From Aneurinibacillus soli (GTDB lineage Bacteria > Bacillota > Bacilli > Aneurinibacillales > Aneurinibacillaceae), in contig NZ_AP017312.1 in the NCBI RefSeq assembly GCF_002355375.1, positions 947,001 through 1,011,000 on the forward strand: DNA of 64,000 nt. Reading direction: 5' to 3'. Below, piece after piece: positions 1 through 64,000 of this stretch. Under the pieces are notes generated by a model that was not told the DNA's origin, did no database searches, and saw only the letters and a program-made list of their open reading frames with translations. The number at the start of each line of letters is the position of its first letter. Position 1 is the first letter of the stretch. The translations under genes were made by a program, and so were the position numbers.

Positions 1-1
1 C

Positions 2-1132
2 AAACTGTCAGCAGCAGAAATTAATCGGGAGCTGTTTCCGATTGAGGAGATGGCAGAAGAACTATATCGATTGATTCAGAAAGAGCCCTGGATTATAAGC
101 GAATACGGCCCGATTCAAGGCGATGCCCAACTGCGGGGAGCGATCGCCGAGTATTTGCACCGTCATCATGGGATACGAATTACGAAAGAAGAAATGCTTG
201 TGACGAACGGCTCCCAGCAGGGGATTGATATTGTAGCCCGGACATTTGTCGGGCCAGGGGATGTAGTGGCGGTTGAAGCCCCTACATATATGGCCGCTAT
301 TGATGTGTTTCGTGGGCGAGGTGCAACCATTCTGTCGGTTCCGGTAGATGAGGAAGGGATGCGGGTCGATTTATTGACTGCCATGTGCGATGTACGTCCA
401 CCCAAGCTGATTTATACGACACCTTCGTTTCATAATCCAACAGGTAGCGTGTTAAGTATGCGTCGTCGAAAGCAACTGCTCGATCTGGCACAGAGTTACA
501 ATTGTCTGATTGCAGAAGATGACGCATTTAGTGATATGTATTTTGGTGAGGCTCCACCTCCATCGCTGAAAAGCATGGATCAGAGCGGGCATGTTATTTA
601 CCTCAAAAGCTTCAGCAAGCTTCTCTCGCCTGGTGCACGGGTCGCAATCGCCGCTGCGACTGGAAGTGTATTGACGCGCCTGATTAGCTCGAAGGCGATT
701 ACGGATTTGGGAACCCCGCTTTTGACGCAGAAGGCGATGTTACCCTTTTTTCAGAATGGTCGCATTGAAGCGCATCTCGTACGCATGCGTGCCCGACTCT
801 ATGAGAAGCGGAATATTGTGCTGAATACATTGACGCGCTATGCTCCGTCTGGTGTGACATGGACGAAGCCGATGGGAGGGCTTAATCTATGGGTAAGCGT
901 TCCATCACGTATTCAGACGGATATCGTACTCGGAGAAGCGCTCAGACGTGGGGTCGCCTTTTTGCCGGGCTCCGTGTTTTATGCAGGGGAACCGGAGAGT
1001 CATCATTTGCGGATTGTCTTTTCCTATTTGCCTGATGATCAATTGCAGGAAGCCATTAAAACACTATGTGAAGTGCTAGCCCAGGCTATCGAGCAAAAAA
1101 AAGAGGAATATAGCATAAATCCGCTTGTTTAA
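2..1132 (+). CDS. PLP-dependent aminotransferase (fold type I), 5' end outside window
   Basis: The reading frame is open to the left edge: codons from base 2 read KLSAAEINRELFPIEEM before the first in-window ATG at 50, so the true start lies upstream. This is the aminotransferase I/II domain found in 2-aminoadipate-type transaminases and in the C-terminal half of MocR/PdxR regulators. Visible signatures are NGSQQGIDI, the cofactor-site YTTPSFHNPTG, the AEDDAF aspartate, and the PLP lysine in YLKSFSKLLSPGARV. The missing N-terminus decides between a GntR-headed MocR regulator and a free enzyme. The leading LFPIEE stretch occurs in both types. The substrate cannot be told. Confidence 0.85.
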   Translation, partial: KLSAAEINRELFPIEEMAEELYRLIQKEPWIISEYGPIQGDAQLRGAIAEYLHRHHGIRITKEEMLVTNGSQQGIDIVARTFVGPGDVVAVEAPTYMAAIDVFRGRGATILSVPVDEEGMRVDLLTAMCDVRPPKLIYTTPSFHNPTGSVLSMRRRKQLLDLAQSYNCLIAEDDAFSDMYFGEAPPPSLKSMDQSGHVIYLKSFSKLLSPGARVAIAAATGSVLTRLISSKAITDLGTPLLTQKAMLPFFQNGRIEAHLVRMRARLYEKRNIVLNTLTRYAPSGVTWTKPMGGLNLWVSVPSRIQTDIVLGEALRRGVAFLPGSVFYAGEPESHHLRIVFSYLPDDQLQEAIKTLCEVLAQAIEQKKEEYSINPLV

Positions 1133-1278
1133 GAATTTTCCGAACAAATTTCGACAGTTTGGAAACATATATCCATTGTTTCATTTGTCTGAACACGGTA
1201 AAATTGCATACTTGGATGGTATTATAAATTGTGTCTATATAGTGAAAAATCGCTTGCTTGATGGGAGATGTTATCATC

Positions 1279-2592
1279 ATGGAAACAAACGAAACACAAC
1301 ATTTCGATGTCGTGATCGTAGGTGGCGGGTTAGCTGGTTTATCGACAGCAGCTTACTTAGCGAAGAACGGAAAAAAGGTAGTGGTTCTCGAACGTGGAAA
1401 TCTAGGTGGACGCGCTGTTACATTGAAACTTAAAGGATTTTCGTTTAATTTTGGCGCACATGCCATTTATGGACGCGATTCGTCTGTACTTAAGAAATTT
1501 GAAAAAGATCTCGGCATTCAGATTACGTGGAAAGATTTTGAGCCGAGCAAGGCGAAATATGACATTGGAGATCGGCTGTCAGCTATGCCAGCTAATATTC
1601 AAGGGTTGTTCCGCACATCGATTCTGAACAGTCTAGGTAAGGTGAAGTTCACCTTCAATATTTTCAAAACGATGCTTCATATGGAAAAAGGTCATCCGCA
1701 TATGTCGATCGAGAAGTGGATGGAAGAAAAGCAAGTGAGTGAAGATGTGAAAAACATGATGCTCACACTTGCTTCGTCTAACTTCTTTACCCGCGAGCCG
1801 GAGCGCATTCCGTCTGATGTGTTCTTCACATATTACCAACGCCTGTTTACATCTAATAAGCCGGTTGCCTATATTGGGGGCGGCTGGCAGGCCCTTATCG
1901 CTGAATTTGTTCGGGTGATTGAAGAGAATAATGGTGTAGTGATCACAAAGGCGAAAGCGGAATCGATTGAGGATGATGGCGATCGTGTAACAAAGGTACA
2001 CACAACACAGGGGATTTTTGAAGCGGATGAATTCGTGTTCTGTATGCCACCGAAAGAGCTGGAGAAAATCGTAACCGGCACAAAAGTAGAGCATTTCATT
2101 AAGCAGTATTCAAGCTATGAACCAAGCTACGTATACGTATACGATATCGGGTTAAGTGAGCGGATCGATGTACCGTACACATATATTTATGACAAAGCGA
2201 ATAAGATGTTTATTACCGATATCTCGCATTATGACGAATCATGTGTACCGGAAGGCGGCCAGATGTTGCAGGCGATTGCCTATCTGTCTGAGTCTGATCT
2301 GGCGGATAAGGACAAAGTGCAGGAGTACCATGACAAAATCGAGGCGTTGTATGACAAGCACTTTGTAGGATGGCGCGATAAACTTGTTGTTCCGCGTGTA
2401 TCCAAACGTGCAGCAGCACAGGAAATCAAGTGGACGATGAACCAGAAGCCAATGCCGGTTTATCTGCCAGATTACCGAAATGTGTTCTTTGCGGGTGACT
2501 GGTGTGAAGGCAAAGGACAATTGTCCGAGCTGTCATTTTCAAGCGCATTCGAAGCAAGTCAGCTGATTATCGGAAAATATTCGCATGTATAA
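1279..2592 (+). CDS. FAD-dependent amine oxidase / phytoene desaturase-like oxidoreductase
   Basis: The protein opens with a Rossmann dinucleotide-binding motif (VVIVGGGLAGLSTAAYLA) followed by LERGNLGGRA, the FAD signature of the flavin amine oxidase/phytoene desaturase superfamily. A C-terminal FAD contact (NVFFAGDWCEGKGQLSELS) closes the fold. I chose ATG 1279 because GGGAG lies about 9 nt upstream; TTG 1258 and ATG 1261 are in frame but lack a ribosome site. It has no signal peptide or membrane segment, so it is a cytosolic redox enzyme of about 437 residues. It stands alone between the aminotransferase gene and a terminator. The substrate is unknown; the family includes carotenoid desaturases, protoporphyrinogen oxidase and monoamine oxidases. 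Confidence 0.85.
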   Translation: METNETQHFDVVIVGGGLAGLSTAAYLAKNGKKVVVLERGNLGGRAVTLKLKGFSFNFGAHAIYGRDSSVLKKFEKDLGIQITWKDFEPSKAKYDIGDRLSAMPANIQGLFRTSILNSLGKVKFTFNIFKTMLHMEKGHPHMSIEKWMEEKQVSEDVKNMMLTLASSNFFTREPERIPSDVFFTYYQRLFTSNKPVAYIGGGWQALIAEFVRVIEENNGVVITKAKAESIEDDGDRVTKVHTTQGIFEADEFVFCMPPKELEKIVTGTKVEHFIKQYSSYEPSYVYVYDIGLSERIDVPYTYIYDKANKMFITDISHYDESCVPEGGQMLQAIAYLSESDLADKDKVQEYHDKIEALYDKHFVGWRDKLVVPRVSKRAAAQEIKWTMNQKPMPVYLPDYRNVFFAGDWCEGKGQLSELSFSSAFEASQLIIGKYSHV

Positions 2593-2682
2593 ATAAAAAA
2601 GATGTATGAGATTCAGGGGGAGTGGGAATAACAAGAATAGTTGTAGGAAAGTGTCTCCCTATATTCTCCCCCTTTTTCCCTT

Positions 2683-2707
2683 GCCGCCAATTTGGCGGCT
2701 TTTTTTG
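2683..2707 (+). terminator. Intrinsic terminator after the FAD oxidoreductase gene
   Basis: A GCCGCCAA/TTTGGCGGC stem is followed by seven T. A second weaker pairing (GGGGGAG near 2615 with CTCCCCC near 2667, then T5) lies just upstream. Confidence 0.85.
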
Positions 2708-2709
2708 TA

Positions 2710-3415
2710 TAGGTTCCGATAGTTTTGCATATAAAAATAGCCAAATTTAAAAATTAAGTTCGACTGCGCGTTCTTTTATAAAAGAATTTGGTCAGTAGAA
2801 TCATCATAAGAAGCAAGTTTGTAGCAGTACCTATATAAGAACTATATAGGAGTAACTGAGGCCGTGGATTACTCAATATATTACATATCCCCTCCTAGAT
2901 AACGATGCAAGTCCATTGTAACAACGGGCTTTTTTAGTTCCGGTAAAATGATTTATGTTGCTTACTATCATTTTAGAGATCAGAAAATCGTTTTATTGCT
3001 GTGCATATAGTAGGGTTCTAATTATGAGAAGTAAACAATTTTGCAAGCGTAAAAAAAATAAAAAGAGAGAAAACCGACGATAAATGGATTAATAAGATAC
3101 TATGCGGAGATATAAGGAGATAAACAATCTATTTAGACATTTTAATTATTATGAATATTTGTTATATTTGTTTTACACCAACAACAGGTGGACAACCTTC
3201 TACTCAACCCACTACACCTGAATGGATGTGATGACGATGATTGCAGAGGGTAAAATTCAATGGATGCTTGCTCCAGGTAAATAGGGAAAGGCGATGTACA
3301 CAGCAGTCGAATAACGAAAGAAGGAAGGTGTGACACTTCCTGAGATCGTTAGGGGTGTACAGGTATATAAACTAAAGTAAGAAAGGAGAACGTGAAAAGT
3401 TGAATAGCGAGGAAA
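2710..3415. other. Gene-free AT-rich interval
   Basis: I find no supported gene here. The only protein-like trace is a 26-codon frame at 3151-3231 whose end reads TTGGQPSTQPTTPEW. This resembles the Pro/Thr linker and the start of a chitin/cellulose-binding module in secreted enzymes, but it hits a stop at once and no homologous continuation is convincing. It could be a decayed gene or chance. Confidence 0.5.
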
Positions 3416-3419
3416 TACA

Positions 3420-3471
3420 AACGTAGCCCTGTGCTCTCCGTGAATCGAGAACACAGGGCTACGTTATTTTT
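3420..3471 (+). terminator. Strong hairpin terminator
   Basis: A long stem (AACGTAGCCCTGTG pairing with CACAGGGCTACGTT) is followed by ATTTTT. No intact gene precedes it, so it may mark the end of a lost transcription unit in the gene-free interval. Confidence 0.8.
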
Positions 3472-3615
3472 ATAACTCCCTAGTATGTACTGGGAAGTTA
3501 TATGTAACTGTATAGAATTCGATAAAATAACTTGATATATGAAAATGAGTCTTGGTACAGATATTGCTGTTGTTTTTATGGTGATGGAAAATTATTGATA
3601 GGGGGTAGATGTACC

Positions 3616-4071
3616 ATGAAAACTGTAAATATTAGACCTGCTACAAAAGAAGACATCCCACAACTTCTAGATTTGATGTACCAATATATTGTTGATTTTT
3701 ATAAATGTCCTCGTCCAATTGAAGATGATCTTAAAGGATTGATTATTCATTTACTTGACCATCCATATGAGGGTATTCAATTTGTAGCAGAGGAAGAGCC
3801 GAATAAATTAGTTGGGTTCGCTACACTATATTTCACCTTTAACACATTAGAAGTAAAACGAATGGCTTTGCTCTACGATTTATTTGTACGACCAGATACG
3901 CGAGGACAAAAAGTTGGCGAAAATCTTTTTCAAACTTGTCTCTCTTATATCAGAGATAATAATTATTCGCATATGCTTTGGGAAACGGCTCATGATAACG
4001 TAACGGCCCAGTCCTTATATGATAAAATGGGTGCGCAAAAAGCGGCCTGGTTAAATTATGAGATTAAGTAA
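3616..4071 (+). CDS. GNAT-family N-acetyltransferase
   Basis: This 151-residue protein has the GNAT fold order: an N-terminal IRPATKEDIPQLLDL, then a central strand with LYDLFVRPDTRGQKVGENL, where RGQKVG is the acetyl-CoA pyrophosphate loop (R/QxxGxG/A). The last block, WETAHDNVTAQSLYDKMGAQ, is the usual C-terminal acceptor and CoA segment. ATG 3616 is preferred because GGGGGT lies 8-9 nt upstream; the frame extends to 3532 without another ribosome site. It is a single-gene unit ended by the first copy of the repeated hairpin terminator. The substrate is not predictable; it may be a small-molecule amine or a protein N-terminus. Confidence 0.85.
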   Translation: MKTVNIRPATKEDIPQLLDLMYQYIVDFYKCPRPIEDDLKGLIIHLLDHPYEGIQFVAEEEPNKLVGFATLYFTFNTLEVKRMALLYDLFVRPDTRGQKVGENLFQTCLSYIRDNNYSHMLWETAHDNVTAQSLYDKMGAQKAAWLNYEIK

Positions 4072-4140
4072 AGTTATGAATTATTGAATGTGTTATTCAT
4101 AATTAACTAATGCTTAGTAACGTTCAGAATACAAAATACA

Positions 4141-4180
4141 AAGCCTGATATATCCCTTATAGGCGTATGTCGGGCTTTTA
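4141..4180 (+). terminator. Repeated hairpin terminator, copy 1
   Basis: This is a diverged member of the seven-copy hairpin family. AAGCCTGATATA and TATGTCGGGCTT form the outer stem with a TTTA tail. The inner CCCTTATAGG is partly decayed. Confidence 0.8.
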
Positions 4181-4211
4181 TCACCTTAATCAGTTATAAA
4201 TTAAAAAAATA

Positions 4212-4240
4212 TTTACATACTATTCTTTATTTTTTATAAT
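4212..4240 (+). promoter_or_regulatory. SigA-type promoter for the OsmC gene
   Basis: TTTACA (4212-4217) and TATAAT (4235-4240) are separated by exactly 17 bp, 46 bp before the ATG. Confidence 0.7.
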
Positions 4241-4285
4241 TTAATAAAATTATATCAAGTTACTTGGTATTGGAGGCGAACTACT

Positions 4286-4741
4286 ATGACTAAAACATCT
4301 TCATTGTTTAAAGTTTCAGCGACAGGAACGTGGGAGTCCGGGGTTAAAACCAATATTTCTATACGTGATTTTACTTCTTTCCCTATGGATGAACCACCAG
4401 TTCTAGGAGGGACGGATACAGGTCCTAATCCAATGGAGTACGTAGTGGCAGCACTTAACGGATGCAAAGGAGTTATGATTCCGTTAGTTGCTCAAGAACT
4501 CGGTTTTACTTTTGCAGGAATTGATTTTGAGACAACAGGTATTATTGATACTCGTGGATTAATGGGGGAAGAAGGAGTTTCACCACATTTTCAAAAAATA
4601 CGTTTCCATGTAAACATCAAAACAGAGGAAAGTGAAGAAAGAATTGAGCAACTAAAAAACGAAGTGGAGCGTAGATGCCCGGTATTTAATCTATTCGTAG
4701 ATGCTGGAATTAAAATTGATGTGAAGTGGAGCAGAGTATAA
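4286..4741 (+). CDS. OsmC/Ohr-family peroxiredoxin-like protein
   Basis: This 151-residue OsmC-fold protein belongs to a family that reduces organic hydroperoxides through a cysteine pair. The first conserved cysteine sits in ALNGCKGVM and the second in VERRCPVFNLF, at the positions expected for the peroxidatic and resolving residues. TDTGPNPMEY is the family's substrate-pocket loop. A TGGAGG ribosome site lies 9-10 nt before the ATG, behind a good promoter. The unit is monocistronic and ends in a copy of the repeated hairpin. It belongs to the general OsmC group rather than classic Ohr, so the actual substrate is uncertain. Confidence 0.88.
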   Translation: MTKTSSLFKVSATGTWESGVKTNISIRDFTSFPMDEPPVLGGTDTGPNPMEYVVAALNGCKGVMIPLVAQELGFTFAGIDFETTGIIDTRGLMGEEGVSPHFQKIRFHVNIKTEESEERIEQLKNEVERRCPVFNLFVDAGIKIDVKWSRV

Positions 4742-4753
4742 GACCATAAATAA

Positions 4754-4801
4754 AAGCCTGACATATATTCCCTTGTAGGATAGTATGTCAGGCTTTTTTT
4801 A
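4754..4801 (+). terminator. Repeated hairpin terminator, copy 2
   Basis: The outer stem is AAGCCTGACATA with TATGTCAGGCTT, and the inner arm CCCTTGTAGGA is slightly decayed. A long T tract follows. It lies 13 bp after the OsmC stop codon. Confidence 0.85.
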
Positions 4802-4873
4802 TATAGGTTTAAATCGAGAGGTGTATTGAGTAGAATAAGACAAAGATCAATTGAGAGTAGGAGGAGAAGGGAT

Positions 4874-5110
4874 ATGCGCGAATTTAACGCTGACGAGTTC
4901 TTTAAAGAAATCGACGAGAAGCAGCAAGAAGTAAATGAACAGGCATATAAGTTGTTTCGGGGAGATCAGCGCAAGGCACGGGTTCGGCCACGGGATGAAG
5001 ATGAACAGCGCTGCCTAGATATAATTTGCAGAGAGAAGTGGCTACGGGCAATATCTGAAGGAAAAGTTCGTTATATCAATGACAGGGAGTTGGACTACTT
5101 TGTCGATTGA
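4874..5110 (+). CDS. Small charged protein of unknown function, paired with the nucleotidyltransferase
   Basis: I do not recognise this 78-residue protein. ATG 4874 follows AGGAGGAGAAGGG, a very strong ribosome site; the longer frame from TTG 4826 has none. It is rich in Glu, Asp, Arg and Lys (DEFFKEIDEKQQEVNEQAYKLF is probably helical) and has no signal peptide. Its stop lies inside the start region of the next gene (about 11-bp overlap), so the two are translationally coupled. Small gene first, nucleotidyltransferase second is the layout of antitoxin-toxin pairs of the AbiE/MNT type. That role is an inference from layout alone. Confidence 0.65.
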   Translation: MREFNADEFFKEIDEKQQEVNEQAYKLFRGDQRKARVRPRDEDEQRCLDIICREKWLRAISEGKVRYINDRELDYFVD

Positions 5111-5654
5111 ATCATATCGTACTGAGATTTATGGATTAAAAGGCAAGCCAAAGACAGAGAAGATGCTTCTGTTTTCGGCCATCCTAACTGAAATATTAGA
5201 ATCCGTAAATGTAGAGCCCATCATTGTAGGAGGTTTCTCTGTTGAGCTGTATACTCGTAACAGTTATGTAACCGAAGACATTGATTTTGTATTAAACGGA
5301 CGAGATAAAGCGGATCAGGTATTAGTAGACCTCGGTTTTGAAAAACAGGGAAAAGACTGGTATCACAAAGAGATTGGATTAGTGGTAGAGATACCGGATA
5401 ACTGGCTAGATGGTGACTATAATCGAGTAACAAAGCTTAATATTGGGAAAGGACGATATGTAAAAGTCATCGGGATTGAAGATATTATTAGTGATCGGCT
5501 GCGTGCCTGTAAGTTTTGGCGCTCTCAGAGTGACTGCGAGTGGGCGTACTATGCACATAGAGAGCGAATTGATATGGAGTATTTAAAGAAAAAATCAGTA
5601 CAAGATGGAACATATGAAATTGTAGAAGAATGGTTACAGAAAAGTAACGATTAG
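5100..5654 (+). CDS. Predicted nucleotidyltransferase-fold protein (DUF6036/AbiEii-like)
   Basis: This protein of about 184 residues carries the minimal nucleotidyltransferase signature: IIVGGFSVELYTR (GG/S helix) and VTEDIDFVL (DxD metal-binding aspartates), with a later IGIEDIISDRLRA helix typical of DUF6036 and AbiEii-like enzymes. Some relatives are labelled 'UbiD decarboxylase' in databases, apparently in error. I prefer TTG 5100 (GGGAG 10 nt upstream, start MSIESYR); ATG 5079 is an alternative. It is coupled to the small upstream gene. It may transfer a nucleotide to tRNA or protein as a toxin or defence effector; the family fold is clear but the function is not established. Confidence 0.75.
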   Translation: MSIESYRTEIYGLKGKPKTEKMLLFSAILTEILESVNVEPIIVGGFSVELYTRNSYVTEDIDFVLNGRDKADQVLVDLGFEKQGKDWYHKEIGLVVEIPDNWLDGDYNRVTKLNIGKGRYVKVIGIEDIISDRLRACKFWRSQSDCEWAYYAHRERIDMEYLKKKSVQDGTYEIVEEWLQKSND

Positions 5655-5661
5655 TCATAAA

Positions 5662-5704
5662 AAGCCTGACATATTCCCTTATAGGGTAGTATGTCAGGCT
5701 TTTA
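5662..5704 (+). terminator. Repeated hairpin terminator, copy 3
   Basis: A full-consensus copy: AAGCCTGACATA outer arm, CCCTTATAGGG inner palindrome and TATGTCAGGCTT closing arm plus T's. The SLH promoter starts right behind it, and the whole terminator-promoter-gene block recurs at 29059. Confidence 0.9.
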
Positions 5705-5829
5705 TTTGTTCAGAATTTGTTCAGAATGTGAATGATATAATATCGAGGGCAATTATTACTATCGAAAGTGAAAAAATAACTAAAATAGTTGCAAGGTCAT
5801 TCATTTGGACGATTGTGAGGGGAAACCTT
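5705..5829 (+). promoter_or_regulatory. Promoter and 5' leader of the first SLH gene
   Basis: An extended -10 motif TGATATAAT (5733-5741) follows two tandem TTGTTCAGAA direct repeats (5705-5726), a possible activator or repressor site. No good -35 lies at 17 bp. The leader of about 85 nt contains AACTA/TAGTT pairing. Repeats, -10 and leader are nearly identical upstream of the second SLH gene (29102-29225). Confidence 0.6.
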
Positions 5830-8268
5830 TTGGTTAAGAAAAATATTGTTAAAGTAGTGACGACAGTGACGTTGTTGAGTTCTTTCGCCCTTCCTGTACA
5901 GGCAGCTACTTCTTTTGTTGACATTAACAATTCGTATGCAAAAGATGCCATTCAAAAGCTTGCAGATGCAGGCATTCTAAACGGGAAAGGAGAGGGCGTA
6001 TTCTCTCCAACGGGAACAATTACACGTCAGGATTTTGCCATTGTTCTAGCAAAGGCCTTGAATTTAGATACGACTCATATTCCTACAACAGCTACATTCT
6101 CTGATATTCCTCCAACTCATTATGCTTTCAAGTATGTAGAAGCAGCAGCAAAAGCTGGCCTTATAAAAGGAAATGGGAACGGAACGTTTGGCAATGAACA
6201 AAATTTATCCAGACAGGATATGGCAGTTATTTTTGTACGGGCTTTAGGAGTAGATCCTAAGGGGAAAGCAGCTAACTTAAAATTTAGCGATGCAGCTTCT
6301 ATATCCGATTATGCAAAAGATGCCGTAGCCTATGCTGCGGAACTAGGATTAATCCAAGGAAATAGTGATGGTACCTTTAGTCCTCAGAGAATAGCGGATA
6401 GACAGGCCGTTGCATCCGTAGCAAGTAAATTTCTCAAAGTAGTTGAGACGAACAGAGGTCAAAACCAGGTATCAAACAATCCAGGTATTCCTACACCGAA
6501 TCAACCAACCACACCGACTCCTACGCCAGCTACAAATACCAGTAGTAATACAGGGGGAAGTGGTGGAGGTGGTGGAAGTAGTAGCAGCCGGGACTATACA
6601 GCTCCTACTATTACCCTTATTTCAACGTCTCCAATTGTAATAGGAAACAATGTGATCGTTACAAGTAATGAGGCAGGTACCGTATACCTCGTACCAACTA
6701 TAGAGAATCCGGGTAATAGAGAACAGTTAGAGGGGCTTATTTCAGGAAACCGTGCTAAGAAAGCATCGGTCACTGCTATACAAACAAATACGAACATTAG
6801 TACAGAAGGATTACTAGCGGGAAGTTATAAAGTATATGCCGTAGATGCGAGTGGAAATGTATCAGTCCCTACAGCTGTAATTGAGCTTAGGATTGCTCCG
6901 GTTAACCATGAGCCGGTAGTGTCAAATCCGATCAATTCGTTGACGGCTGTTATCGCAGACGGGCCAAAGACAGTGAGTCTAGCAAATGTATTCAGTGATT
7001 CGGATGGGGATGTTTTGACTTATAGTGTGGTATCGTCACATTCAAGCGTGACAACCGTAGGGATAAACGGAACGAATCTTACTGTTACGCCAGTAACGGC
7101 AGGTACATCTATGATCACAGTAACGGCGAATGACGGCAAAGGTGGAACTGTACAAACGCAATTTATTGTAACTGTGAACACCCTGACCGATGCGGCAACG
7201 CCGAAGATCGACACACAACCAGCGGATCAAACAGTGAACGTAGGAGGTAGTACATCTTTGAGTGTAGTGGCGAGCGGTGGGGTCTCGCTGAGCTATCAGT
7301 GGTACAGCAATACGACGAACAGCACCAACGGTGGCACAAAAATTAGTGGTGCGACGAGCGCAACGTATACAGTACCGACTGGTACTGCCGGAACGATGTA
7401 CTACTATTGTGTTGTAACCAACACGGATAGCAGTGCAACAGGTCAGAAAACGGCAACGGCAACGAGCGGTGTAGCAAAGGTTATTGTGAACGCGGTGACC
7501 AACGCGGCAACGCCGAAGATCGACACACAGCCAGCGGATCAAACGGTGAACGTAGAAGATAGTACATCTTTGAGTGTAACAGCTAGTGGTGGAGCATCGC
7601 TGAGCTATCAGTGGTACAGCAATACAACGAACAGCACCAACGGTGGCACAGCGATCAGTGATGCGACGAGTGCAACGTATGCAGTACCAACTGGTACTGC
7701 CGGAACGACATACTACTATTGTGTTGTAACCAACACGGATAGCAGTGCAACAGGTCAGAAAACGGCAGCGGCAACGAGTAGCGTAGCGAAGGTTACCTTT
7801 GAAGCAGCGGTACAGAAAGGTCTATTCTTCTCCGAATTGGTCTGGGGCCAAAACGACAACTTCTTGCAAGCAATCGAACTGTACAACCCGACCGGTCAAG
7901 ACATCGATGCCTCCAAGATCCGCATCGAACGATCCGACGGCGGCAACCCGATTACGCTGGAAAACGGAAAGATCTCCAGCGGCGGCACCTTCACGATCGT
8001 GGAGTCCTTCTACTTCGGAACTGATGTCCCTGTGGATTACAACACGATGATGAATTTCTACGCGGATGACAGTCAACCGGTTACACTCTCGCTCTACTAC
8101 GATAACAAACTCATGGACATCGCGCTTTTCATCCCGCATAAATCCTTTGGTCGAGTCTCCGGCACCGTGATCGGAAACACGACAGCGTATGATTCCAAAC
8201 AATGGAAAAACGAAGGGACCGATTACATTGACGACCTTGGCAAATTCACCCCAGATTCATCAAATTAA
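5830..8268 (+). CDS. SLH-domain surface protein with Ig-like repeats and a lamin-tail-like C-terminus
   Basis: An exported cell-wall-anchored protein of about 812 residues. TTG 5830 is the chosen start: TGAGGGGA lies 8 nt upstream and the frame then reads straight into a signal peptide ending PVQA/ATSF. Three SLH repeats follow (residues ~28-200, each with a (K)FSD/FVDI start and a G.G.F.P turn), then a Pro/Thr and Gly/Ser linker (~205-265), an Ig-like domain, a cadherin-like domain with DSDGDVLTY, two tandem ~100-residue repeats starting TPKIDTQPADQTVNV, and a final FFSELVWGQNDNFLQAIELYNPTG segment resembling a lamin-tail domain. SLH repeats bind pyruvylated secondary wall polymer. The last ~470 bp has clearly different codon use, richer in G+C. 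The N-terminal part is almost identical in DNA to the gene at 29226. Confidence 0.88.
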   Translation: MVKKNIVKVVTTVTLLSSFALPVQAATSFVDINNSYAKDAIQKLADAGILNGKGEGVFSPTGTITRQDFAIVLAKALNLDTTHIPTTATFSDIPPTHYAFKYVEAAAKAGLIKGNGNGTFGNEQNLSRQDMAVIFVRALGVDPKGKAANLKFSDAASISDYAKDAVAYAAELGLIQGNSDGTFSPQRIADRQAVASVASKFLKVVETNRGQNQVSNNPGIPTPNQPTTPTPTPATNTSSNTGGSGGGGGSSSSRDYTAPTITLISTSPIVIGNNVIVTSNEAGTVYLVPTIENPGNREQLEGLISGNRAKKASVTAIQTNTNISTEGLLAGSYKVYAVDASGNVSVPTAVIELRIAPVNHEPVVSNPINSLTAVIADGPKTVSLANVFSDSDGDVLTYSVVSSHSSVTTVGINGTNLTVTPVTAGTSMITVTANDGKGGTVQTQFIVTVNTLTDAATPKIDTQPADQTVNVGGSTSLSVVASGGVSLSYQWYSNTTNSTNGGTKISGATSATYTVPTGTAGTMYYYCVVTNTDSSATGQKTATATSGVAKVIVNAVTNAATPKIDTQPADQTVNVEDSTSLSVTASGGASLSYQWYSNTTNSTNGGTAISDATSATYAVPTGTAGTTYYYCVVTNTDSSATGQKTAAATSSVAKVTFEAAVQKGLFFSELVWGQNDNFLQAIELYNPTGQDIDASKIRIERSDGGNPITLENGKISSGGTFTIVESFYFGTDVPVDYNTMMNFYADDSQPVTLSLYYDNKLMDIALFIPHKSFGRVSGTVIGNTTAYDSKQWKNEGTDYIDDLGKFTPDSSN

Positions 8269-8355
8269 GGTCTAGACGTACATCAGAAGATGTTCTTTAA
8301 GGTAATTTTTATCACTAGGGATGAATGTTAGACAACTTTCGATATTAAGCTAAAA

Positions 8356-8399
8356 AAGCCTGACATATTCCCTTATAGGGTAGGTATGTCAGGCTTTTG
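8356..8399 (+). terminator. Repeated hairpin terminator, copy 4 (works on both strands)
   Basis: A full hairpin with one extra G in the loop. T's follow on the + strand and an A run precedes it, so it can also terminate the leftward gene at 8447. The 30 bp to its left (8326-8355, starting TGTTAGACAACTTTCG) match the left flank of copy 5 near 11411. Confidence 0.85.
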
Positions 8400-8446
8400 C
8401 TTTTTTATGCGGTTAGTGGCGGCAGTAGCTTCCTCGGTAATACTCC

Positions 8447-8968
8447 CTAATATCGGTAGAGCAATGAAAAAGAAATTACTTTTTTCGTGGTTTTATCTGT
8501 TGTTACTAAAAGTTTATATTTTGGGTATAGGTAGTATAAAATATAGCCACCATCTTCTACCTCTTCGTCGATTCCTTCGTCGGATGGCTTTCCGAATACC
8601 TTCTTAACACCATTAACATTAATGGTGTTAAAAGAGTTATCGTAAATAGTTACACCGGTGATTTTCTTTTTATCAAGTCCTGAGTAGTATGTAAAACTTG
8701 GATACATATAATAATAAGATCCATCGATAGAATCAACATTTTTTGCTTTTCCCAGCTTCGCGATAACTGTAGACAATGGTGTACCAATAGGAAAAGGTGT
8801 TCCTTTTAGCACTCCTTTTTTGGCGTTTGTTACAAAGTCTTTATTGATGGTAATTTTACTTGTTTTCTTTGTTGCAGCAGACACGGAAGTAGTTGGTACA
8901 GGCATAACACTAAGAAGAGTAAATGAACAGATTACTGCGGATATCGTTAATTTTTTAAGTAGCTTCAT
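8447..8968 (-). CDS. Exported protein of the YjgB/DUF4309 type
   Basis: This 173-residue protein has a clear signal peptide (MKLLKKLTISAV... VSAA). The mature part contains GTPFPIGTPLSTVIAKLGKAK and later YYYMYPSFTYYSG and ITGVTIYD, a pattern like the DUF4309/YjgB proteins and related SmpA-like beta-lactamase-inhibitor folds. AGGAGGAAGAAGT precedes the ATG. It begins 54 bp after the lipoprotein gene on the same strand, so the two probably share the promoter at 9745-9799. Biochemical function is unknown; the location is outside the membrane. Confidence 0.7.
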   Translation of the reverse strand: MKLLKKLTISAVICSFTLLSVMPVPTTSVSAATKKTSKITINKDFVTNAKKGVLKGTPFPIGTPLSTVIAKLGKAKNVDSIDGSYYYMYPSFTYYSGLDKKKITGVTIYDNSFNTINVNGVKKVFGKPSDEGIDEEVEDGGYILYYLYPKYKLLVTTDKTTKKVISFSLLYRY

Positions 8969-8993
8969 ACTTCTTCCTCCTGGTTATAGAATA

Positions 8994-9014
8994 AGCTCCC
9001 TGTAATAGGGAGCT
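8994..9014 (-). terminator. Short hairpin between two exported-protein genes
   Basis: AGCTCCC and GGGAGCT form a 7-bp stem without a proper T tract. It is more likely a partial attenuator or mRNA-stabilising stem than a full stop. Confidence 0.4.
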
Positions 9015-9022
9015 GAGTAAGT

Positions 9023-9703
9023 CTATTTCTGCTTTTCTACATGACCACCAACAAATAACTGTACGTTTGTCGTTCCGCCAGACACGTTCGAGAACGAAGA
9101 TCCTCCTGCTGGAACTCCCCAAAATCGTACTGTATCTTCTTGAAGAATATCTCCACTTGATTTCAGCATAAGCACTTGATAAGACTGCATGTTATTGTCG
9201 ACTACATGCAAAATAGAAACGGTATCACCTCCATCGATCGGAGCTTCTTCTACATTGACAACCTGGCCAGCGAATGTTGCTACTTTATTAAAGTATGGTG
9301 CAGCATTTTTGTTTAAATGCTTGGCAGTAATGGTTTTGTCAGCCATGCCTTTCAATTTTTGAATGTCAGCTGTGGTCTTGGCCGGAAACAACTTATTATT
9401 AGCCACGATAAAATCATAGGTTTGCTGAGGGAGCTCTGGTTTGTTTTCGGTCATATTAGGAAATCCAGTTTTAGTGAGCTCAGCATATTTAACTTTCTCA
9501 GCCAGCTCTTTTTGCTTTGCTTCATCGGCAGCCTTTTGCTTTGCTTCTTCCTCAGCTTTTTTCTTATCTTCCTCTGATGTATCTGGCTTAGTTGCGGTTT
9601 GGTTTGATGCAGTTGTTGTGGAGCTTGATGGTGTGTCACTTCCACAAGCCGTTAGGGTAAGTGATAAAGCAGCTAATCCAGTAAGTAAAGCGATTTTTTT
9701 CAA
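9023..9703 (-). CDS. Lipoprotein with a predicted OB-fold-like C-terminal domain
   Basis: A TTG start (revcomp of 9701-9703) follows AAGGGGAG. The signal peptide ends in a lipobox (LTLTAC|GS), so the protein of about 226 residues is lipid-anchored outside the membrane. A Thr/Ser-rich spacer and a charged Lys/Glu/Ala helix (~residues 40-70) precede a beta-rich domain with FAGQVVNVEEAP...VSILHVVD and VRFWGVPAGG, as in OB-fold-like proteins that bind ligands or regulate envelope complexes. I cannot assign a function. Its promoter is almost the same as that of the HsdR-N-like gene at 10202-11332. Confidence 0.75.
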   Translation of the reverse strand: MKKIALLTGLAALSLTLTACGSDTPSSSTTTASNQTATKPDTSEEDKKKAEEEAKQKAADEAKQKELAEKVKYAELTKTGFPNMTENKPELPQQTYDFIVANNKLFPAKTTADIQKLKGMADKTITAKHLNKNAAPYFNKVATFAGQVVNVEEAPIDGGDTVSILHVVDNNMQSYQVLMLKSSGDILQEDTVRFWGVPAGGSSFSNVSGGTTNVQLFVGGHVEKQK

Positions 9704-9744
9704 GATGATTCTCCCCTTTGTATGTACTAATTCCTACATATACC

Positions 9745-9799
9745 ATTTTAGGTTACACAGTCAGTTAGAACTAGGTAATTAAATAGACAATTTTCGACA
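9745..9799 (-). promoter_or_regulatory. Promoter with a Spo0A-box-like motif (lipoprotein gene)
   Basis: On the minus strand TAGTTC (9773-9768), a 17-bp spacer and TAAAAT (9750-9745) form a weak SigA promoter. TGTCGAA (9799-9793), the Spo0A core motif, lies just upstream. The same arrangement occurs 64 nt before the start at 11332. Confidence 0.55.
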
Positions 9800-9887
9800 A
9801 ACAAGACGAGATCTGGATCTCAATAGGACTAAAGCCTAGTTTGAAGTAGAATAAGGAAAAATATAAGTGGTGGGGAGTTGAGCAAAT

Positions 9888-10142
9888 TTGGCAAATAGTT
9901 GTAGAGCTGAAATACTGGCTACTGTTCATTCAATAGTGAGAAATAAGGGGATTAATGAATTCACTGTAAACGAGGTGGTTGAATACTTATCTCAGAATAA
10001 TACGGTGTATAAACCTCAAAGTATAAGAACTCATATAACTTCTAGATGTTGTGTAAATGCCCCAGATCATCACGCCGTTGTGTATGATGATTTCGAGAGA
10101 ATTGGTAGAGGCGTATATAAATTGCGAAGCTTTATCATATGA
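9888..10142 (+). CDS. Small winged-helix protein (DUF7669-like)
   Basis: This 84-residue protein reads as a single winged-helix domain: EILATVHSIVRNKGINEFTVNEVVEYL, then SIRTHITSRCCVN, then FERIGRGVYKLR, the usual pattern of DUF7669-type domains that accompany restriction enzymes. The TTG start at 9888 follows GGGGAG by 10 nt. It diverges from the lipoprotein gene and converges on the HsdR-N-like gene. A DNA-binding role, perhaps autoregulating or assisting the nuclease, is an inference. Confidence 0.65.
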   Translation: MANSCRAEILATVHSIVRNKGINEFTVNEVVEYLSQNNTVYKPQSIRTHITSRCCVNAPDHHAVVYDDFERIGRGVYKLRSFII

Positions 10143-10160
10143 AAACCTTTACTCAAATAA

Positions 10161-10189
10161 AATAAGCTCCCTATGGTAGGAAGCCTATT
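10161..10189. terminator. Convergent-gene hairpin
   Basis: An imperfect inverted repeat (AATAAGCTCCCTA with TAGGAAGCCTATT) lies between two convergent genes. Tails are weak on both sides. Confidence 0.45.
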
Positions 10190-10201
10190 AGTGTAAAAGT
10201 G

Positions 10202-11332
10202 TTAATGACTAGCTTCGTCATAAGCCAGGACGATAAAAGCTTCTAATTCACGAAGTTCCTCAACGCTTTGGATTTGAGCACGGCTAACACCACTACTTTT
10301 CGGAGCTTCAACAACCGAAAGGGAAGGGCATAGTTTGGCCATCTTTTCTACTGGCATCTTGGAAATTACATACTTTACGGTACCCTCAAGAGAGAAGCGT
10401 ATAAACCAATTGGTAACGCCTTTCTTATAGATTGTATAATAATGAGTCGTGTCTTTATGTTCGACGTCAGAAACGTCTCTTTCGTGCTCTTTAAGAGTAT
10501 TTAGAACGATTTCTACTGCTTGTAATTCCTCATCTGTAGTAACAATTCGACTCTTACGTACCGTATCCCCAGACTCTTTTACAGGCTCTGTGTCAACTTC
10601 TGTGGTTGCAGCAGCTTCCTGCACAAGCTCCTTAGGAGAAAGCCCCTCACTAATAATTTCAAGCAATGTATTGGAAATAGCCTTTTTTACAATTGGTCGG
10701 AAGCGATCCAGGACATTCGTTGTGATGCGGGTTGTACTGAAATCCTTGATGAGGAAACGAAGGAAATCATCTGATGGATTTTTGAAAAGCTCTTTCAGGG
10801 TAGAGTTGAGATTATTCATGTAAATAAGCTCTTCTGCATACTTTACAATCTTATCTGCATCGAATTTCTCGCGAGTAAAACTTTCGATCGTTTCAATATC
10901 AACAGAGGAAATAGATTCCATGTTGAACGAGAAGAATGGTGTTGAATCCATAAGGTTGTCCTGGGTGAGATCGGTGAAGAATTTGTACTCGATACCGTTT
11001 GTCAAAATGGCGACTTTTACTTCTGGTGTACTGTTAAAGTAGCGGCTTAACTGAGCGTCATGGCGTGTGAGGTCTTCATTTGCTGATTTAGCTTCGATGA
11101 AGATAATCGGCACCCCGTTTTTAAATATGGCATAGTCTACTTTTTCCCCTTTTTTTTGACCGAAGTCAGCCACATACTCTGGGCGTACTTCAAGTGGGTT
11201 AAATACGTCATAACCTAACTTTTGAAGGAAAGGTATGATAAGTGCTTGTTTTGTCATTTCTTCGTTCGAAATATGTGATTTACGTTCTGTTACCTGAATA
11301 GAAAGCTTTTGGAGTTCTGGCTTTAAATCCAT
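10202..11332 (-). CDS. Orphan nuclease-domain protein with type I restriction HsdR N-terminal domain
   Basis: A protein of about 376 residues; ATG 11332 is preceded by AGGAGGAAAAAT. Residues ~1-130 match the HsdR_N (PD-(D/E)xK-like) domain: ALIIPFLQKLGYDVFNPLEV, then KVDYAIFKNGVPIIFIEAKS, giving the D...ExK catalytic pattern, and a conserved Q.SRYF motif. The centre is helical, and residues ~260-376 are a separate alpha/beta domain (HYYTIYKKGVTNWFIRFSLEG) of unknown role. There is no helicase motor, HsdM or HsdS nearby, so this is not a complete type I system. Such solo proteins occur widely and may be defence nucleases. Its promoter resembles that of the lipoprotein gene. Confidence 0.75.
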   Translation of the reverse strand: MDLKPELQKLSIQVTERKSHISNEEMTKQALIIPFLQKLGYDVFNPLEVRPEYVADFGQKKGEKVDYAIFKNGVPIIFIEAKSANEDLTRHDAQLSRYFNSTPEVKVAILTNGIEYKFFTDLTQDNLMDSTPFFSFNMESISSVDIETIESFTREKFDADKIVKYAEELIYMNNLNSTLKELFKNPSDDFLRFLIKDFSTTRITTNVLDRFRPIVKKAISNTLLEIISEGLSPKELVQEAAATTEVDTEPVKESGDTVRKSRIVTTDEELQAVEIVLNTLKEHERDVSDVEHKDTTHYYTIYKKGVTNWFIRFSLEGTVKYVISKMPVEKMAKLCPSLSVVEAPKSSGVSRAQIQSVEELRELEAFIVLAYDEASH

Positions 11333-11373
11333 TATTTTTCCTCCTTTGTCTGCATATGATATCTCTCTACTTA

Positions 11374-11429
11374 ATTTTAGTTTACATAGTCTTACAGAAC
11401 TAGATACTACTGTTAGACAACTTTCGACA
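11374..11429 (-). promoter_or_regulatory. Promoter with a Spo0A-box-like motif (HsdR-N-like gene)
   Basis: Minus-strand TAGTTC (11402-11397), 17-bp spacer and TAAAAT (11379-11374), with TGTCGAA (11429-11423) upstream. It is closely similar over about 65 nt to the promoter at 9745-9799 and at the same distance from the start codon. Confidence 0.55.
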
Positions 11430-11439
11430 TTAAACGCCA

Positions 11440-11480
11440 AAGATCTGATATTCCCTTATAGGGTAGTATGTCAGGTTTTT
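11440..11480 (+). terminator. Repeated hairpin, copy 5 (decayed)
   Basis: The inner CCCTTATAGGG and closing TATGTCAGG are intact; the opening arm is damaged (AGATCTGA). No + strand gene precedes it. It sits upstream of the minus-strand promoter at 11374 as part of a ~70-bp direct repeat with 8326-8400. Confidence 0.65.
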
Positions 11481-11522
11481 ATGTAAGGGATAAGCATTCA
11501 GAAGAAAGACAAAACAAGGTAG

Positions 11523-11557
11523 TAAAAAACCGCACACCGATATGTGTTCGGGTGCGG
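11523..11557 (-). terminator. Terminator of the L,D-transpeptidase unit
   Basis: On the minus strand CCGCACCCGAACACA pairs with TGTGCGG-side bases and is followed by TTTTTTAC. Confidence 0.8.
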
Positions 11558-11563
11558 GAAGGT

Positions 11564-12037
11564 TTATGAAACGATAAAAACCGTTGTGCCGATTGGAATG
11601 TTGCGGAACAGCCATTCCACGTCTTTGTTCTGCATACGAATACATCCCTGGCTTACATGGTGTCCGATGCTGTACGGATTATTCGTGCCGTGGATGCCGT
11701 ATTTATAGCCGCCAGTGTAGGGGACACTTAATCCGAGCCAGCGTGTCCCCAGTGGATTCTGCTTGCTGCCTCCAGGAATTCCTTTAGGCACATACCATGG
11801 GTTTTTTACTTTTGCGATGATGCGGAATTCGCCTTCCGGTGTTAATGTTCTATTCTTGCCGGTGGCGACCGGAAAATAATAGATCGGATTGTCATTTAAA
11901 AAAACGGTAAGTTGATTTGTCGTTTTGTTAATCTCGATGTGTACATCATCTTCCACTGCAAACGCTGTGCCAGATCCAGGGAGAAGGAGAGACAGACACA
12001 GAAGAAAGACTGAGAAACATCTAAACAATTGTGCCAT
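11564..12037 (-). CDS. L,D-transpeptidase (YkuD domain)
   Basis: An exported 157-residue enzyme that cross-links peptidoglycan through 3-3 bonds or trims it. After a signal peptide (to GTAFA|VE), the YkuD domain fills the protein: INKTTNQLTVF at the start, then GIHGTN and SQGCIRM, containing the catalytic His, Ser/Gly and Cys. ATG 12037 is chosen because GAGGTGAAGAT precedes it. That ribosome site overlaps the end of the M23 peptidase gene, so the two wall enzymes are co-translated. There is no LysM domain, unlike B. subtilis YkuD. Confidence 0.9.
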   Translation of the reverse strand: MAQLFRCFSVFLLCLSLLLPGSGTAFAVEDDVHIEINKTTNQLTVFLNDNPIYYFPVATGKNRTLTPEGEFRIIAKVKNPWYVPKGIPGGSKQNPLGTRWLGLSVPYTGGYKYGIHGTNNPYSIGHHVSQGCIRMQNKDVEWLFRNIPIGTTVFIVS

Positions 12038-12041
12038 ATCT

Positions 12042-13067
12042 TCACCTCTTTTTCTTTTTGGATTGATTTTTTCGCTCCTCATTTTCCCAGCGTTTTAGCG
12101 ATGGATATGGATCGAAAGAATATTCTCCGTTCCCCCTGTCTTTGTAGATACCGTAGTGCAGGTGTGGCGGGAATTTACCGGACGTGCCCGGCTTTCCATA
12201 GCCGGAACTGCCGACGTAGCCGATAACATCCCCTGGCGCTACGATATCTCCTACCTTGAACTTTTTATTAAAGCCATTCAGATGTGCGTAGTAATGATAA
12301 ATCGTATCCACATCACGAATTCCAATGCGCCAGCCACCGTATGGATTCCAGCCCATGGATTCAATGACTCCGTGCCGGGTAGCACGGACAGGTGTACCAT
12401 ATCCGGCGAAAATATCTGTTCCTTCATGAATACGCCGTCCGCCCCAGCCACGTGGATCACCCCATGTGTTTTTATAGCTGTAGCTATAGTGGAGTGGCAC
12501 AGGAAAGGCGCTGCCGACCAGATGAAGGGTGTTATGGTGACGATACAGCTTCACAAGGCCAGAGATGGTCTCTACACTGCGATCGTATGTGTAATACTGC
12601 CATAGACTGATGCGTAGATCGTTGTCCGTAAATCCGAATTGTCCGAGGTAACATGCGATCGTGTAGACCACATCAAGGTCATTGCGTAGATCTGCTTTGC
12701 CATCGCCATCCCCATCTTTCCCGATTCCGCCAAAGAACGCAATCGAGCGTGGATTTACATCCGTATCAAGAGGATTCAGAACCCCACGCCACATCGCGGA
12801 TGGCACACTAATCCCGGTCAATCTGGTCTGCGAGGGAGAGGAATCCTCTGTTTTTTTGCTCGACTTGCGAACCGAACGTTCGTATTGATCGACGGCAGCT
12901 AGATACTGCCAGGGTACGCCGGTAATGGCCTGCATATGTTCGAATAAAACCTTGCGTTCGCGAGAAACCTGCTCACTGTCCGTATCTGCTCGAGCAACAG
13001 ATACAGGAAGGGAGACAGCGCATAGAAAGACGATGAGACTGAAAGCTAAAAGTCGCTTGTACCACAT
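12042..13067 (-). CDS. lytH: M23 peptidoglycan endopeptidase, LytH/YunA-like
   Basis: A 341-residue exported protein, start ATG 13067 after GGGAGGGC. A signal peptide (ending VARA|DT) is followed by an N-terminal segment (QAITGVPWQYLAAVDQYE... DVVYTIACYLG) that resembles a lysozyme/transglycosylase-like helical domain, then a LytM/M23 metallopeptidase domain with HEGTDIFAGYGTPV and HYYAHL plus PHLHYGIY zinc ligands. In B. subtilis the LytH enzyme trims spore-cortex side chains and its gene neighbours lipA, as here. The tail is very basic (KNQSKKKKR). The pairing with the L,D-transpeptidase suggests a joint role in wall or cortex remodelling. Confidence 0.82.
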   Translation of the reverse strand: MWYKRLLAFSLIVFLCAVSLPVSVARADTDSEQVSRERKVLFEHMQAITGVPWQYLAAVDQYERSVRKSSKKTEDSSPSQTRLTGISVPSAMWRGVLNPLDTDVNPRSIAFFGGIGKDGDGDGKADLRNDLDVVYTIACYLGQFGFTDNDLRISLWQYYTYDRSVETISGLVKLYRHHNTLHLVGSAFPVPLHYSYSYKNTWGDPRGWGGRRIHEGTDIFAGYGTPVRATRHGVIESMGWNPYGGWRIGIRDVDTIYHYYAHLNGFNKKFKVGDIVAPGDVIGYVGSSGYGKPGTSGKFPPHLHYGIYKDRGNGEYSFDPYPSLKRWENEERKNQSKKKKR

Positions 13068-13190
13068 GTTGCCCTCCCGTAATCGTAAATATGTCCGGCT
13101 TAGTGTGTGCAATCGGAATTGCTTTCATAAGAGGGAATTGATTAGAATGAATATACACCAGTACCAACAAGATGGGGGTTGATCCGCTAT

Positions 13191-14072
13191 ATGGCAGGAC
13201 GTAAACCGGAATGGCTAAAAATTAAGCTGGATACAGGAAAGAACTTTAAAGAACTCAAAAGCATGATGCGGGGCCAGACGTTGCATACCGTATGTGAGGA
13301 AGCACGCTGTCCGAACTTGTATGAATGCTGGGCGAACCGTACAGCAACGTTTATGATATTAGGAGATACATGTACGCGGGCATGCCGCTTCTGTGCGGTT
13401 AAAACCGGGTTGCCAACGGAATTAGATCTCGCCGAACCAGAACGTGTGGCAGAAGCGACCGAGCAGATGGGGCTGCGTCATGTGGTGGTTACATCCGTAG
13501 CGCGTGACGATTTGGGCGATGGGGGAGCAAGCATTTTTGCGGAAACGATTCGGGCGATCCGCAGGCGAACTCCACTGTGCAGTGTGGAAGTACTCATTCC
13601 GGATTTTCTCGGAGACTGGGAAGCATTGCGTGTCGTGATGGATGCTAAGCCGGATATTCTTAATCATAATGTGGAGACGGTTGAACGGCTGTCTGATCGG
13701 GTACGCTCGAAGGCGAAGTATGATCGGACAATGGCGCTTCTGGCAGAAGCGAAGCGCATGGCTCCCTCGATCCCGACGAAGTCAAGTATTATGATTGGTG
13801 TGGGAGAGACTGTGGACGAGATCATCACGACGATGGATGACCTGCGTCGTGTGGATGTGGATATTTTGACAATCGGGCAGTATTTGCAGCCGACCGCAAA
13901 GCATCTGAAAGTGGAAAAGTATTACCACCCGGATGAGTTTGCACAGCTAAAAGAAGAAGGACTTGCACGTGGGTTTAAGCATGTAGAATCGGGACCACTT
14001 GTGCGCAGTTCATATCATGCACATGAGCAGGTTGAATCAGCGGCGGAATCACAAATGAAGACACAGGGATAG
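13191..14072 (+). CDS. lipA: Lipoyl synthase
   Basis: This radical-SAM enzyme inserts two sulfurs into octanoyl groups on lipoate-dependent proteins. Both iron-sulfur sites are visible: [12 protein letters not shown] (auxiliary cluster, CX4CX5C) and CTRACRFC (radical SAM, CX3CX2C). The C-terminal [10 protein letters not shown] carries the conserved serine that ligates the auxiliary cluster. Length (293) is normal. ATG 13191 is preferred, with a GGTTGATC-like ribosome site ending 6 nt upstream; TTG 13179 is in frame. It diverges from lytH and converges on yutC, the same neighbours as in B. subtilis. Confidence 0.97.
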
Positions 14073-14081
14073 AAAATGATG

Positions 14082-14119
14082 AAAAGGGTCTTTCTTGTCT
14101 AGACAAGAAAGACCCTTTT
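14082..14119. terminator. Perfect bidirectional terminator
   Basis: A perfect 38-bp palindrome (AAAAGGGTCTTTCTTGTC and its complement) lies between the convergent lipA and yutC, with A's and T's on both sides. Confidence 0.92.
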
Positions 14120-14130
14120 AGGTAAATCGA

Positions 14131-15006
14131 CTATCTTCCGCTTATACTGGAGAGATGGAAGAGTGAGCCAGCACGATGACCGCATGCTTGTTCGAACTGT
14201 TTGTCTGTTTTGTTTTCCATCTGATGCGGGTTAGCAAATACTTTGTTGATTGCGTTCTGATCGTTTGTCGTATACACCTTGCAGTAGCGAGGGGATACAT
14301 TTTCGCAGCTCCTCTGTACTTTTTTCAGTGTCATCGCTGCTTGAGCTGGCGTTTGACCGGATGTATCACACCCGACAAAAATGTGCTTGTCTGTTGTCAA
14401 GACATTTGCCTGTTTGATGCCTGGAATTTGGTTGGCTGCGTTCGCACAGGAAGAAGCAAGCATCTGACGATCGACATATACATTTGGTGTCGCTGTGGTG
14501 CCGTAACTTTTTACACCCATACCAGTGTGTCCAGTTCCAGTCTTATGACCGGCATGTGCAATGCCAATCTTTGGCGGGGTTGTGTGCCCTGTAGTTGACT
14601 GGATATGGCTCTTCGATTGGTAAACTGAAGGCTGCTGCGTAGTCCCATACGTTGTCCCATACGTAGTGCCGTACGTTGTCCCTTTGTTTATGCCACCAGG
14701 ATTTAGGCCATACATCTGCTGGCCGCTGTCTGTTACGCCGTAGCGTGTCATACCTTGATTGCCGAACATATACTGACGCGTATCAACCGTGCCTTTGGTA
14801 CGGTAGTTCGATTGGTCAGTAATGACGCCATTACGGTATGTGTCGTAGCGGCCATCCCCTTTTGGTTGCAGTGCATAGCCAGTTGTTGACCCTTGATTTC
14901 CTTGCATCGGGCGATATTCCGATGTTTTAGTGGTATTGCCTGGAGTGCAGGCAGCAAGCGAGAGCGCAAGACCAACAGTGGAGAGAACAGAAACGATTTT
15001 TTTCAT
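14131..15006 (-). CDS. yutC: YhcN/YlaJ-family sporulation lipoprotein
   Basis: The lipoprotein has signal peptide and lipobox LSLAAC|TP. The first half is low-complexity, rich in Gly, Tyr, Thr and Gln, with four tandem GTTYGTTY-type units. The C-terminal ~120 residues contain the YhcN/YlaJ domain (CANAANQIPGIKQANVLTTDKHIFVG... ISPRYCKVYTT-like), found in spore inner-membrane lipoproteins that affect germination or outgrowth. GGAGGTG lies 7 nt before ATG 15006; GTG 15012 is also possible. In B. subtilis yutC is next to lipA, and here it is convergent with it. Confidence 0.85.
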   Translation of the reverse strand: MKKIVSVLSTVGLALSLAACTPGNTTKTSEYRPMQGNQGSTTGYALQPKGDGRYDTYRNGVITDQSNYRTKGTVDTRQYMFGNQGMTRYGVTDSGQQMYGLNPGGINKGTTYGTTYGTTYGTTQQPSVYQSKSHIQSTTGHTTPPKIGIAHAGHKTGTGHTGMGVKSYGTTATPNVYVDRQMLASSCANAANQIPGIKQANVLTTDKHIFVGCDTSGQTPAQAAMTLKKVQRSCENVSPRYCKVYTTNDQNAINKVFANPHQMENKTDKQFEQACGHRAGSLFHLSSISGR

Positions 15007-15153
15007 TTTCACACCTCCGTGAGCTTAGAATGCCCGTATGAAGCCGGAGCTTTCATGGCAATTTTGTGTGTATTGGTTGAATTTGTGGTAAAATAGGAGG
15101 CGTACGCCACGCGTAAAAAAGAGTGTGGTGTATGTGTAAGAGGGGGTGCAGGT

Positions 15154-15618
15154 GTGATACGTGTCCAGGACAACGTATATGAGCTGGTGGAAGAGCATAA
15201 AGAAGGGTTTAAACCAGACGTATTCAAAGAACGATACAGTGACATTTTAAGTAAATTCGATTACATTTTGGGTGACTGGGGATACGGTCAGTTACGGCTA
15301 AAAGGCTTTTTTGAGGATACAAACCGAAAAGCCCCGTATGATGCCCGCCTCAGTTTTCTTGATGAGTATATTTTGGAGTATTGTAACTTTGGTTGTTCGT
15401 ACTTTCTGTTAAAGAAGACCAAGTCAGGTAGTGCACAGCCGATTGAGAGTGAGATTGTGGAAGCAGAGGGTGAGACGGGAGATGGGGAGGAAGAGCGTCC
15501 ATCACGCAGTGGACGCGAAGGTGGCAGACGCCGCGATTCTCGTCGTCGCTCCCGCCCTCGCCGCAAGCCAAAAGATGGACAAGCTCGAGAGTCGAGACCG
15601 GATGTGCCGAACGCGTAG
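15154..15618 (+). CDS. yutD: YutD family protein (DUF1027)
   Basis: The GTG start at 15154 follows AGGGGGTG. The N-terminal ~95 residues are the compact YutD domain (FKERYSDILSKFDYILGDWGYGQLRLKGFF... YILEYCNFGCSYFLLKK), conserved across Bacillota with no established function. The last ~55 residues are a disordered, strongly basic Arg/Ser/Gly tail after an acidic stretch. This tail is longer than in B. subtilis and could bind nucleic acid. It is a single gene with its own terminator. Confidence 0.85.
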   Translation: MIRVQDNVYELVEEHKEGFKPDVFKERYSDILSKFDYILGDWGYGQLRLKGFFEDTNRKAPYDARLSFLDEYILEYCNFGCSYFLLKKTKSGSAQPIESEIVEAEGETGDGEEERPSRSGREGGRRRDSRRRSRPRRKPKDGQARESRPDVPNA

Positions 15619-15631
15619 CATACTGAGAAAA

Positions 15632-15665
15632 AACAGGCGAGGAAATTGCTTCCTCGCCTGTTTTT
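15632..15665. terminator. Bidirectional terminator between yutD and the DUF3905 gene
   Basis: AACAGGCGAGGAA pairs with TTCCTCGCCTGTT, flanked by A's and T's. Confidence 0.9.
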
Positions 15666-15942
15666 ATTTTAACGGTGGCTCGTAGTTTTCGTTTGAGTTA
15701 TCGTGTGTCAGATGCGACCCTGGGTCCTGGCGCTCGATGCCTTCGTGGAAGTCCCGATATTCGTAGGTGAATGCAGACTGGGCTAACTCACCTGTATCCC
15801 ACGACTCTTTGCCGAGGGATGGATGAGAGATGGCGGCAGTGCCGTACGGTCCTTCCGGAAACTCTTCCGGATAGCGGGTATGAATCGCGCTGTATTCGGT
15901 TGAGATTGGCATGTATGCCGGATCGATTTTCTTCTTGCCCAT
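15664..15942 (-). CDS. DUF3905 family protein
   Basis: A soluble 92-residue protein beginning [12 protein letters not shown], start ATG 15942 after AAAGGGG. The central [26 protein letters not shown] matches DUF3905, a family limited to spore-forming Bacillota whose role is unknown. Sporulation-associated expression is likely but not shown by the sequence. The longer frame to 16011 has no ribosome site. Confidence 0.7.
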
Positions 15943-16020
15943 AAATAAAACCCCTTTCCTCACTGTATAAGGATAGGGGTAGTATAGGCGGTTGCCCGTT
16001 CGTTTATGCAAAACGGCGAG

Positions 16021-16296
16021 TTAGATGCTGAGATAGAGAAATTCCCGTAACTCGTTCGCATCTGCTTCTGACATATTGAAGGCTTCTTCGAGATAACCTG
16101 GCTCATCTAAATCCTTTTGGCCGAGAATTGCCATGCGGTGTGTCAAAATATTAAGCACGATGCTTTTGCCATAAAAGTTCTTGGTGCGGATAATCGCTAA
16201 GTCGTAGCGGTTTTCTAGTCCAATAAAGCTTACGTAGCGTGTTTTTGTTTCTTCAGCATGATCGTACAGAAATGTCCAATCTCCGTGTTGACTCAT
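16021..16296 (-). CDS. DUF3055 family protein
   Basis: This 91-residue protein starts at ATG 16296 behind AGGAGGAT. The sequence MSQHGDWTFLYDHAEETKTRYV... IIRTKNFYGKSIVLNILTHRMAILG is a good match to DUF3055, a small conserved Bacillota family without known function. It diverges from yutE. There is no membrane segment or signal peptide. Confidence 0.8.
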   Translation of the reverse strand: MSQHGDWTFLYDHAEETKTRYVSFIGLENRYDLAIIRTKNFYGKSIVLNILTHRMAILGQKDLDEPGYLEEAFNMSEADANELREFLYLSI

Positions 16297-16460
16297 AGTT
16301 GGTATCCTCCTATCACGTATATGTACCAAATTATATGCCAACGACTCGGCTGGAGCAATGCCTGGGAATGCTCGGAGGCAATGGTCGGGTAGAACATATA
16401 GTTTCGCTTCCAATCATGCTATACTGGAAAAAAGAAAAAACAGTAATAGAGGTGGTTTGG

Positions 16461-16883
16461 ATGTATCAAGTAAATACCGAAAAAATTGAACAGCATTTAG
16501 TATATATGGAGCAAGTGCTTGAGAGTGTATCTCCCATTCTGCGAAACAGTGAGGCTAACGATATGCTCACATCCCTTTCTCTGCAGCGTGCTTTACACAT
16601 TGCACTTGAGACGGTGGCTGATGTTGGCAATTACTTAATTGATGGTTTCATTATGCGTGATCCAGGAAGTTATGAAGATATTGTCGAGATCATGCTCGAT
16701 GAAACGGTGATTACAGCGGAGATTGCGGTCGCACTGAAAGAAGTAGTAAATATGCGTAAGCCGTTGATTACGGACTACCTGGATGTACGTGATGATGCGG
16801 TCAGCAAACTTTTGAATACGCATTATGCGAAACTTGTTGCTTTTCCGAATCAAGTACGGGAATACTTGAAAAAAGAATTGTAG
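16461..16883 (+). CDS. yutE: DUF86 / HepT-like protein YutE
   Basis: An all-helical protein of 140 residues; ATG 16461 follows AGAGGTGG. It matches the DUF86 fold (SLQRALHIALETVADVGNYLID... ADVNMRKPLITDYLDV-like), the fold of HepT toxins, but the RX4-6HxY RNase motif is not present in usual form and no MntA antitoxin is beside it. It is therefore the chromosomal YutE type rather than an active HepT-MntA module. In B. subtilis yutE follows yutD, as here with two small genes between. Confidence 0.82.
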   Translation: MYQVNTEKIEQHLVYMEQVLESVSPILRNSEANDMLTSLSLQRALHIALETVADVGNYLIDGFIMRDPGSYEDIVEIMLDETVITAEIAVALKEVVNMRKPLITDYLDVRDDAVSKLLNTHYAKLVAFPNQVREYLKKEL

Positions 16884-16987
16884 TCGCCAAGAAAACACCG
16901 CACACATAGTTTTTATATTATATTGTATAAAAATTTACTTATCTCACGAAATCAAGTACAATGGGAAGGAGGAAGGTGAAGGAAACG

Positions 16988-17650
16988 ATGAATAAAGATA
17001 AATCCTCTTCGACGCGCAATCAGATTTTGCATATGTTAAAAATTAAAGGTTCCATGACAGTAGGGGAAATGGCTCAGGAGCTTGAGATTACAGAGATGGC
17101 TGTGCGCCGTCATTTAAATACGCTTGAAAGAGATAAATACATTCAGACACGTTTGCTTCGCCAGGCTATGGGCCGCCCGACTAATGTGTACTCGCTTTCG
17201 CAAGAAGCGGATAATATGTTCCCTAAGAACTATCAGGATCTGACACTTGAGATTCTTGGCGATATTGAAGAGCTGCAGGGAGCGGAGATGGTAGAAGCGT
17301 TGTTCCGCCTGCGTCAGCAACGACAGGAGAACTTGTATCGGGATGTGGTGCCCGAGGACAGTGATTTCGAGAAGAAGCTTGAGATGCTAGCTCGAATGCA
17401 GAATGAGAAAGGCTACATGGTTGAGGTAAAAAAGGATGAAGAGACCGGACGCTATATTTTGGTCGAATCAAATTGTCCGATTTCCGATGTAGCACGGGAG
17501 TACACATTCGCCTGTAACTGTGAAAAGACGCTGTTCGAGAACATTCTGGAAACAAAGGTGGAGCAGGAGCAGTGTATGGCAACTGGCGGCGATAACTGTG
17601 TATATGTGATTGATCATAAAAATGACAATGCGGAGAAGCGCGAGTCATAA
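16988..17650 (+). CDS. Helix-turn-helix regulator with a C-terminal cysteine cluster (SufR/ArsR-like)
   Basis: The N-terminal ~75 residues are a DeoR/ArsR-like winged helix (ILHMLKIKGSMTVGEMAQELEITEMAVRRHLNTLE). The C-terminal domain carries Cys in ESNCPI, FACNCEK and CMATGGDNC, the arrangement seen in regulators of the SufR type, which sense through an iron-sulfur cluster or metal. ATG 16988 is the likely start behind the GGAGGAAGG tract; ATG 16961 is in frame. No suf genes adjoin it, so the regulated target is unknown. Confidence 0.78.
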   Translation: MNKDKSSSTRNQILHMLKIKGSMTVGEMAQELEITEMAVRRHLNTLERDKYIQTRLLRQAMGRPTNVYSLSQEADNMFPKNYQDLTLEILGDIEELQGAEMVEALFRLRQQRQENLYRDVVPEDSDFEKKLEMLARMQNEKGYMVEVKKDEETGRYILVESNCPISDVAREYTFACNCEKTLFENILETKVEQEQCMATGGDNCVYVIDHKNDNAEKRES

Positions 17651-17661
17651 TTATGAAGCAT

Positions 17662-17701
17662 AGCTCTGTGGATCAAAGGATCTGCAGGGCTTTATTTTTT
17701 G
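17662..17701 (+). terminator. Terminator after the HTH regulator
   Basis: AGCTCTGTGGATC and GATCTGCAGGGCT pair with G-T wobbles, then TTTATTTTTT. Confidence 0.75.
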
Positions 17702-17755
17702 GGGTTTATTATGGTATTATTTTCATAAAAAGAGAGTAAGAGGAGAACAAGTGCA

Positions 17756-18856
17756 ATGAAAAAAGTATGGACGATAGGAAGTATACTGACATCTATCCTG
17801 GTAGGAACAGCGGCACCTGTAGCGCTTGCAGCACCTGCAGTAGCGGTAGCAACCCTGCCTGTACAGGTAGAAGTAGACGGAAAGAAGGTTGCGACTCCAG
17901 CAGGAATGGATGTGATAGATGGGCAGGTCATGGTTCCGCTGCGCTGGGCTGCGGAACTGGCAGGTGCTCGCTCGGTAAAGTGGGATGCAAGTAAGCGAGA
18001 TGTTAAGATTGAGGCACCTGAATCATACGAGAGCATCCTTCAGCTGCATTCTTACATAAGACTGGGAGCCGCCCCTGCGGAATGGGGAACGTACTTATGT
18101 CAGTTGCCAGACAGAATGAATGCAATCCCACGTCCAAAGCTTTCGGACCGAGCACTTGTGCTGGATTTGGAGATAGAGAAGCTCGAGCAAATGGCACGGG
18201 AGAATAAGAACCTACCGCCGCGTCGGGAAGTCATGAGTATTACTACGCAATATGCTGGACAGGAGTATTCGTATGCCGTATATAGTGCGAAGTTCGTGCA
18301 AGGGCGGGTATATGTTCCGATGGATTGGCTGACCGAGTTGTTTGGAGCAGACGTAACATACGACAAGGAGCGGGGAGTACTGGCGATCCAGTTCCCGAAT
18401 CTACAAGAAACGAAGCGACAGATCGCTGAGATTGAAGCGGGGCTTGTCCCGGCTTCTCCTGATGAGACGATTGCGCTGTGGGGACGCGGTTTGCAGACAC
18501 GAAGCGGCGCACTGATTTATGCTGCGCTGTCGAATGAGCTTCGTGATCGGGCGAGAGCTAATTTACAGGCACGTAACTGGGTAACCGGAGGATCGAGTCC
18601 ACATGCAGGCAAGATTACGGTACAGGATAAGAAGCAGCTGGATGCTGATACATGGGAGTATACGCTGACTTATCCAGAAGTAACGTCTGGATACATGGCA
18701 AACTATCCAAACGTAACACCTGCTGACATCGAGGGGACGTGTACGGATAAACTGGTGGTGAAAAAGCAACGTACAGGAGGAACGGAAGGCTGGTTTATTG
18801 CAGAAGTGAAGCAATCAAACGAGTACTATGGGCCTGTTTTTGCAGAAAAAAGATAG
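17756..18856 (+). CDS. Exported protein with copper-amine-oxidase-N (stalk) domain
   Basis: A 366-residue secreted protein with GAGGAG ribosome site, signal peptide (MKKVWTIGSILTSI... ALAAPAVA) and a copper_amine_oxidN1 domain pattern: VEVDGKKV, then VMVPLRWAAELAGARSVKWD, repeated at YVPMDWLTELFGADVTYDKE. The C-terminal third (NELRDRARANLQARNWVTGG... TWEYTLTYP) is beta-rich and looks like a separate extracellular ligand or wall domain. The family is common on the surface of Paenibacillaceae, where it is structural and not an oxidase. Specific function unknown. Confidence 0.8.
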   Translation: MKKVWTIGSILTSILVGTAAPVALAAPAVAVATLPVQVEVDGKKVATPAGMDVIDGQVMVPLRWAAELAGARSVKWDASKRDVKIEAPESYESILQLHSYIRLGAAPAEWGTYLCQLPDRMNAIPRPKLSDRALVLDLEIEKLEQMARENKNLPPRREVMSITTQYAGQEYSYAVYSAKFVQGRVYVPMDWLTELFGADVTYDKERGVLAIQFPNLQETKRQIAEIEAGLVPASPDETIALWGRGLQTRSGALIYAALSNELRDRARANLQARNWVTGGSSPHAGKITVQDKKQLDADTWEYTLTYPEVTSGYMANYPNVTPADIEGTCTDKLVVKKQRTGGTEGWFIAEVKQSNEYYGPVFAEKR

Positions 18857-18876
18857 AAATTTAGTGGTTATATGAT

Positions 18877-18920
18877 ACAAGAAGCCGATTTCCGTAACCG
18901 ACAGGAAATCGGCTTCTTGT
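18877..18920. terminator. Strong terminator after the stalk-domain gene
   Basis: ACAAGAAGCCGATTTCC pairs with GGAAATCGGCTTCTTGT. Confidence 0.88.
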
Positions 18921-18989
18921 ATGTAAACAATCGCGCGGCGCATAAAATTTCTGAACGGTCCTTTTGCGGCTTATGTGATAATTTTGCGC

Positions 18990-19020
18990 TTGACTTAGAG
19001 TTAACTCCAGGTTGTAGAGT
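18990..19020 (+). promoter_or_regulatory. MerR-type promoter with 19-bp spacer
   Basis: TTGACT (18990-18995) and TAGAGT (19015-19020) are separated by 19 bp, the long spacer typical of MerR-activated promoters. The spacer contains the GAGTTAACTC dyad (18998-19007), as in aldehyde-responsive MerR regulators. Confidence 0.72.
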
Positions 19021-19051
19021 AGACACATAAAACGTACCTAGGAGGAAGAAT

Positions 19052-19456
19052 ATGTATACAATCGGTCAGGTAGCAGAGCAAACAGGGTGGAGTGTGCATA
19101 CACTTCGCTATTATGAAAGGATTGGTCTCGTTAATTCTCCGGTACGGAAAAGCGGTGTTCGGATGTATACAGAGTCTGATATACATTTCCTTCAGTTTTT
19201 ACGGTCGCTCAAAAATACAGGTATGTCACTCGAAGATATGATGGAGTTTACGGAAGATGGCTGTATTCGAAACTTACTTGCTGAACCAGAAGAAAGTCTA
19301 CTTCCGCGCATTACCCGCAGAAAGGATATTTTATCTCGTCACATAGCCAAAATGAAAGAGCAAGTAGAAGAACTTCAGACGGTGATTCAGTTTACAGAGG
19401 AGAAATTAAGCGTATATGAAACGATGCTTCCGACAAAAAAGGAGGAGTCGAAATGA
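19052..19456 (+). CDS. MerR-family transcriptional regulator
   Basis: A 134-residue regulator with the MerR N-terminal HTH (YTIGQVAEQTGWSVHTLRYYERIGLV), a coiled-coil dimerisation helix (~residues 80-120) and a short effector region with only one cysteine, so it is not a classic metal sensor. GGAGGAAG precedes the ATG. Its stop overlaps the exporter start by 4 bp, and its own promoter has the MerR 19-bp spacer, so it probably autoregulates and controls the exporter. The AdhR/YyaN-like dyad hints at electrophile or drug sensing. Confidence 0.9.
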   Translation: MYTIGQVAEQTGWSVHTLRYYERIGLVNSPVRKSGVRMYTESDIHFLQFLRSLKNTGMSLEDMMEFTEDGCIRNLLAEPEESLLPRITRRKDILSRHIAKMKEQVEELQTVIQFTEEKLSVYETMLPTKKEESK

Positions 19457-20385
19457 AAGGCAGCATTTATCTGAAGCTGCTCGGCTTCTCTCTTATGACC
19501 GGAGCTACTTTTCATCTGGCTCGCTATGTGATGCAGTATTTCTCGGCTGCTGGCGCGGCAGGTTGGCGCTTTGGTCTGGCAGCGGGCAGTATGCTGCTTT
19601 TGTTGATCAGCAAAGAAAAACTATCAGGTTATACTATTCGGAAAAATGCTGGGGCGTATCTTTTCATGGGGGTAACGGGGCTTTTCGGCTTTAACACACT
19701 GTTTTTTCTCGGCATGGAACAGACCACACCCGTCAATGGAGCACTCATCATGGCAACCAATCCACTCGTGACCATGCTCCTGGCTCGTGTACTGTTGAAG
19801 GAACCTGTTTCCAGACAACAAAAAGTAGGGGGGATTTTGGCGCTGGTCGGTGTGGTTCTCGTTATTACGGGTGGTTCCTGGGATGCGATTCGTCACTTGC
19901 ATTTTTCTTCGGGAGATATGCTGATAATGGCGGGAAATATATGCTGGGCCTTATATGGTATTATCGGAAAGGGATTTGTCCGAGACAGTACATCTCTACA
20001 GACTACCGCGTATACGATGACGATTGGAGCCGTAATGCTTGTGTTTATAGCCAGTCGAACACCGGCTCCGGTACCGAATTCGTCTATTCCTCTGACAGCG
20101 TGGGCTGCGATTGTTTTTATGGCACTGGGTATGAGTGTACTCGGATACATCTGGTGGAATGAGGGGGCAGCACGAATTGGCATTGGTCGAGCTGCCTTGT
20201 TCTTCAATCTTGTTCCGGTCGTTACCTTGTGCATTTCCCTGGCACTTGGGATGGCAGTAACGGGCATACAAATAATCGGATCAGTACTTGTAATTGCGGG
20301 TGTGCTGTATGCATCCGGTATGACTCATATTGTGTCGCAAAGAAAACCGATGCAAAATACCCCAAAATCAGAACGTACAGTCTGA
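19453..20385 (+). CDS. EamA-family (DMT) transporter
   Basis: A 310-residue inner-membrane protein with about ten hydrophobic helices arranged as two EamA repeats. The first holds TTPVNGALIMATNPLVTMLLARVLLKEP and the second ARIGIGRAALFFNLVPVVTL, the typical inverted DMT motifs. ATGA overlap with the merR gene means translational coupling. DMT transporters export metabolites, amino acids or drugs; control by a MerR regulator suggests a detoxification role. The C-terminus runs into the terminator stem. Confidence 0.88.
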   Translation: MKGSIYLKLLGFSLMTGATFHLARYVMQYFSAAGAAGWRFGLAAGSMLLLLISKEKLSGYTIRKNAGAYLFMGVTGLFGFNTLFFLGMEQTTPVNGALIMATNPLVTMLLARVLLKEPVSRQQKVGGILALVGVVLVITGGSWDAIRHLHFSSGDMLIMAGNICWALYGIIGKGFVRDSTSLQTTAYTMTIGAVMLVFIASRTPAPVPNSSIPLTAWAAIVFMALGMSVLGYIWWNEGAARIGIGRAALFFNLVPVVTLCISLALGMAVTGIQIIGSVLVIAGVLYASGMTHIVSQRKPMQNTPKSERTV

Positions 20386-20398
20386 TTTTGGGGTACGG
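20358..20398. terminator. Bidirectional terminator overlapping the exporter C-terminus
   Basis: TACCCCAAAATCAGA pairs with TCTGATTTTGGGGTA and sits between convergent genes. The left arm lies inside the exporter coding sequence. Confidence 0.85.
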
Positions 20399-20405
20399 GG
20401 TGTTT

Positions 20406-21623
20406 TTAAACAGAGAGCGCAATGTGCGTATCGCTAATAAGGTCAGCGATGTCCTCGACTGATGAGATCGATTCACGCTTCAAGATGAGCTCTCGCCCGA
20501 TTGCAAGGGCAAGCTTTTCGGAATGGGCGCGTACAGCTGGGTCTTCAATGCTTTCGATGTCCCATACATGGGCAAGGCCGACGATGCGGCGGATCGTTTT
20601 GCAGCCTGCGTAGCCGAGTGTATCTTGCAGAAGTCGACGCACATAATCATCCACATATCCTGGGATGGCCGCACTTGGTTCGACCGCTTTTTCGGCCCAC
20701 AATGTACGGAATTCTGCTTCAAATGTAGTCCATATGCCTGTAATCGTATCAAGCAGATACGCCTGGTATGATTCGCGTTCCTGCACATCGCTGGCATGAC
20801 CTTCCTGTGCCACATAATTCAGCACCAGGTTCGCAATGACTGCACCAATATCGAAGCCCATCGGACCATAATAGGCGAACTCGGGATCAATAACTTTTGT
20901 GCCTTCTTCTGTTGCCATGATGCTTCCTGTATGCAGGTCACCGTGCAGCAGTGCCTGTGTTCGCGTGAGAAAGCCTTCTTTTAGCTTCGCTACTTCCAGT
21001 TTTACTGCGTCGTCATGCCAGAGAGCTTCTGCTTGTTCACGGATAAGAGGGTTGAAACTATTAGTTGCTGCATCGTAATACGGGTCCGTAAATACAAGAT
21101 CTTCCGTAATTTTGCACAGCTCAGGGTTAGAGAAGGAGGCAACACGCTTTTTCTTCTCGTACGGATGAAGTGCCAGATCGGAAGTCAGGAACAACGTCCG
21201 CGCCAGGAAAGTACCGATATGCTTCGCAAAATTCGGATAATACTTGCGAGCCACAAGCCCTTTGCGCATAATCTCGTACGCAGACAGATCTTCCATTACG
21301 GTAAGCGCCATTTCGATGTCATAGTGGTACACCTGCGGCACGAAACCAGGGCATAACTCGCCTTGTAGAATTAATGCTTCGCTTTCAATACGGGCACGGT
21401 CAAGTGTGAGCGGCCATGATTCCCCGACGACACGTGCGTACGGAAGTGCCTGTTTGAAAATAATGCTTTTGTTTGATATCTCATCCTGGATATGGAATAC
21501 GAAATTCAGGTTGCCATCGCCGATCTCGCGGCTTGTAAGTTTTGCATTCGCCGGGAACAGATCCGGGATATTACGTGCGTATTCTACAGCTTCCTGCTCA
21601 GTAAGCATGCGGTACGTGGACAT
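20406..21623 (-). CDS. mtnK: 5-methylthioribose kinase
   Basis: MtnK phosphorylates methylthioribose in the methionine salvage pathway. The 405-residue protein has the kinase fold of the choline/aminoglycoside kinase group, with GDGNLNFVFHI, the catalytic loop ALLHGDLHTGSI and the metal-binding VIDPEFAYYGPMGFDIG, all diagnostic for MtnK. ATG 21623 follows GAGAGGAGATTG. A SAM-I riboswitch precedes it. mtnA, normally its partner, is not in the window. A divergently transcribed ABC transporter with its own SAM riboswitch is next door. Confidence 0.95.
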   Translation of the reverse strand: MSTYRMLTEQEAVEYARNIPDLFPANAKLTSREIGDGNLNFVFHIQDEISNKSIIFKQALPYARVVGESWPLTLDRARIESEALILQGELCPGFVPQVYHYDIEMALTVMEDLSAYEIMRKGLVARKYYPNFAKHIGTFLARTLFLTSDLALHPYEKKKRVASFSNPELCKITEDLVFTDPYYDAATNSFNPLIREQAEALWHDDAVKLEVAKLKEGFLTRTQALLHGDLHTGSIMATEEGTKVIDPEFAYYGPMGFDIGAVIANLVLNYVAQEGHASDVQERESYQAYLLDTITGIWTTFEAEFRTLWAEKAVEPSAAIPGYVDDYVRRLLQDTLGYAGCKTIRRIVGLAHVWDIESIEDPAVRAHSEKLALAIGRELILKRESISSVEDIADLISDTHIALSV

Positions 21624-21647
21624 AAAATCAATCTCCTCTCTAAACAA

Positions 21648-21803
21648 AAAACGCCCCTCTTGGTTAGAAAGAGGGACGTGTACATGTGTGTGCATCCTTA
21701 TCTTTCAGAACCGTTGTTCTGCGGGAGTTGGCACCTTACTGTTCAATGCAGCAGGTTGCCGGGTGTCATCGGGCCCGTCCCTCGACCATCTCGTGATAAG
21801 TCA
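21648..21803 (-). promoter_or_regulatory. SAM-I riboswitch (S-box) controlling mtnK
   Basis: Read on the minus strand: ATCACGAGATGGTCGAGGGA at the P1/P2 start, then GGCCCGATGACACCCGGCAACC, which is split here as GGCCCGATGA and CACCCGGCAACC, then AAGGTGCCAACTCC and the closing helix. The expression platform is the stem ACGTCCCTCTT / AAGAGGGGCGT followed by TTTTTTG (21679-21648). High SAM should terminate transcription. Confidence 0.93.
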
Positions 21804-21809
21804 ATCCAA

Positions 21810-21838
21810 ATTTAACAGTCGTGAGAATTGTTTGTCAA
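21810..21838 (-). promoter_or_regulatory. SigA promoter for the mtnK riboswitch RNA
   Basis: Minus-strand TTGACA (21838-21833), 17-bp spacer, TTAAAT (21815-21810). Confidence 0.7.
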
Positions 21839-21863
21839 GAGTGAAAATACGCGAGAATGAAAA

Positions 21864-22239
21864 AAGTTTGGTGGTGGCAAGGGGGCGGTAGGGGCAGACC
21901 GGGAGGTATGTTTGTTTTCCACTGAAAGTAAAACTGACCGCTTTTACTTCATCCGAGCGGGATGGCAAAAAGTCTAAGAAGTATAGGCATGGGAGTTGCC
22001 ATCCTGATTCGCTCTACTGGAGTAAAAGCTGAGTGTGGAAAACAAAAGGACTTTCCCGTTCTGCCCCTACCGTCCCCTCTGCCAATGAAATTTTTTTCCT
22101 CTGCGTTTTACTTTGTGAAAGAATAAAAATCTAGAAGATCAAGACGTCTGTCTCCTGGAGCGACCTGAATTCTCTTCCTCGTAGAGCGTAATCAAGTGAC
22201 AGGCTCATTCCTTCTCCCATCCCCGCCGCCACACTTTAT
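21864..22239. repeat. Divergent palindromic GC-rich element between the two SAM riboswitches
   Basis: Arms at ~21872-21925 and ~22033-22086 are imperfect reverse complements sharing GGTAGGGGCAGA and TTTGTTTTCCAC-type blocks, around a second inner inverted repeat (GGGATGGCA / TTGCCATCC). The outer ends (AGTTTGGTGGTGGC and GCCGCCACACTTTA) resemble the termini of the repeats at 34415, 51115 and 57185. It does not code for protein. Confidence 0.55.
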
Positions 22240-22288
22240 ACAGGCTCAAAAGTTCCAAGCACTGCTTTAAAAGTTTGTGAAAAACTTG

Positions 22289-22318
22289 TTGACAGAATAA
22301 ATTGGTAGGAGATATGAT
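22289..22318 (+). promoter_or_regulatory. SigA promoter for the ABC-transporter riboswitch RNA
   Basis: TTGACA (22289-22294), 18-bp spacer, TATGAT (22313-22318). Confidence 0.75.
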
Positions 22319-22352
22319 TAGTTCCAACAAATCACATACGCAATTCGATTTT

Positions 22353-22523
22353 GACTCTCATCGAGAGAAGGCGGAGGGACTGGCCCGATGATGCCCGGCA
22401 ACCTGCCTGTGTTCGCACAGGCAAGGTGCTAATTCCTGCAGGAGTAATCCTGGGAGATGAGAGGCTACCGATGCTTTATAAGTGGGGGCCTCTCTTTGTG
22501 TACCAAAGAGAGGCCTTTTATAT
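22353..22523 (+). promoter_or_regulatory. SAM-I riboswitch (S-box) controlling the ABC transporter
   Basis: CTCTCATCGAGAGAAGGCGG opens the P1/P2 region. GGCCCGATGATGCCCGGCAACC (quoted as GGCCCGATGA then TGCCCGGCAACC), the CCTGTGTTCGCACAGG P3 stem, AAGGTGCTAATTCC and GGGAGATGAGAG follow. The terminator is GGCCTCTCTTTG / CAAAGAGAGGCC plus TTTTAT (to 22523). Confidence 0.94.
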
Positions 22524-22552
22524 TTATCACAAGTAAAAAGGGGAGTATGAAC

Positions 22553-23611
22553 ATGGTAACAAAGACAAAACAAATTATTGCGGTTCTGCTGATTACGCTA
22601 CTGGCAGCATTCGCGGCAGGATGCGGTCAACCAGCTGCCGGAACGGGTGAAAAGAAAGAAGCCGCAACAGGCCCACTTGCAGGAAAGCGTATCGCGCTTG
22701 TTATGCAGCAAAATCTGGGTACATTTTCTTCCCAGTACATTAGTGGGGTCAAAACAGAAGCCGAAAAATTCGGTGGACAGGTAACGGTGTTTGCAGCGGA
22801 TAACGATCTTGGACGTATGTCTTCGAACCTGGATGCAGCCATTAACCAGAAGTTTGATGCGATTTTGATTGACCACGGTACACCAGCAGCTCTGCTGAAC
22901 GGGGTGCAAAATGCTGTTGCAAAACACATTCCGGTTGTCGTATTCGATGCCGATGTTAAAGCTCCAGGCGTAACGGTTCTTCAGCAAGATGATAAGCAAC
23001 TGACCAAATTAACACTGGATAAACTCGCAAAAGATGCAGGCGGCAAAGCAAACATCGTAAAAATCTGGGTAGCGGGCTACGCGCCAATGGAACGCCGCCA
23101 GGCTGCTTATAAAGAGTTCATAGCAAGTAACCCTGGCATCAAAGAAGTAGCCACATTCGGTGCGGCAACACAAAACACAGCACTGGATACACAGGCACAG
23201 ATGGAAGCGATTCTGAAGAAATATCCGAACAAAGGCGAGATCACAGCGGTATGGGCAGCATGGGATGAATTCGCTAAAGGAGCAACTCGTGCGATCGAGC
23301 AAGCCGGACGTACGGACATTAAAGTATACGGTATCGACATGAGCGACGAAGATCTGCAGATGATCCAGAATCCGAATGGTCCATGGGTAACATCAGCAGC
23401 GGTAGACCCGAAAGACATCGGACGTGTACAGGTGCGGTATGCGGCACAAAAAATTCACGGCGACAAAACGCCGGACAACGTGGTGCTGAATCCGGTAGTA
23501 GTCAACCGTGAAGAATTACCGAAAGACAAAGTAACAACGGATCAACTGAGCCAGCACATCAAAGCGTGGGGTAACAGTACGCAAGGGATAGCAGACTGGA
23601 TGAAAAAATAA
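22553..23611 (+). CDS. Sugar-type ABC transporter substrate-binding lipoprotein, predicted for methylthioribose
   Basis: A lipoprotein (signal peptide, lipobox AFAAGC|GQ) of the ribose-binding/periplasmic-binding family 4. RIALVMQQNLGTFSSQYISGVKTEAEKFGG opens the fold (written in full here as RIALVMQQ...SQYISGVKTEA), followed by AADNDLGRMSSNLDAAINQ and VVVFDADVKAPG. ATG 22553 is chosen because GGGGAG is 7 nt upstream, while ATG 22547 is too close. The SAM riboswitch and the divergent mtnK point to methylthioribose, or a related thio-sugar, as the ligand. That is inferred from context, not from binding residues. Confidence 0.85.
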   Translation: MVTKTKQIIAVLLITLLAAFAAGCGQPAAGTGEKKEAATGPLAGKRIALVMQQNLGTFSSQYISGVKTEAEKFGGQVTVFAADNDLGRMSSNLDAAINQKFDAILIDHGTPAALLNGVQNAVAKHIPVVVFDADVKAPGVTVLQQDDKQLTKLTLDKLAKDAGGKANIVKIWVAGYAPMERRQAAYKEFIASNPGIKEVATFGAATQNTALDTQAQMEAILKKYPNKGEITAVWAAWDEFAKGATRAIEQAGRTDIKVYGIDMSDEDLQMIQNPNGPWVTSAAVDPKDIGRVQVRYAAQKIHGDKTPDNVVLNPVVVNREELPKDKVTTDQLSQHIKAWGNSTQGIADWMKK

Positions 23612-23694
23612 GATAGGGGAGGCCTCGCCTACTTTCATCAAGCGGGTGAGGCACATTCCTTTCAGAGAAGAGAATCAGCAAAGGGGGAGACGGT

Positions 23695-25203
23695 GTGGCA
23701 CAGCAGGCAGTACGTCTTATCATGACAGACATTACGAAATCGTTTTCCGGCGTACCAGCGCTTCATGGCGTTAGCCTGGCCGTACAGGCTGGCCACATTC
23801 ATGCGCTACTTGGCGCGAATGGAGCAGGAAAAAGTACACTGATGAAAATACTTTCCGGCGCGTATCAGGCAGATGGTGGGACGATTGAACTCGACGGGCA
23901 GACGCTATCGATTAGCAGCCCGGCAGATGCTAAGGCGCAGGGTATCCATTGTGTGTATCAGGAAGTGGACACCGCGCTCGTTCCATCCCTGACCGTGGCG
24001 GAAAATATTTTACTCGATCGAGGACCCGGACGCGGCGGACGCCGTTTTTTGAACTGGGGCTCGATGTACAAGGAAGCAGAAGAAATTTTGCGCGGGATCG
24101 GATACGAAATCCCGGTAAGGAAGAAAGCAGAAGAACTGACGCTTTCGGAGAAGCAGATCGTCCTCATTGCCCGGGCAGTGTCACAGCAGGCGAAATGTGT
24201 GATTTTTGACGAGCCGACTGCCCCTTTAAGCATCGAGGAGGCGGAGCATTTGTTCCGGATTATGAATCAGTTAAAAGACGAGGGAGTTGCTTGTATTTTT
24301 ATCTCGCACCGTCTTCCAGAAATTATGCAGGTATGCGATACGGTTACTGTCATGCGTGATGGTCGCCACATCTGGACGAAGGCGAAAACGGACACGGATA
24401 TTCCGGGAATTGTCGAAGCGATGCTTGGAGCGTCATTTACAGAAGAATATCCAAAAATGGAGGCTGTGATTGGCGATACGCTGCTTGAAGTGCGAGAACT
24501 GCGTCGGGGTGTCAGGGTGCGCGGGGTGGACTTTGCAGTACGAAGGGGAGAAATTGTTGGGATCGTCGGGTTGGTCGGCGCGGGTAAAACAGAATTGTCT
24601 CGTCTGTTATTCGGTGCAGATGCAGCGGATGGTGGAGAGATTCGGTTGCGTGGCAATGCCGTGCGCCTGCGCGAACCGGCGGATGCGGTGAAGGCGGGCA
24701 TGGTGCTCGTGCCGGAAGAGCGGCGCAAAGAAGGCATTCTTGTAGAAGAGAGTGTACGGACGAATTTAACGCTGCCTGTGCTTAAGGCGTTTAGTCGAAG
24801 CGGATTCGTTCAGCGGAGTCGGGAAAAAGCGCACGCGCAGACGATGATTACCGATCTTGGAATTAAAACGCCGAATGAAGAAGAAGCAGTCGGATTCTTA
24901 AGCGGTGGCAACCAGCAAAAAGTGGTCATCGGCAAATGGCTGGCCACAGATGCAGATGTGTTTTTATTTGATGAGCCAACTAAAGGGGTCGATGTTGGAG
25001 CTAAACGCGATATTTTCAATCTGATTGGCAAGCTCGTGCAGGCGGGCAAAGGAATTGTGTATTTCTCCTGTGAAATCGCAGAGATTGTCGGTATCTCGGA
25101 TCGTGTGCTCGTTATGTGTGACGGACGCCTTGTCAAAGAGTTAGCTGGGAAAGACATTACACCGGAGACGATTTTACTGTATGCAAGCGGAGGAACGGAC
25201 TGA
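23695..25203 (+). CDS. Sugar-type ABC transporter ATPase (RbsA-like, two ABC domains)
   Basis: A 502-residue protein with two fused nucleotide-binding domains. The first has a good Walker A (GANGAGKST) and a Walker B region VIFDEPTAPLS. The second has the divergent GLVGAGKTEL, a signature LSGGNQQKV and Walker B FLFDEPTKGVD, as in RbsA and MglA. In the first domain the signature is LTLSEKQ, also usual for this family. GTG start at 23695 after GGGGGAG. It lies in an operon with the binding protein and the permease, which overlaps its stop. Confidence 0.93.
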   Translation: MAQQAVRLIMTDITKSFSGVPALHGVSLAVQAGHIHALLGANGAGKSTLMKILSGAYQADGGTIELDGQTLSISSPADAKAQGIHCVYQEVDTALVPSLTVAENILLDRGPGRGGRRFLNWGSMYKEAEEILRGIGYEIPVRKKAEELTLSEKQIVLIARAVSQQAKCVIFDEPTAPLSIEEAEHLFRIMNQLKDEGVACIFISHRLPEIMQVCDTVTVMRDGRHIWTKAKTDTDIPGIVEAMLGASFTEEYPKMEAVIGDTLLEVRELRRGVRVRGVDFAVRRGEIVGIVGLVGAGKTELSRLLFGADAADGGEIRLRGNAVRLREPADAVKAGMVLVPEERRKEGILVEESVRTNLTLPVLKAFSRSGFVQRSREKAHAQTMITDLGIKTPNEEEAVGFLSGGNQQKVVIGKWLATDADVFLFDEPTKGVDVGAKRDIFNLIGKLVQAGKGIVYFSCEIAEIVGISDRVLVMCDGRLVKELAGKDITPETILLYASGGTD

Positions 25204-26186
25204 TGGATAAATTAATGGATTTTTCTTATAAGTATGGGGCAATTCTTGTCATTGTGGCGGTGCTTGTTTTTTTCAGCATTGTGAACCCGAATTTTCTTAC
25301 GTATGATAACCTGGCTGATATTTTACGCTCGATTTCCATTACAACGCTGGTAGCGATTGGTGTAACATTCTCGCTTATTGTGGACGGATTCGATCTGTCA
25401 GTTGGCTCGACGGTGTCACTCGTTACAATGGTAACTGCATCGCTTATGGTATGGTATCAACTGCCGCTCGTACTGGTCATTCTGATTCCACTGGCACTGG
25501 GTGCACTCGTTGGGCTGATCAATGCATTCCTCATCGTTAAAGTCCGAATTCCAGACTTATTAGCGACACTTAGTATGCTATATATTATTGCAGGCTTGCA
25601 TAAAACATACAGCCAGGGCTTCTCGATCTATAATAACATGCCACTGCCGGACGGTTCCGTTGCACCAGGTGTGCTGAGTGAATCCTTTCTCTGGATCGGC
25701 CAGGGCAAAATTGCAGGCATTCCTGTGCCAGTTGTGATTATGCTGATCGCGGTTCTGATCGTGCATATATTTCTGACGTATACGCGTGCCGGTCGTGTGC
25801 TCTACATTACCGGAGGCAACCGGGAAGCAGCACGCCTGAGTGGGATCTCTATTAATAAAGTACGGCTTGCGGCATATGTGTTGTCCGGTGTATTTGCCGC
25901 ACTTGGAGGCATTTTGTTTACTGCACGGGTTGGTTCTGGTCAGATTGATGCGGGGTCTCCGCTTTTGATGGAGTCGGTGGCGGCGGCATTCGTTGGGTTT
26001 TCGGTATTTGGTGCCGGCAAGCCTAATGTGGTCGGCACGTTCTTTGGAGCGGTGCTGATCGGGCTTCTGTTGAATGGTCTGACGATGCTGAATCTGCCGT
26101 ATTACGCGTTTGATATTATCAAAGGGCTTGTACTCGTGTTCGCGCTATCCATTACGTATATTCATGTGTATCGCAAAAAAGCGTAA
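25203..26186 (+). CDS. Sugar-type ABC transporter permease (RbsC-like)
   Basis: A 327-residue membrane protein with about ten hydrophobic segments, matching the BPD_transp_2 family: TYDNLADILRSISITTLVAIGVTF, DGFDLSVGSTVSL and the later ITGGNREAARLSGISINKVRL cytoplasmic coupling region. The ATG overlaps the ATPase stop by one base (TGATG). A single permease is expected to form a homodimer. It is the last gene of the SAM-riboswitch operon and is followed by a terminator. Confidence 0.92.
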   Translation: MDKLMDFSYKYGAILVIVAVLVFFSIVNPNFLTYDNLADILRSISITTLVAIGVTFSLIVDGFDLSVGSTVSLVTMVTASLMVWYQLPLVLVILIPLALGALVGLINAFLIVKVRIPDLLATLSMLYIIAGLHKTYSQGFSIYNNMPLPDGSVAPGVLSESFLWIGQGKIAGIPVPVVIMLIAVLIVHIFLTYTRAGRVLYITGGNREAARLSGISINKVRLAAYVLSGVFAALGGILFTARVGSGQIDAGSPLLMESVAAAFVGFSVFGAGKPNVVGTFFGAVLIGLLLNGLTMLNLPYYAFDIIKGLVLVFALSITYIHVYRKKA

Positions 26187-26204
26187 AGGAAGATGTACAC
26201 TCAA

Positions 26205-26264
26205 AAAAACAGGGTAGTTCCACTAGCATATAGTAGCCTGTGGAATCGCCCTGTTTCTTTTTGA
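26205..26264. terminator. Terminator after the ABC transporter operon
   Basis: AACAGGGTAGTTCCAC pairs with GTGGAATCGCCCTGTT, then TCTTTTTG. It probably serves both converging genes. Confidence 0.82.
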
Positions 26265-26274
26265 AGATTCTTGG

Positions 26275-27996
26275 TTATACGATAAACTTTTTTAAATTAT
26301 GCTCCAAATTTTCTGCCAGTACCGTTAGTTCTCTAGCGCTTGTAGTCACTTCTTCTATACTAGCTGATTGCTCTTCCGAACAAGCGGCTACTTGTTCGGC
26401 TGCGGTCACATTTATCGTAGTGATTCGAGCAATTTCATCTACTGCTCTGTACATTTCCACTATATTATCTTTAATATGTACGAGGACACTCTGAAGAGAT
26501 GTTGTTGCTGCTTCTGTTTGCTGTACCATTCGTACAATATTGTCTAGAGATTTTCCGCCTTTTTCAATGATATGAACCTGTTGCTTTACCGCTGTGAGAC
26601 TATTTTCCATTGTACAGGCTGTTACCGCAGTTTCTGCCTGGATATCTTGAACAAGATGCGTAATTTGCTCGGCCGATTTTTTGGATTCTTCGGCCAGACT
26701 TCGTACTTCGTCTGCTACGACAGCAAATCCTTTTCCATGTGTACCGGCTCGCGCGGCTTCAATTGCTGCATTTAAGGCAAGGAGATTCGTCTGGTTGGAG
26801 ATATCGGTAATAACGGTGATAATTCCGTCAATTTCTGCGGAACGTTTTGCTAATTTTTGAATGGATTCTGCAGCAGATGACATGTTCTTTGTGAGTATAC
26901 GTAAATGCTCAATTGCCTCGTTGATGGCTGCCTGACCCTCATACGCTGCCACAGTAGATAAAGCAGCATGCTGTAGTGTATTTTCCACTTGCGTATAGCC
27001 TTCGCTTATCCGCTGCTTCGTGTCATTCATTGATGTATGTACGAGTGCTGTCTTTTCCGCTTGTATCCCTGCTTCCTCGGCCACTTCCTGAATGGTAGCC
27101 GATACCTGATGAGACACTTCATCTGTTTGTACTGCGGAATTTGCTAAATAATTTGCTGAAGTTGCCACCTGTTTGGACGTTTTTCTTACGTCTATGATAA
27201 TGTTGCGGACTTTTGTAATCATGTCATTAAAGGCTGCCGATAGTTTGCCGAGTTCGTCCCGGCTCTTTACGGGTAGTTTTATTGTTAAATCTCCTTCGGC
27301 AGAAGCGAGTTGCTCGGTCATGTTTGTTAGGATTGCAAGTGGGCGCAAACTGCGGCGCAGAGCAACGAAAAACAAGAGAAGACCAAGGATGAGGATCGAT
27401 ATATTTATGCAAGCGATAACTGGCATGTTTTCGTGCATCACTTCGCTGTTAATTTCGCTGACCGCACCGGCTTTTATGTCTACGCCTAGCACGCCGATTA
27501 TCGCCCCGCTTTTATCTTTAATCGGTACAAAAGCCGAAAGATATGTTCCGTACTTTGGGTCGTTAATTAATGGGGTACTGTTGGCTTTTCCCTGAAGGAC
27601 AGGAGAGATTTGTTCCGGGGGTGTTACGGTTATCTCTTCATTAATGGGGGAGGCACTATCTGAATTTCTCGGCTGGCCGTCTACTAGAATTCGCACTTTA
27701 TTTTGCTCATCTAGCCTTACGGTATAAATGTATAAGGCTCCGATTTTTTCCCGTACATCATTTAATTGATTTCGTAATCGCCAGTATCGTGCGTCTTCTG
27801 TCGGATGAGTTACAAACGCTTTATACTCATCCCCATCCACGAAAGAAGCGGCATTGATCGCTGTCTGGATCGTAAACTTCGCAACGGACTTCTCTACAGT
27901 TGTGCTCATATTCGTAAATAAAAACAGCGTATTAACACCGATAAGCAGTGCCATGATAACGGCGGCTAACAACGAAATTTTCTTGATAAGTCCCAT
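26275..27996 (-). CDS. Methyl-accepting chemotaxis protein with extracellular Cache-type sensor
   Basis: A transmembrane receptor of about 573 residues: TM1 (~residues 5-28), an extracellular Cache-like sensor (~30-185, with [23 protein letters not shown]), TM2 (~190-215), a HAMP domain ([20 protein letters not shown]) and the MCP signalling domain with the conserved hairpin tip [23 protein letters not shown] 27996 is placed 6 nt after AGGAGG; ATG 28002 abuts the ribosome site. No che genes adjoin it. The ligand is unknown. Confidence 0.92.
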
Positions 27997-28226
27997 TCTC
28001 ATCCTCCTGATATGCTATCTCTATTTTTTTATGGTAAATAATTACTTTGCACACCTATGTAATCATAAGACATGAACCAGAAATAAACAATAGGGTTTAC
28101 GGAAAGAAAAGCTGCCCCCTTACGTATATTCAGATTTACCGGGAAAGATGAAGTAGCAGAGGGCGGCGGCTGCGATTTTTTTTGTGGTATTATGAAACCA
28201 AACATGTGAGGATGGAGAGTGACTTT

Positions 28227-29018
28227 ATGCAGCAACGTACATATAAGGGCTATTTATTAGACTTGGACGGCACGATTTATCGGGGTGGTGAGGTAATTCC
28301 TGAAGCGGTCGATTTCATTGCACGGCTGACTGCTCAGGGCATTCCGTATTTGTACGTGACGAATAATTCTTCGATGACGCCACAGCAACTTGCAGACAAA
28401 GTGCAGACAATGGGCATCCCTACAAAACCGGAGCAGTTTTTCACATCTAGTATGGCGGTAGCAGAAACGGTTCGTAAAATGGAAGATGAGCGGCAAGAAC
28501 GGCGTCAAGCGACTGTGCTTGCGATTGGCGAGACAGGACTTTGCACGGCGCTTGCAGAGAAGGGGATTGCGGTTACAGATAAAGCTCCTGCTGATTACGT
28601 GGTTGTTGGCATTGATCGCAGTTTTTCGTATGAGAAGATGAAGCAGGCGACACTTGCGATCTACGGTGGTGCACGTTTTTTATCTACAAATTGTGATCGT
28701 GCGATTCCTACAGAAGAGGGGCTTGTGCCAGGCAACGGTGCTCTTACAGCATCGATCGCATATGCGACCAATCAGCAGCCGCTCTATGTTGGCAAGCCGG
28801 AAGAAACGATCATTAAGCTGGCTCTTGAACGTCTAGGTCTTGCGGCAGAAGATGTAATGATGGTGGGGGATAATCTTGAAACAGACATCGCTTGTGGAGA
28901 AAATGGCGGAGTGGATACGCTCCTTGTGTATACAGGATTCAGCCGGGCTGAGCACATCGAGACTTCACGGGTGAAGCCGACGTATACGATACAATCTTTA
29001 ACGGAATGGACTGTATAA
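28227..29018 (+). CDS. yutF: HAD-superfamily hydrolase, NagD/AraL type (YutF)
   Basis: A 263-residue phosphatase with all HAD motifs: DLDGTIYRGGE (I), YVTNNSSM (II), the lysine in YVGKPEETI (III) and GDNLETDIACGENGG (IV), with a C2 cap between II and III. The family includes p-nitrophenyl and sugar-phosphate phosphatases. ATG 28227 follows GGAGAGTGA. Orthologous yutF sits between yutE and yutG in B. subtilis; here the block is split by about 11 kb of other genes. It is probably a housekeeping metabolite-repair phosphatase. Confidence 0.9.
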   Translation: MQQRTYKGYLLDLDGTIYRGGEVIPEAVDFIARLTAQGIPYLYVTNNSSMTPQQLADKVQTMGIPTKPEQFFTSSMAVAETVRKMEDERQERRQATVLAIGETGLCTALAEKGIAVTDKAPADYVVVGIDRSFSYEKMKQATLAIYGGARFLSTNCDRAIPTEEGLVPGNGALTASIAYATNQQPLYVGKPEETIIKLALERLGLAAEDVMMVGDNLETDIACGENGGVDTLLVYTGFSRAEHIETSRVKPTYTIQSLTEWTV

Positions 29019-29058
29019 TAGTTTAGTCGATATTGAATCATTACAGGTTATCCGAATC

Positions 29059-29101
29059 AAGCCTGACATATCCCTTATAGGGTAGTGTGTCAGGCTTTTA
29101 T
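29059..29101 (+). terminator. Repeated hairpin terminator, copy 6
   Basis: AAGCCTGACATA / TGTGTCAGGCTT outer stem with intact inner CCCTTATAGGG. It lies after yutF and immediately before the second SLH promoter. Confidence 0.88.
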
Positions 29102-29225
29102 TTGTTCAGAATTTGTTCAGAATGCGAATGATATAATACCGAGGGCAACTATTACTATCGAAAGTGAAAAAATAACTAAAGTAGTTGTGAGATCATTCGT
29201 TTGAACGATTGTGAGGGGAAATCTT
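29102..29225 (+). promoter_or_regulatory. Promoter and leader of the second SLH gene
   Basis: Same tandem TTGTTCAGAA repeats, extended -10 TGATATAAT (29129-29137) and ~85-nt leader as before 5830, differing at only a few bases. Confidence 0.6.
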
Positions 29226-31601
29226 TTGGTTAAGAAAAATATTGTTAAAGTAGTAACGACAGTGACGTTGTTAAGTTCTTTTGCCCTTCCTGTACAGGCA
29301 GCTACTTCTTTTGTTGACATTAACAATTCGTATGCAAAAGATGCCATTCAAAAGCTTGCAGATGCAGGCATTCTAAACGGGAAAGGAGAGGGCGTATTCT
29401 CTCCAACGGGAACAATTACACGTCAGGATTTTGCCATTGTTCTAGCAAAGGCTTTGAATTTAGATACGACTCATATTCCTACAACAGCTACATTCTCTGA
29501 TATTCCTCCAACTCATTATGCTTTCAAGTATGTAGAAGCAGCAGCAAAAGCTGGCCTTATAAAAGGAAATGGGAACGGAACGTTTGGCAATGAACAAAAT
29601 TTATCCAGACAGGATATGGCAGTTATTTTTGTACGGGCTTTAGGAGTAGATCCTAAGGGGAAAGCAGCTAACTTAAAATTTAGCGATGCAGCTTCTATAT
29701 CCGATTATGCAAAAGATGCCGTAGCCTATGCTGCGGAACTAGGATTAATCCAAGGAAATAGTGATGGTACCTTTAGTCCTCAGAGAATAGCGGATAGACA
29801 GGCCGTTGCATCCGTAGCAAGTAAATTTCTCAAAGTAGTTGAGACGAACAGAGATCAAAACCCAGCACCAAACAATCCAGGTATTCCTACACCGAGTCAA
29901 CCAACCAAGCCGACTCCTGCACCAGCTACAAATAACAGTAGTAATACAGGAGGAAGTAGTGGAGGTGGTGGAAGTAGCAGTAGCAGTAGTCGAGACTATA
30001 CAGCTCCTACAGTTACCCTTATTTCAACGTCTCCAATTGTAATAGGGAATAATGTGATCGTTACAAGTAATGAGACGGGTATCGTATATCTCGTACCAAC
30101 TACAGAGAATCCGAGCAATAAGGAGCAATTAGAGAATCTTGTTTCAGGCGGCCGTGCTAAAAAAGCATCGGTTACTTCTATACAAACAAATACAAGCATC
30201 ACTACCGAAGGATTACTAGCAGGGAGTTATAAGACATATGCAATGGATGCAAGTGGAAATGTATCAGTCCCTACATCTGTAATTGAGCTTAGGATCGCTC
30301 CGGTTAACCATGATCCAGTGGTGTCAAATCCGATTCCCCCTTTAACATCTGTCATAAAAGATGGAGCAAAAATCGTGAGCCTGGCAAATGTATTCAGTGA
30401 TTCGGATGGGGATGTCTTGACTTATAATGTGGTATCGTCAAATTCAAGCGTGGCAACCGTAGGGATAAACGGAACGGATCTTACTGTTACGCCAGTAACG
30501 GCAGGTACATCTACGATTACAGTAACAGCAAGTGATGGAAAAGGAGGTACGAAAACGACTAGCTTCACTGTCACGTTTACAGCATCGAATCATGATCCTA
30601 ACGTGAAAAATGGGATTAGTTCAGTGACAGCAGTAGTAACGGATGGACCACAGACTGTAGGTCTGGCCGATGCATTTGAGGATCAAGATGGCGATACTTT
30701 GACATATATTGCCGAATCATCATCTGATAGTGTAGCGAAAGTAGAAGTCAGTGGGACGAATCTAACAATTAAACCAGTTTCAGCTGGCGAAGCCTCGATT
30801 AAAGTGACAGCCAATGATAATAAGGGTGGAACAATAAGCCAAACCTTCACCATAACGGTCGTTCCAGATGGTGTATATGGTGCGGTTAATGCTACTACTA
30901 TTGTTTCGGATACTCGAAAGGCTATTGATGAATCAGCAACCCTCCTAAATTTGACGTCGTACAAGTTGCTTAGCTTTTTCCAACGTGATCAGGTGGCACA
31001 AGCCGTTTTGGATAGTAAAGGTACAGGATATAAAAGTCGTTTAGAAATCCAGGATGTTATCGATAGAGCCGTTAATGAAATAAAAAATGGCGGTAATGAA
31101 CGAGATGCTGTTCAAGCAGTGAATGAAGCAACAACAAATGAAGAAATGTGGGCTGCTCTAAGGTCTCCAAAGTTGCATCTAGACAATAGCAACTACAAGG
31201 ACTTGGAAGGTTATGAGCTGGAAATCGTAGCTAAATATTTGATAGATAATCGAGGTACAGGCTATGCAACCCGTGATGCTATTCAGCAAGAATTTGATCA
31301 TATTATCGATATGATTTTACAAGACTGGGGTGACATTGTAGCTGATGTAGGAGCTCTTAAACTGGAATATGCATCGGGAGATTCTAGGAATAGCGTCACA
31401 CAAAATCTTGTTCTTCCAACAGTTGGAGCGAAACGTGGAGCTAGTATTGTATGGACTTCTAGTAATCCAGATATTATTTCAAACCAGGGTGTTGTCAGTC
31501 GTCCAAGTGGAGATACAAAGGTTAAATTAACAGCACTTCTGACAAATCGATATGAGCATTATTCGGTTACATTTACTATCACTGTTAAAGCAGCAGAATA
31601 A
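29226..31601 (+). CDS. SLH-domain surface protein, paralogue of the 5830 gene with a different C-terminus
   Basis: An exported wall-anchored protein of about 791 residues. TTG 29226 follows GTGAGGGGA. Signal peptide and three SLH repeats are almost base-for-base those of the first SLH gene up to about 29860. A Pro/Thr and Gly/Ser linker, an Ig-like domain, and two cadherin-like domains (DSDGDVLTYNV and DQDGDTLTYIA) come next. Two helical repeats follow (SYKLLSFFQRDQVAQAVLDSKGTGY and YELEIVAKYLIDNRGTGYATR), then an atrophied Ig-like domain (LVLPTVGAKRGASIVWTSSN). The helical and aBig-type tail replaces the Ig and lamin-tail modules of the paralogue. It probably presents variable domains at the surface; ligand unknown. 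Confidence 0.87.
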   Translation: MVKKNIVKVVTTVTLLSSFALPVQAATSFVDINNSYAKDAIQKLADAGILNGKGEGVFSPTGTITRQDFAIVLAKALNLDTTHIPTTATFSDIPPTHYAFKYVEAAAKAGLIKGNGNGTFGNEQNLSRQDMAVIFVRALGVDPKGKAANLKFSDAASISDYAKDAVAYAAELGLIQGNSDGTFSPQRIADRQAVASVASKFLKVVETNRDQNPAPNNPGIPTPSQPTKPTPAPATNNSSNTGGSSGGGGSSSSSSRDYTAPTVTLISTSPIVIGNNVIVTSNETGIVYLVPTTENPSNKEQLENLVSGGRAKKASVTSIQTNTSITTEGLLAGSYKTYAMDASGNVSVPTSVIELRIAPVNHDPVVSNPIPPLTSVIKDGAKIVSLANVFSDSDGDVLTYNVVSSNSSVATVGINGTDLTVTPVTAGTSTITVTASDGKGGTKTTSFTVTFTASNHDPNVKNGISSVTAVVTDGPQTVGLADAFEDQDGDTLTYIAESSSDSVAKVEVSGTNLTIKPVSAGEASIKVTANDNKGGTISQTFTITVVPDGVYGAVNATTIVSDTRKAIDESATLLNLTSYKLLSFFQRDQVAQAVLDSKGTGYKSRLEIQDVIDRAVNEIKNGGNERDAVQAVNEATTNEEMWAALRSPKLHLDNSNYKDLEGYELEIVAKYLIDNRGTGYATRDAIQQEFDHIIDMILQDWGDIVADVGALKLEYASGDSRNSVTQNLVLPTVGAKRGASIVWTSSNPDIISNQGVVSRPSGDTKVKLTALLTNRYEHYSVTFTITVKAAE

Positions 31602-31651
31602 ATCTTGCGTCGATCAGTAGAGCAAAGTTTTAGAATAGAATAAGTATAAAG

Positions 31652-31694
31652 AAGCCTGACATATTCCCTTATAGGGTAGTATGTCAGGCTTTTA
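31652..31694 (+). terminator. Repeated hairpin terminator, copy 7
   Basis: Full-consensus copy, 50 bp after the second SLH gene. Confidence 0.9.
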
Positions 31695-31811
31695 TTTATG
31701 ATCTTTATAATCTCTAGTAGGAACGTAGCAACTTTCTTTATTCATGTAGCGTCAATAGGATAACTCTAGAGGATTATGGAATAATTGTATAGTACAAGGA
31801 GAGCGATAACT

Positions 31812-32459
31812 GTGAAAAAAATAGCCACCTTAACTTTTACAACCCTGTTGCTAAGTAGTTTGACATTTAGTACTGCATTTGCTTTTACAGATTTAGATAA
31901 AGGGCAAACAGAAGCGGTTTCATTCTTAAAAGACCGTGGAGTTGTGAGAGGAATGGATCACGATCATTTTGTGCCTAAAGGGAAGATCAGTTATGCACAA
32001 AGCGTACAGATGATTGTAAAGGGCTTAGGTTTAAATCTGAATACGATACGCTTTAGTAAATCACCAGTGGCATCAAACATCTACACAGACATTCCAAATA
32101 ATGCTTGGTATTCAGATGCTTTTGTTATTGCGTATTATAATGGTCTGGAGATTCCAAAAGACGTGAACCCGAATGCAACCATTACACGTGAACAGTTTGG
32201 TGATTTATTAATTCGTGCTTTAGAAAAGAATGGCGACTTTCCGATGGTGAAAATGTTTATAGAGATCAAGGACGAGAACCAAATCAATCCAGAATATCAA
32301 GGTAGATTACAACGGATGCTTCTTTATAAAATAACCGAACTTGATAAAGATGGCAAGTTAAATCCAAAGGGCGATCTAACGCGTGGAGAAGCAGCAGTTT
32401 GGATATACAAGGCAATTCGTGTTTTGGATGCTCATACGCCAAAAACGATAGCAAAATAA
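31812..32459 (+). CDS. Small SLH-like exported protein
   Basis: A 215-residue protein; GTG 31812 follows AAGGAGAGCG. The signal peptide ends TAFA|FT. The mature part is made almost only of three degenerate SLH-type repeats: FTDLDKGQTEAVSFLKDRGVVRGMD, YTDIPNNAWYSDAFVIAYYNGLEIP and a C-terminal LNPKGDLTRGEAAVWIYKAI. The repeats are more diverged than those of the large SLH proteins and the LTR(G/A) wall-binding motif survives only partly. It may be a short S-layer-associated protein or a free wall-polymer binder. It is AT-rich like its neighbours. Confidence 0.75.
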   Translation: MKKIATLTFTTLLLSSLTFSTAFAFTDLDKGQTEAVSFLKDRGVVRGMDHDHFVPKGKISYAQSVQMIVKGLGLNLNTIRFSKSPVASNIYTDIPNNAWYSDAFVIAYYNGLEIPKDVNPNATITREQFGDLLIRALEKNGDFPMVKMFIEIKDENQINPEYQGRLQRMLLYKITELDKDGKLNPKGDLTRGEAAVWIYKAIRVLDAHTPKTIAK

Positions 32460-32466
32460 GCAACTT

Positions 32467-32982
32467 TCATTTGGTTCCAAAGCGGCGGTGAGCAAGTCGA
32501 CTGGCCGCTGCCGCTGCAATCGCACCCACAATATCGTCAAGGAAGGTATGACAGACACCTTCCTTTTTTTCGTTTAATGTTTTGAGAATCCCTGGCTTTA
32601 CTTTATCAATAAATCCGTAGCTCGTAAATCCGATGCTACCGTATACATTCACAATGGCTAGTGCGAGTACCTCGTCAACACCATACAAACCTTCGTCTGT
32701 CTCTACAATACATTGCAGCGGCTCAACAAGCGCTTTTTGTTCCGCCAGCATGTCCAACTGAATACCGGTAATGATCGCATTTTGAATCTCACGTTTTTCT
32801 AGTACGCGCTGAATATTGTGCAGACATTGCTCACGTGTGAGATCTGGATAATACGGTTTTTGTAAATATTCTACGAGATCCACCAGATCATCCATTGACA
32901 CCCCACGTTTTGTAAGCAGCTGATAGGCGGCACTGCGGACCTTCTCATCTTGAACAGCCGTATCCATATTGCTCATCCGCAT
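32467..32982 (-). CDS. yutG: Phosphatidylglycerophosphatase A-like protein YutG
   Basis: A soluble 171-residue protein of the PgpA/YutG group. The conserved histidine/aspartate core is in GVCHTFLDDIVGAIAAAAASR. EVLALAIVNVYGSIGFTSYG is the other family block. Unlike E. coli PgpA it lacks membrane helices, as is normal for the Bacillota YutG group. ATG 32982 follows AGAGGATG. It is often annotated as phosphatidylglycerophosphatase, but the Bacillus enzyme's lipid phosphatase role is less well established. Its gene end meets the small SLH gene with only 7 bp between. Confidence 0.82.
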   Translation of the reverse strand: MRMSNMDTAVQDEKVRSAAYQLLTKRGVSMDDLVDLVEYLQKPYYPDLTREQCLHNIQRVLEKREIQNAIITGIQLDMLAEQKALVEPLQCIVETDEGLYGVDEVLALAIVNVYGSIGFTSYGFIDKVKPGILKTLNEKKEGVCHTFLDDIVGAIAAAAASRLAHRRFGTK

Positions 32983-33027
32983 ACATCCTCTCTGGAATAA
33001 GTGATTTGTAGTAAGAAAGATTTTCTC

Positions 33028-33813
33028 TTACCTTTCCCCTTCCAGCTTGTACTTATTCAATACATCCTTGCCACCGGTTACTTCCAATACGGTTCCCGTA
33101 ATAAAGTCGGATGCTTCTGCACAGAAAAACGAAATCGCACGGGCAATATCTTCCCCGGTTCCGGCGCGTCCAACCGGTGTATCTCCCTGGTCGATCTGCC
33201 GGGCCTCTGAAATTCGTCGTTGTTTATCGTCCCCGATAATATCACCGGGGCACACCATATTTGCTGTAATACCAGCTTCCGCTTCTTCAAGTGCAATCGT
33301 TCGGGTAAGGGAGACGAGCCCGGTTTTGGCAGCGGCGAAAGCAGAGCGATACATCCACCCTGGAGCGGTTTGTGCTTTCTCGAACCCAACGGTTACAATG
33401 CGTCCAAAGCGTTGGCGACGCATATAGGGAATGGCTGCACGGCATAAATAAAACGCGCTTGATAAATTTCCATTCACCATCGCGTCCCATTCACTTGGCG
33501 TGTAGTCCGCTAATTTTTTTCGTTCTTTAATATATGGTCCGGCATTTAGAATAAGCATGTCCAGGCTTCCCCATGCATCGATAACAGCAAGGGCCATGCG
33601 CTCTGCATCAGCCGGGTGGCTTACATCGCCTGAAAGAAGCAATGTTTCAGAACCGTAGGCCGTTTCAAGCTCATGCTTGAGATGCTCTGCTTCCACAACA
33701 CTTGTGCGGTAGTTAATGGCAATTCGGATTCCGTGGGAAGCGAGTTCGTGAGCGATACGGACTCCGAGACCTCGCGCGCTTCCGGTAATCAATGCCGTAC
33801 GGTTACGTTTCAC
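33028..33813 (-). CDS. Short-chain dehydrogenase/reductase-like protein lacking canonical catalytic residues
   Basis: A 261-residue Rossmann protein of the FabG group. The cofactor motif TGSARGLG and LILNAG are intact. Aligning to FabG, the catalytic YxxxK reads FAAAK (in YRSAFAAAKTGL) and the catalytic serine region reads TVGFEKA instead of ISS. Both proton-transfer residues are thus changed, though a Tyr lies four residues earlier. It ends 46 bp from yutG and could be co-transcribed. It may be a binding or regulatory SDR, or use a shifted Tyr. Confidence 0.82.
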   Translation of the reverse strand: MKRNRTALITGSARGLGVRIAHELASHGIRIAINYRTSVVEAEHLKHELETAYGSETLLLSGDVSHPADAERMALAVIDAWGSLDMLILNAGPYIKERKKLADYTPSEWDAMVNGNLSSAFYLCRAAIPYMRRQRFGRIVTVGFEKAQTAPGWMYRSAFAAAKTGLVSLTRTIALEEAEAGITANMVCPGDIIGDDKQRRISEARQIDQGDTPVGRAGTGEDIARAISFFCAEASDFITGTVLEVTGGKDVLNKYKLEGER

Positions 33814-33915
33814 AAAACCATCCCTTCCTGTTTAAAATGCATATGCTCGCTTGATTTCATTGTATATAAGGTTTTTACTTAAGAAAAGGAGCAAATATGC
33901 GAAAGAGGCGAAACG

Positions 33916-34404
33916 ATGAAGACATATTATTTTTATGACAAAAGGCAACAATTTATTTCGCTTACATTCTCTCCAGAAAACTTCCGTCGTGACGCAAAAC
34001 ATGTGCTCATCTGGGCATATGCGGACGAAAATCGGGAGCAAATCGTGCTAACGAAACATGATAAACGCGGGTGGGAGATGCCTGGCGGTAAGGTGGAACC
34101 AGGAGAGGCTCCAGAGGAAGCGGCTGTGAGAGAACTGTTCGAAGAGACAGGGGCTCATGCAGGAGAGGTGTGTCAGATTGGGCAGTATGTGATTAGACAA
34201 GAGGGAGGAGCTGCGGCTATCGTCAAAAATATTTATACGACCACAGTCACAGCGTGGAGTGATATTCCATCAGGGTTTGAAACGACAGAGCGTCGTGTAG
34301 TCTCATCTGATATTACAACGTTTAAAGCAGGGTTTAGTTCGCTGATTCAAGATAATATTTTCCCGTTATGTCGACAGGCGGCAAGGGGTAAGCAAGCGAG
34401 ATAG
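33916..34404 (+). CDS. Nudix hydrolase, YtkD-like
   Basis: This 162-residue protein has a perfect Nudix box ([24 protein letters not shown], here given as GGKVEPGE then REL-EETG). The N-terminal [19 protein letters not shown] and the overall length match YtkD, the B. subtilis 8-oxo-(d)GTP/RNA pyrophosphohydrolase. GAGGCGAAACG precedes the ATG. It is a single gene that ends where the first large palindromic repeat begins. The damaged-nucleotide role is inferred from family resemblance. Confidence 0.85.
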
Positions 34405-34414
34405 CTTTTTTTGG

Positions 34415-35020
34415 CATCGACAACGTGTAGTGGTAGGGAGTGGGAGAAGGAAGGAGCCGTTCGCTTCGGTACGCTTGCAGGGAAGAAGGCACTGTCCGCT
34501 CCGAGAGCCCGGCGAACTCGCCCGCAAAGAAAAGCCGCCGATGTTGGTTCACCGAAGCGTTGCGGGCAAAGGCCCGTTCGTCGTTCTCCCTCCGCTGAGT
34601 AGTCGCGTACAGGCGCTCTCTTGCTCCTTCTTTCTCCCCTCCCCGCGCAACGTTTCGGTTTACAAAAAACGCTTGACGCCAGAACGTATTTGCTTGGGTC
34701 GCAACTGGCTTTTTGGAAGCCTACTTCTTTTATTTTTTACCTGCATAGCAAAGCTCAGCCTCTTGATTATGCTTGAGGGTTTTCATCCAAACTGTGTCAA
34801 GAGCGGGATCGGGCGGGGGAACGGAACGCCTGTACGCGACTCCCCAGCGGAAGGGGTCAGGCGAACGGGCTTTTGCCCACAACGCTTCGATGCACATACA
34901 TCGTAGGCATGTTTTGTGGGCGAGTTTGCCTGGCACCTGGAGCGGACGGTCCCAACTTCCCTGTAAGCGTACCGAAGTGACGAGGCCCCGCCCGATCTCG
35001 CTCCTCTACCACACTTTGGA
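34415..35020. repeat. Compound palindromic GC-rich element, copy E1
   Basis: A non-coding element of about 606 bp made of two related palindromic units joined by an AT-rich spacer (~34680-34775). It starts ATCGACAACGTGTAGTGG right after a T tract and ends CTACCACACTTTGG. Inside each unit, long arms pair, for example CGCCCGCAA with TTGCGGGC. The same arrangement, including the spacer, recurs at 51115-51690, and a shortened copy is at 57185/59138. Open frames across it are by-products of high GC content. Confidence 0.85.
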
Positions 35021-35050
35021 GAAACCCTCCACCAAGAAGAGGGGGCCTTA

Positions 35051-35878
35051 TTAATAGTCTCTAAACGAACTATGCTCATTCAATAACGAAGCAGTAGCTG
35101 CGACTTTTTCAACCATCAGATGAAATTCTTCTGCACTTGTTGAATGTTGGCCGGTTTGAGATGTAATGTCTCGAATAGAAAGCGTGATTTCTTCAATTCC
35201 TTGCTGCATACGATTTAGCTGAGTTTGGATTTCTTCTGTAGCTTCTTTACTGCTAACCGCCATTTTTTTAATCTCATCGGCAACAATTGAAAATCCTCTT
35301 CCGTATTGCCCGGAACGAGCTGCTTCAATCGCGGCGTTCAGACCAAGTATCTGTGTTCGTGAAGCCATGTTTTTCACATAGTTCAGGATCGTCTCGACAT
35401 TTTTTATGTCACTATTCAATACTTCTGATTCCCCGGATAGAGCCTGTAAGCGCTTTGCTGTGCGATCTGAAGATTCCGTAATTTCTTCGGAAGAGGAAAT
35501 CATTTCTTGAACAAGGGCATTTAATTCGTGTGCGCCTTTGCGCAACACATCGAGCTTCTGATTCGAGGTGACAGCAGCGAGCACCCCTACCATTTCTCCC
35601 CGCTCTATAATTGGAGTTGCTGTTGAAATATACGCAACGCCTAAATGTTCAGATCCGACTTCGTTCCGTGTTTTCTTTCCCGTTTGCAACACTTGATACG
35701 TTACCGAGTTTTTATATTTCGTCATACTTTCCCCGACCGTTAGCTTTAAGTCAATATTTTTACCGGGCATATAAGAGGTAATGATTTCTCGATCCGTTAA
35801 AATCAAACAAGTATCTTCTGGATATGTATCTTGAAATATTTTTAAAGATTCAGCTATTTCCAGTAGTTTTTTTGACAT
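35051..35878 (-). CDS. Cytosolic methyl-accepting chemotaxis-type receptor
   Basis: A 275-residue protein without membrane helices. An N-terminal sensor of about 110 residues (DTCLILTDREIITSYMPGKNIDL... GVAYISTATPIIERGEMVGVLA) resembles the soluble Cache/PAS-like domain of YfmS-type transducers. A short MCP signalling hairpin follows, with the tip [19 protein letters not shown]. The ribosome site is AAAGGA. It lies divergently next to the phenylacetate cluster and may couple an intracellular metabolite signal to motility. That link is positional only. Confidence 0.85.
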   Translation of the reverse strand: MSKKLLEIAESLKIFQDTYPEDTCLILTDREIITSYMPGKNIDLKLTVGESMTKYKNSVTYQVLQTGKKTRNEVGSEHLGVAYISTATPIIERGEMVGVLAAVTSNQKLDVLRKGAHELNALVQEMISSSEEITESSDRTAKRLQALSGESEVLNSDIKNVETILNYVKNMASRTQILGLNAAIEAARSGQYGRGFSIVADEIKKMAVSSKEATEEIQTQLNRMQQGIEEITLSIRDITSQTGQHSTSAEEFHLMVEKVAATASLLNEHSSFRDY

Positions 35879-35988
35879 TGTATATTCATCCTTTGTATGA
35901 AATTATATTTATTCCGTATTTATAACGGATTATAAAAAAGAAAAAATATATAGTAAAACCGAATCATTCAGAAAATTTATTAAATATC

Positions 35989-36132
35989 TTGACGTATAAC
36001 GACTCCAATCATTATACTTTAAACATATTACACGTTAAAATAACGTTATATAATTAAAACATTACAATCCTGGGTGTTTAAATCTGGATTATTCGGAATC
36101 ATTAGTAATATTTTACGTTGGAAACGTTATCA
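35989..36132 (+). promoter_or_regulatory. Promoter and two candidate operators of the first phenylacetate operon
   Basis: TTGACG (35989-35994) and TATACT (36013-36018) with an 18-bp spacer. Downstream are two copies of one inverted-repeat motif: 36028-36053 (ACGTTAAAATAACGTTAT core) and 36111-36132 (TTTTACGTTGGAAACGTTAT core). The same motif covers the paaA promoter at 46819-46843, so one repressor probably binds all three. Confidence 0.65.
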
Positions 36133-36168
36133 TGTCTAGTATGATGGAAAAATGGGTGGTGATGAACT

Positions 36169-36618
36169 TTGAAACAGATACCGGATGAAAAGAGTCTACA
36201 TCTTCAACATTACAAACAAATTTGTGAAAAATTAGCGGATGATCCGTTTGCTCGATTCCTTGGTATTCGTTTAGTAGATTTGGGGCCGGGAACCGCTACC
36301 GCAGAAGTGGAAGTGGACGGACGACTATTGAATGCTCACGGTACTACGCATGGGGCGGTTATTTTTGCGCTTGCAGATGTTGTGTTCGCGGCTGCTAGCA
36401 ATTCCTACGGGAAAGTGTCTGTAGCACTTTCGATGAATATTGGTTTTCTTGCTGCAAGCGGATTTGGTGCTCGTCTCCGAGCAACGGCTATAGAAGAAAA
36501 GAAGGGAAACCGTACAGCTTGGTATCGAATTACAGTCGAGAGTGATACGGAAGTGGTCGCACTGCTGGATGCTCTGGCTTATCGGAAAAGCGAGTACATT
36601 ATTCCTATTGAAGAATAG
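36169..36618 (+). CDS. paaI: Hotdog thioesterase, PaaI type
   Basis: A 149-residue hotdog-fold acyl-CoA thioesterase. LNAHGTTHGAVIFALADVVFAAASN carries the HGG/THG-type active-site turn and the Asp on the hot-dog helix, as in PaaI, which releases stalled phenylacetyl-CoA derivatives from the pathway. A TTG start at 36169 follows GGTGGTGATG. It is the first gene of the phenylacetate operon, 23 bp before paaK. Its presence in first position is common in Gram-positive clusters. Confidence 0.88.
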   Translation: MKQIPDEKSLHLQHYKQICEKLADDPFARFLGIRLVDLGPGTATAEVEVDGRLLNAHGTTHGAVIFALADVVFAAASNSYGKVSVALSMNIGFLAASGFGARLRATAIEEKKGNRTAWYRITVESDTEVVALLDALAYRKSEYIIPIEE

Positions 36619-36641
36619 AGATATCCAAGGAGGAACACAAC

Positions 36642-37967
36642 ATGATCTTTAACAATGAAATGGAAACGATATCAAGAGATAAAATGGAAGAAATTCAGCT
36701 GGAGAGACTGAAGAAAACGATTGCACATGCCTACGAGAATGTGTCATTCCATCAAGAAAGCTTTGCGAAGGCAGGAATTAAACCGGAAGATATTCAATCA
36801 TTAGACGATCTGGAAAAAGTTCCATTCATGAAGAAAACAGACTTGCGAGAGAACTATCCATTTAACTTGTTTGCGGTTGATATGAGCGAAGTTGTTCGCA
36901 TTCACGGTTCTTCCGGTACAAAGGGAAAACCAACGGTAGTAGGCTATACAAAACAGGATGTTGAGAATTGGGCTGAAATCGTTGCCCGCGCGATCTGCTG
37001 TGCCGGCGGTAAACCAGGAGATATATTCCATAACGCATATGGATATGGTCTGTTTACGGGAGGTATTGGCCTTCATTATGGAGTTGAACGTTTAGGGGCA
37101 GCGGTTGTTCCGATTTCTGGTGGGAATACTCCACGTCAAATCACACTCATTGAGGATTTCAACCCACGTGGAATTGCCGCAACACCGTCCTACGTTTTGA
37201 ATATCGTAGAAGAAATGAAAAAGATGGGCCTCGACCCTCGTGAAACAAGTCTGGAGTACGGCATTTTCGGAGCAGAGCCATGGTCTGAGGAGATGCGTGC
37301 TCAACTGGAAGAAGAACTTGGAATTAAAGCGGTTGATATTTACGGCTTAAGCGAAGTGATGGGACCGGGCGTTTCAATTGAATGTTATGAAGCACAGGAT
37401 GGCCTGCATATCGCAGAGGATCATTTCCTTGCTGAAATCATTGATCCAGAAACAGGGGAAGTGCTTCCGTATGGCATGGAGGGCGAGCTGGTCTTCACTT
37501 CTTTGACAAAAGAAGCGTTTCCGGTCATTCGCTATCGTACAGGAGACATTGCATCATTAAATCCAGAAAAGTGCAAATGCGGACGTACAAGCTTAAGAAT
37601 GTCCCGGATCAAAGGTCGGGTTGATGATATGTTAATTATTCGCGGAGTCAACGTATTCCCGACAGAGATTGAATCGGTTCTATTGAGCTTCAAACAGCTG
37701 GCTCCGTATTATCAGGTTGTCATTGAACGGGATGGGTCACTGGACCGCTTTGAAGTGCATTGCGAGGTAACGTCAGCGTTTATGAGTGAAGTGGGTCAAC
37801 TTGAAGGAAGTACAGAAGTGGCGAAACTCATGAAAGCGATTGGTCATGATATGAAGAATGCTCTTGGTGTAAGCGTTGTCTTACGTATGAATCAGCCGAA
37901 TTCGATTCCGCGCAGTGAAGGAAAAGCAATCCGTATTGTGGATAACCGCAATAAGGTTATGGCGTAA
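36642..37967 (+). CDS. paaK: Phenylacetate-CoA ligase
   Basis: A 441-residue adenylate-forming enzyme that activates phenylacetate to phenylacetyl-CoA. Motifs: the phosphate loop HGSSGTKGKPTVVGYT, the AMP-binding YGLSEVMGPG, the RTGDIASL hinge region and a PaaK-type C-terminal domain (SRIKGRVDDMLIIRGVNVFPTEIE). Length is usual. The CKCGR segment fits the zinc-site CxCG seen in the family. AAGGAGG precedes the ATG. It is central to the operon's function and supports the assignment of all neighbours. Confidence 0.96.
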   Translation: MIFNNEMETISRDKMEEIQLERLKKTIAHAYENVSFHQESFAKAGIKPEDIQSLDDLEKVPFMKKTDLRENYPFNLFAVDMSEVVRIHGSSGTKGKPTVVGYTKQDVENWAEIVARAICCAGGKPGDIFHNAYGYGLFTGGIGLHYGVERLGAAVVPISGGNTPRQITLIEDFNPRGIAATPSYVLNIVEEMKKMGLDPRETSLEYGIFGAEPWSEEMRAQLEEELGIKAVDIYGLSEVMGPGVSIECYEAQDGLHIAEDHFLAEIIDPETGEVLPYGMEGELVFTSLTKEAFPVIRYRTGDIASLNPEKCKCGRTSLRMSRIKGRVDDMLIIRGVNVFPTEIESVLLSFKQLAPYYQVVIERDGSLDRFEVHCEVTSAFMSEVGQLEGSTEVAKLMKAIGHDMKNALGVSVVLRMNQPNSIPRSEGKAIRIVDNRNKVMA

Positions 37968-37979
37968 GGGGGAGCAAGT

Positions 37980-38837
37980 ATGGCAACGGAACAGGTAGGT
38001 GTCATAGGCGCAGGAACGATGGGAGCGGGGATTGCTCTTGTCTGCACTCGCAATGAATACCCGGTTATGTTACTCGATGCAAACCAGGCGGTGTTAGATA
38101 AGGCGCGTTCCTATATAGAAGCGGCTCTCGAGAAGGATGTACAAAAAGGAAAGATAAGCGAACAGCAGAAAGAGGAAAGTTATCAGCGTGTTCGTTTTGT
38201 ATCCGATATGCAGGAGTTGGCTTCCTGTACCATCGTGATTGAAGCAGTGCCAGAGCGACTGGAGCTGAAAAAGTCTATTTTCTCTTCGCTTACAGAGATT
38301 TGTGCTTCGGATGCATTGTTACTCACAAATACGTCTTCCATTTCGATCACGGAAATTGCCGGGGGACTCTTGAACCCGGAACGCATTCTTGGTTTTCATT
38401 TCTTTAATCCGGCTCCGGTTATGCCGTTAATTGAAGTTATTCACGGTAAAAAATCGAGTCAGGAAAACGTAGAGAAGGCGTACCAATTCGCCTGCGATCT
38501 CGGTAAAATTCCGGTTCTTGTAGCCGATACACCGGGATTTATCGTGAATCGAATTGCGCGTCCTTATTATAATGAAGCATTGCGTATTATGGGAGATCGG
38601 GTAGCTCAACCGGAGCAAATCGATGAGATTATGAAGCGGGCAGGAGGATTTAAAATGGGTCCTTTTGAGCTGCAAGATTTGATCGGCATTGATATTAACT
38701 TTGCGACGACAGAATCGGTCTATTCGAATTTCTTCCACGAGGGACGCTTCAAGCCAAGCCGTATCCAGCAACGTATGGTACAGGCAGGTAATCTGGGGAG
38801 AAAGACGGGGGAAGGTTTCTATGACTACAACAAATAG
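37980..38837 (+). CDS. paaH: 3-hydroxyacyl-CoA dehydrogenase (PaaH/Hbd type)
   Basis: A 285-residue NAD-dependent enzyme oxidising 3-hydroxyadipyl-CoA to 3-oxoadipyl-CoA. The N-terminal NAD site is VGVIGAGTMGAGIA. NTSSISITEIA and LGFHFFNPAPVMPLIEV hold the catalytic Ser and His, and the C-terminal domain has DTPGFIVNRI. The GGGGGAGC ribosome site lies in the 12-bp gap from paaK. The next gene starts inside its last 17 bases, so the pair is tightly coupled and may form a heteromer. Confidence 0.93.
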   Translation: MATEQVGVIGAGTMGAGIALVCTRNEYPVMLLDANQAVLDKARSYIEAALEKDVQKGKISEQQKEESYQRVRFVSDMQELASCTIVIEAVPERLELKKSIFSSLTEICASDALLLTNTSSISITEIAGGLLNPERILGFHFFNPAPVMPLIEVIHGKKSSQENVEKAYQFACDLGKIPVLVADTPGFIVNRIARPYYNEALRIMGDRVAQPEQIDEIMKRAGGFKMGPFELQDLIGIDINFATTESVYSNFFHEGRFKPSRIQQRMVQAGNLGRKTGEGFYDYNK

Positions 38838-39576
38838 AATCGTTTTAGTGACCGGAGCGAGTCCTCTACATCAGGAACTGAAGCACGTAGCGGAAAGTAA
38901 CGGTTATCACGTAATCGATATGGACCAGCTAGCCGAATATAAGGATCAGATTGAATTGGCGATTGAAGTGAACAGTCTCAATCAGGAAGCAAAAAAGGCA
39001 ACGATTCAGGAGTTAGATGGAGTTCTGGCAGCGCATGTTCCGATTGTAGCGACATCACTTTCGGTTACCGCAACCGAAATCGCTTCATGGGCAACCATTC
39101 CAGACAGAGTGTGTGGATTTGGCACGTTCGTTCCGTTAGTAGAGAGAGAGTTGATTGAAGTAGCACCAGCTCTGCAAACAACCGCTCATACGCTAGAACA
39201 GGTGAAAGCGTTTATGCAATCAGTAGGTAAAGATACAGCGGTAGTAGATGATGAAGTGGGTCTCGTATTCCCACGCATTTTATCGCTCATTATTAATGAA
39301 GCAGTATTTACGCTCCACGAAGGCACGGCTACGCGTGAGGATATTGATATCGCGATGAAGAAAGGAACGAACTATCCGTATGGTCCACTGGAGTGGGCAG
39401 ACCGGATCGGCCTGGATGAAGTATATGCGGTTATTCGCGGTCTTCATCACGACCTTGCAGAAGAACGGTATCGCCCGGCTCCACTTCTCCGTAAGCTGGT
39501 GCTTGCCGGACGGGTAGGACAGAGAAGTGGACAAGGGTTTTATACGTACGAAGAACAAAAGGTTGGACAACGATGA
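38821..39576 (+). CDS. 3-hydroxyacyl-CoA dehydrogenase-like protein with degenerate NAD domain
   Basis: A protein of about 251 residues. ATG 38821 follows GGGGGAAGG and overlaps paaH by 17 bp; a longer frame from 38689 runs inside paaH and is not credible. The C-terminal half matches the dehydrogenase dimerisation domain (EVGLVFPRILSLIINEAVFTL... YPYGPLEWADRIGLDEV... GRVGQRSGQGFYTY). The N-terminal half has lost the GxGxxG motif (VLVTGASPLHQEL) and is shortened, and the catalytic His motif reads GFGTFVP, not GFHFFNP. It is likely a non-catalytic partner of PaaH or acts on a different step. Confidence 0.82.
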   Translation: MTTTNRIVLVTGASPLHQELKHVAESNGYHVIDMDQLAEYKDQIELAIEVNSLNQEAKKATIQELDGVLAAHVPIVATSLSVTATEIASWATIPDRVCGFGTFVPLVERELIEVAPALQTTAHTLEQVKAFMQSVGKDTAVVDDEVGLVFPRILSLIINEAVFTLHEGTATREDIDIAMKKGTNYPYGPLEWADRIGLDEVYAVIRGLHHDLAEERYRPAPLLRKLVLAGRVGQRSGQGFYTYEEQKVGQR

Positions 39577-40772
39577 GTACACAACGAAACGAAGCATATA
39601 TTGTCTCGGTGGCACGTACGCCAGTTGGACGTCTCGGTGGTGGACTTGCTAGTGTGCCAATGGATGATCTGGCGGCGACTGTAATTCAGGAGACACTTGT
39701 GCGAGCTTCTGTTTCCGGTGAACAAGTCGATGGCGTGATTATGGGCAATGTGATTTCAGCTAGCCCGTTTATTAACATTGCACGAGTAGGTTTGCTAAAA
39801 GCTGGTTTACCGGAATCTGTTCCGGGATTGACGGTCAATCGTGTATGCGCATCCGGCTTAGAAGCGATTAATCTGGCAGCGCAGTCCATTCAGAGTGGGC
39901 ACGGAGAGATTATGCTGGCAGGCGGCGTGGAGAATTTGACACGATCTCCGTACATTCTGGAGAAATTCCCTCAGCCGTATCAGCGTGGTCCGCAAACCTT
40001 AATCGAATCGTTCGGGGGACCTCGTTCGGCTCCGGTTTCTCTATATGGGGAGTTGACGATGGGCGACACCGCTGAGAATGTGGCGGAGAAATTCGAGATT
40101 AGTCGGGAAGACCAGGATGCATTTGCTGTGGAGAGTCAGCGACGGGCCATTCAAGCGATTGATGAAGGGAAGTTTGCCGAAGAAATCGTTCCGGTCGTCA
40201 TTCCGAACAAAAAAGATGACCCAGTTGTTGTTGATACAGATGAGCATCCACGTCGTGGCACTACTCTTGAATCATTAAGTAAGTTAAAGCCGGCATTCCG
40301 AAAAGGTGGAACAGTGACGGCAGGGAATTCTTCTGGGATGAATGATGGAGCGGCGGCAGCTCTTATCATGAGCGAAGCAAAAGTACAGGAGATAGGTGTG
40401 AAGCCGCTTGGCCGCATTGTTCATTTTGCCTGCGGTGGGGTTGACCCGAAAATTATGGGAATCGGTCCGGTTGTCGCGATTCGCAAGCTGCTTGATGAAG
40501 TAAACCTGTCTATCGAAGATATTGACCTATTTGAACTAAATGAAGCATTCGCTTCTCAGTCACTCGCATGTATTCGTGAATTAGGCTTACCTCTCGACAA
40601 AACGAATGTAAACGGGGGAGCCATTGCGCTTGGGCATCCGCTCGGCATGAGCGGGGCCCGTCTGCTTGGGACAATTCTTTATGAGTTGCGTCGTCGAAAT
40701 AAGCGATATGGTGTCGTGTCATTATGCATAGGTGGCGGTCAGGGACTCGCCACTCTTGTAGAAGCACTATAA
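39573..40772 (+). CDS. Thiolase I of the phenylacetate operon (acyl-CoA acetyltransferase)
   Basis: A 399-residue thiolase with the acylated cysteine in [11 protein letters not shown], the NEAFA motif, [11 protein letters not shown] and the second cysteine in LCIGGGQG. The ATGA overlap with the preceding gene couples translation. In the pathway, 3-oxoadipyl-CoA and 3-oxo-5,6-dehydrosuberyl-CoA are both cleaved by thiolases (PaaJ in E. coli). Two thiolases here may divide those steps. Which one is PaaJ proper cannot be told by eye. Confidence 0.9.
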
Positions 40773-40790
40773 AGAATGGGGAGAAATGAG

Positions 40791-41990
40791 ATGAGAACAC
40801 CTGTAATTATAGATGCAGTACGCACGGCAATCGGCAAGCACGGCGGTGCGTTAAAAGATGTTCGCCCAGATGATCTTGGTGCCGTTGTGATCGAGAAGCT
40901 GCTTGCACGCAATCCAATTGACCCGGCAATGATCGATGACGTTGTATTAGGGTGTGCCAATCAGGCGGGGGAAGACAATCGGAATGTAGCGCGGATGTCG
41001 TTACTTCTAGCTGGCTTGCCTGTAACTGTACCGGGTGTTACGGTTAATCGCTTGTGTGGCTCTGGACTGGAAGCGGTGAACCAATCAGCCAATGCAATCA
41101 TCGCAAATCGTGGTGATGTATACATTGCAGGTGGAACCGAAAGCATGACACGTGCTCCGCTTGTGATGATGAAGCCAGGGGCGGCTTATCAGCGTGGCAA
41201 TGTGCAGCTGCATGACACGACATTAGGCTGGCGGTTGATTAATGATAAGATGGCGGCTGTGTATCCGCCGATCTCATTAGGCGAAACCGCAGAAAATGTG
41301 GCGGAGCAGTATGGTATTACGCGCGAGATGCAGGATGAGTTTGCGCTGACTAGCCAGCAGAATTATGCGCGTGCGGTAGCAGAAGGAAAGTTCGCCGCTG
41401 AAATCGTACCTGTAGAAATTAGTGGGCGCAAAGGAGACGTTACGATTTTTGAGCAAGATGAGCATCCACGTTCAGGAGCTACGATCGAGCAACTAGTCGG
41501 GTTAAAACCTGCTTTTAGAAAAGCCGGTACAGTAACCGCTGGAAACTCATCCGGGTTAAATGATGGAGCGGCAGCACTTCTTTTAATGGAAGAAACAGTC
41601 GCACGCGAACAAGGATTGAAGCCGCGTGCTCGTGTGATTGCATCCGCAGTTGCCGGGGTAGATCCATCGGTTATGGGGATTGGTCCTGTTCCTGCGGTAC
41701 GCAAAGTGTTGCAGCGGTCAGGTCTATCTATTTCTGATATCGGCTTGTTTGAATTTAATGAAGCATTTGCTGCGCAGGCAGTTGCTTGCGTGCAAGAATT
41801 GGCTGTTCCTGTGGAGAAAGTAAATGTGAATGGAGGAGCCATTGCACTGGGTCATCCGCTCGGTGCGAGTGGTGCTCGTATTCTTACGACATTGCTATAT
41901 GAAATGGAGCGACAGGATGTTCGCTATGGATTAGCTGCGATGTGTATTGGTGTAGGTCAGGGAATTGCTACGATTATTGAACGCGTGTAA
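40791..41990 (+). CDS. paaJ: Thiolase II of the phenylacetate operon (3-oxoadipyl-CoA thiolase-like)
   Basis: A 399-residue thiolase; ATG 40791 is 6 nt after GGGGAGA. The active-site cysteine is in [11 protein letters not shown], followed by [26 protein letters not shown] and MCIGVGQG. The [10 protein letters not shown] and [18 protein letters not shown] blocks resemble PaaJ/PcaF thiolases, which cleave 3-oxoadipyl-CoA to succinyl-CoA and acetyl-CoA. It lies 18 bp after the other thiolase. The symbol is tentative because both neighbours are plausible PaaJ enzymes. Confidence 0.85.
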
Positions 41991-42021
41991 CCCCCACATG
42001 TAGGAGAGGTAATGGAAATAG

Positions 42022-42043
42022 TAGAGGGCCCTAGGGTCCTCTA
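42022..42043 (+). promoter_or_regulatory. Intercistronic hairpin before the transporter genes
   Basis: TAGAGGGCCCTAGGGTCCTCTA is close to a perfect palindrome without a T tract. It may set mRNA stability or partial attenuation between the catabolic and transporter genes. Confidence 0.5.
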
Positions 42044-42073
42044 TATAAAGAAAAGAGAGAAGGGGGAGATACA

Positions 42074-42952
42074 GTGGCTGAGTTATTGCAATATGTTGCA
42101 AATGGTTTAGTTTCTGGTGGTATTTATGCCATTGTTGCTATTGGATTTATTACGATTTACAACGTCAGTAAAGTTATTAATATGGCACAAGGTGAGTTTT
42201 TAATGCTAGGCGGAATGATAACGGTTACATTAATCAGTATGAATATTCCTTATGCAGGAGCCGCTATTCTAGCGATCTTACTTGTGACTATCCTTGGGAT
42301 TCTCATTCAAAAGTATATTATCGCCAACGCCAAAAATGCGAACCCGATTAGTTTGATTATTCTTACGATTGGTGTATCGACTTTAATTCGTGGAGTAGCA
42401 AGTTTGCTCTGGGGAAAAGATCCGTTTGCGCTTCCACCGCTGACTAGCAACGATCCCGTAGCGTTTGGAGGAATCACAGTCGCGCAGCAAAGCATCTGGG
42501 TAATTCTTTCTGTCCTGTTGATTCTGTTTGGACTCTGGTATCTGATGGATAAAACGATGCTTGGGAAAAAAATCAACGCCTGCTCGGTGAATACGCTGGC
42601 CGCAAGACTTATGGGAATTAGCCCGGTGAAAATGACGATGCTGTCATTTGCCATTAGTGCAGCTACCGGAGCCGTTGCGGGAATTGTCATTGCCCCCTTA
42701 AGTGTAACTTCTTATGATGTAGGGGCTTTATTGGGGATTAAAGGATTTGCAGCTGTTATTCTTGGAGGGTTAGGAAATCCAATAGGGGCAACGGTTGCCG
42801 GTTTTCTGCTCGGTCTTTTGGAATCATTAGGAGCCGGGTATGTCAGTTCAGGCCTTAAAGATGCGATTGCTTTCCTCGTTCTGATTGTCGCACTGTTGAT
42901 CAAGCCAAGCGGTTTGTTTGGCGAGCGTAGTGTCGGAAAGGGGGGCTTATAA
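42074..42952 (+). CDS. Branched-chain amino acid-type ABC permease (LivH-like)
   Basis: A 292-residue membrane protein with about eight helices. ALNGLVSGG-type N-terminus (YVANGLVSGGIYAIVAIGF), NMAQGEFLMLGG and LGGLGNPIGATVAGFLLG are LivH hallmarks. GTG start after AGGGGGAG. It is the first of five genes encoding a complete HAAT-family importer inside the phenylacetate cluster, so the substrate is predicted to be phenylacetate or another aromatic acid, not leucine. Confidence 0.9.
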   Translation: MAELLQYVANGLVSGGIYAIVAIGFITIYNVSKVINMAQGEFLMLGGMITVTLISMNIPYAGAAILAILLVTILGILIQKYIIANAKNANPISLIILTIGVSTLIRGVASLLWGKDPFALPPLTSNDPVAFGGITVAQQSIWVILSVLLILFGLWYLMDKTMLGKKINACSVNTLAARLMGISPVKMTMLSFAISAATGAVAGIVIAPLSVTSYDVGALLGIKGFAAVILGGLGNPIGATVAGFLLGLLESLGAGYVSSGLKDAIAFLVLIVALLIKPSGLFGERSVGKGGL

Positions 42953-43962
42953 TGGAGAGTAAATACAGAAATTTCAGTAAAAAAACCATTCCATATGCTC
43001 TTCTCGTACTATTTGCTCCGTTTATTCTTACAGATGATTATTACCATTCTGTCATGGTTGTTGCGGGCATGCATGCGATTGTAGTGCTCGGGCTTTGTCT
43101 GGTAATGGGGCTTGCGGGACAGATCTCACTTGGACAGGCAGCGTTTTGGGGGATTGGAGCTTATACATCCGCTGTTCTTACAACGAAATATGGAATACCG
43201 CCTATCGCAGGTCTTGTTGCAGCGGCAATCATTCCAGGTTTATTCGCTTTTGTACTAGCGCGGGCTATTGCGGGACTACAGGGGTATTACCTGGCTATGG
43301 CAACATTAGCTTTTGGTTATATCGTGCAAATCGGAATCGGAGAATGGGAGTCGGTCACAGGTGGAGCGAATGGAATCATTGGGATTCCTCCGATCGGATT
43401 TTTTGGAGAGTCCGAGCTAGGAATGTACTACCTTGTGTGGGGGATCGTCACGATTCTGTTAATTTTCTCGTTAAATCTTGTTCATTCACGTGTGGGACGG
43501 GCGTATCGTGCGATTCATAAAAGTGAAATTGCGGCGACTTCAATGGGGATCAATGTTCGCCAGTTTAAGTTAAGTGCTTTTGTAGTAGGCGGAATGTTTG
43601 CTGGTATTTCCGGCGGATTATATGCCCATTATATGGGGATTTTGGACCCGCAGCCGTTCGGTTTGCATGAATCGATTTTGTTTATCACGATGGTTGTCAT
43701 TGGTGGTATGACGAATGTGTGGGGAGCGTTAATTGGTACGATCATTATCGAAGTCATTCGAGAAGTGTTGATTGCCCTTAGCCATGTGATTCCAGAGCTT
43801 AAGGGAGATATCGACACGATTGTATACGGTGCTATTTTAATTCTGATTATGATGTTTATGCCGGAAGGACTCGTTCCGCGTATCCGAGCTGTCTATGCGA
43901 AATCAAAAGCTAGCAAGGCAGGAGATGTACAGCCAAAACCGGAGAGAGGGGAAGTAGCATGA
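42952..43962 (+). CDS. Branched-chain amino acid-type ABC permease (LivM-like)
   Basis: A 336-residue membrane protein partnering the LivH-like permease. Conserved blocks are GLAGQISLGQAAFWGIGAY, the coupling helix SRVGRAYRAIHKSEIAATSMGIN, and GGMTNVWGALIGT. It starts on the last base of the previous stop (TAATG). The cytoplasmic C-terminal tail (KSKASKAGDVQPKPERGE) is longer and more basic than usual. Confidence 0.9.
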   Translation: MESKYRNFSKKTIPYALLVLFAPFILTDDYYHSVMVVAGMHAIVVLGLCLVMGLAGQISLGQAAFWGIGAYTSAVLTTKYGIPPIAGLVAAAIIPGLFAFVLARAIAGLQGYYLAMATLAFGYIVQIGIGEWESVTGGANGIIGIPPIGFFGESELGMYYLVWGIVTILLIFSLNLVHSRVGRAYRAIHKSEIAATSMGINVRQFKLSAFVVGGMFAGISGGLYAHYMGILDPQPFGLHESILFITMVVIGGMTNVWGALIGTIIIEVIREVLIALSHVIPELKGDIDTIVYGAILILIMMFMPEGLVPRIRAVYAKSKASKAGDVQPKPERGEVA

Positions 43963-44762
43963 CACACGGAATATTGCAGGTAGAAGAGATCACGATGGAT
44001 TTTGGTGGTGTTCGTGCCGTCAATCATGTGTCCTTTCACGTAAAGGCCGGAGAAGTTGTTGCGTTAATCGGACCGAACGGAGCGGGGAAGAGTACGGTAT
44101 TAAACATGATATCAGGTGTGTTAACCCCGACATCAGGCGCGATTTCATTCGCGAACCAAGCGCTGGCACAAGTTCAGGGATGCGACTATGCACCGCTTGG
44201 GATTACCCGGACATTTCAAAACTTACAGACGTTTGATGATATGACCGTATTGGAAAACGTCATGGTCGGATTTCATTCTAAAACACGGGCCGGACTTGTG
44301 TCATGCGGGCTTAAATTTGGTGCCGCCCGCAAAGAAGAGAAGTATATGCACGATCGGGCAAAGGAGCTTCTCGAATTTGTCGGCATTCACGCGTTGGAGA
44401 ATCAATTAGCGGGTAGCCTGTCTTACGGGAAGCTACGTTTAATGGAAATCGCCAGAGCATTGGCAGCCGAGCCAAAGCTGTTGCTGCTCGATGAACCGGC
44501 AGCAGGCCTTAATCATTCGGAAACAGCTGAGATGACAAAAATGTTCGAGCATATTCGAGCGCAAGGTACAGCCATTCTTCTTGTGGAGCACGATATGGAC
44601 ATGGTTATGAATGTGGCGGAACGGATCGTTGTATTGGATCAAGGAGAAAAAATTGCAGAAGGTACGCCGCATGAAGTCCAGGAGAATCCGAAGGTAATTG
44701 CCGCCTATTTAGGACAAGAAGAGGAAGCGGAAGAAGCGCAAGTGATGGCAGGGGGTGTGTAG
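43959..44762 (+). CDS. ABC transporter ATPase (LivG-like)
   Basis: A 267-residue ATPase with Walker A GPNGAGKST, the LivG-specific insert ITRTFQNLQTFDDMTVLENVMVG (Q-loop region), signature LSYGKLRLMEIARAL (a LSYG variant usual in LivG) and Walker B LLLLDEPAAGLN, with switch His in LLVEHDMD. ATGA overlap with the permease gene. Confidence 0.93.
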   Translation: MTHGILQVEEITMDFGGVRAVNHVSFHVKAGEVVALIGPNGAGKSTVLNMISGVLTPTSGAISFANQALAQVQGCDYAPLGITRTFQNLQTFDDMTVLENVMVGFHSKTRAGLVSCGLKFGAARKEEKYMHDRAKELLEFVGIHALENQLAGSLSYGKLRLMEIARALAAEPKLLLLDEPAAGLNHSETAEMTKMFEHIRAQGTAILLVEHDMDMVMNVAERIVVLDQGEKIAEGTPHEVQENPKVIAAYLGQEEEAEEAQVMAGGV

Positions 44763-45500
44763 ATGGCTAGCAAGACCGTTTTACATGTTAAGAATGTAAC
44801 GGCTCGTTATGGACCGATTGAAGTTTTGCACGGGATTACGATGCATGTGCAGGAGGGAGAAATTGTTTCTCTACTCGGCTCGAATGGTGCCGGGAAAACG
44901 ACTCTGTTGAATTGCATTTGTGGTCTTCATGGGGCAAAAGGTGGAAGCGTAGAATTTGATGGACGAGACATCACCACGATTCCTGCTGAAAAAGTAGTTC
45001 CGCTTGGGATGGCACACGTGCCGGAACGCAGGCAAATTTTCTCTACCCTTACCGTAGAGGATAACCTATGGCTTGGTGCTTCTCATCGTATGCCAGCGGT
45101 AAGCAAGAAAGAAATTATGCATGAGATTGAAAGTATTTATACGCGATTCCCGATTCTCGGTCAGCGGAGGCAGCAGTTAGGTGGCACGCTGTCTGGTGGG
45201 CAGCAGCAAATGCTCGCGATGGGGCGTGCGCTTCTGGCCAGACCGAAGCTATTGCTGCTGGATGAACCTTCACTCGGGTTAGCCCCGTTAATTGCCAAGG
45301 AAATATTGGAGATTGTGCGGGAGATCCGTTCGGAATGGGGCACGACCGTGCTATTAGTAGAGCAAAATGCGAGAGCAGCTCTTGCCATTGCCGATCGTGC
45401 CTACATACTTGGCACTGGTTCAGTCATGATGGAAGGCAGCGCGAAGGAAATGATGCATGATCCACGCGTACAATCCGCTTATTTGGGCGCTCATGTTTAG
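44763..45500 (+). CDS. ABC transporter ATPase (LivF-like)
   Basis: A 245-residue ATPase with Walker A GSNGAGKTT, GMAHVPERRQIFSTLTVEDNL, signature LSGGQQQMLAMGRALL and Walker B LLLLDEPSLGLAP, with the family's VEQNA in place of the switch histidine, as is typical of LivF. It directly abuts the LivG-like gene (GTGTAGATG). It forms the heterodimeric ATPase of the importer. Confidence 0.93.
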   Translation: MASKTVLHVKNVTARYGPIEVLHGITMHVQEGEIVSLLGSNGAGKTTLLNCICGLHGAKGGSVEFDGRDITTIPAEKVVPLGMAHVPERRQIFSTLTVEDNLWLGASHRMPAVSKKEIMHEIESIYTRFPILGQRRQQLGGTLSGGQQQMLAMGRALLARPKLLLLDEPSLGLAPLIAKEILEIVREIRSEWGTTVLLVEQNARAALAIADRAYILGTGSVMMEGSAKEMMHDPRVQSAYLGAHV

Positions 45501-45550
45501 GTGTTATGTAAAAATAACATAGATTTTTAAAAAAAATAGGGGGTTTTAGG

Positions 45551-46735
45551 ATGAAGATGAAGAAATGGTTTGCACCTGTAATGGCAGCTTCGCTCGTTAT
45601 GCTCAGTGCTTGTGGCGGTGGAGGGGGTCAGACGTCCACGAAAAGTCAGGCAACTTCAGGCAGTGCTTCAGATTCAATCAAAGTCGGGGCAGTATTTTCA
45701 ATGACAGGTGCGAATAGCCCACTTGGTGTGCCTGAGAAGCAGGCTGTGGAGATGTTGGTGAAGGAAATTAATAAAAACGGCGGGGTTAATAATAAGCAGC
45801 TGGAAGTTTTGTTTGAAGATGACAAATCAGACAATACAGAAGCCGTAAAAGCGATGAAGAAGCTCGTGACATCTGAACATGTAGTCGCGGTTCTCGGGTC
45901 TTCAGGCAGTGGTCCTTCTTTAGGGATGGCTGAATATGCCGCCGCGCAAAAAGTACCGATGATTTCCATGGCGGCAGCAAATAAAATTACGAATCCGGTT
46001 CGTGCGGGAATTTTTAAAACGCCGCATACAGATATTCATGGGACAAAACGTATCTATAAATACTTAAAAGAAAAAGGAATCAGCAAAGTAGCGGTGCTGT
46101 ATGATAGCAATCCGTACGGAAGCGGCTGGGCTGTTCAATTGAAGAAATTTGCACCAGAGTATGGCATTACGATCACAGCAGAGGAGAAATATGGAACAAA
46201 AGATCCGTCTATGAGTTCCCAGTTAACAAAAATTAAAGGGACAGATGCACAAGCACTCATTATTGCAGGCACGAACCCTGGCCCATCCACGATTGTAAAA
46301 GAAGCGAAGCAACTAGGCCTAAGCATTCCGATTATCAGTTCACACGGAAGCGCGAATGGTAAATTCATTGAGCTTGCCGGAGATGCCGCAAACGGTGTAC
46401 TACTTGTAGCGGGCAAAATGCTTGTATCGGATCAGATTAGTGACAGTGACCCACAGGCGAAGATTGTGAAGAAGTTCGTAGCGGATTATAAGACTACGTA
46501 TAATACAAGCGCTGATGGATTTGCTGGCTATGGATACGATGGATTAAATATTCTCGTTGAAGCATTAAAAGCCGCGGGCGGAGATGCTGCGAAGTTACCA
46601 GAAGCGTTAGAGAAAGTAAATTATGTTGGGGTAACAGGAGAATTCAAATTTAGTCCGCAGGATCACAATGGCTTAAGTGAAGATAGTATGATTATGGTTC
46701 AAGTAAAAGATGGCAAGTTCCAGGTAGTGAAATAG
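45551..46735 (+). CDS. Substrate-binding lipoprotein of the aromatic-acid ABC importer (LivK-like)
   Basis: A 394-residue lipoprotein: signal peptide with lipobox MLSAC|GG, Gly/Ser spacer and a type I periplasmic-binding fold. IKVGAVFSMTGANSPLG opens the domain, and VLGSSGSGPSLGMAEYAA and YDSNPYGSGWA line the ligand cleft. AGGGGG precedes the start. It is last in the operon, as common for HAAT systems, and is followed by a terminator. The ligand is predicted from the genomic context only. Confidence 0.9.
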   Translation: MKMKKWFAPVMAASLVMLSACGGGGGQTSTKSQATSGSASDSIKVGAVFSMTGANSPLGVPEKQAVEMLVKEINKNGGVNNKQLEVLFEDDKSDNTEAVKAMKKLVTSEHVVAVLGSSGSGPSLGMAEYAAAQKVPMISMAAANKITNPVRAGIFKTPHTDIHGTKRIYKYLKEKGISKVAVLYDSNPYGSGWAVQLKKFAPEYGITITAEEKYGTKDPSMSSQLTKIKGTDAQALIIAGTNPGPSTIVKEAKQLGLSIPIISSHGSANGKFIELAGDAANGVLLVAGKMLVSDQISDSDPQAKIVKKFVADYKTTYNTSADGFAGYGYDGLNILVEALKAAGGDAAKLPEALEKVNYVGVTGEFKFSPQDHNGLSEDSMIMVQVKDGKFQVVK

Positions 46736-46742
46736 TTTTTGA

Positions 46743-46775
46743 GAAGGGGCATCCCATTAGCCCCTTCTTTTTTTT
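46743..46775 (+). terminator. Terminator of the first phenylacetate operon
   Basis: GAAGGGGC and GCCCCTTC stem, then eight T. Confidence 0.92.
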
Positions 46776-46791
46776 GAATTCACAAAATTTA

Positions 46792-46843
46792 TTGACACAA
46801 ATATATTACAGTATGTTATTATAACGTTATGAAAACGTAATAC
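46792..46843 (+). promoter_or_regulatory. paaA promoter with overlapping operator
   Basis: TTGACA (46792-46797) is followed by an AT-rich -10 region near 46816-46822 (TTATTA/TATTAT). The inverted repeat 46819-46843 (ATAACGTTAT...ACGTAATA) overlaps it and matches the two sites before paaI, as expected for a repressor that blocks both operons. Confidence 0.65.
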
Positions 46844-46911
46844 AAAATAGATTCGTGATCAAGAAGCTATTTTGTAATGAGACGTAAACATGCTAGAGAG
46901 GGGAATGTACG

Positions 46912-47910
46912 ATGGGAAAAGCCGCTGAGCAAACAGGGCTGGTAACAGCTCAGGAAGATAATAAAAAGTATGAAGAGTTTTTGGCTAAGATTGAGCGGGG
47001 CGAGAAGATTGAAGCAGATGATTGGATGCCGGAAGATTACCGTACACAGTTGATCAAACTTATTGCTATGCATGGCATTAGCGAAATTATGGGAGCGTTT
47101 CCAGAGAAGGAATGGGTTCCGAGAACACCAACATTAAAAAGAAAACTTTCACTCATGGCTAAAGTACAGGATGAGGTTGGACACGGACAGCTGCTGCTTC
47201 GTGTTGCAGAAGACCTGCTTGCACCACTCGGCAAAACACGGGAAGATCTGCTGGATGATTTATACGCCGGTCGCCTAAAATTCCATAACGTATTCCATAT
47301 GGAAACAGTAAGCTGGGCAGATGCTGCACTGATCGGCTGGCTCGTCGATGGCGCTGCGATTGTTACCCAAAAAATGCTCGCACATTCTTCATACGCTCCG
47401 TATGTACGTGCACTTAAGCGAATCATCATGGAAGAACGCTTCCATGCGTATCACGGTGAAGATATGGTTATTGCACTCGGGGATGGCACACCGCTCCAGC
47501 ATGAAATGATGCAGGATGCACTGAATCGCTGGTGGCCAGCACTGCTCATGTTCTTCGGTCCACCAGAAGACGGCCCGATCGAGAGCAATCAGAACCTCAA
47601 TATCCGTTATAAAATCAGAAGCAAAACAAACGAAGAATTAAGACAGGAATTCCTTGGTAAATACGTTCCGCAAATTCGCGCACTTGGACTTAGCGTTCCG
47701 GATGAGAGCATTCACTATGATGAAGCAAAACAACAATGGGTATATGCACATCCAGACTATAGCTATCTGAAAAATGTAATCGCTAAAAATCAAGGTCCAC
47801 GTTCTCAGAACCGTCTCAAGCTGCGGAAAATCGGATTTGATAATAACGCTTGGGTTAGAGAAGCGCTGCTTCATAAGCAACAAGCAGTAGCCAATGAAAG
47901 AGGGGTGTAA
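46912..47910 (+). CDS. paaA: Phenylacetyl-CoA epoxidase catalytic subunit A
   Basis: A 332-residue catalytic subunit of the di-iron ring epoxidase. The ferritin-like four-helix core carries carboxylate/His ligands in AKVQDEVGHGQLLLRVAEDL (ExxH) and IIMEERFHAYHGED (E...ExxH). GRLKFHNVFHMETVSWADAALIG is highly conserved in PaaA. A GAGAGGGG ribosome site precedes the ATG. It heads a separate operon paaABCD-ald under the shared operator. Confidence 0.96.
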   Translation: MGKAAEQTGLVTAQEDNKKYEEFLAKIERGEKIEADDWMPEDYRTQLIKLIAMHGISEIMGAFPEKEWVPRTPTLKRKLSLMAKVQDEVGHGQLLLRVAEDLLAPLGKTREDLLDDLYAGRLKFHNVFHMETVSWADAALIGWLVDGAAIVTQKMLAHSSYAPYVRALKRIIMEERFHAYHGEDMVIALGDGTPLQHEMMQDALNRWWPALLMFFGPPEDGPIESNQNLNIRYKIRSKTNEELRQEFLGKYVPQIRALGLSVPDESIHYDEAKQQWVYAHPDYSYLKNVIAKNQGPRSQNRLKLRKIGFDNNAWVREALLHKQQAVANERGV

Positions 47911-47913
47911 TTC

Positions 47914-48246
47914 ATGAGCACACTTGATGCCAAAGAGTATGATGTATATGAAGTATTCAGCCAGAAAGAGTTAACAGCGAAATTCGAAAGTCAGTTTAGC
48001 TTGCTTGCTCCTACACCTGAAATCGCGTTGAGCATGGCACAAGACAACTTCATGCGCCGGGAAGAAGTTCCGGCTAACATTTTCGTCGTGAAACGAGATC
48101 ACCTTCATTTCGTATCACCGGAAGAGCGCAAAGCTTTCGATCGAATTGATAATAAAGACTATCGCCAACCGGCTCATTATGGATACATTCCATCGAGATG
48201 GAGAGAGCTGGCCGCGAAAAATAATACGAGTATATCGGTTGAGTAG
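47914..48246 (+). CDS. paaB: Phenylacetyl-CoA epoxidase subunit B
   Basis: A 110-residue structural subunit. YDVYEVFSQKELTAKFESQFSLLAPTPEIALSMAQDNFMRREEVPANIFVVKRD shows the conserved PaaB pattern (short quotes: YEVFSQK, NFMRREE, IFVVKRD). It starts 3 bp after the paaA stop. PaaB bridges the AC dimers in the PaaABC complex. Confidence 0.93.
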   Translation: MSTLDAKEYDVYEVFSQKELTAKFESQFSLLAPTPEIALSMAQDNFMRREEVPANIFVVKRDHLHFVSPEERKAFDRIDNKDYRQPAHYGYIPSRWRELAAKNNTSISVE

Positions 48247-48265
48247 AGAAGGAGGGAATCGAATC

Positions 48266-49093
48266 GTGACGAAACAATATAATACACCAGAAGAAGCGAA
48301 GCAGGATCAGCAGTTCTGTGGGGCACTAGTTGAACTGATGTACCAGTTAGCTGATGATGATTTAATCATAAGCCATCGCGGCTCCGAATGGTTGGGTTTA
48401 TGCCCTCATATCGAAGAGGACGTAGCATTTTCTTCTATTACACAAGACACAATGGGCCATGCAGCTATGTATTATCAAATGCTAGAAGAGCTTGGGATTG
48501 GTAAAGCGGATGACCTCGCGCATTTACGCCAAACTGAGGAATACAAAAATGCCGTTCTGACCGAGCGTGTAAACGGTGAAGGGGACTATATGGAAAACCC
48601 GGACTACGATTGGGGTTATGCCATTGCCCGTAACTACACGTATGAAATGTTCAAAAAAATTAGACTTGATTCATTGGAAGCGTCTTCATATACACCACTT
48701 GCGGATGCCGCAAAGAAAATTAAAAGAGAGCAATTCTATCATCTGTATCACTGGGGAGTGTGGCTGAGCCAGTTATCAGATAGTACTGTTGAGGCACAAA
48801 CACGCTTGAATGCTGCATTTGCAAAAACATGGGAAGATGTAGACTCCTTGTTTGATCTGGGGCCGAAAGCAGATGCACTTGTGCAAGCTGGCCTCGTACC
48901 ATCTGGCGATGAGCTGCGTACAACATTTTTGAACACGATGAAAGAAAAGCTGGCAGGCTACAATCTGGTCTGGCCGGGTGAACCTGCTCCTGTTGGAGAA
49001 AGTGGACGAGATGGACTGCATTCAGAGGCGTTTGTAGACGCCATTACTCAATTAAGCGAAGTATACAAACTCGCTCCACAGGCTAACTGGTAA
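48266..49093 (+). CDS. paaC: Phenylacetyl-CoA epoxidase structural subunit C
   Basis: A 275-residue ferritin-like partner of PaaA. IISHRGSEWLGLCPHIEEDVAFSS and ITQDTMGHAAMYYQMLEELG retain the fold. The di-iron ligand set is incomplete, as expected for a scaffolding subunit. GTG 48266 is preferred, behind GGAGGGAA; the frame upstream to 48146 lies inside paaB. Confidence 0.94.
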   Translation: MTKQYNTPEEAKQDQQFCGALVELMYQLADDDLIISHRGSEWLGLCPHIEEDVAFSSITQDTMGHAAMYYQMLEELGIGKADDLAHLRQTEEYKNAVLTERVNGEGDYMENPDYDWGYAIARNYTYEMFKKIRLDSLEASSYTPLADAAKKIKREQFYHLYHWGVWLSQLSDSTVEAQTRLNAAFAKTWEDVDSLFDLGPKADALVQAGLVPSGDELRTTFLNTMKEKLAGYNLVWPGEPAPVGESGRDGLHSEAFVDAITQLSEVYKLAPQANW

Positions 49094-49109
49094 GAAGGAG
49101 GAGATAGCG

Positions 49110-49598
49110 ATGCAAGACACTTTTAGTTCTCTTGAACAGAAAGTATGGGATAAACTACAACAAGTAACTGACCCGGAAATCACGTCTGTCAGTCTGGTTG
49201 AGATGGGAATGGTTGATGGCGTTCAGGTGGATGGAGGAATTGCCACAGTGAGGATGATTCCGACATTTGTCGGCTGCCCTGCGCTCAGCATGATGGAGAG
49301 CGACGTCACCAAAGCGGTATCGGAACTGGAAGGAATTACAGAAGTGAACGTGATCTTTCTGAAAAATCCCATCTGGACTTCTGATCGGATTACGGCGGAA
49401 GGTAGAGAGAGGTTAAAAGAAGTCGGCATTGCTCCTCCGCCGCTTGAATCCAAACAGGAAGGTGTCTGGGAGATTGAATGCCCGTACTGTGGCTCTCCTC
49501 GCACTGTACTGGATAACATATTCGGGCCGACAGCCTGTCGAAGCATTTTCTATTGTAGCACATGTAAAAATCCATTTGAGGCGATTAAACCGGTATAG
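49110..49598 (+). CDS. paaD: PaaD, MIP18/DUF59-family maturation factor
   Basis: A 162-residue protein. Residues ~10-100 form the DUF59 domain (VTDPEITSVSLVEMGMVDGV, FVGCPALSMMESDV with the conserved cysteine). The C-terminal zinc-ribbon-like part holds CPYCGSPRTVLDNIFGPTACRSIFYCSTCKNPFEA (CxxC...C...CxxC pattern, typical of PaaD). It is needed for epoxidase Fe-S/di-iron assembly. GGAGGAGA precedes the ATG, 16 bp after paaC. Confidence 0.92.
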   Translation: MQDTFSSLEQKVWDKLQQVTDPEITSVSLVEMGMVDGVQVDGGIATVRMIPTFVGCPALSMMESDVTKAVSELEGITEVNVIFLKNPIWTSDRITAEGRERLKEVGIAPPPLESKQEGVWEIECPYCGSPRTVLDNIFGPTACRSIFYCSTCKNPFEAIKPV

Positions 49599-49617
49599 AA
49601 GAGGAGAGTAGCATACG

Positions 49618-51060
49618 ATGACAGACAGCAAAAAAATGTATATTAATGGTGAGTGGATCGAGGCAGAAAGCGGAGAAACACTTGAAATCACGAATCCGGC
49701 AAACGGAGAGGTAGTTGGAACAATCAGCTATGGCGATGCTCGCGATGCGAACAAAGCGATTGCAGCTGCTCATGAAGCGTTTAAAAGCTGGTCACAAGCT
49801 GCGGCTCGTGAACGCTCCAAATACTTATACAATCTGTATGAATTGGTACGAAAAAATCGCGATGAGCTGGCAGGGCTTATTTCAGCAGAAATGGGTAAGC
49901 CGCTTGGAGAAGCGAAGTTTGAAGTACTTGGCGCAGCCGATAATTTTATGTGGTACGCGGAAGAAGCGAAACGCGTATACGGGGAAACCGTTCCTTCATC
50001 TACTCCGAACAAACGATTGATGGTGATGAAGCAGCCAGTAGGGGTTGTGGCAGCGATCACGCCGTGGAACTTCCCGGTTAACATGGTAGCTCGTAAAATT
50101 GCGCCTGCACTCGCCGTTGGTTGTACGGTTGTATTAAAGCCAGCTGAAAAAGCACCGTTGAGCACGATTCGGATGTTTGAATTGATCGAGGAAGCTGGGT
50201 TTCCGAAGGGCGTAGCTAACCTGGTAACAGGTGATGCAAGCTCAATTGGGAAAGAAATTGTCGACAATCCAAAAGTAGCGAAAATTACGTTTACGGGTTC
50301 TACAAGAGTGGGCAAGCTTCTGATGGAAGGTGCAGCTGCTCAAGTAAAACGTATCAGTATGGAACTGGGCGGACATGCACCGTTCATCGTGTTTGAAGAT
50401 GCGGATCTTGATGCGGCTGTCAAAGGCTTGTTCGAGAGCAAGTACCGGAATGCTGGACAGATGTGCATTTGCACAAATCGTCTGTACGTTCATGAGTCGA
50501 TTGTCGAAGCGTTCACAGCGAAACTGGTTGAGCGCCTACAGAATACAAAAGTGGGCGATGGACGTGTCAAAGGCGTAGAAATTGGTCCGCTGGTAGATGA
50601 AGCAGCTCTCACAAGTGTACTCGGACAAATCGAGGATGCTAAGGAGAAAGGCGGCGGCATCGCATTTGGCGGAAATCGTCTGACAGAAGGCGAATACAAC
50701 AAAGGTTTCTTCATCGAACCGACAGTGATTACAGATGTAACGCCAGAGATGAACATTTATTCCCAGGAAACGTTCGGGCCAGTCGTGCCGATCATCCCAT
50801 TCCAGGATGAAGCATCCGTACTTGAGATGGCAAATGATTCAATCTACGGCTTAGCAGCGTATGTGTATACGCAAAACAACGCTCGATGCTTCCGAATGGC
50901 AGAAGGTCTGGAATATGGTATTGTCGGGGTAAATGATGGTTCACCGACCCAAACACAGGCTCCATTTGGTGGATACAAACAGAGTGGAATTGGCCGCGAA
51001 GGTGGACATTACGCGCTGGATGGATTCCTCGAAACCAAATTCGTTTCTTTCGGTGTGTAA
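49618..51060 (+). CDS. NAD(P)-dependent aldehyde dehydrogenase of the phenylacetate operon
   Basis: A 480-residue dehydrogenase close to the succinate-semialdehyde dehydrogenase group: TPWNFPVNMVARK, FTGSTRVGK cofactor contacts, general base in MELGGHAP and catalytic cysteine in NAGQMCICTNR. In E. coli the ring-opened aldehyde is oxidised by the PaaZ fusion protein. Here only the dehydrogenase half is present, without the MaoC hydratase. It could oxidise that semialdehyde, or phenylacetaldehyde, feeding the pathway. GAGGAGAG precedes the ATG. Confidence 0.88.
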   Translation: MTDSKKMYINGEWIEAESGETLEITNPANGEVVGTISYGDARDANKAIAAAHEAFKSWSQAAARERSKYLYNLYELVRKNRDELAGLISAEMGKPLGEAKFEVLGAADNFMWYAEEAKRVYGETVPSSTPNKRLMVMKQPVGVVAAITPWNFPVNMVARKIAPALAVGCTVVLKPAEKAPLSTIRMFELIEEAGFPKGVANLVTGDASSIGKEIVDNPKVAKITFTGSTRVGKLLMEGAAAQVKRISMELGGHAPFIVFEDADLDAAVKGLFESKYRNAGQMCICTNRLYVHESIVEAFTAKLVERLQNTKVGDGRVKGVEIGPLVDEAALTSVLGQIEDAKEKGGGIAFGGNRLTEGEYNKGFFIEPTVITDVTPEMNIYSQETFGPVVPIIPFQDEASVLEMANDSIYGLAAYVYTQNNARCFRMAEGLEYGIVGVNDGSPTQTQAPFGGYKQSGIGREGGHYALDGFLETKFVSFGV

Positions 51061-51079
51061 GCAATTGGGGATAATAAGA

Positions 51080-51112
51080 AGGCCTGTGGCGTAGAAGCTG
51101 CAGGCTTTTGTT
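51080..51112 (+). terminator. Terminator of the paaABCD operon
   Basis: GCCTGTGGC and GCTGCAGGC pair, followed by TTTTGTTG. The palindromic element E2 begins within 3 bp. Confidence 0.78.
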
Positions 51113-51114
51113 GT

Positions 51115-51690
51115 ATCGACAACGTGTGGTGGTAGGGAGGGGGAGAAGGGAGGAGCCGTTCGCTTCGGTACGCTTGCAGGGAAGATGTGACTGTCCGCTC
51201 CGGGAGCCCGGCGAACTCGCCCGCAAAGAAGAGCCTACGATGTTGGTTCACTGAAGGATTGCGGGCAAAGTCCCGTTCGCCGTTCTCCCTCCGCTGGGGT
51301 AGACGCGTACAGGCGCTCTCTTACTCATCCCTTCTCCCCCTCCCCGCACAACGTTTCGCTTTACAAAAAACACGCGACGCCAGAACGGCTTTGCTTCCTT
51401 GTTTTTTACCTGCATAGCAAAGCTCAGCCTCTTGATTATACTTGAGGGTTCCTTCTCCAAAATGTGTCAGGAGCGGGATCGGGCGGGGCAACGGAACGCC
51501 TGTACGCGACTCCCCAGCGGAAGGGGACAGACGAATGGGCCTTTGCCCACAATGCTTCGATGAAAATCCATCGTGGGCATCTTTTGTGGGCGAGTTCGTT
51601 TGGCCCCTGGAGCGGACAGTCCTAACTTCTCCGCAAGCGTACCAAAGTGACGAGGCCCCGCCCGATCCAGCTCCTCCACCACACTTTGAG
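51115..51690. repeat. Compound palindromic GC-rich element, copy E2
   Basis: This matches E1 (34415-35020) over its full length of about 576 bp, including the AT-rich spacer. It starts ATCGACAACGTGTGGTGG and ends CTCCACCACACTTTGAG, so the ends form an inverted repeat GTGTGGTGG / CCACCACAC. It is non-coding. It lies between the aldehyde dehydrogenase terminator and the terminator of the MFS gene. Confidence 0.87.
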
Positions 51691-51713
51691 GAAAACCTAC
51701 ACTATACCAAGAA

Positions 51714-51754
51714 AGGCTGTCCCCGTTGCTGTATTACAGCGTTGAAGACAGCCT
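51714..51754 (-). terminator. Terminator of the MFS transporter gene
   Basis: AGGCTGTC and GACAGCCT enclose a second stem GCTGTATTACAGC. TTTCTT follows on the minus strand. A similar nested hairpin lies at 59162, after another palindromic element. Confidence 0.75.
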
Positions 51755-51763
51755 CCCCACGTA

Positions 51764-52987
51764 CTAGTGAGTCAAAAATACTTTGGACATCACTCCAGCT
51801 TTGCTCGATTCAGCTCGTTCGATGCCATACATTTTCCATGCACACCAGCCGGTTAACACGAGAATCATCAGGGAACCAAGCACGACACCATTCCAACCGA
51901 AGAATTTATAGAACAGACCGAGATAGAAGCTGCCGATGCTGCCACCTAGATAGTAGGACAACAAATACAGACTCGATGCACTCGCTTTCGCAAACGTTGC
52001 GTGCGTACTTACCCACGAACTGGCTGCTGAGTGAGCGAAGAAAAAACCAAAGCTGATAAGCAGAAGCCCTACACCGATGATCCACAGATTTTGTACAAGT
52101 GTCGCGGCAATACCTGCTCCCATCAGGACGATACCGATAGCAATGCATACAGATTGCGGCATGATTTTCGCCACTTTGCCCGATAGTGTTGAGCTAAATG
52201 TGCCTGCTAGATAAGTGAGAAACAATAGACTCACAATCGAAGTAGGCAGATTGAATGGGGCGCTGTTCAACACATACGTGATGTAGTTATAGATCCCGAT
52301 AAAAACAAAGAAATGGAAGCCACCAATCGCATAAGCGAAGCGTAAGGAGCGATTATCCAGGTGACGACGAAAATCTCTAAAGGCTACCTTCCAGTCGAGT
52401 GGCTTGCTTTGGAAATGCGTTGAGCGCGGCAGCAGCCAGGCAAAGGAGATCACACATAGGAAGCTGAGTGCGCTCATTACAATAAACGCCCAGTGCCAGC
52501 CAGCAAAATCGGTAACGAAGCCAGAGACCATGCGACCAGAGAGCCCGCCGATTGTATTGCCGCTGATGTAAATACCAACTGCGGTTGTTAACGCTTTGGA
52601 ATCGAATTCTTCACTAATGTAGGCAATCGCAATCGCTGGCAAACCAGCGAGGAAGAATCCTTCTATCATACGCAGAATGAGCAAGGTCGAGAAATTCGGA
52701 ACAAATGCTGTCAGAAGTGCGATTAATGCTACGCCGAGCATCGTCCCGAACATAATATTTTTCCGTCCAATTGCATCTGAGAGCGGACCGTAAAACAATA
52801 GGGACAGAGCGAGTGCGAGAATTGTCACGGAAACAGACAGGCTAGATAGTAACGGAGAAAGGTTAAATTCCTCCGTGAAAATTGGTAGTAGTGGTTGCGT
52901 GAAATAAATATTAGCAAATGTTACAAAAGAAGCAATGGTGAGAGCGGCGGTTGCACGCCAGAAAGGCCGAGTTCCTGCCTGGATCAT
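51764..52987 (-). CDS. MFS transporter (YnfM/AraJ-type exporter)
   Basis: A 407-residue protein with twelve predicted membrane helices. The MFS motif A is FYGPLSDAIGRKNIM and LRMIEGFFLAGLPAIAIAYI is the motif C region. It resembles the drug:H+ antiporter group typified by YnfM. It is divergent from the LysR gene, 122 bp apart, which is the usual regulator/exporter pair. The substrate is not predictable. Confidence 0.88.
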   Translation of the reverse strand: MIQAGTRPFWRATAALTIASFVTFANIYFTQPLLPIFTEEFNLSPLLSSLSVSVTILALALSLLFYGPLSDAIGRKNIMFGTMLGVALIALLTAFVPNFSTLLILRMIEGFFLAGLPAIAIAYISEEFDSKALTTAVGIYISGNTIGGLSGRMVSGFVTDFAGWHWAFIVMSALSFLCVISFAWLLPRSTHFQSKPLDWKVAFRDFRRHLDNRSLRFAYAIGGFHFFVFIGIYNYITYVLNSAPFNLPTSIVSLLFLTYLAGTFSSTLSGKVAKIMPQSVCIAIGIVLMGAGIAATLVQNLWIIGVGLLLISFGFFFAHSAASSWVSTHATFAKASASSLYLLSYYLGGSIGSFYLGLFYKFFGWNGVVLGSLMILVLTGWCAWKMYGIERAESSKAGVMSKVFLTH

Positions 52988-53109
52988 GAAGAATCATCTT
53001 CTTTCCGAATAAGTTTTTGTATGGCTATCGTAGCATGGTATTATGAATGAATAAAATATATTGTTTTCATGATAACGATAACTTTATGGAATGATTATGA
53101 GGAGGGACA

Positions 53110-53988
53110 ATGGAGTTTCGACAGCTTGAATATTTTACAGAGGTGGCAAAGCAGCTTAACTTTACAAAAGCAGCCGAGCAATTGTGCATAGCCCAGTCTG
53201 CGATTAGTAAAAGCATCAAGAAGCTAGAGGAGGATCTCGGTGTACTGCTGTTTAATCGGATTGATAAAAAAGTCATGTTAACAGCAGAAGGAGAGGTGCT
53301 ACTACGGCATGCGCGTCGGATTCTTGAGCAGGTACGACATGCACGGGAAGAAATAGAAGAAATGCGTGGATTAGAGAAAGGCGAAGTAAGGATCGGCTTG
53401 CCTTCGATGGTAGGCTCGTATTACTTTCCTAACATTATCCTAGATTTTAAGAAACGCTATCCGCATCTGCAGTTTAAGCTGTATGAACAAGGGACGATGA
53501 AGGTGCAGCGCATGCTTAGCAACGGGGATATCGATATGGGCGTGATCATACAGGATACGATTGCGGATGATTTAGAAGCTGTACCATTTCTGGAGGAAGA
53601 GATGTGCGTGTGTGTTCCCAAAGGGCATCTTTTTGCTGAACGGGCATCCGTCACGTATGAAGAGGTAGCACGGGAGCCGCTTGTACTGTTCCAGGAAGGG
53701 TATTTTCAGCGGGAACTCATTGTAGAGGCCGGGCATAAAGCGGGGATACCACTGGCCGTACAATTTGAGACCAATCAGATTTCTCTTCTGAAGTCACTTG
53801 TAGTGAGGGGAAGCGGTATCACGTTGTTTCTAAACATGGTTGTGGCGAATGATCCGGATCTTGTAGCGGTGTCGCTTCAGCCGCCTGTCTATCTGAAATT
53901 AGCGATTGCCTGGAAAAAACATGCGTATTTGTCGATTGCTAATCAGGAATTCCTGTCGTTTCTTATGGAGCGAACAGCGGCACGATAG
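53110..53988 (+). CDS. LysR-family transcriptional regulator
   Basis: A 292-residue LTTR: N-terminal HTH (MEFRQLEYFTEVAKQLNFTKAAEQLCIAQSAISKSIKKLE in pieces: QLNFTKAAEQL, SAISKSIKKLE) and a periplasmic-binding-like effector domain starting VRIGLPSMVGSYYFP. GAGGAGGG precedes the ATG. It probably controls the divergent MFS exporter and itself from the shared 122-bp region. It is a CynR/CidR-like regulator by overall look; the effector is unknown. Confidence 0.9.
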   Translation: MEFRQLEYFTEVAKQLNFTKAAEQLCIAQSAISKSIKKLEEDLGVLLFNRIDKKVMLTAEGEVLLRHARRILEQVRHAREEIEEMRGLEKGEVRIGLPSMVGSYYFPNIILDFKKRYPHLQFKLYEQGTMKVQRMLSNGDIDMGVIIQDTIADDLEAVPFLEEEMCVCVPKGHLFAERASVTYEEVAREPLVLFQEGYFQRELIVEAGHKAGIPLAVQFETNQISLLKSLVVRGSGITLFLNMVVANDPDLVAVSLQPPVYLKLAIAWKKHAYLSIANQEFLSFLMERTAAR

Positions 53989-53996
53989 ACATAAAA

Positions 53997-54024
53997 AAGC
54001 GGGATAGCCTGAGCCATCCCGCTT
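53997..54024. terminator. Terminator between lysR and yutI
   Basis: AAGCGGGAT and ATCCCGCTT stem between convergent genes, preceded by A6. Confidence 0.82.
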
Positions 54025-54034
54025 GAGCGTTTAT

Positions 54035-54265
54035 TTAGAACACTTGACGAACTTCCACGATGCCTTCTACTTCTTCCACGAGTGCGCGCTCAATGCCCGA
54101 TTTCAGCGTGATTGTGGAGCTCGGGCAGCTACCGCATGCACCGTGCAGACGAACTTCCACGATGCCTTCGTCTGTAACATCAACGAGTTCACAGTCGCCT
54201 CCGTCACGTTGCAGGAACGGACGCAGTTTATTTAAAACCTCTTGTACTTCATCAAACTTTGTCAT
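54035..54265 (-). CDS. yutI: NifU C-terminal-like Fe-S carrier YutI
   Basis: A 76-residue NifU-C (Nfu) domain protein. [20 protein letters not shown] and [19 protein letters not shown] carry the CxxC that holds a transferable 4Fe-4S cluster. ATG 54265 lies 10 nt after AAGGAGTGA. YutI-type proteins in Bacillota deliver clusters from the SUF machine. Another A-type carrier (yutM) lies 6.5 kb away, as in the B. subtilis yut region. Confidence 0.93.
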
Positions 54266-54469
54266 AAGGTTATTCACTCCTTTCACCATACTTATTATTA
54301 TAGTATCCTTTTCTTAAGAAATCTATTGTTTTCCCCTTGCTTAAAGCATACGATGTGCTTTAAACTTATAAAACCAAGTGTTTTACGTGGTGATCGCACA
54401 CAAAACGTTTAGGCTATAATAATATAGTAAGATAAAAAAATGTTATCCACCACAAAAAAGGAGATCGAC

Positions 54470-55393
54470 ATGAACGTATACAGCAATGTTAAAGAACTGA
54501 TTGGTGATACACCAATTGTAGAGATTCATTCCTATTCACTGCCAGAAGGAGTTCGTTTGTTTGCCAAACTGGAGTATTTCAATCCCGGCGGTAGTGTAAA
54601 AGATAGATTAGGTGTAGAATTAATTCGAGATGCAGAAGAACGCGGCGTATTAAAGCCAGGCGGCACGATTATTGAACCGACAGCTGGTAATACTGGAATC
54701 GGACTGGCACTGGCTGCGGTCGGCACAGGGTACCGCGTAATCTTCGTTGTACCGGAGAAATTCTCACTGGAGAAGCAGACTCTGATGCGTGCTCTTGGCG
54801 CGGAAGTCGTTAATACACCGACTGCCCATGGGATGAAAGGCGCGATCGAGAAAGCGAAGCAGCTCGAGCAAGAAATTGAAGGAGCGTTTTGCCCGCAGCA
54901 ATTCGGCAATCCGGCAAACCCGGCAGCGCACTATAAGACGACTGGCCCAGAAATCTGGCAACAGATGGATGGCAATGTTGATGTATTTGTTGCAGGTGCA
55001 GGCTCAGGTGGTACGTTTATGGGTACAGCCCGCTATTTGAAAGAAAAAAATCCAGCTATAAAAACAGTCATTGTCGAACCGGAAGGCTCTATCCTGAATG
55101 GAGGAGAATCAGGCCCACATAAAACGGAAGGGATCGGGATGGAATTCCTGCCGCCGTTTATGGACACAGCTTATTTTGATGCCATTCATACGATATCGGA
55201 TGCGGATGCATTCCGCCACGTGAAAGAACTGGCTTCACAGGAAGGTATGCTGGTAGGCAGTTCCGCAGGTGCCGCACTTCATGCTGCTCTTCTTGAAGCG
55301 AAACAGGCGAAGCCAGGTACGAATATTGTGATGATTTTTGCAGATAGTAGTGAGCGCTATTTAAGCCAAAAAATTTATGAGGAGGGCATCTAA
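54470..55393 (+). CDS. mccA: Cysteine synthase / cystathionine beta-synthase (MccA/CysK type)
   Basis: A 307-residue PLP enzyme of the beta-family. The PLP lysine is in NPGGSVKDRLG, EPTAGNTGIGLAL is the substrate loop, and GAGSGGTFMG binds the phosphate. AAAAGGAG precedes ATG 54470. Length and the following gamma-lyase gene match B. subtilis MccA-MccB, which convert homocysteine to cysteine by reverse transsulfuration. By sequence alone CysK cannot be excluded. Confidence 0.88.
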   Translation: MNVYSNVKELIGDTPIVEIHSYSLPEGVRLFAKLEYFNPGGSVKDRLGVELIRDAEERGVLKPGGTIIEPTAGNTGIGLALAAVGTGYRVIFVVPEKFSLEKQTLMRALGAEVVNTPTAHGMKGAIEKAKQLEQEIEGAFCPQQFGNPANPAAHYKTTGPEIWQQMDGNVDVFVAGAGSGGTFMGTARYLKEKNPAIKTVIVEPEGSILNGGESGPHKTEGIGMEFLPPFMDTAYFDAIHTISDADAFRHVKELASQEGMLVGSSAGAALHAALLEAKQAKPGTNIVMIFADSSERYLSQKIYEEGI

Positions 55394-55396
55394 ATC

Positions 55397-56530
55397 ATGC
55401 GCATGAAAACGAAATTAATCCACGGTGGTGTAGATGGAGATCCACATACTGGAGCGGTCAATGTACCGATCTATCAGGTTAGCACGTATAAGCAGGAAGC
55501 AGTAGGCAAACATAAAGGCTATGAATATTCCCGCACAGGCAACCCGACTCGCCATGCAGTTGAAGAGTATATCGCAGATGTGGAAGGCGGCGTGCGCGGC
55601 TTTGCGTTTGCCTCCGGAATGGCGGCTTTGTCAACTATTGTATCGATGTATAACACAGGCGATCATTTTGTCGTTGGTGATGACGTATACGGCGGTACGT
55701 ACCGTGTGCTGACCAAAGTGTTCAACCGTTTTGGGGTGGATGTGACATTTGTGGATACGAGCAAAGCGGAAGTCGTTCGTGAAGCTATCGGGCCGAAAAC
55801 AAAAGCGGTTATTTTGGAGAGCCCAAGCAATCCACTTCTAAAAGTGACCGATATCGCAGCGGTTGCAGAAGTAACGAAAGAAAAAGGCATTCTGTTGATC
55901 GTGGACAATACGTTCATGACTCCGTACTGGCAGAACCCACTTCAACTTGGGGCCGATATTGTGTTCCACAGCGCAACCAAATATCTTGGTGGTCACAGTG
56001 ATGTGGTAGCTGGTCTGGTAGCCGTAAAAGACGCGGAACTCGGTGAGCAACTGCATTTCGTTCAGAACTCCATCGGCGCGGTGCTTGGACCGCAAGATTC
56101 GTATTACTTGCTGCGCGGCATGAAAACACTCGGTGTGCGTATGGAAGAGCATGAAGCGAATGCGCGTCGCATCGCACAATGGCTGAGTGAACGCAGTGAT
56201 ATTGTGAGCGTCTACTATCCAGGTCTGGAAAATCATCCAGGACATGATGTGGCGGCTAAACAAGCACGTGGTTTTGGCGGAATGATTTCATTTGATGTCG
56301 GCAGCCGTGAGCGTGCGGAACAAGTGCTGTCCCGGACGAAAATCTTTACACTGGCCGAGAGCCTTGGAGCAGTAGAGAGTCTGATCTCTGTTCCGGCACA
56401 GATGACGCATGCTTCCATTCCGGCAGAGCGCCGTGCGGAACTCGGCATTACAGACGGTCTCGTTCGTATCTCGGTTGGCATTGAGGATGTAGAGGACCTG
56501 ATCGAAGAACTGGAACGGGCACTCGCCTAG
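55397..56530 (+). CDS. mccB: Cystathionine gamma-lyase / homocysteine gamma-lyase (MccB type)
   Basis: A 377-residue Cys/Met-metabolism PLP enzyme. YEYSRTGNPTR binds the phosphate, and FHSATKYLGGHSDVVAG contains the PLP lysine. SLGAVESLISVPAQMTH is the C-terminal family signature. It follows mccA by 3 bp with GGAGGGC as its ribosome site. Together they make cysteine from homocysteine and serine derivatives. This links to the methionine-salvage genes near 21 kb. Confidence 0.9.
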   Translation: MRMKTKLIHGGVDGDPHTGAVNVPIYQVSTYKQEAVGKHKGYEYSRTGNPTRHAVEEYIADVEGGVRGFAFASGMAALSTIVSMYNTGDHFVVGDDVYGGTYRVLTKVFNRFGVDVTFVDTSKAEVVREAIGPKTKAVILESPSNPLLKVTDIAAVAEVTKEKGILLIVDNTFMTPYWQNPLQLGADIVFHSATKYLGGHSDVVAGLVAVKDAELGEQLHFVQNSIGAVLGPQDSYYLLRGMKTLGVRMEEHEANARRIAQWLSERSDIVSVYYPGLENHPGHDVAAKQARGFGGMISFDVGSRERAEQVLSRTKIFTLAESLGAVESLISVPAQMTHASIPAERRAELGITDGLVRISVGIEDVEDLIEELERALA

Positions 56531-56536
56531 ACGATT

Positions 56537-56836
56537 ATGGAACTGCTTGTATTCGGTGCCGAGCAACTATGTGCAAGCTGTGCCCATCTTCCGTCTGCCC
56601 GTGATACGGCAGAATGGCTCGAAGCGGCGCTTCATCGTAAATATGGCGAAGCTATCACGGTACGCTATGTAGATATTTACAGTGAGTTAGCTGGTATGGA
56701 AGCCGAATTCGCGGCACGCATTCGGGCGGAAGAGCTATGGTATCCGCTTGTGGTATTGAATGGAATGATTGTTGGGGAAGGCAGTCCGAAGTTAAAAGAG
56801 ATTGAACATGCAATTGAATCTATGCAGATAGGGTGA
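56537..56836 (+). CDS. yuzD: YuzD family protein (DUF1462)
   Basis: A 99-residue thioredoxin-like protein with CASCAHLPSARDTAEWLEAAL (CxxC start) and ELWYPLVVLNGMIVGEGSPKL. This matches DUF1462/YuzD, a Bacillota family with a glutaredoxin-like fold and unestablished role. It starts 6 bp after mccB with no clear separate ribosome site except GGAACGGG, so it is probably co-transcribed with mccAB. Confidence 0.85.
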   Translation: MELLVFGAEQLCASCAHLPSARDTAEWLEAALHRKYGEAITVRYVDIYSELAGMEAEFAARIRAEELWYPLVVLNGMIVGEGSPKLKEIEHAIESMQIG

Positions 56837-56843
56837 AAAATTG

Positions 56844-57107
56844 ATGCGCCCGATGGTGGAATTTTGCGCTAGCAACCTTGGAATCGGTTCTGAGCTGGCA
56901 AAGAAGGCACTTGAAGAAGAACCAGACGTCGATGTGTTGGAATACGGGTGTTTGGGCAATTGCGGCCAGTGTTTTGTTCAGCCGTACGCGCTTGTGAACG
57001 GCACGCTGATTGTGGCGGATACAGGAGAAGAGTTGCTTGCAGCAATTCGTACCCACATTACTACCTTGAAAAAAGAAGATGAAGAGTGGAAAAAGCTCGG
57101 ATTCTAA
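56844..57107 (+). CDS. yuzB: YuzB family protein (DUF1450)
   Basis: An 87-residue protein; ATG 56844 after GGGTG (TTG 56841 also in frame). VEFCASNLGIGSE and YGCLGNCGQCFVQPYALVNG give the DUF1450 CxxxCxxC pattern, which could bind an Fe-S cluster or metal. It is next to yuzD, as in B. subtilis. It ends the mccAB-yuzD-yuzB unit. Function is unknown but the setting suggests redox or Fe-S work. Confidence 0.85.
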   Translation: MRPMVEFCASNLGIGSELAKKALEEEPDVDVLEYGCLGNCGQCFVQPYALVNGTLIVADTGEELLAAIRTHITTLKKEDEEWKKLGF

Positions 57108-57131
57108 CTTTTCTCGTGGCTAATTTGTAAA

Positions 57132-57178
57132 GAAGCTGTCCTAAAAGCCAGAATATGGCGAATGGGACAGCTTTTTTT
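57132..57178 (+). terminator. Terminator of the mccAB-yuzDB unit
   Basis: AAGCTGTCC and GGGACAGCTT pair with an inner CCA/TGG stem, then T7. The split palindromic element begins 7 bp later. Confidence 0.9.
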
Positions 57179-57184
57179 CGTGGT

Positions 57185-57302
57185 ATCGACAACGTGTGGT
57201 GGTGAGGGAGTGGGAGAAGGAAGGAGCCGTTCGCTTCGGTACGCTTGCAATGAAGTGGTGACTGTCCGCTCCGGGAGCCCAGCGAACGTGCCCGCAAAGA
57301 AA
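57185..57302. repeat. Palindromic element copy E3, left half
   Basis: This matches the first ~118 bp of E1 and E2 from ATCGACAACGTGTGGTGG to CCCGCAAAGAAA, then breaks off. The continuation is at 58941, beyond the IS110 element. Confidence 0.88.
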
Positions 57303-57315
57303 CATACTAAGATTA

Positions 57316-57432
57316 GTAGCACAGACCAAGGCCACGGTTTGTGCTACTATTTTTTTGTGGTAGAAGTGAAGAAACAGGCCGAGTGGGCTTCGGGATCTTG
57401 AATCCGTCAAAGAAACAGGCCAACTTCACTGC
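57316..57432 (+). ncRNA. Candidate IS110 bridge RNA
   Basis: The leader between left end and transposase folds into a first hairpin (GTAGCACAGACC with GGTTTGTGCTAC, 57316-57347). A second stem-loop is closed by AGTGAAG (57365-57371) and CTTCACT (57424-57430). Its internal loop carries AAGAAACAGGCC on both sides and an inner hairpin GGAT/ATCC. The loop sequence resembles the insertion target (CAAAGAAA then GGCC). Position and shape fit IS110 bridge RNAs; transcription is not shown. Confidence 0.6.
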
Positions 57433-57544
57433 CCTTATTTGAATCAGCTTCAGTATGTTGGATCCATTGAGATCGTGTATAAGAAAAGGGAATCGATAAG
57501 GATGCGTGAAGGCTTCTACAACGAACATCAGGAGGAGAACAACC

Positions 57545-58762
57545 ATGAAACATGTAGTCGCATTTGATGTAAGTATGGGAAAGAGCTATTGGGTGGTGTA
57601 CAATGCCGACCGGCACTGTGAGTTTGAAGGAGAAATCCGGCATACCCGTTCCGATTTTGAAGGGTTGCATGCCTGCATGGAGAAGCTGATCGAGCAAGAT
57701 GGGGAACAACCGTCCATTGTTTTCGAAGCTACGGGCGTATACTCCAGACAACTGGAACGCTTTATGCAAGATCATCAGTACACCTATTGCCTGTTAAACC
57801 CGCTTGAAGCCAAACTGCAGTCCGCTTCTATGCGGATGCATAAAACGGATCGAAGTGACGCTCATCGGCTGGCGTTGACTCATTTCACGGTCTCTCGAAG
57901 AGAAAAAGAAGTACCCAATGACTTCTTCCAGCAGCTAAAGTCTCTCTCTCGGTTTTACCAAGAATTAGACGGAGAACTTTCTACTCTTCGCAATCGGATG
58001 CATAAAGTCATTCAACTGACCTTTTCCGAACTGGAAACGATCTTTACAAGCCGATCGGAGCTCTGTTTACATGTCATTCAGTTATTTCCACATCCCGATC
58101 TCGTGAACGGTCTTTCCAAAACCGTAATCAGAAACCGGATTCTCAAGAGTACCGACAAAAAGTTATCGGCAGGTACCGCTGAGAAGAAAGCCATCCAGTT
58201 GCTTGAAGCCGCACAGAACTCGTATCCGGCGGTTTCCGCAACCGATGTTCTTTGTGACCAGCTACGCATCTATGTCAAACGTTATTTGGAGATTCTTCGC
58301 CAACGAGAAGCTCTGATTCGGCAAATGGAGGAAATGAGCATGCATCGAGAGGACTATCAAGTTCTTCTCAGCTTTCCGGGCATTGGGGTAAATACAGCGG
58401 TGCGTTTACTCGCCGAAATCGGAGACATCCGCCGCTTCGACAATCCGAAACAGCTCAACGCCTTTGCAGGGATTGATATCCGACGGTTCCAGTCCGGTAA
58501 AACCTTTTTCCAGGATAAAATCAATAAGCGCGGAAACAAGCACCTGCGTAAACTGCTTTACCTTGTCATTCAGAATATGATTAAACAGCGTCGTTTCGGG
58601 AACAACCATCTCGTTGAGTACTATGACAAAGTAAAAACGCAACCTTATAACAAGTGTCATAAAGTTGCGTCGATCGCTTGTGTAAATAAGCTCTTGAAGT
58701 GCCTCTTCTACCTTATTACACACAATCAGCACTATGAGTACCAGTGTGCCACCAGATCATAA
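57545..58762 (+). CDS. IS110-family transposase (DEDD RuvC-like plus serine domain)
   Basis: A 405-residue recombinase; ATG 57545 follows GGAGGAG. The N-terminal RuvC-like domain has D in AFDVSMGKSYW, E in VFEATGVYSRQLE and DxxD in KTDRSDAHRLA. The C-terminal domain contains LLSFPGIGVNTAVRLLAEIGDI and the catalytic serine region GIDIRRFQSGKT, followed by RGNKHLRKLLY. It is full length without frameshift, so the element may still be active. Confidence 0.93.
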   Translation: MKHVVAFDVSMGKSYWVVYNADRHCEFEGEIRHTRSDFEGLHACMEKLIEQDGEQPSIVFEATGVYSRQLERFMQDHQYTYCLLNPLEAKLQSASMRMHKTDRSDAHRLALTHFTVSRREKEVPNDFFQQLKSLSRFYQELDGELSTLRNRMHKVIQLTFSELETIFTSRSELCLHVIQLFPHPDLVNGLSKTVIRNRILKSTDKKLSAGTAEKKAIQLLEAAQNSYPAVSATDVLCDQLRIYVKRYLEILRQREALIRQMEEMSMHREDYQVLLSFPGIGVNTAVRLLAEIGDIRRFDNPKQLNAFAGIDIRRFQSGKTFFQDKINKRGNKHLRKLLYLVIQNMIKQRRFGNNHLVEYYDKVKTQPYNKCHKVASIACVNKLLKCLFYLITHNQHYEYQCATRS

Positions 58763-58782
58763 TGCAATTTCTATCATACCAT

Positions 58783-58833
58783 ATACCAAATAAACCTAGC
58801 AAAAAATAAAAACACCCTAGGTTTATTTGGTAT
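58783..58833 (+). repeat. Perfect 17-bp inverted repeat after the transposase gene
   Basis: ATACCAAATAAACCTAG and its complement are separated by 17 nt of A-rich DNA. It could terminate transposase transcripts or protect the element from outside transcription. Confidence 0.8.
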
Positions 58834-58940
58834 GTCAACATCCATACTTTCTGTGAAACCTGTTATTTTCTCTCCGCTTCCTCCCCCTGTTACTTACAAA
58901 ATAATCACTCAAAATCATTATGATTCACTTGACTAATCGT

Positions 58941-59138
58941 AAGAAAGGCCTACGATGTTGATTCACCGAAGGATTGCGGGCAAAGGCCCGTTCGCCGTTC
59001 TCCTTTCGCTGAGTAGGCTCGTACAGGCACTCTCTTGTCCTTCCTTTTCCCACTCCCCGCACAACGTTTCGAGTTACAAGAAAAAACACGCGACGCCAGA
59101 ATGGATTTGCCCGATCCCGCTCCTCCGCCACGCTTTGA
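58941..59138. repeat. Palindromic element copy E3, right half
   Basis: It resumes at AAGAAAGGCCTACGATG and runs to the end of the first palindromic unit. It then jumps directly to the terminal GATCCCGCTCCTCCGCC...CTTTG end of the second unit. E3 is therefore a shorter, one-unit form of E1/E2. Confidence 0.85.
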
Positions 59139-59161
59139 ATAAAATCTACATTATACCAAGA

Positions 59162-59214
59162 AAAAAGAGGCTGTCTCATTAGCCGTATTACAGCGTGTGA
59201 GACAGCCTCTTTCT
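59162..59214. terminator. Bidirectional terminator, mqnE side
   Basis: AGAGGCTGTCTCA pairs with TGAGACAGCCTCT, with A and T tracts on both sides. Confidence 0.88.
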
Positions 59215-59225
59215 TATAGCAGTCG

Positions 59226-60332
59226 TTAATACTCTTTAATAATGTTGTAGAACGTATCGCGCTCAATCGGCTGTTTGCCAGCCCCTTTAATAAGCCAGAC
59301 CAGCTCATCGCGAGTAAGACCGGATTGGGTCAGGGCACCTACCGCATGGCTGATGCGTTCTTCTACGAGTGTACCGTGAATGTCAGATGAACCGAAGTTG
59401 ACTGCCATTTGTGTCAGTTGTGTACCGATGTTAATCCAGTACGCTTTCACGTGTGGGAAGTTATCGAGCATCAGGCGGCTGATCGCCATTGTTTTCATAT
59501 CGTCAAACGCGGATGTGCGGCGCTTGATGGACGCTGTTACTTTCTTTGGTTGAATCGCAAGTGGGATAAAGACCATGAATCCGTTTGTATCATCTTGCAG
59601 CTCACGCAAACGCATCATATGAATGAGACGTTCTTCCGGCTTTTCGATGGAACCGTACAGCATCGTTGCATGTGTTTTCATGCCAAGATTGTGCGCAAGA
59701 CGGTGTACATTCAGCCATTCGTCTGTACTTGCTTTTTCTGGGCTCATTTTAGCGCGGTATTCTTCCGTTAGAATCTCCGCACCGCCGCCTGGAAGTGTAT
59801 CGAGACCAGCCTTTACGAGTTCCTTCAGCACTTCTTCTTCTGTTAGTCCGGCAATTTGTGCGAAGAAAACAATTTCAGCGCCGGTGTACGCTTTAATGGT
59901 CACATCCGGATAGTTCTTTTTCAGCGTACGAATTGTATCGAGATAGTAGTCAAACGGCACGGTATGATTGTGTCCGCCTACAATATGGAATTCGCGTGTA
60001 GTCGGTGTGTAGCCTTTTGCGACATATTCGAGTAAGTCGTCCATACTCATGGTGTAGGCGCCTTCTTCACCTGGATCACGGCGGAAGCCACAGAATGCAC
60101 AGTGCGCTTCGCAGACGTTGGTCGGATTGATGTACATGTTTTCGATGAAGTAGACGTTGTTGCCGTTCTTGCGTGTATTTACCAGGTTGGCGAGCTGGCC
60201 GATTGTTAACAGATCGTTCGAGTTATATAGTGTCATGCCATCTTCAAGCGACAGACGTTCACCAGCTTCGATTTTTTCAATGATCGGAAGTAGTGTCTGA
60301 TCTTGAATAAAGTGTTGGGTAAAGGTACTCAT
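59226..60332 (-). CDS. mqnE: Aminofutalosine synthase
   Basis: A 368-residue radical SAM enzyme of the futalosine menaquinone pathway that joins enolpyruvyl-oxybenzoate to adenosine. The cluster motif is CEAHCAFCGF (CX3CX2C). IVGGHNHTVPFDYY, KAYTGAEIVFFA, LPGGGAEILTEE and THATMLYGSIEKPEERL are typical of MqnE and distinguish it from MqnC. ATG 60332 follows GAGGAGGAAG; the longer frame to 60602 runs into the yutM gene and is rejected. No other mqn gene is in the window. Confidence 0.92.
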   Translation of the reverse strand: MSTFTQHFIQDQTLLPIIEKIEAGERLSLEDGMTLYNSNDLLTIGQLANLVNTRKNGNNVYFIENMYINPTNVCEAHCAFCGFRRDPGEEGAYTMSMDDLLEYVAKGYTPTTREFHIVGGHNHTVPFDYYLDTIRTLKKNYPDVTIKAYTGAEIVFFAQIAGLTEEEVLKELVKAGLDTLPGGGAEILTEEYRAKMSPEKASTDEWLNVHRLAHNLGMKTHATMLYGSIEKPEERLIHMMRLRELQDDTNGFMVFIPLAIQPKKVTASIKRRTSAFDDMKTMAISRLMLDNFPHVKAYWINIGTQLTQMAVNFGSSDIHGTLVEERISHAVGALTQSGLTRDELVWLIKGAGKQPIERDTFYNIIKEY

Positions 60333-60570
60333 TATTTTCTTCCTCCTCGTATGATGCTTGGAGAGTGCTTCCGTACTCATGTATAAGTTTGTATTCTTTA
60401 CAATTATAAAAGTAATTAACGAATCGAACAAGGTACGAAGCTGGAAAAGCAGACAGAGAGGAAGTATGTATACATTTTTGTATGGAAACGTTGCAAACCT
60501 TGAGAGAAAAGATAAGGTGGAGTATACTATAGGAAGAGGACGATACGTCCGATGAGGAGGGAAATAATCC

Positions 60571-60924
60571 ATGATTAACCTTACGGAAAGTGCAGCTCGC
60601 AAAATTCAAGAGATGATTGTAAGCGAAAATAACGACCAGCTTTTCCTGCGTGTGGGTGTTCGCCCAGGCGGATGCAGCGGGTTCTCATATGGAATGGGTT
60701 TTGATGATGAAGGGCATGAAGGTGATGTAAGTTTTGACCTGAATGGCGTAAAAGTTGTGGTGGATAAGGATAGCATTCGCTATCTTGAAGGCGTGACGAT
60801 TGATTTTAAAGAATCCATGATGGGCGGCGGGTTCACGGTTGACAACCCGAACGCAACTGCATCATGCGGCTGTGGTTCGTCGTTCCGCACGAAAGAAGAA
60901 GCGGGTACACCGGGCGATTGCTAA
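60571..60924 (+). CDS. yutM: A-type Fe-S carrier (ErpA/HesB, YutM)
   Basis: A 117-residue A-type carrier. The three cluster cysteines are in GGCSGFSYGMGFD and ATASCGCGSSF. GAGGAGGG precedes the ATG. It delivers 4Fe-4S clusters to targets such as radical SAM enzymes, of which lipA and mqnE are both in this window. It diverges from mqnE across about 238 bp, in which I see AT-rich promoter-like DNA but no second gene. Confidence 0.94.
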   Translation: MINLTESAARKIQEMIVSENNDQLFLRVGVRPGGCSGFSYGMGFDDEGHEGDVSFDLNGVKVVVDKDSIRYLEGVTIDFKESMMGGGFTVDNPNATASCGCGSSFRTKEEAGTPGDC

Positions 60925-60959
60925 GCTTTTCGATTCGTTGGTGAATCATACAATGTATA

Positions 60960-61003
60960 GCGCCTCTTGACGTATTTTCGGGTACGTTAGGAGGTGCTTT
61001 TTG
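60960..61003 (+). terminator. Terminator after yutM
   Basis: GCGCCTCTTGACGTA and TACGTTAGGAGGTGC pair with wobbles, then T5. Confidence 0.85.
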
Positions 61004-61100
61004 TGTTACAGCAGGGGCGCATACTATTAAAGAGATTTCGAATGAATGTTAGATAGCGGTATAAGGATGAATGAAACGTTATCATTACCATTGGCAAACA

Positions 61101-61121
61101 AAAAAGCCGCCCGGATGGACG
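61101..61121 (-). terminator. Terminator of the small coiled-coil gene
   Basis: Minus-strand GTCGTCC / GGGCGGC stem (one G-T pair) then T6. Confidence 0.7.
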
Positions 61122-61122
61122 A

Positions 61123-61398
61123 CTATTGATTCAGTATAAGTTTTTTGACCATTTTCATATCCAGTTTTAAATTTTCGACATCATCACGTGTTTCATGGAG
61201 TTCCGCCTGCATTTCACTGTTTTGAGCCGTTTGTTCACGGATGATACGCAGATCCGACTTGGTTTCGCCGAATTGCTTGTTCATACCGTCTTCTAGCGTA
61301 TCAATGCGCTGGCCAAGTTTTTGTAGACTTTCGTTAATAGGCGATAGTTTTTCGTCTAAAACAGCACGGAGAACTTTTTCGATTTCGCTCACTGGCAT
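61123..61398 (-). CDS. Small coiled-coil protein
   Basis: A 91-residue soluble protein, ATG 61398 after AAGGGGGCC. From residue ~15 onward it is a continuous heptad-rich helix (LSPINESLQKLGQRIDTLEDGMNKQ... ELHETRDDVENLKLDMKMVKKL). I do not recognise a family; it is similar in style to phage and Bacillus small coiled-coil proteins. It probably forms a dimer or trimer. Function unknown. Confidence 0.7.
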   Translation of the reverse strand: MPVSEIEKVLRAVLDEKLSPINESLQKLGQRIDTLEDGMNKQFGETKSDLRIIREQTAQNSEMQAELHETRDDVENLKLDMKMVKKLILNQ

Positions 61399-61505
61399 GG
61401 CCCCCTTATTTCTGATACTGTTTATTTTAACATGTCCGGCTGTAAGGTATAGGGAAAAAACAGGGAAATGTGACGCTTATTTTTGATGAAAAATTTGAAG
61501 AGTTC

Positions 61506-63947
61506 TCAGGATACGATTGCTTCGTGGAAGTTTTGTACCTGATTACGTCCTGATTCTTTCGCATAATATAAGGCCTTATCTGCTAAAGAAATAACTTCAG
61601 CAGGATTAGAGAATGGTGTCGGGAGCATGGTAGCTAGTCCCGCACTTACCGTGACAATATCTGCTACTTTTGATGAAGCATGAGGGATTTCCAAAGACGC
61701 GATAGCTTTACAGAGTTTTTCCGCTATTTTTAGGGCGTCTGCATTATTGGTTTGCGGGAGAATAACAGCAAATTCTTCACCACCATAACGGGCCACAATA
61801 TCCCCTGATCGATTTGGAACCGAGGCTAGAGTTTCAGCCACCTTTTTCAGACAGTCGTCTCCACCCTGATGTCCATACGTATCGTTATACAATTTGAAAT
61901 GATCAATATCAATCATAATCAACGAGAGCGGAGTGGAGCCTCGCGCAGCACGTTTCCATTCCGATTCTAATTTTTCATCAAAAAATCTTCGGTTAGCAAT
62001 GCCTGTAAGACCATCGCGCCAGGAGAGCATTTCAAGACGATGATTAGCTTCCTGAAGCTGTTGTTCCAAAAGCTTTCGTTCTGTAATATCACGAGATACG
62101 GCTACAATTTTTTCTAGCGCGCCTTCCACCGTTCGAATGGTTGCTAGATTTGTCTCAAACCACACATATTCTCCACTCTTTTGGCGAATACGATACGTAG
62201 AAGAGGTGTAGTTTACATGTTGGAGGGTAAGAAAGGCATTGTGTACATATTCGAGATCGTCCGGATGAATAAGCAGATATGCACTTTTTCCTAACAAGTT
62301 GTCCATTTCATACTGAAGTAACCGATGGCATGCTGGTGAAACATATAAATACTCACCTTCTACGTTATGAATGGTAATCATATCCCCGGATGTCTCTGCG
62401 AGCAAACGGAATTTCTCTTCACTATCCTGTAGTGCCTTTTCGATCTTTTTCCGTTCTGTAATATCTCGTACTATAACCAAGGAACCTGGATTTCCATTAT
62501 ACGTTATCGGATTTGCCACAGTTTCTGTATAGATGATCGTTCCATCTAATCGAAGCAATTTTTCCTCCAACAACTCTGCCTGCTTCTTATTTTCATAGGA
62601 AGAAGCGACTCGTTCTTTAACTTGCAGCAAAGAATCTGGATGAACTAAACTTATAACATCTTTTCCTATCAATTCTTCAGGGTGATTTGCTCCAAACAAG
62701 AGAGCTCCTTCCTGATTCATGAATACAATCTTGCCTTTACTATGGACCAAAACAGTATGTGGGGATGTTTCGATAAGCGTTCGATACCGTTCTTCACTAT
62801 CTTCCAGCCCATGAATGGTAGTCTCAACTGTTTCAGCCATTAAATTAAAGGCGCTGCAAACCTCTTGAAACTCAATAGCTCGTGGTGCCACCTCTTTGAC
62901 ATCAATTCGATATTTATAGTTACTTTTTTGGATAAGTCGTACTCCGTTTAAAACAAACTGTAGAGGACGTTCTATATGATGGGATACCTTTAGTACGATG
63001 TATAAAACAAAAGCAACTATACATAGGATACTCATGATGATAATGAACATCGAATTGTAAAGGGAGTCAAGCATCTCTGCTTGATTTACTTCAGCGATGA
63101 CGAGCCATTTCCCATTCTGTGTCCAATGATAAGCCCCAAGTGACTCCACTCCTCTATAATTAGAATAGGGGAGAACTACCGAGAGGTTAGTTTGAGCTTT
63201 TTGTACAATCTCTGTATGGACTTTTAAATTCAATCTTGCTGTACTAGATACCATACCATACTTTATAAGATCGGCTATAAACCTTGATTCAGTTATCATG
63301 ACTCCTTCCCGATTAACTAAATAAGTCTCTCCTGTTTTTCCAAAGCGCATTCTCTCCATAATTTTTTCAACTGTGCGAGGCTCTACAACCCCGGCGATAA
63401 CCCCTTGGAACTGTTGCTGAGAGTCAATAATAGGACAAGAAACGATAATAGAAGGCTTGCCGGTTGCACGGGCAATGATAACGTCACTGACAAATTCTTT
63501 TCCTTTTTTTCCTTCTTGAAAGTAATCGCGGTCCGATAAATTAATACTAGCTTGATTTTTTATTTTTGCTCCGCTTTTGCTTGAATCTATTTCTATAAAA
63601 CCGTTTTTATTAATGTATGTCAACATATCAAATTCACTTTGCAGATTAACTGCCGAAGTTAAAATGTTTTTCATTCTTTCTTTGTCCAGGTTTCTTATTT
63701 CGTTAAGATTTGAAATAGTCCTGATGTATGAAGAACGTTCATTGAACCAGTTTTCGATCGCTGTGCTTTGTAGGGAAACGGTTTGCTCCAGGTAATTCAT
63801 TTGGTCTGCTTTTATGCCACGACTTATTATAAAAAAAGTTGGAATAAGACTTGAAATTCCGATAAGAAATACAAAGAAAATCCCCCAAAACTGCAGTCGA
63901 CTTTTGATTGTCTTTAATCGAAAAAGTCTGTATATGTAGTTAAACAA
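61506..63947 (-). CDS. Membrane sensor diguanylate cyclase (Cache-HAMP-PAS-PAS-GGDEF)
   Basis: A protein of about 813 residues that makes cyclic di-GMP in response to an external signal. TTG 63947 is preferred because AGGGGAGG lies 7-8 nt upstream; ATG 63968 has no ribosome site. Order: TM1 (~residues 15-40), extracellular double-Cache domain (~45-290), TM2 (~300-325), a HAMP-like linker, two PAS domains (HSKGKIVFMNQEG and SGDMITIHNVEGEYLYVSPA, each followed by RDITERKK/RKL), and a GGDEF domain with RYGGEEFAV. The active GGEEF loop and DIDHFKLYND substrate site are intact. No RxxD product-inhibition site is evident just before GGEEF. Confidence 0.9.
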   Translation of the reverse strand: MFNYIYRLFRLKTIKSRLQFWGIFFVFLIGISSLIPTFFIISRGIKADQMNYLEQTVSLQSTAIENWFNERSSYIRTISNLNEIRNLDKERMKNILTSAVNLQSEFDMLTYINKNGFIEIDSSKSGAKIKNQASINLSDRDYFQEGKKGKEFVSDVIIARATGKPSIIVSCPIIDSQQQFQGVIAGVVEPRTVEKIMERMRFGKTGETYLVNREGVMITESRFIADLIKYGMVSSTARLNLKVHTEIVQKAQTNLSVVLPYSNYRGVESLGAYHWTQNGKWLVIAEVNQAEMLDSLYNSMFIIIMSILCIVAFVLYIVLKVSHHIERPLQFVLNGVRLIQKSNYKYRIDVKEVAPRAIEFQEVCSAFNLMAETVETTIHGLEDSEERYRTLIETSPHTVLVHSKGKIVFMNQEGALLFGANHPEELIGKDVISLVHPDSLLQVKERVASSYENKKQAELLEEKLLRLDGTIIYTETVANPITYNGNPGSLVIVRDITERKKIEKALQDSEEKFRLLAETSGDMITIHNVEGEYLYVSPACHRLLQYEMDNLLGKSAYLLIHPDDLEYVHNAFLTLQHVNYTSSTYRIRQKSGEYVWFETNLATIRTVEGALEKIVAVSRDITERKLLEQQLQEANHRLEMLSWRDGLTGIANRRFFDEKLESEWKRAARGSTPLSLIMIDIDHFKLYNDTYGHQGGDDCLKKVAETLASVPNRSGDIVARYGGEEFAVILPQTNNADALKIAEKLCKAIASLEIPHASSKVADIVTVSAGLATMLPTPFSNPAEVISLADKALYYAKESGRNQVQNFHEAIVS

Positions 63948-64000
63948 AAAAGCCTCCCCTTTCTTCATAAAAATAATAAATCTACAAAGAAGATGGTCGG

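Follow-up and report, generated by a model that had tools for sequence, protein, structure and literature searches.

A palindromic repeat family with IS1182-type ends that probably replaces terminator hairpins in Aneurinibacillus soli and a sister species

Introduction

Hairpin-replacing transposition has been described for IS1272 and TnSha1, which belong to the IS1182 family of insertion sequences. As far as the excerpted texts of PMC5678879 and PMC4923244 go, it is known from a few dozen sites in staphylococci, where both elements insert into hairpin stems, deleting part of the hairpin but leaving no duplication; RNA-seq identified five of the seven sequenced targets as terminators (PMC4923244). 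In the case of IS1272, which is about 1.9 kb long and encodes a 548-aa transposase, the excerpts of PMC5678879 use the term 'IR-replacing' transposition.

Here, we describe a dispersed repeat of Aneurinibacillus soli that we regard as quite probably a non-autonomous, MITE-like family with IS1182-type ends, which replaces terminator hairpins and has end hairpins reading inward as terminators. Judged against the same excerpts, it resembles IS1272 and TnSha1 in its hairpin or terminator targets, the partial loss of the target, the lack of duplication, the position of the insertions just downstream of genes and the IS1182-type ends, this last likeness being drawn via another IS (L265, see below) and not via the IS1272 end sequence. 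It differs from them in having no transposase, in being only about 600-750 bp long, almost wholly palindromic and present in dozens of copies, and in possessing terminator-like ends of its own. Like REP/REPIN sequences, it is an extragenic palindrome; REPs, which measure 20-40 bp according to the excerpt of PMC3733652, bear a tetranucleotide tag of the GTAG type and go with a RAYT transposase, whereas the present element is more than ten times longer and has other ends, which sets it apart from them.

Copy number and structure of the family

The window, i.e., the whole 64,000-nucleotide stretch of DNA that was analysed (positions 947001-1011000 of the 4,116,770-bp A. soli genome, G000), contains three copies of the repeat, E1, E2 and E3, the parts of which are as follows (window coordinates):

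34398-34415, plus strand: E1 left end, inner half-arm and T-run (GAGATAGCTTTTTTTGGC) without the outer arm (from the sequence and the end rows)
34416-35020, plus strand: E1 core, comprising the half-A palindrome, the linker and the half-B palindrome; 605 bp, full length
35021-35047, plus strand: E1 right end, degenerate inner half-arm (...ACCAAGAAGAGGGGGCC)
51081-51109, plus strand: terminator left of E2 (GGCCTG...CAGGC followed by TTTT)
51115-51688, plus strand: E2 core, 576 bp between both core ends
51714-51754, minus strand: E2 right end hairpin (AGGCTGTCCCC...GACAGCCT), facing the convergent minus-strand gene
57133-57178, plus strand: E3 left end hairpin and T-run (AAGCTGTCCTAAAAGCCAGAATATGGCGAATGGGACAGCTTTTTTT)
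57185-57302, plus strand: E3 core part 1, element positions 1-117
57303-58940, plus strand: IS110-family insertion within E3, with the transposase ORF at 57506-58762 (NF033542)
58941-59138, plus strand: E3 core part 2, element positions 112-278, with an internal deletion and the right core end
59167-59212, minus strand: E3 right end hairpin (GAGGCTGTCTCATTAGCC...GAGACAGCCTCTTT)

Sequence comparison confirmed that E1 (34416-35020), E2 (51115-51688) and E3 (57185-57302 plus 58941-59110; interrupted by the IS110 insertion and also missing much of its second half) are copies of one dispersed repeat, as the preliminary description of this DNA had supposed, with dozens of copies and not three. E1 yielded at least 129 BLAST pieces in its own genome (40 of the 145 candidates were scored), and the 18-base end motif, with up to three mismatches, had 45 + 38 matches in the genome versus 2 + 2 for the reversed control; the pieces and this excess together exclude chance as the source of the family. 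Across the seven genomes of the genus that we compared, the pieces number 129 in A. soli and 115 in the sister species (G006; 3,853,322 bp); three of the outgroups (G001-G005) have 1, 2 and 5, all weak, and the other two have none. Full-length copies could be aligned from both sister species (32 from G000 and 20 from G006). A profile search found about 20 element places in 424 kb of the A. soli genome and only 6 in another 397 kb, so that the density is uneven and the total uncertain; our own estimate is of the order of one hundred elements.

The full element (about 600-750 bp) is laid out as end hairpin, palindrome A, linker, palindrome B and end hairpin. The internal cruciform arms noticed at the outset are real, in that halves A and B each form a hairpin, and the consensus of 40 copies is, as a whole, a single long palindrome. 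The longest ORF inside E1 encodes 158 aa (34430-34906) and lacks a counterpart in E2, and no ORF both spanning the element and common to E1 and E2 was found. For this reason, we speak of a non-autonomous element with IS1182-type ends and not of an IS1182 IS. Like bacterial MITEs, the element is short (under about 800 bp), has no transposase, bears terminal inverted repeats and occurs in many copies; unlike them, it replaces its target and shows no target site duplication, which is not expected for an IS1272-like insertion. The early suggestion of a MITE-like element located at terminators thus gains support, the family being polymorphic between the sister species, and mobilisation in trans would be in keeping with it.

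No Rfam covariance model, group II introns included, matched within the elements at the gathering threshold. The only Rfam matches of the window are two SAM riboswitches, at 22355-22463 (plus strand) and 21695-21802 (minus strand), which lie outside the elements, about 550 bp apart, and point away from each other. Scanning genome contigs with a core 20-mer, a search that may omit the organism's own or near records, gave one Streptomyces match, which we take as chance. Further long, GC-rich sequences that resemble palindromes and end in A/T runs were seen by eye near genes of outgroup G002 (L173 and L187); they possibly constitute an independent family of the same kind.

Ends of the element

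The core ends, GTGTGGTGG, had been taken both for the boundaries of the element and for the ends that a transposase would recognise. Neither view was borne out: most of the copies examined continue outward into a conserved hairpin, GAGGCTGTCYCAAAAGCCAGAACATGGC...GRGACAGCCTC followed by a T-run, which is inverted between the two sides, and the outer ends of the element are GAGGCTGTCYCAAAA hairpins, which also occur in one IS1182-type IS. The 'terminator' that precedes the core is itself repeated, as (A)GAGGCTGTCCCAAAAGCCAGAACATGGCGAACGGGACAGCTTTTTTGTGAT on the left and, inverted, as AGAGGCTGTCTCAAAAGCYRTAACAYRGCGACTGAGGCAGCCTCTTTTTTCTTGGTGTAGG on the right. Since most copies run outward into this conserved inverted hairpin, the terminator adjoining the core is usually the element's own end, and the sequence beyond the end hairpins varies from copy to copy. 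For this comparison, 61 left and 59 right end rows, including a few duplicates or internal matches, were printed, and their flanks were then aligned. A script detected the end motif in 42 of 62 left rows and 34 of 47 right rows, counts in which two duplicates are included and some of the scored misses show the hairpin by eye. In the genome, AGGCTGTCYCAAAAGCC with up to two mismatches had 56 matches, versus none for the control.

The ends are variable, however: E1, E2 and others lack the full end hairpin on one side, and E1 has only the inner half-arm on each side. The claim that the elements begin directly after a terminator holds for the native left terminators retained at E2 and at the L164 site, whereas elsewhere the terminator is usually part of the element. 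That the left terminator of E2 is native follows from its flank, which, including the 3' arm and the T-run, also aligned at the sister-species site without an element.

IS1182-type ends and candidate mobilisers

We searched phage contigs for GAGGCTGTCYCAAAA, which returned 58 stretches (the 18-base form gave none). One of these, L265, contains GAGGCTGTCTCAAAA twice, as perfect inverted copies 1,786 bp apart. Between them lie two ORFs with matches to the NCBIfam IS1182 transposase NF033551 (2.2e-48 and 7.5e-32); the frame is split, and neither match reaches the curated cutoff. One of the two ORFs also matches Pfam DUF772 (5.3e-19). Both ends of L265 can form small hairpins, one of them then followed by a T-run. 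The terminal inverted repeats of our element are thus of the IS1182 type by virtue of 15 bases common to its ends and to L265, and the dependence on this one IS weakens the link.

Apart from L265 itself, none of the 58 phage-contig stretches with the motif contains a relative of the L265 transposase. L284, from the same contig as L265, has another such end, and six stretches (L280, L284, L292, L296, L298 and L299) carry an end-like hairpin, no second end lying within 2.8 kb, which shows that the motif can be found in lone hairpins too. A 99-bp phage-contig stretch with perfect inverted GAGGCTGTCTCAAAA ends (L263, 994-1092) is a possible minimal relative, and most of the remaining stretches look like chance matches.

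The preliminary description had proposed to look for a transposase with matching ends. No IS1182 transposase was detected in the 1,284,705 distinct G000 bases examined (31% of the genome) or in the G006 DNA examined, by tblastn with the L265 protein as the one, distant query, which is a weak test. Consequently, the mobilising enzyme is one that we infer. Reading of ORFs by eye recognised no IS1182-like gene in the non-syntenic gaps or beside the solo hairpins described below. TnpB-like genes (named by eye) were seen a few hundred bases from solo end-type hairpins (L235, 1658-2770; L237, 4894-6051).

Three other types of IS were considered as mobilisers and rejected. The IS110 of E3 looks like an insertion into the element: its ORF has 100% identical counterparts in five other copies (L054, L056, L073, L074 and L077), at the same element position 112-117. 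This identity at one position points to a recently active RNA-guided IS, for which the element palindrome appears, on sequence grounds, to serve as the target site. The IS4-family DDE IS of L053 and L061 looks inserted into or beside the elements, as does the IS1595-like fragment of L080 (named by eye). Both L053 (2177-3490) and L061 (2415-3728) carry one and the same 437-aa transposase of the IS4 family within or next to the element, and at L053 the element is interrupted, with about 10 bp duplicated.

Filled and empty sites in sister species

The genomes of A. soli and its sister species are collinear in the stretches compared. Out of 70 A. soli places tried, 48 had a usable partner in the sister species, of which 20 contain element sequence and 28 do not (the script had paired 49 places; L068 was set aside as its match to L161 is element sequence only and disagrees with the comparison made in the reverse direction). 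In the reverse direction, 13 of 16 places tried were paired, 8 with and 5 without an element. Presence/absence variation, which the preliminary description had required of a mobile family, was thus found: relative to the sister species, copies are shared, lost or species-specific. We classed 26 empty sites, namely 17 of the 28 from the A. soli places (11 with longer gaps being left out), the 5 from the sister-species places and 4 further sites filled only in the sister species.

At 12 of these 26 sites (L006, L008, L011, L012, L022, L083, g0_1091, A, B, L161, L209 and L210), the species without the element carries an unrelated hairpin, which is missing from the filled site; when each of these sites was shuffled 20 times, no shuffle reached an equal hairpin strength. 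At L083, L161, L006 and L210, the flanks are conserved, by eye, and this conservation includes 2-5 bp at the outside of the native stem. The remaining 14 sites give no sign of replacement. One of them (g0_1283) retains the native hairpin beside the element. Eight sites (L005, L019, L023, L026, L078, D, L164 and L215) have a solo hairpin of the type found at the ends of the element; only L215 was labelled element-type by the script, which missed solo hairpins with loops above its limit and, for L026, chose another hairpin, and the other seven were assigned by eye. L164, which retains about 15 bases of the core start, is clearly a deletion scar, and L023, which retains 7 bases, is probably one; the other six may be either scars or earlier targets. 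At the last five sites (L004, L009, L027, L085 and 585k), no hairpin passed. The empty sites called for at the outset were therefore found, and no target duplication was seen by eye in the boundary and empty-site tables. Insertion into the T tract of a terminator is not supported as a general rule, and we have rejected it as such: the supposed target terminator is in most cases an end of the element itself, and the native hairpin is gone at the 12 sites listed above.

The outgroups provide the polarity of some of these changes. At site A, A. soli and all four outgroup loci examined (G001, G003, G004 and G005) have a simple terminator of homologous sequence, and the element is present in the sister species only. 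By eye, a simple hairpin occurs at site B in five of five outgroups and at L022 in four of five; the sequences of these outgroup hairpins differ, which indicates that terminators turn over fast. The outgroup query for L083 matched paralogues.

Copies differ from the consensus by about 10%. Identity is 80-90% in the six orthologous pairs shown, versus a paralogous median of 84.7%; as orthologous pairs are no closer than paralogous ones, we date the burst around the species split. Identity to the consensus is 0.910 for the copies missing from the sister species (n = 13) versus 0.897 for the shared ones (n = 8), so that the former are not clearly younger and some absences are losses. At L055 (L151 in the sister species), the element occupies a common site in opposite orientation in the two species, through inversion or independent insertion.

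Genomic placement

Among the 41 A. soli element sites scored with a home-made gene caller (two further loci were unscorable), 23 lie between convergent genes, 17 between co-directional genes and 1 between divergent genes; the background is 84 convergent pairs out of 680 gene pairs in the two regions compared. In the co-directional gaps, the orientation of the element is mixed (7 versus 10). Convergent gaps normally contain a terminator; its presence in the empty species is therefore expected, and what is informative is its absence from the filled one.

Mode of insertion

We propose that an IS1182-family transposase, acting in trans, would join the element to a target hairpin, either at the base or in the stem; in most cases, this hairpin would be an intrinsic terminator separating convergent genes. 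The native hairpin would lose its inner part without any target duplication, as in the transposition termed 'inverted-repeat-replacing' or 'stem-loop-replacing' for IS1272 and TnSha1. As the end hairpins and their T-runs read inward, transcription from either side should still stop, and the insertion would be tolerated. The partly deleted hairpin target characteristic of IS1272-like insertion was observed at the 12 hairpin-replaced sites, and the outgroups support this at sites A and B.

It is unlikely, in comparison, that another transposase inserted the element into convergent gaps in the ordinary way and that the redundant native terminator was deleted later. Such a course of events would agree with the preference for convergent gaps, with the age of the copies, which date from about the time of the species split and so leave time for deletion, and with the survival of the native hairpin at g0_1283 and of the left one at L164 and E2. 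Three lines of evidence weigh against it. First, twelve sites have lost the native hairpin, and several junctions fall inside the stem, with the flanks intact. Second, chance deletion should leave ragged junctions. Third, the ends match those of an IS family for which hairpin replacement has been published.

Much less probable still is a spread by template switching during replication, or by recombination between hairpins, with no transposase. The few bases that junctions share with the base of the native stem (GAGG, GGA and AGAAG; by eye) and the rare variant common to both end hairpins of L019, suggestive of an exchange between arms, would be in keeping with it; however, a repeated, end-specific process is needed to account for full-length copies that number in the dozens and share their ends, and those ends match an IS family.

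RNA- and DNA-level constraint

Departures from pairing were counted as G-U or A-C on a consensus structure restricted to Watson-Crick pairs. A first alifold count (399 G-U versus 80 A-C) was discarded as biased, for G-U pairs had been permitted when the structure was chosen, and a comparable excess appeared on the minus strand. In the core, the whole hairpin shows 608 G-U versus 618 A-C deviations, and the half palindromes 106 versus 140 and 132 versus 127. In the end hairpins, by contrast, the left one shows 112 G-U versus 25 A-C and the right one 76 A-C versus 35 G-U. From this strand bias, the ends look selected as RNA on the inward-reading strands, whereas the core does not; the structured RNA envisaged in the preliminary description was accordingly rejected for the core, RNA-type strand bias being confined to the two end hairpins. 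Compensatory double changes exceed those of shuffles, which ignore relatedness, in half A (42 versus 11.3 ± 2.7) and half B (36 versus 13.7 ± 2.9), and could also stem from arm-to-arm correction; covariation over the whole hairpin is not significant (167 versus 147 ± 10, with shuffles of the same kind). The least credible reading takes the entire element not for a mobile one but for a conserved structured RNA or an sRNA gene. Only the double changes in the half palindromes speak for it, whereas the core shows no preference of G-U over A-C, inward terminators at both sides should block transcription, the elements have no Rfam match at the gathering threshold and the two sister species differ in where they carry them.

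Origin of the core

Outgroups G001-G003 have single-palindrome relatives of half B, and L033, L036, L039 and L041 are homologous to it (nhmmer, 2.4e-27 to 7.8e-33). The G003 relatives end in GGGTCTACATCAAACTCTGTGCTTGAC, which has 23 of 27 bases (hand count) in common with one end of an ISL3-family IS of the sister species (L220; PF01610), and L036 has a 9-bp direct repeat. These ISL3-type miniature elements, alike our element in their homology to half B, differ from it in that each consists of one palindrome only, measures about 310-330 bp and bears terminal repeats like those of ISL3. ISL3-type ends were kept in none of the 39 old or partial matches in the G000 and G006 DNA examined. Going by these sequence likenesses, we infer that ISL3-type miniature palindromes may have been captured between IS1182-type ends.

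Conclusions

The proposed mechanism is of a known kind, IS1272-like hairpin replacement; neither an IS1182-type MITE nor this transposase-less, mostly palindromic family was found described among the literature matches listed. The family seems to represent many uses of hairpin replacement within a single genome. Natural before/after pairs are supplied by the sister species and the outgroups, which provides a data set for locating the position of the cut in the hairpin stem. The family also calls for caution in annotation, as a single mobile unit can look like a 'terminator plus repeat' in genomes of this sort.

For the biology of these bacteria, hairpin replacement offers a route for wholesale terminator turnover. 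We put forward, tentatively, that a transposase-less IS1182-type element has rewired the terminators of two sister species, its ends being under RNA-level selection and its inner palindromes being kept complementary, with no strand bias, at the level of DNA, where they perhaps form cruciforms for transposition. If this is true, a noticeable share of the native bidirectional terminators between convergent genes would have been replaced and would now be supplied by the element.
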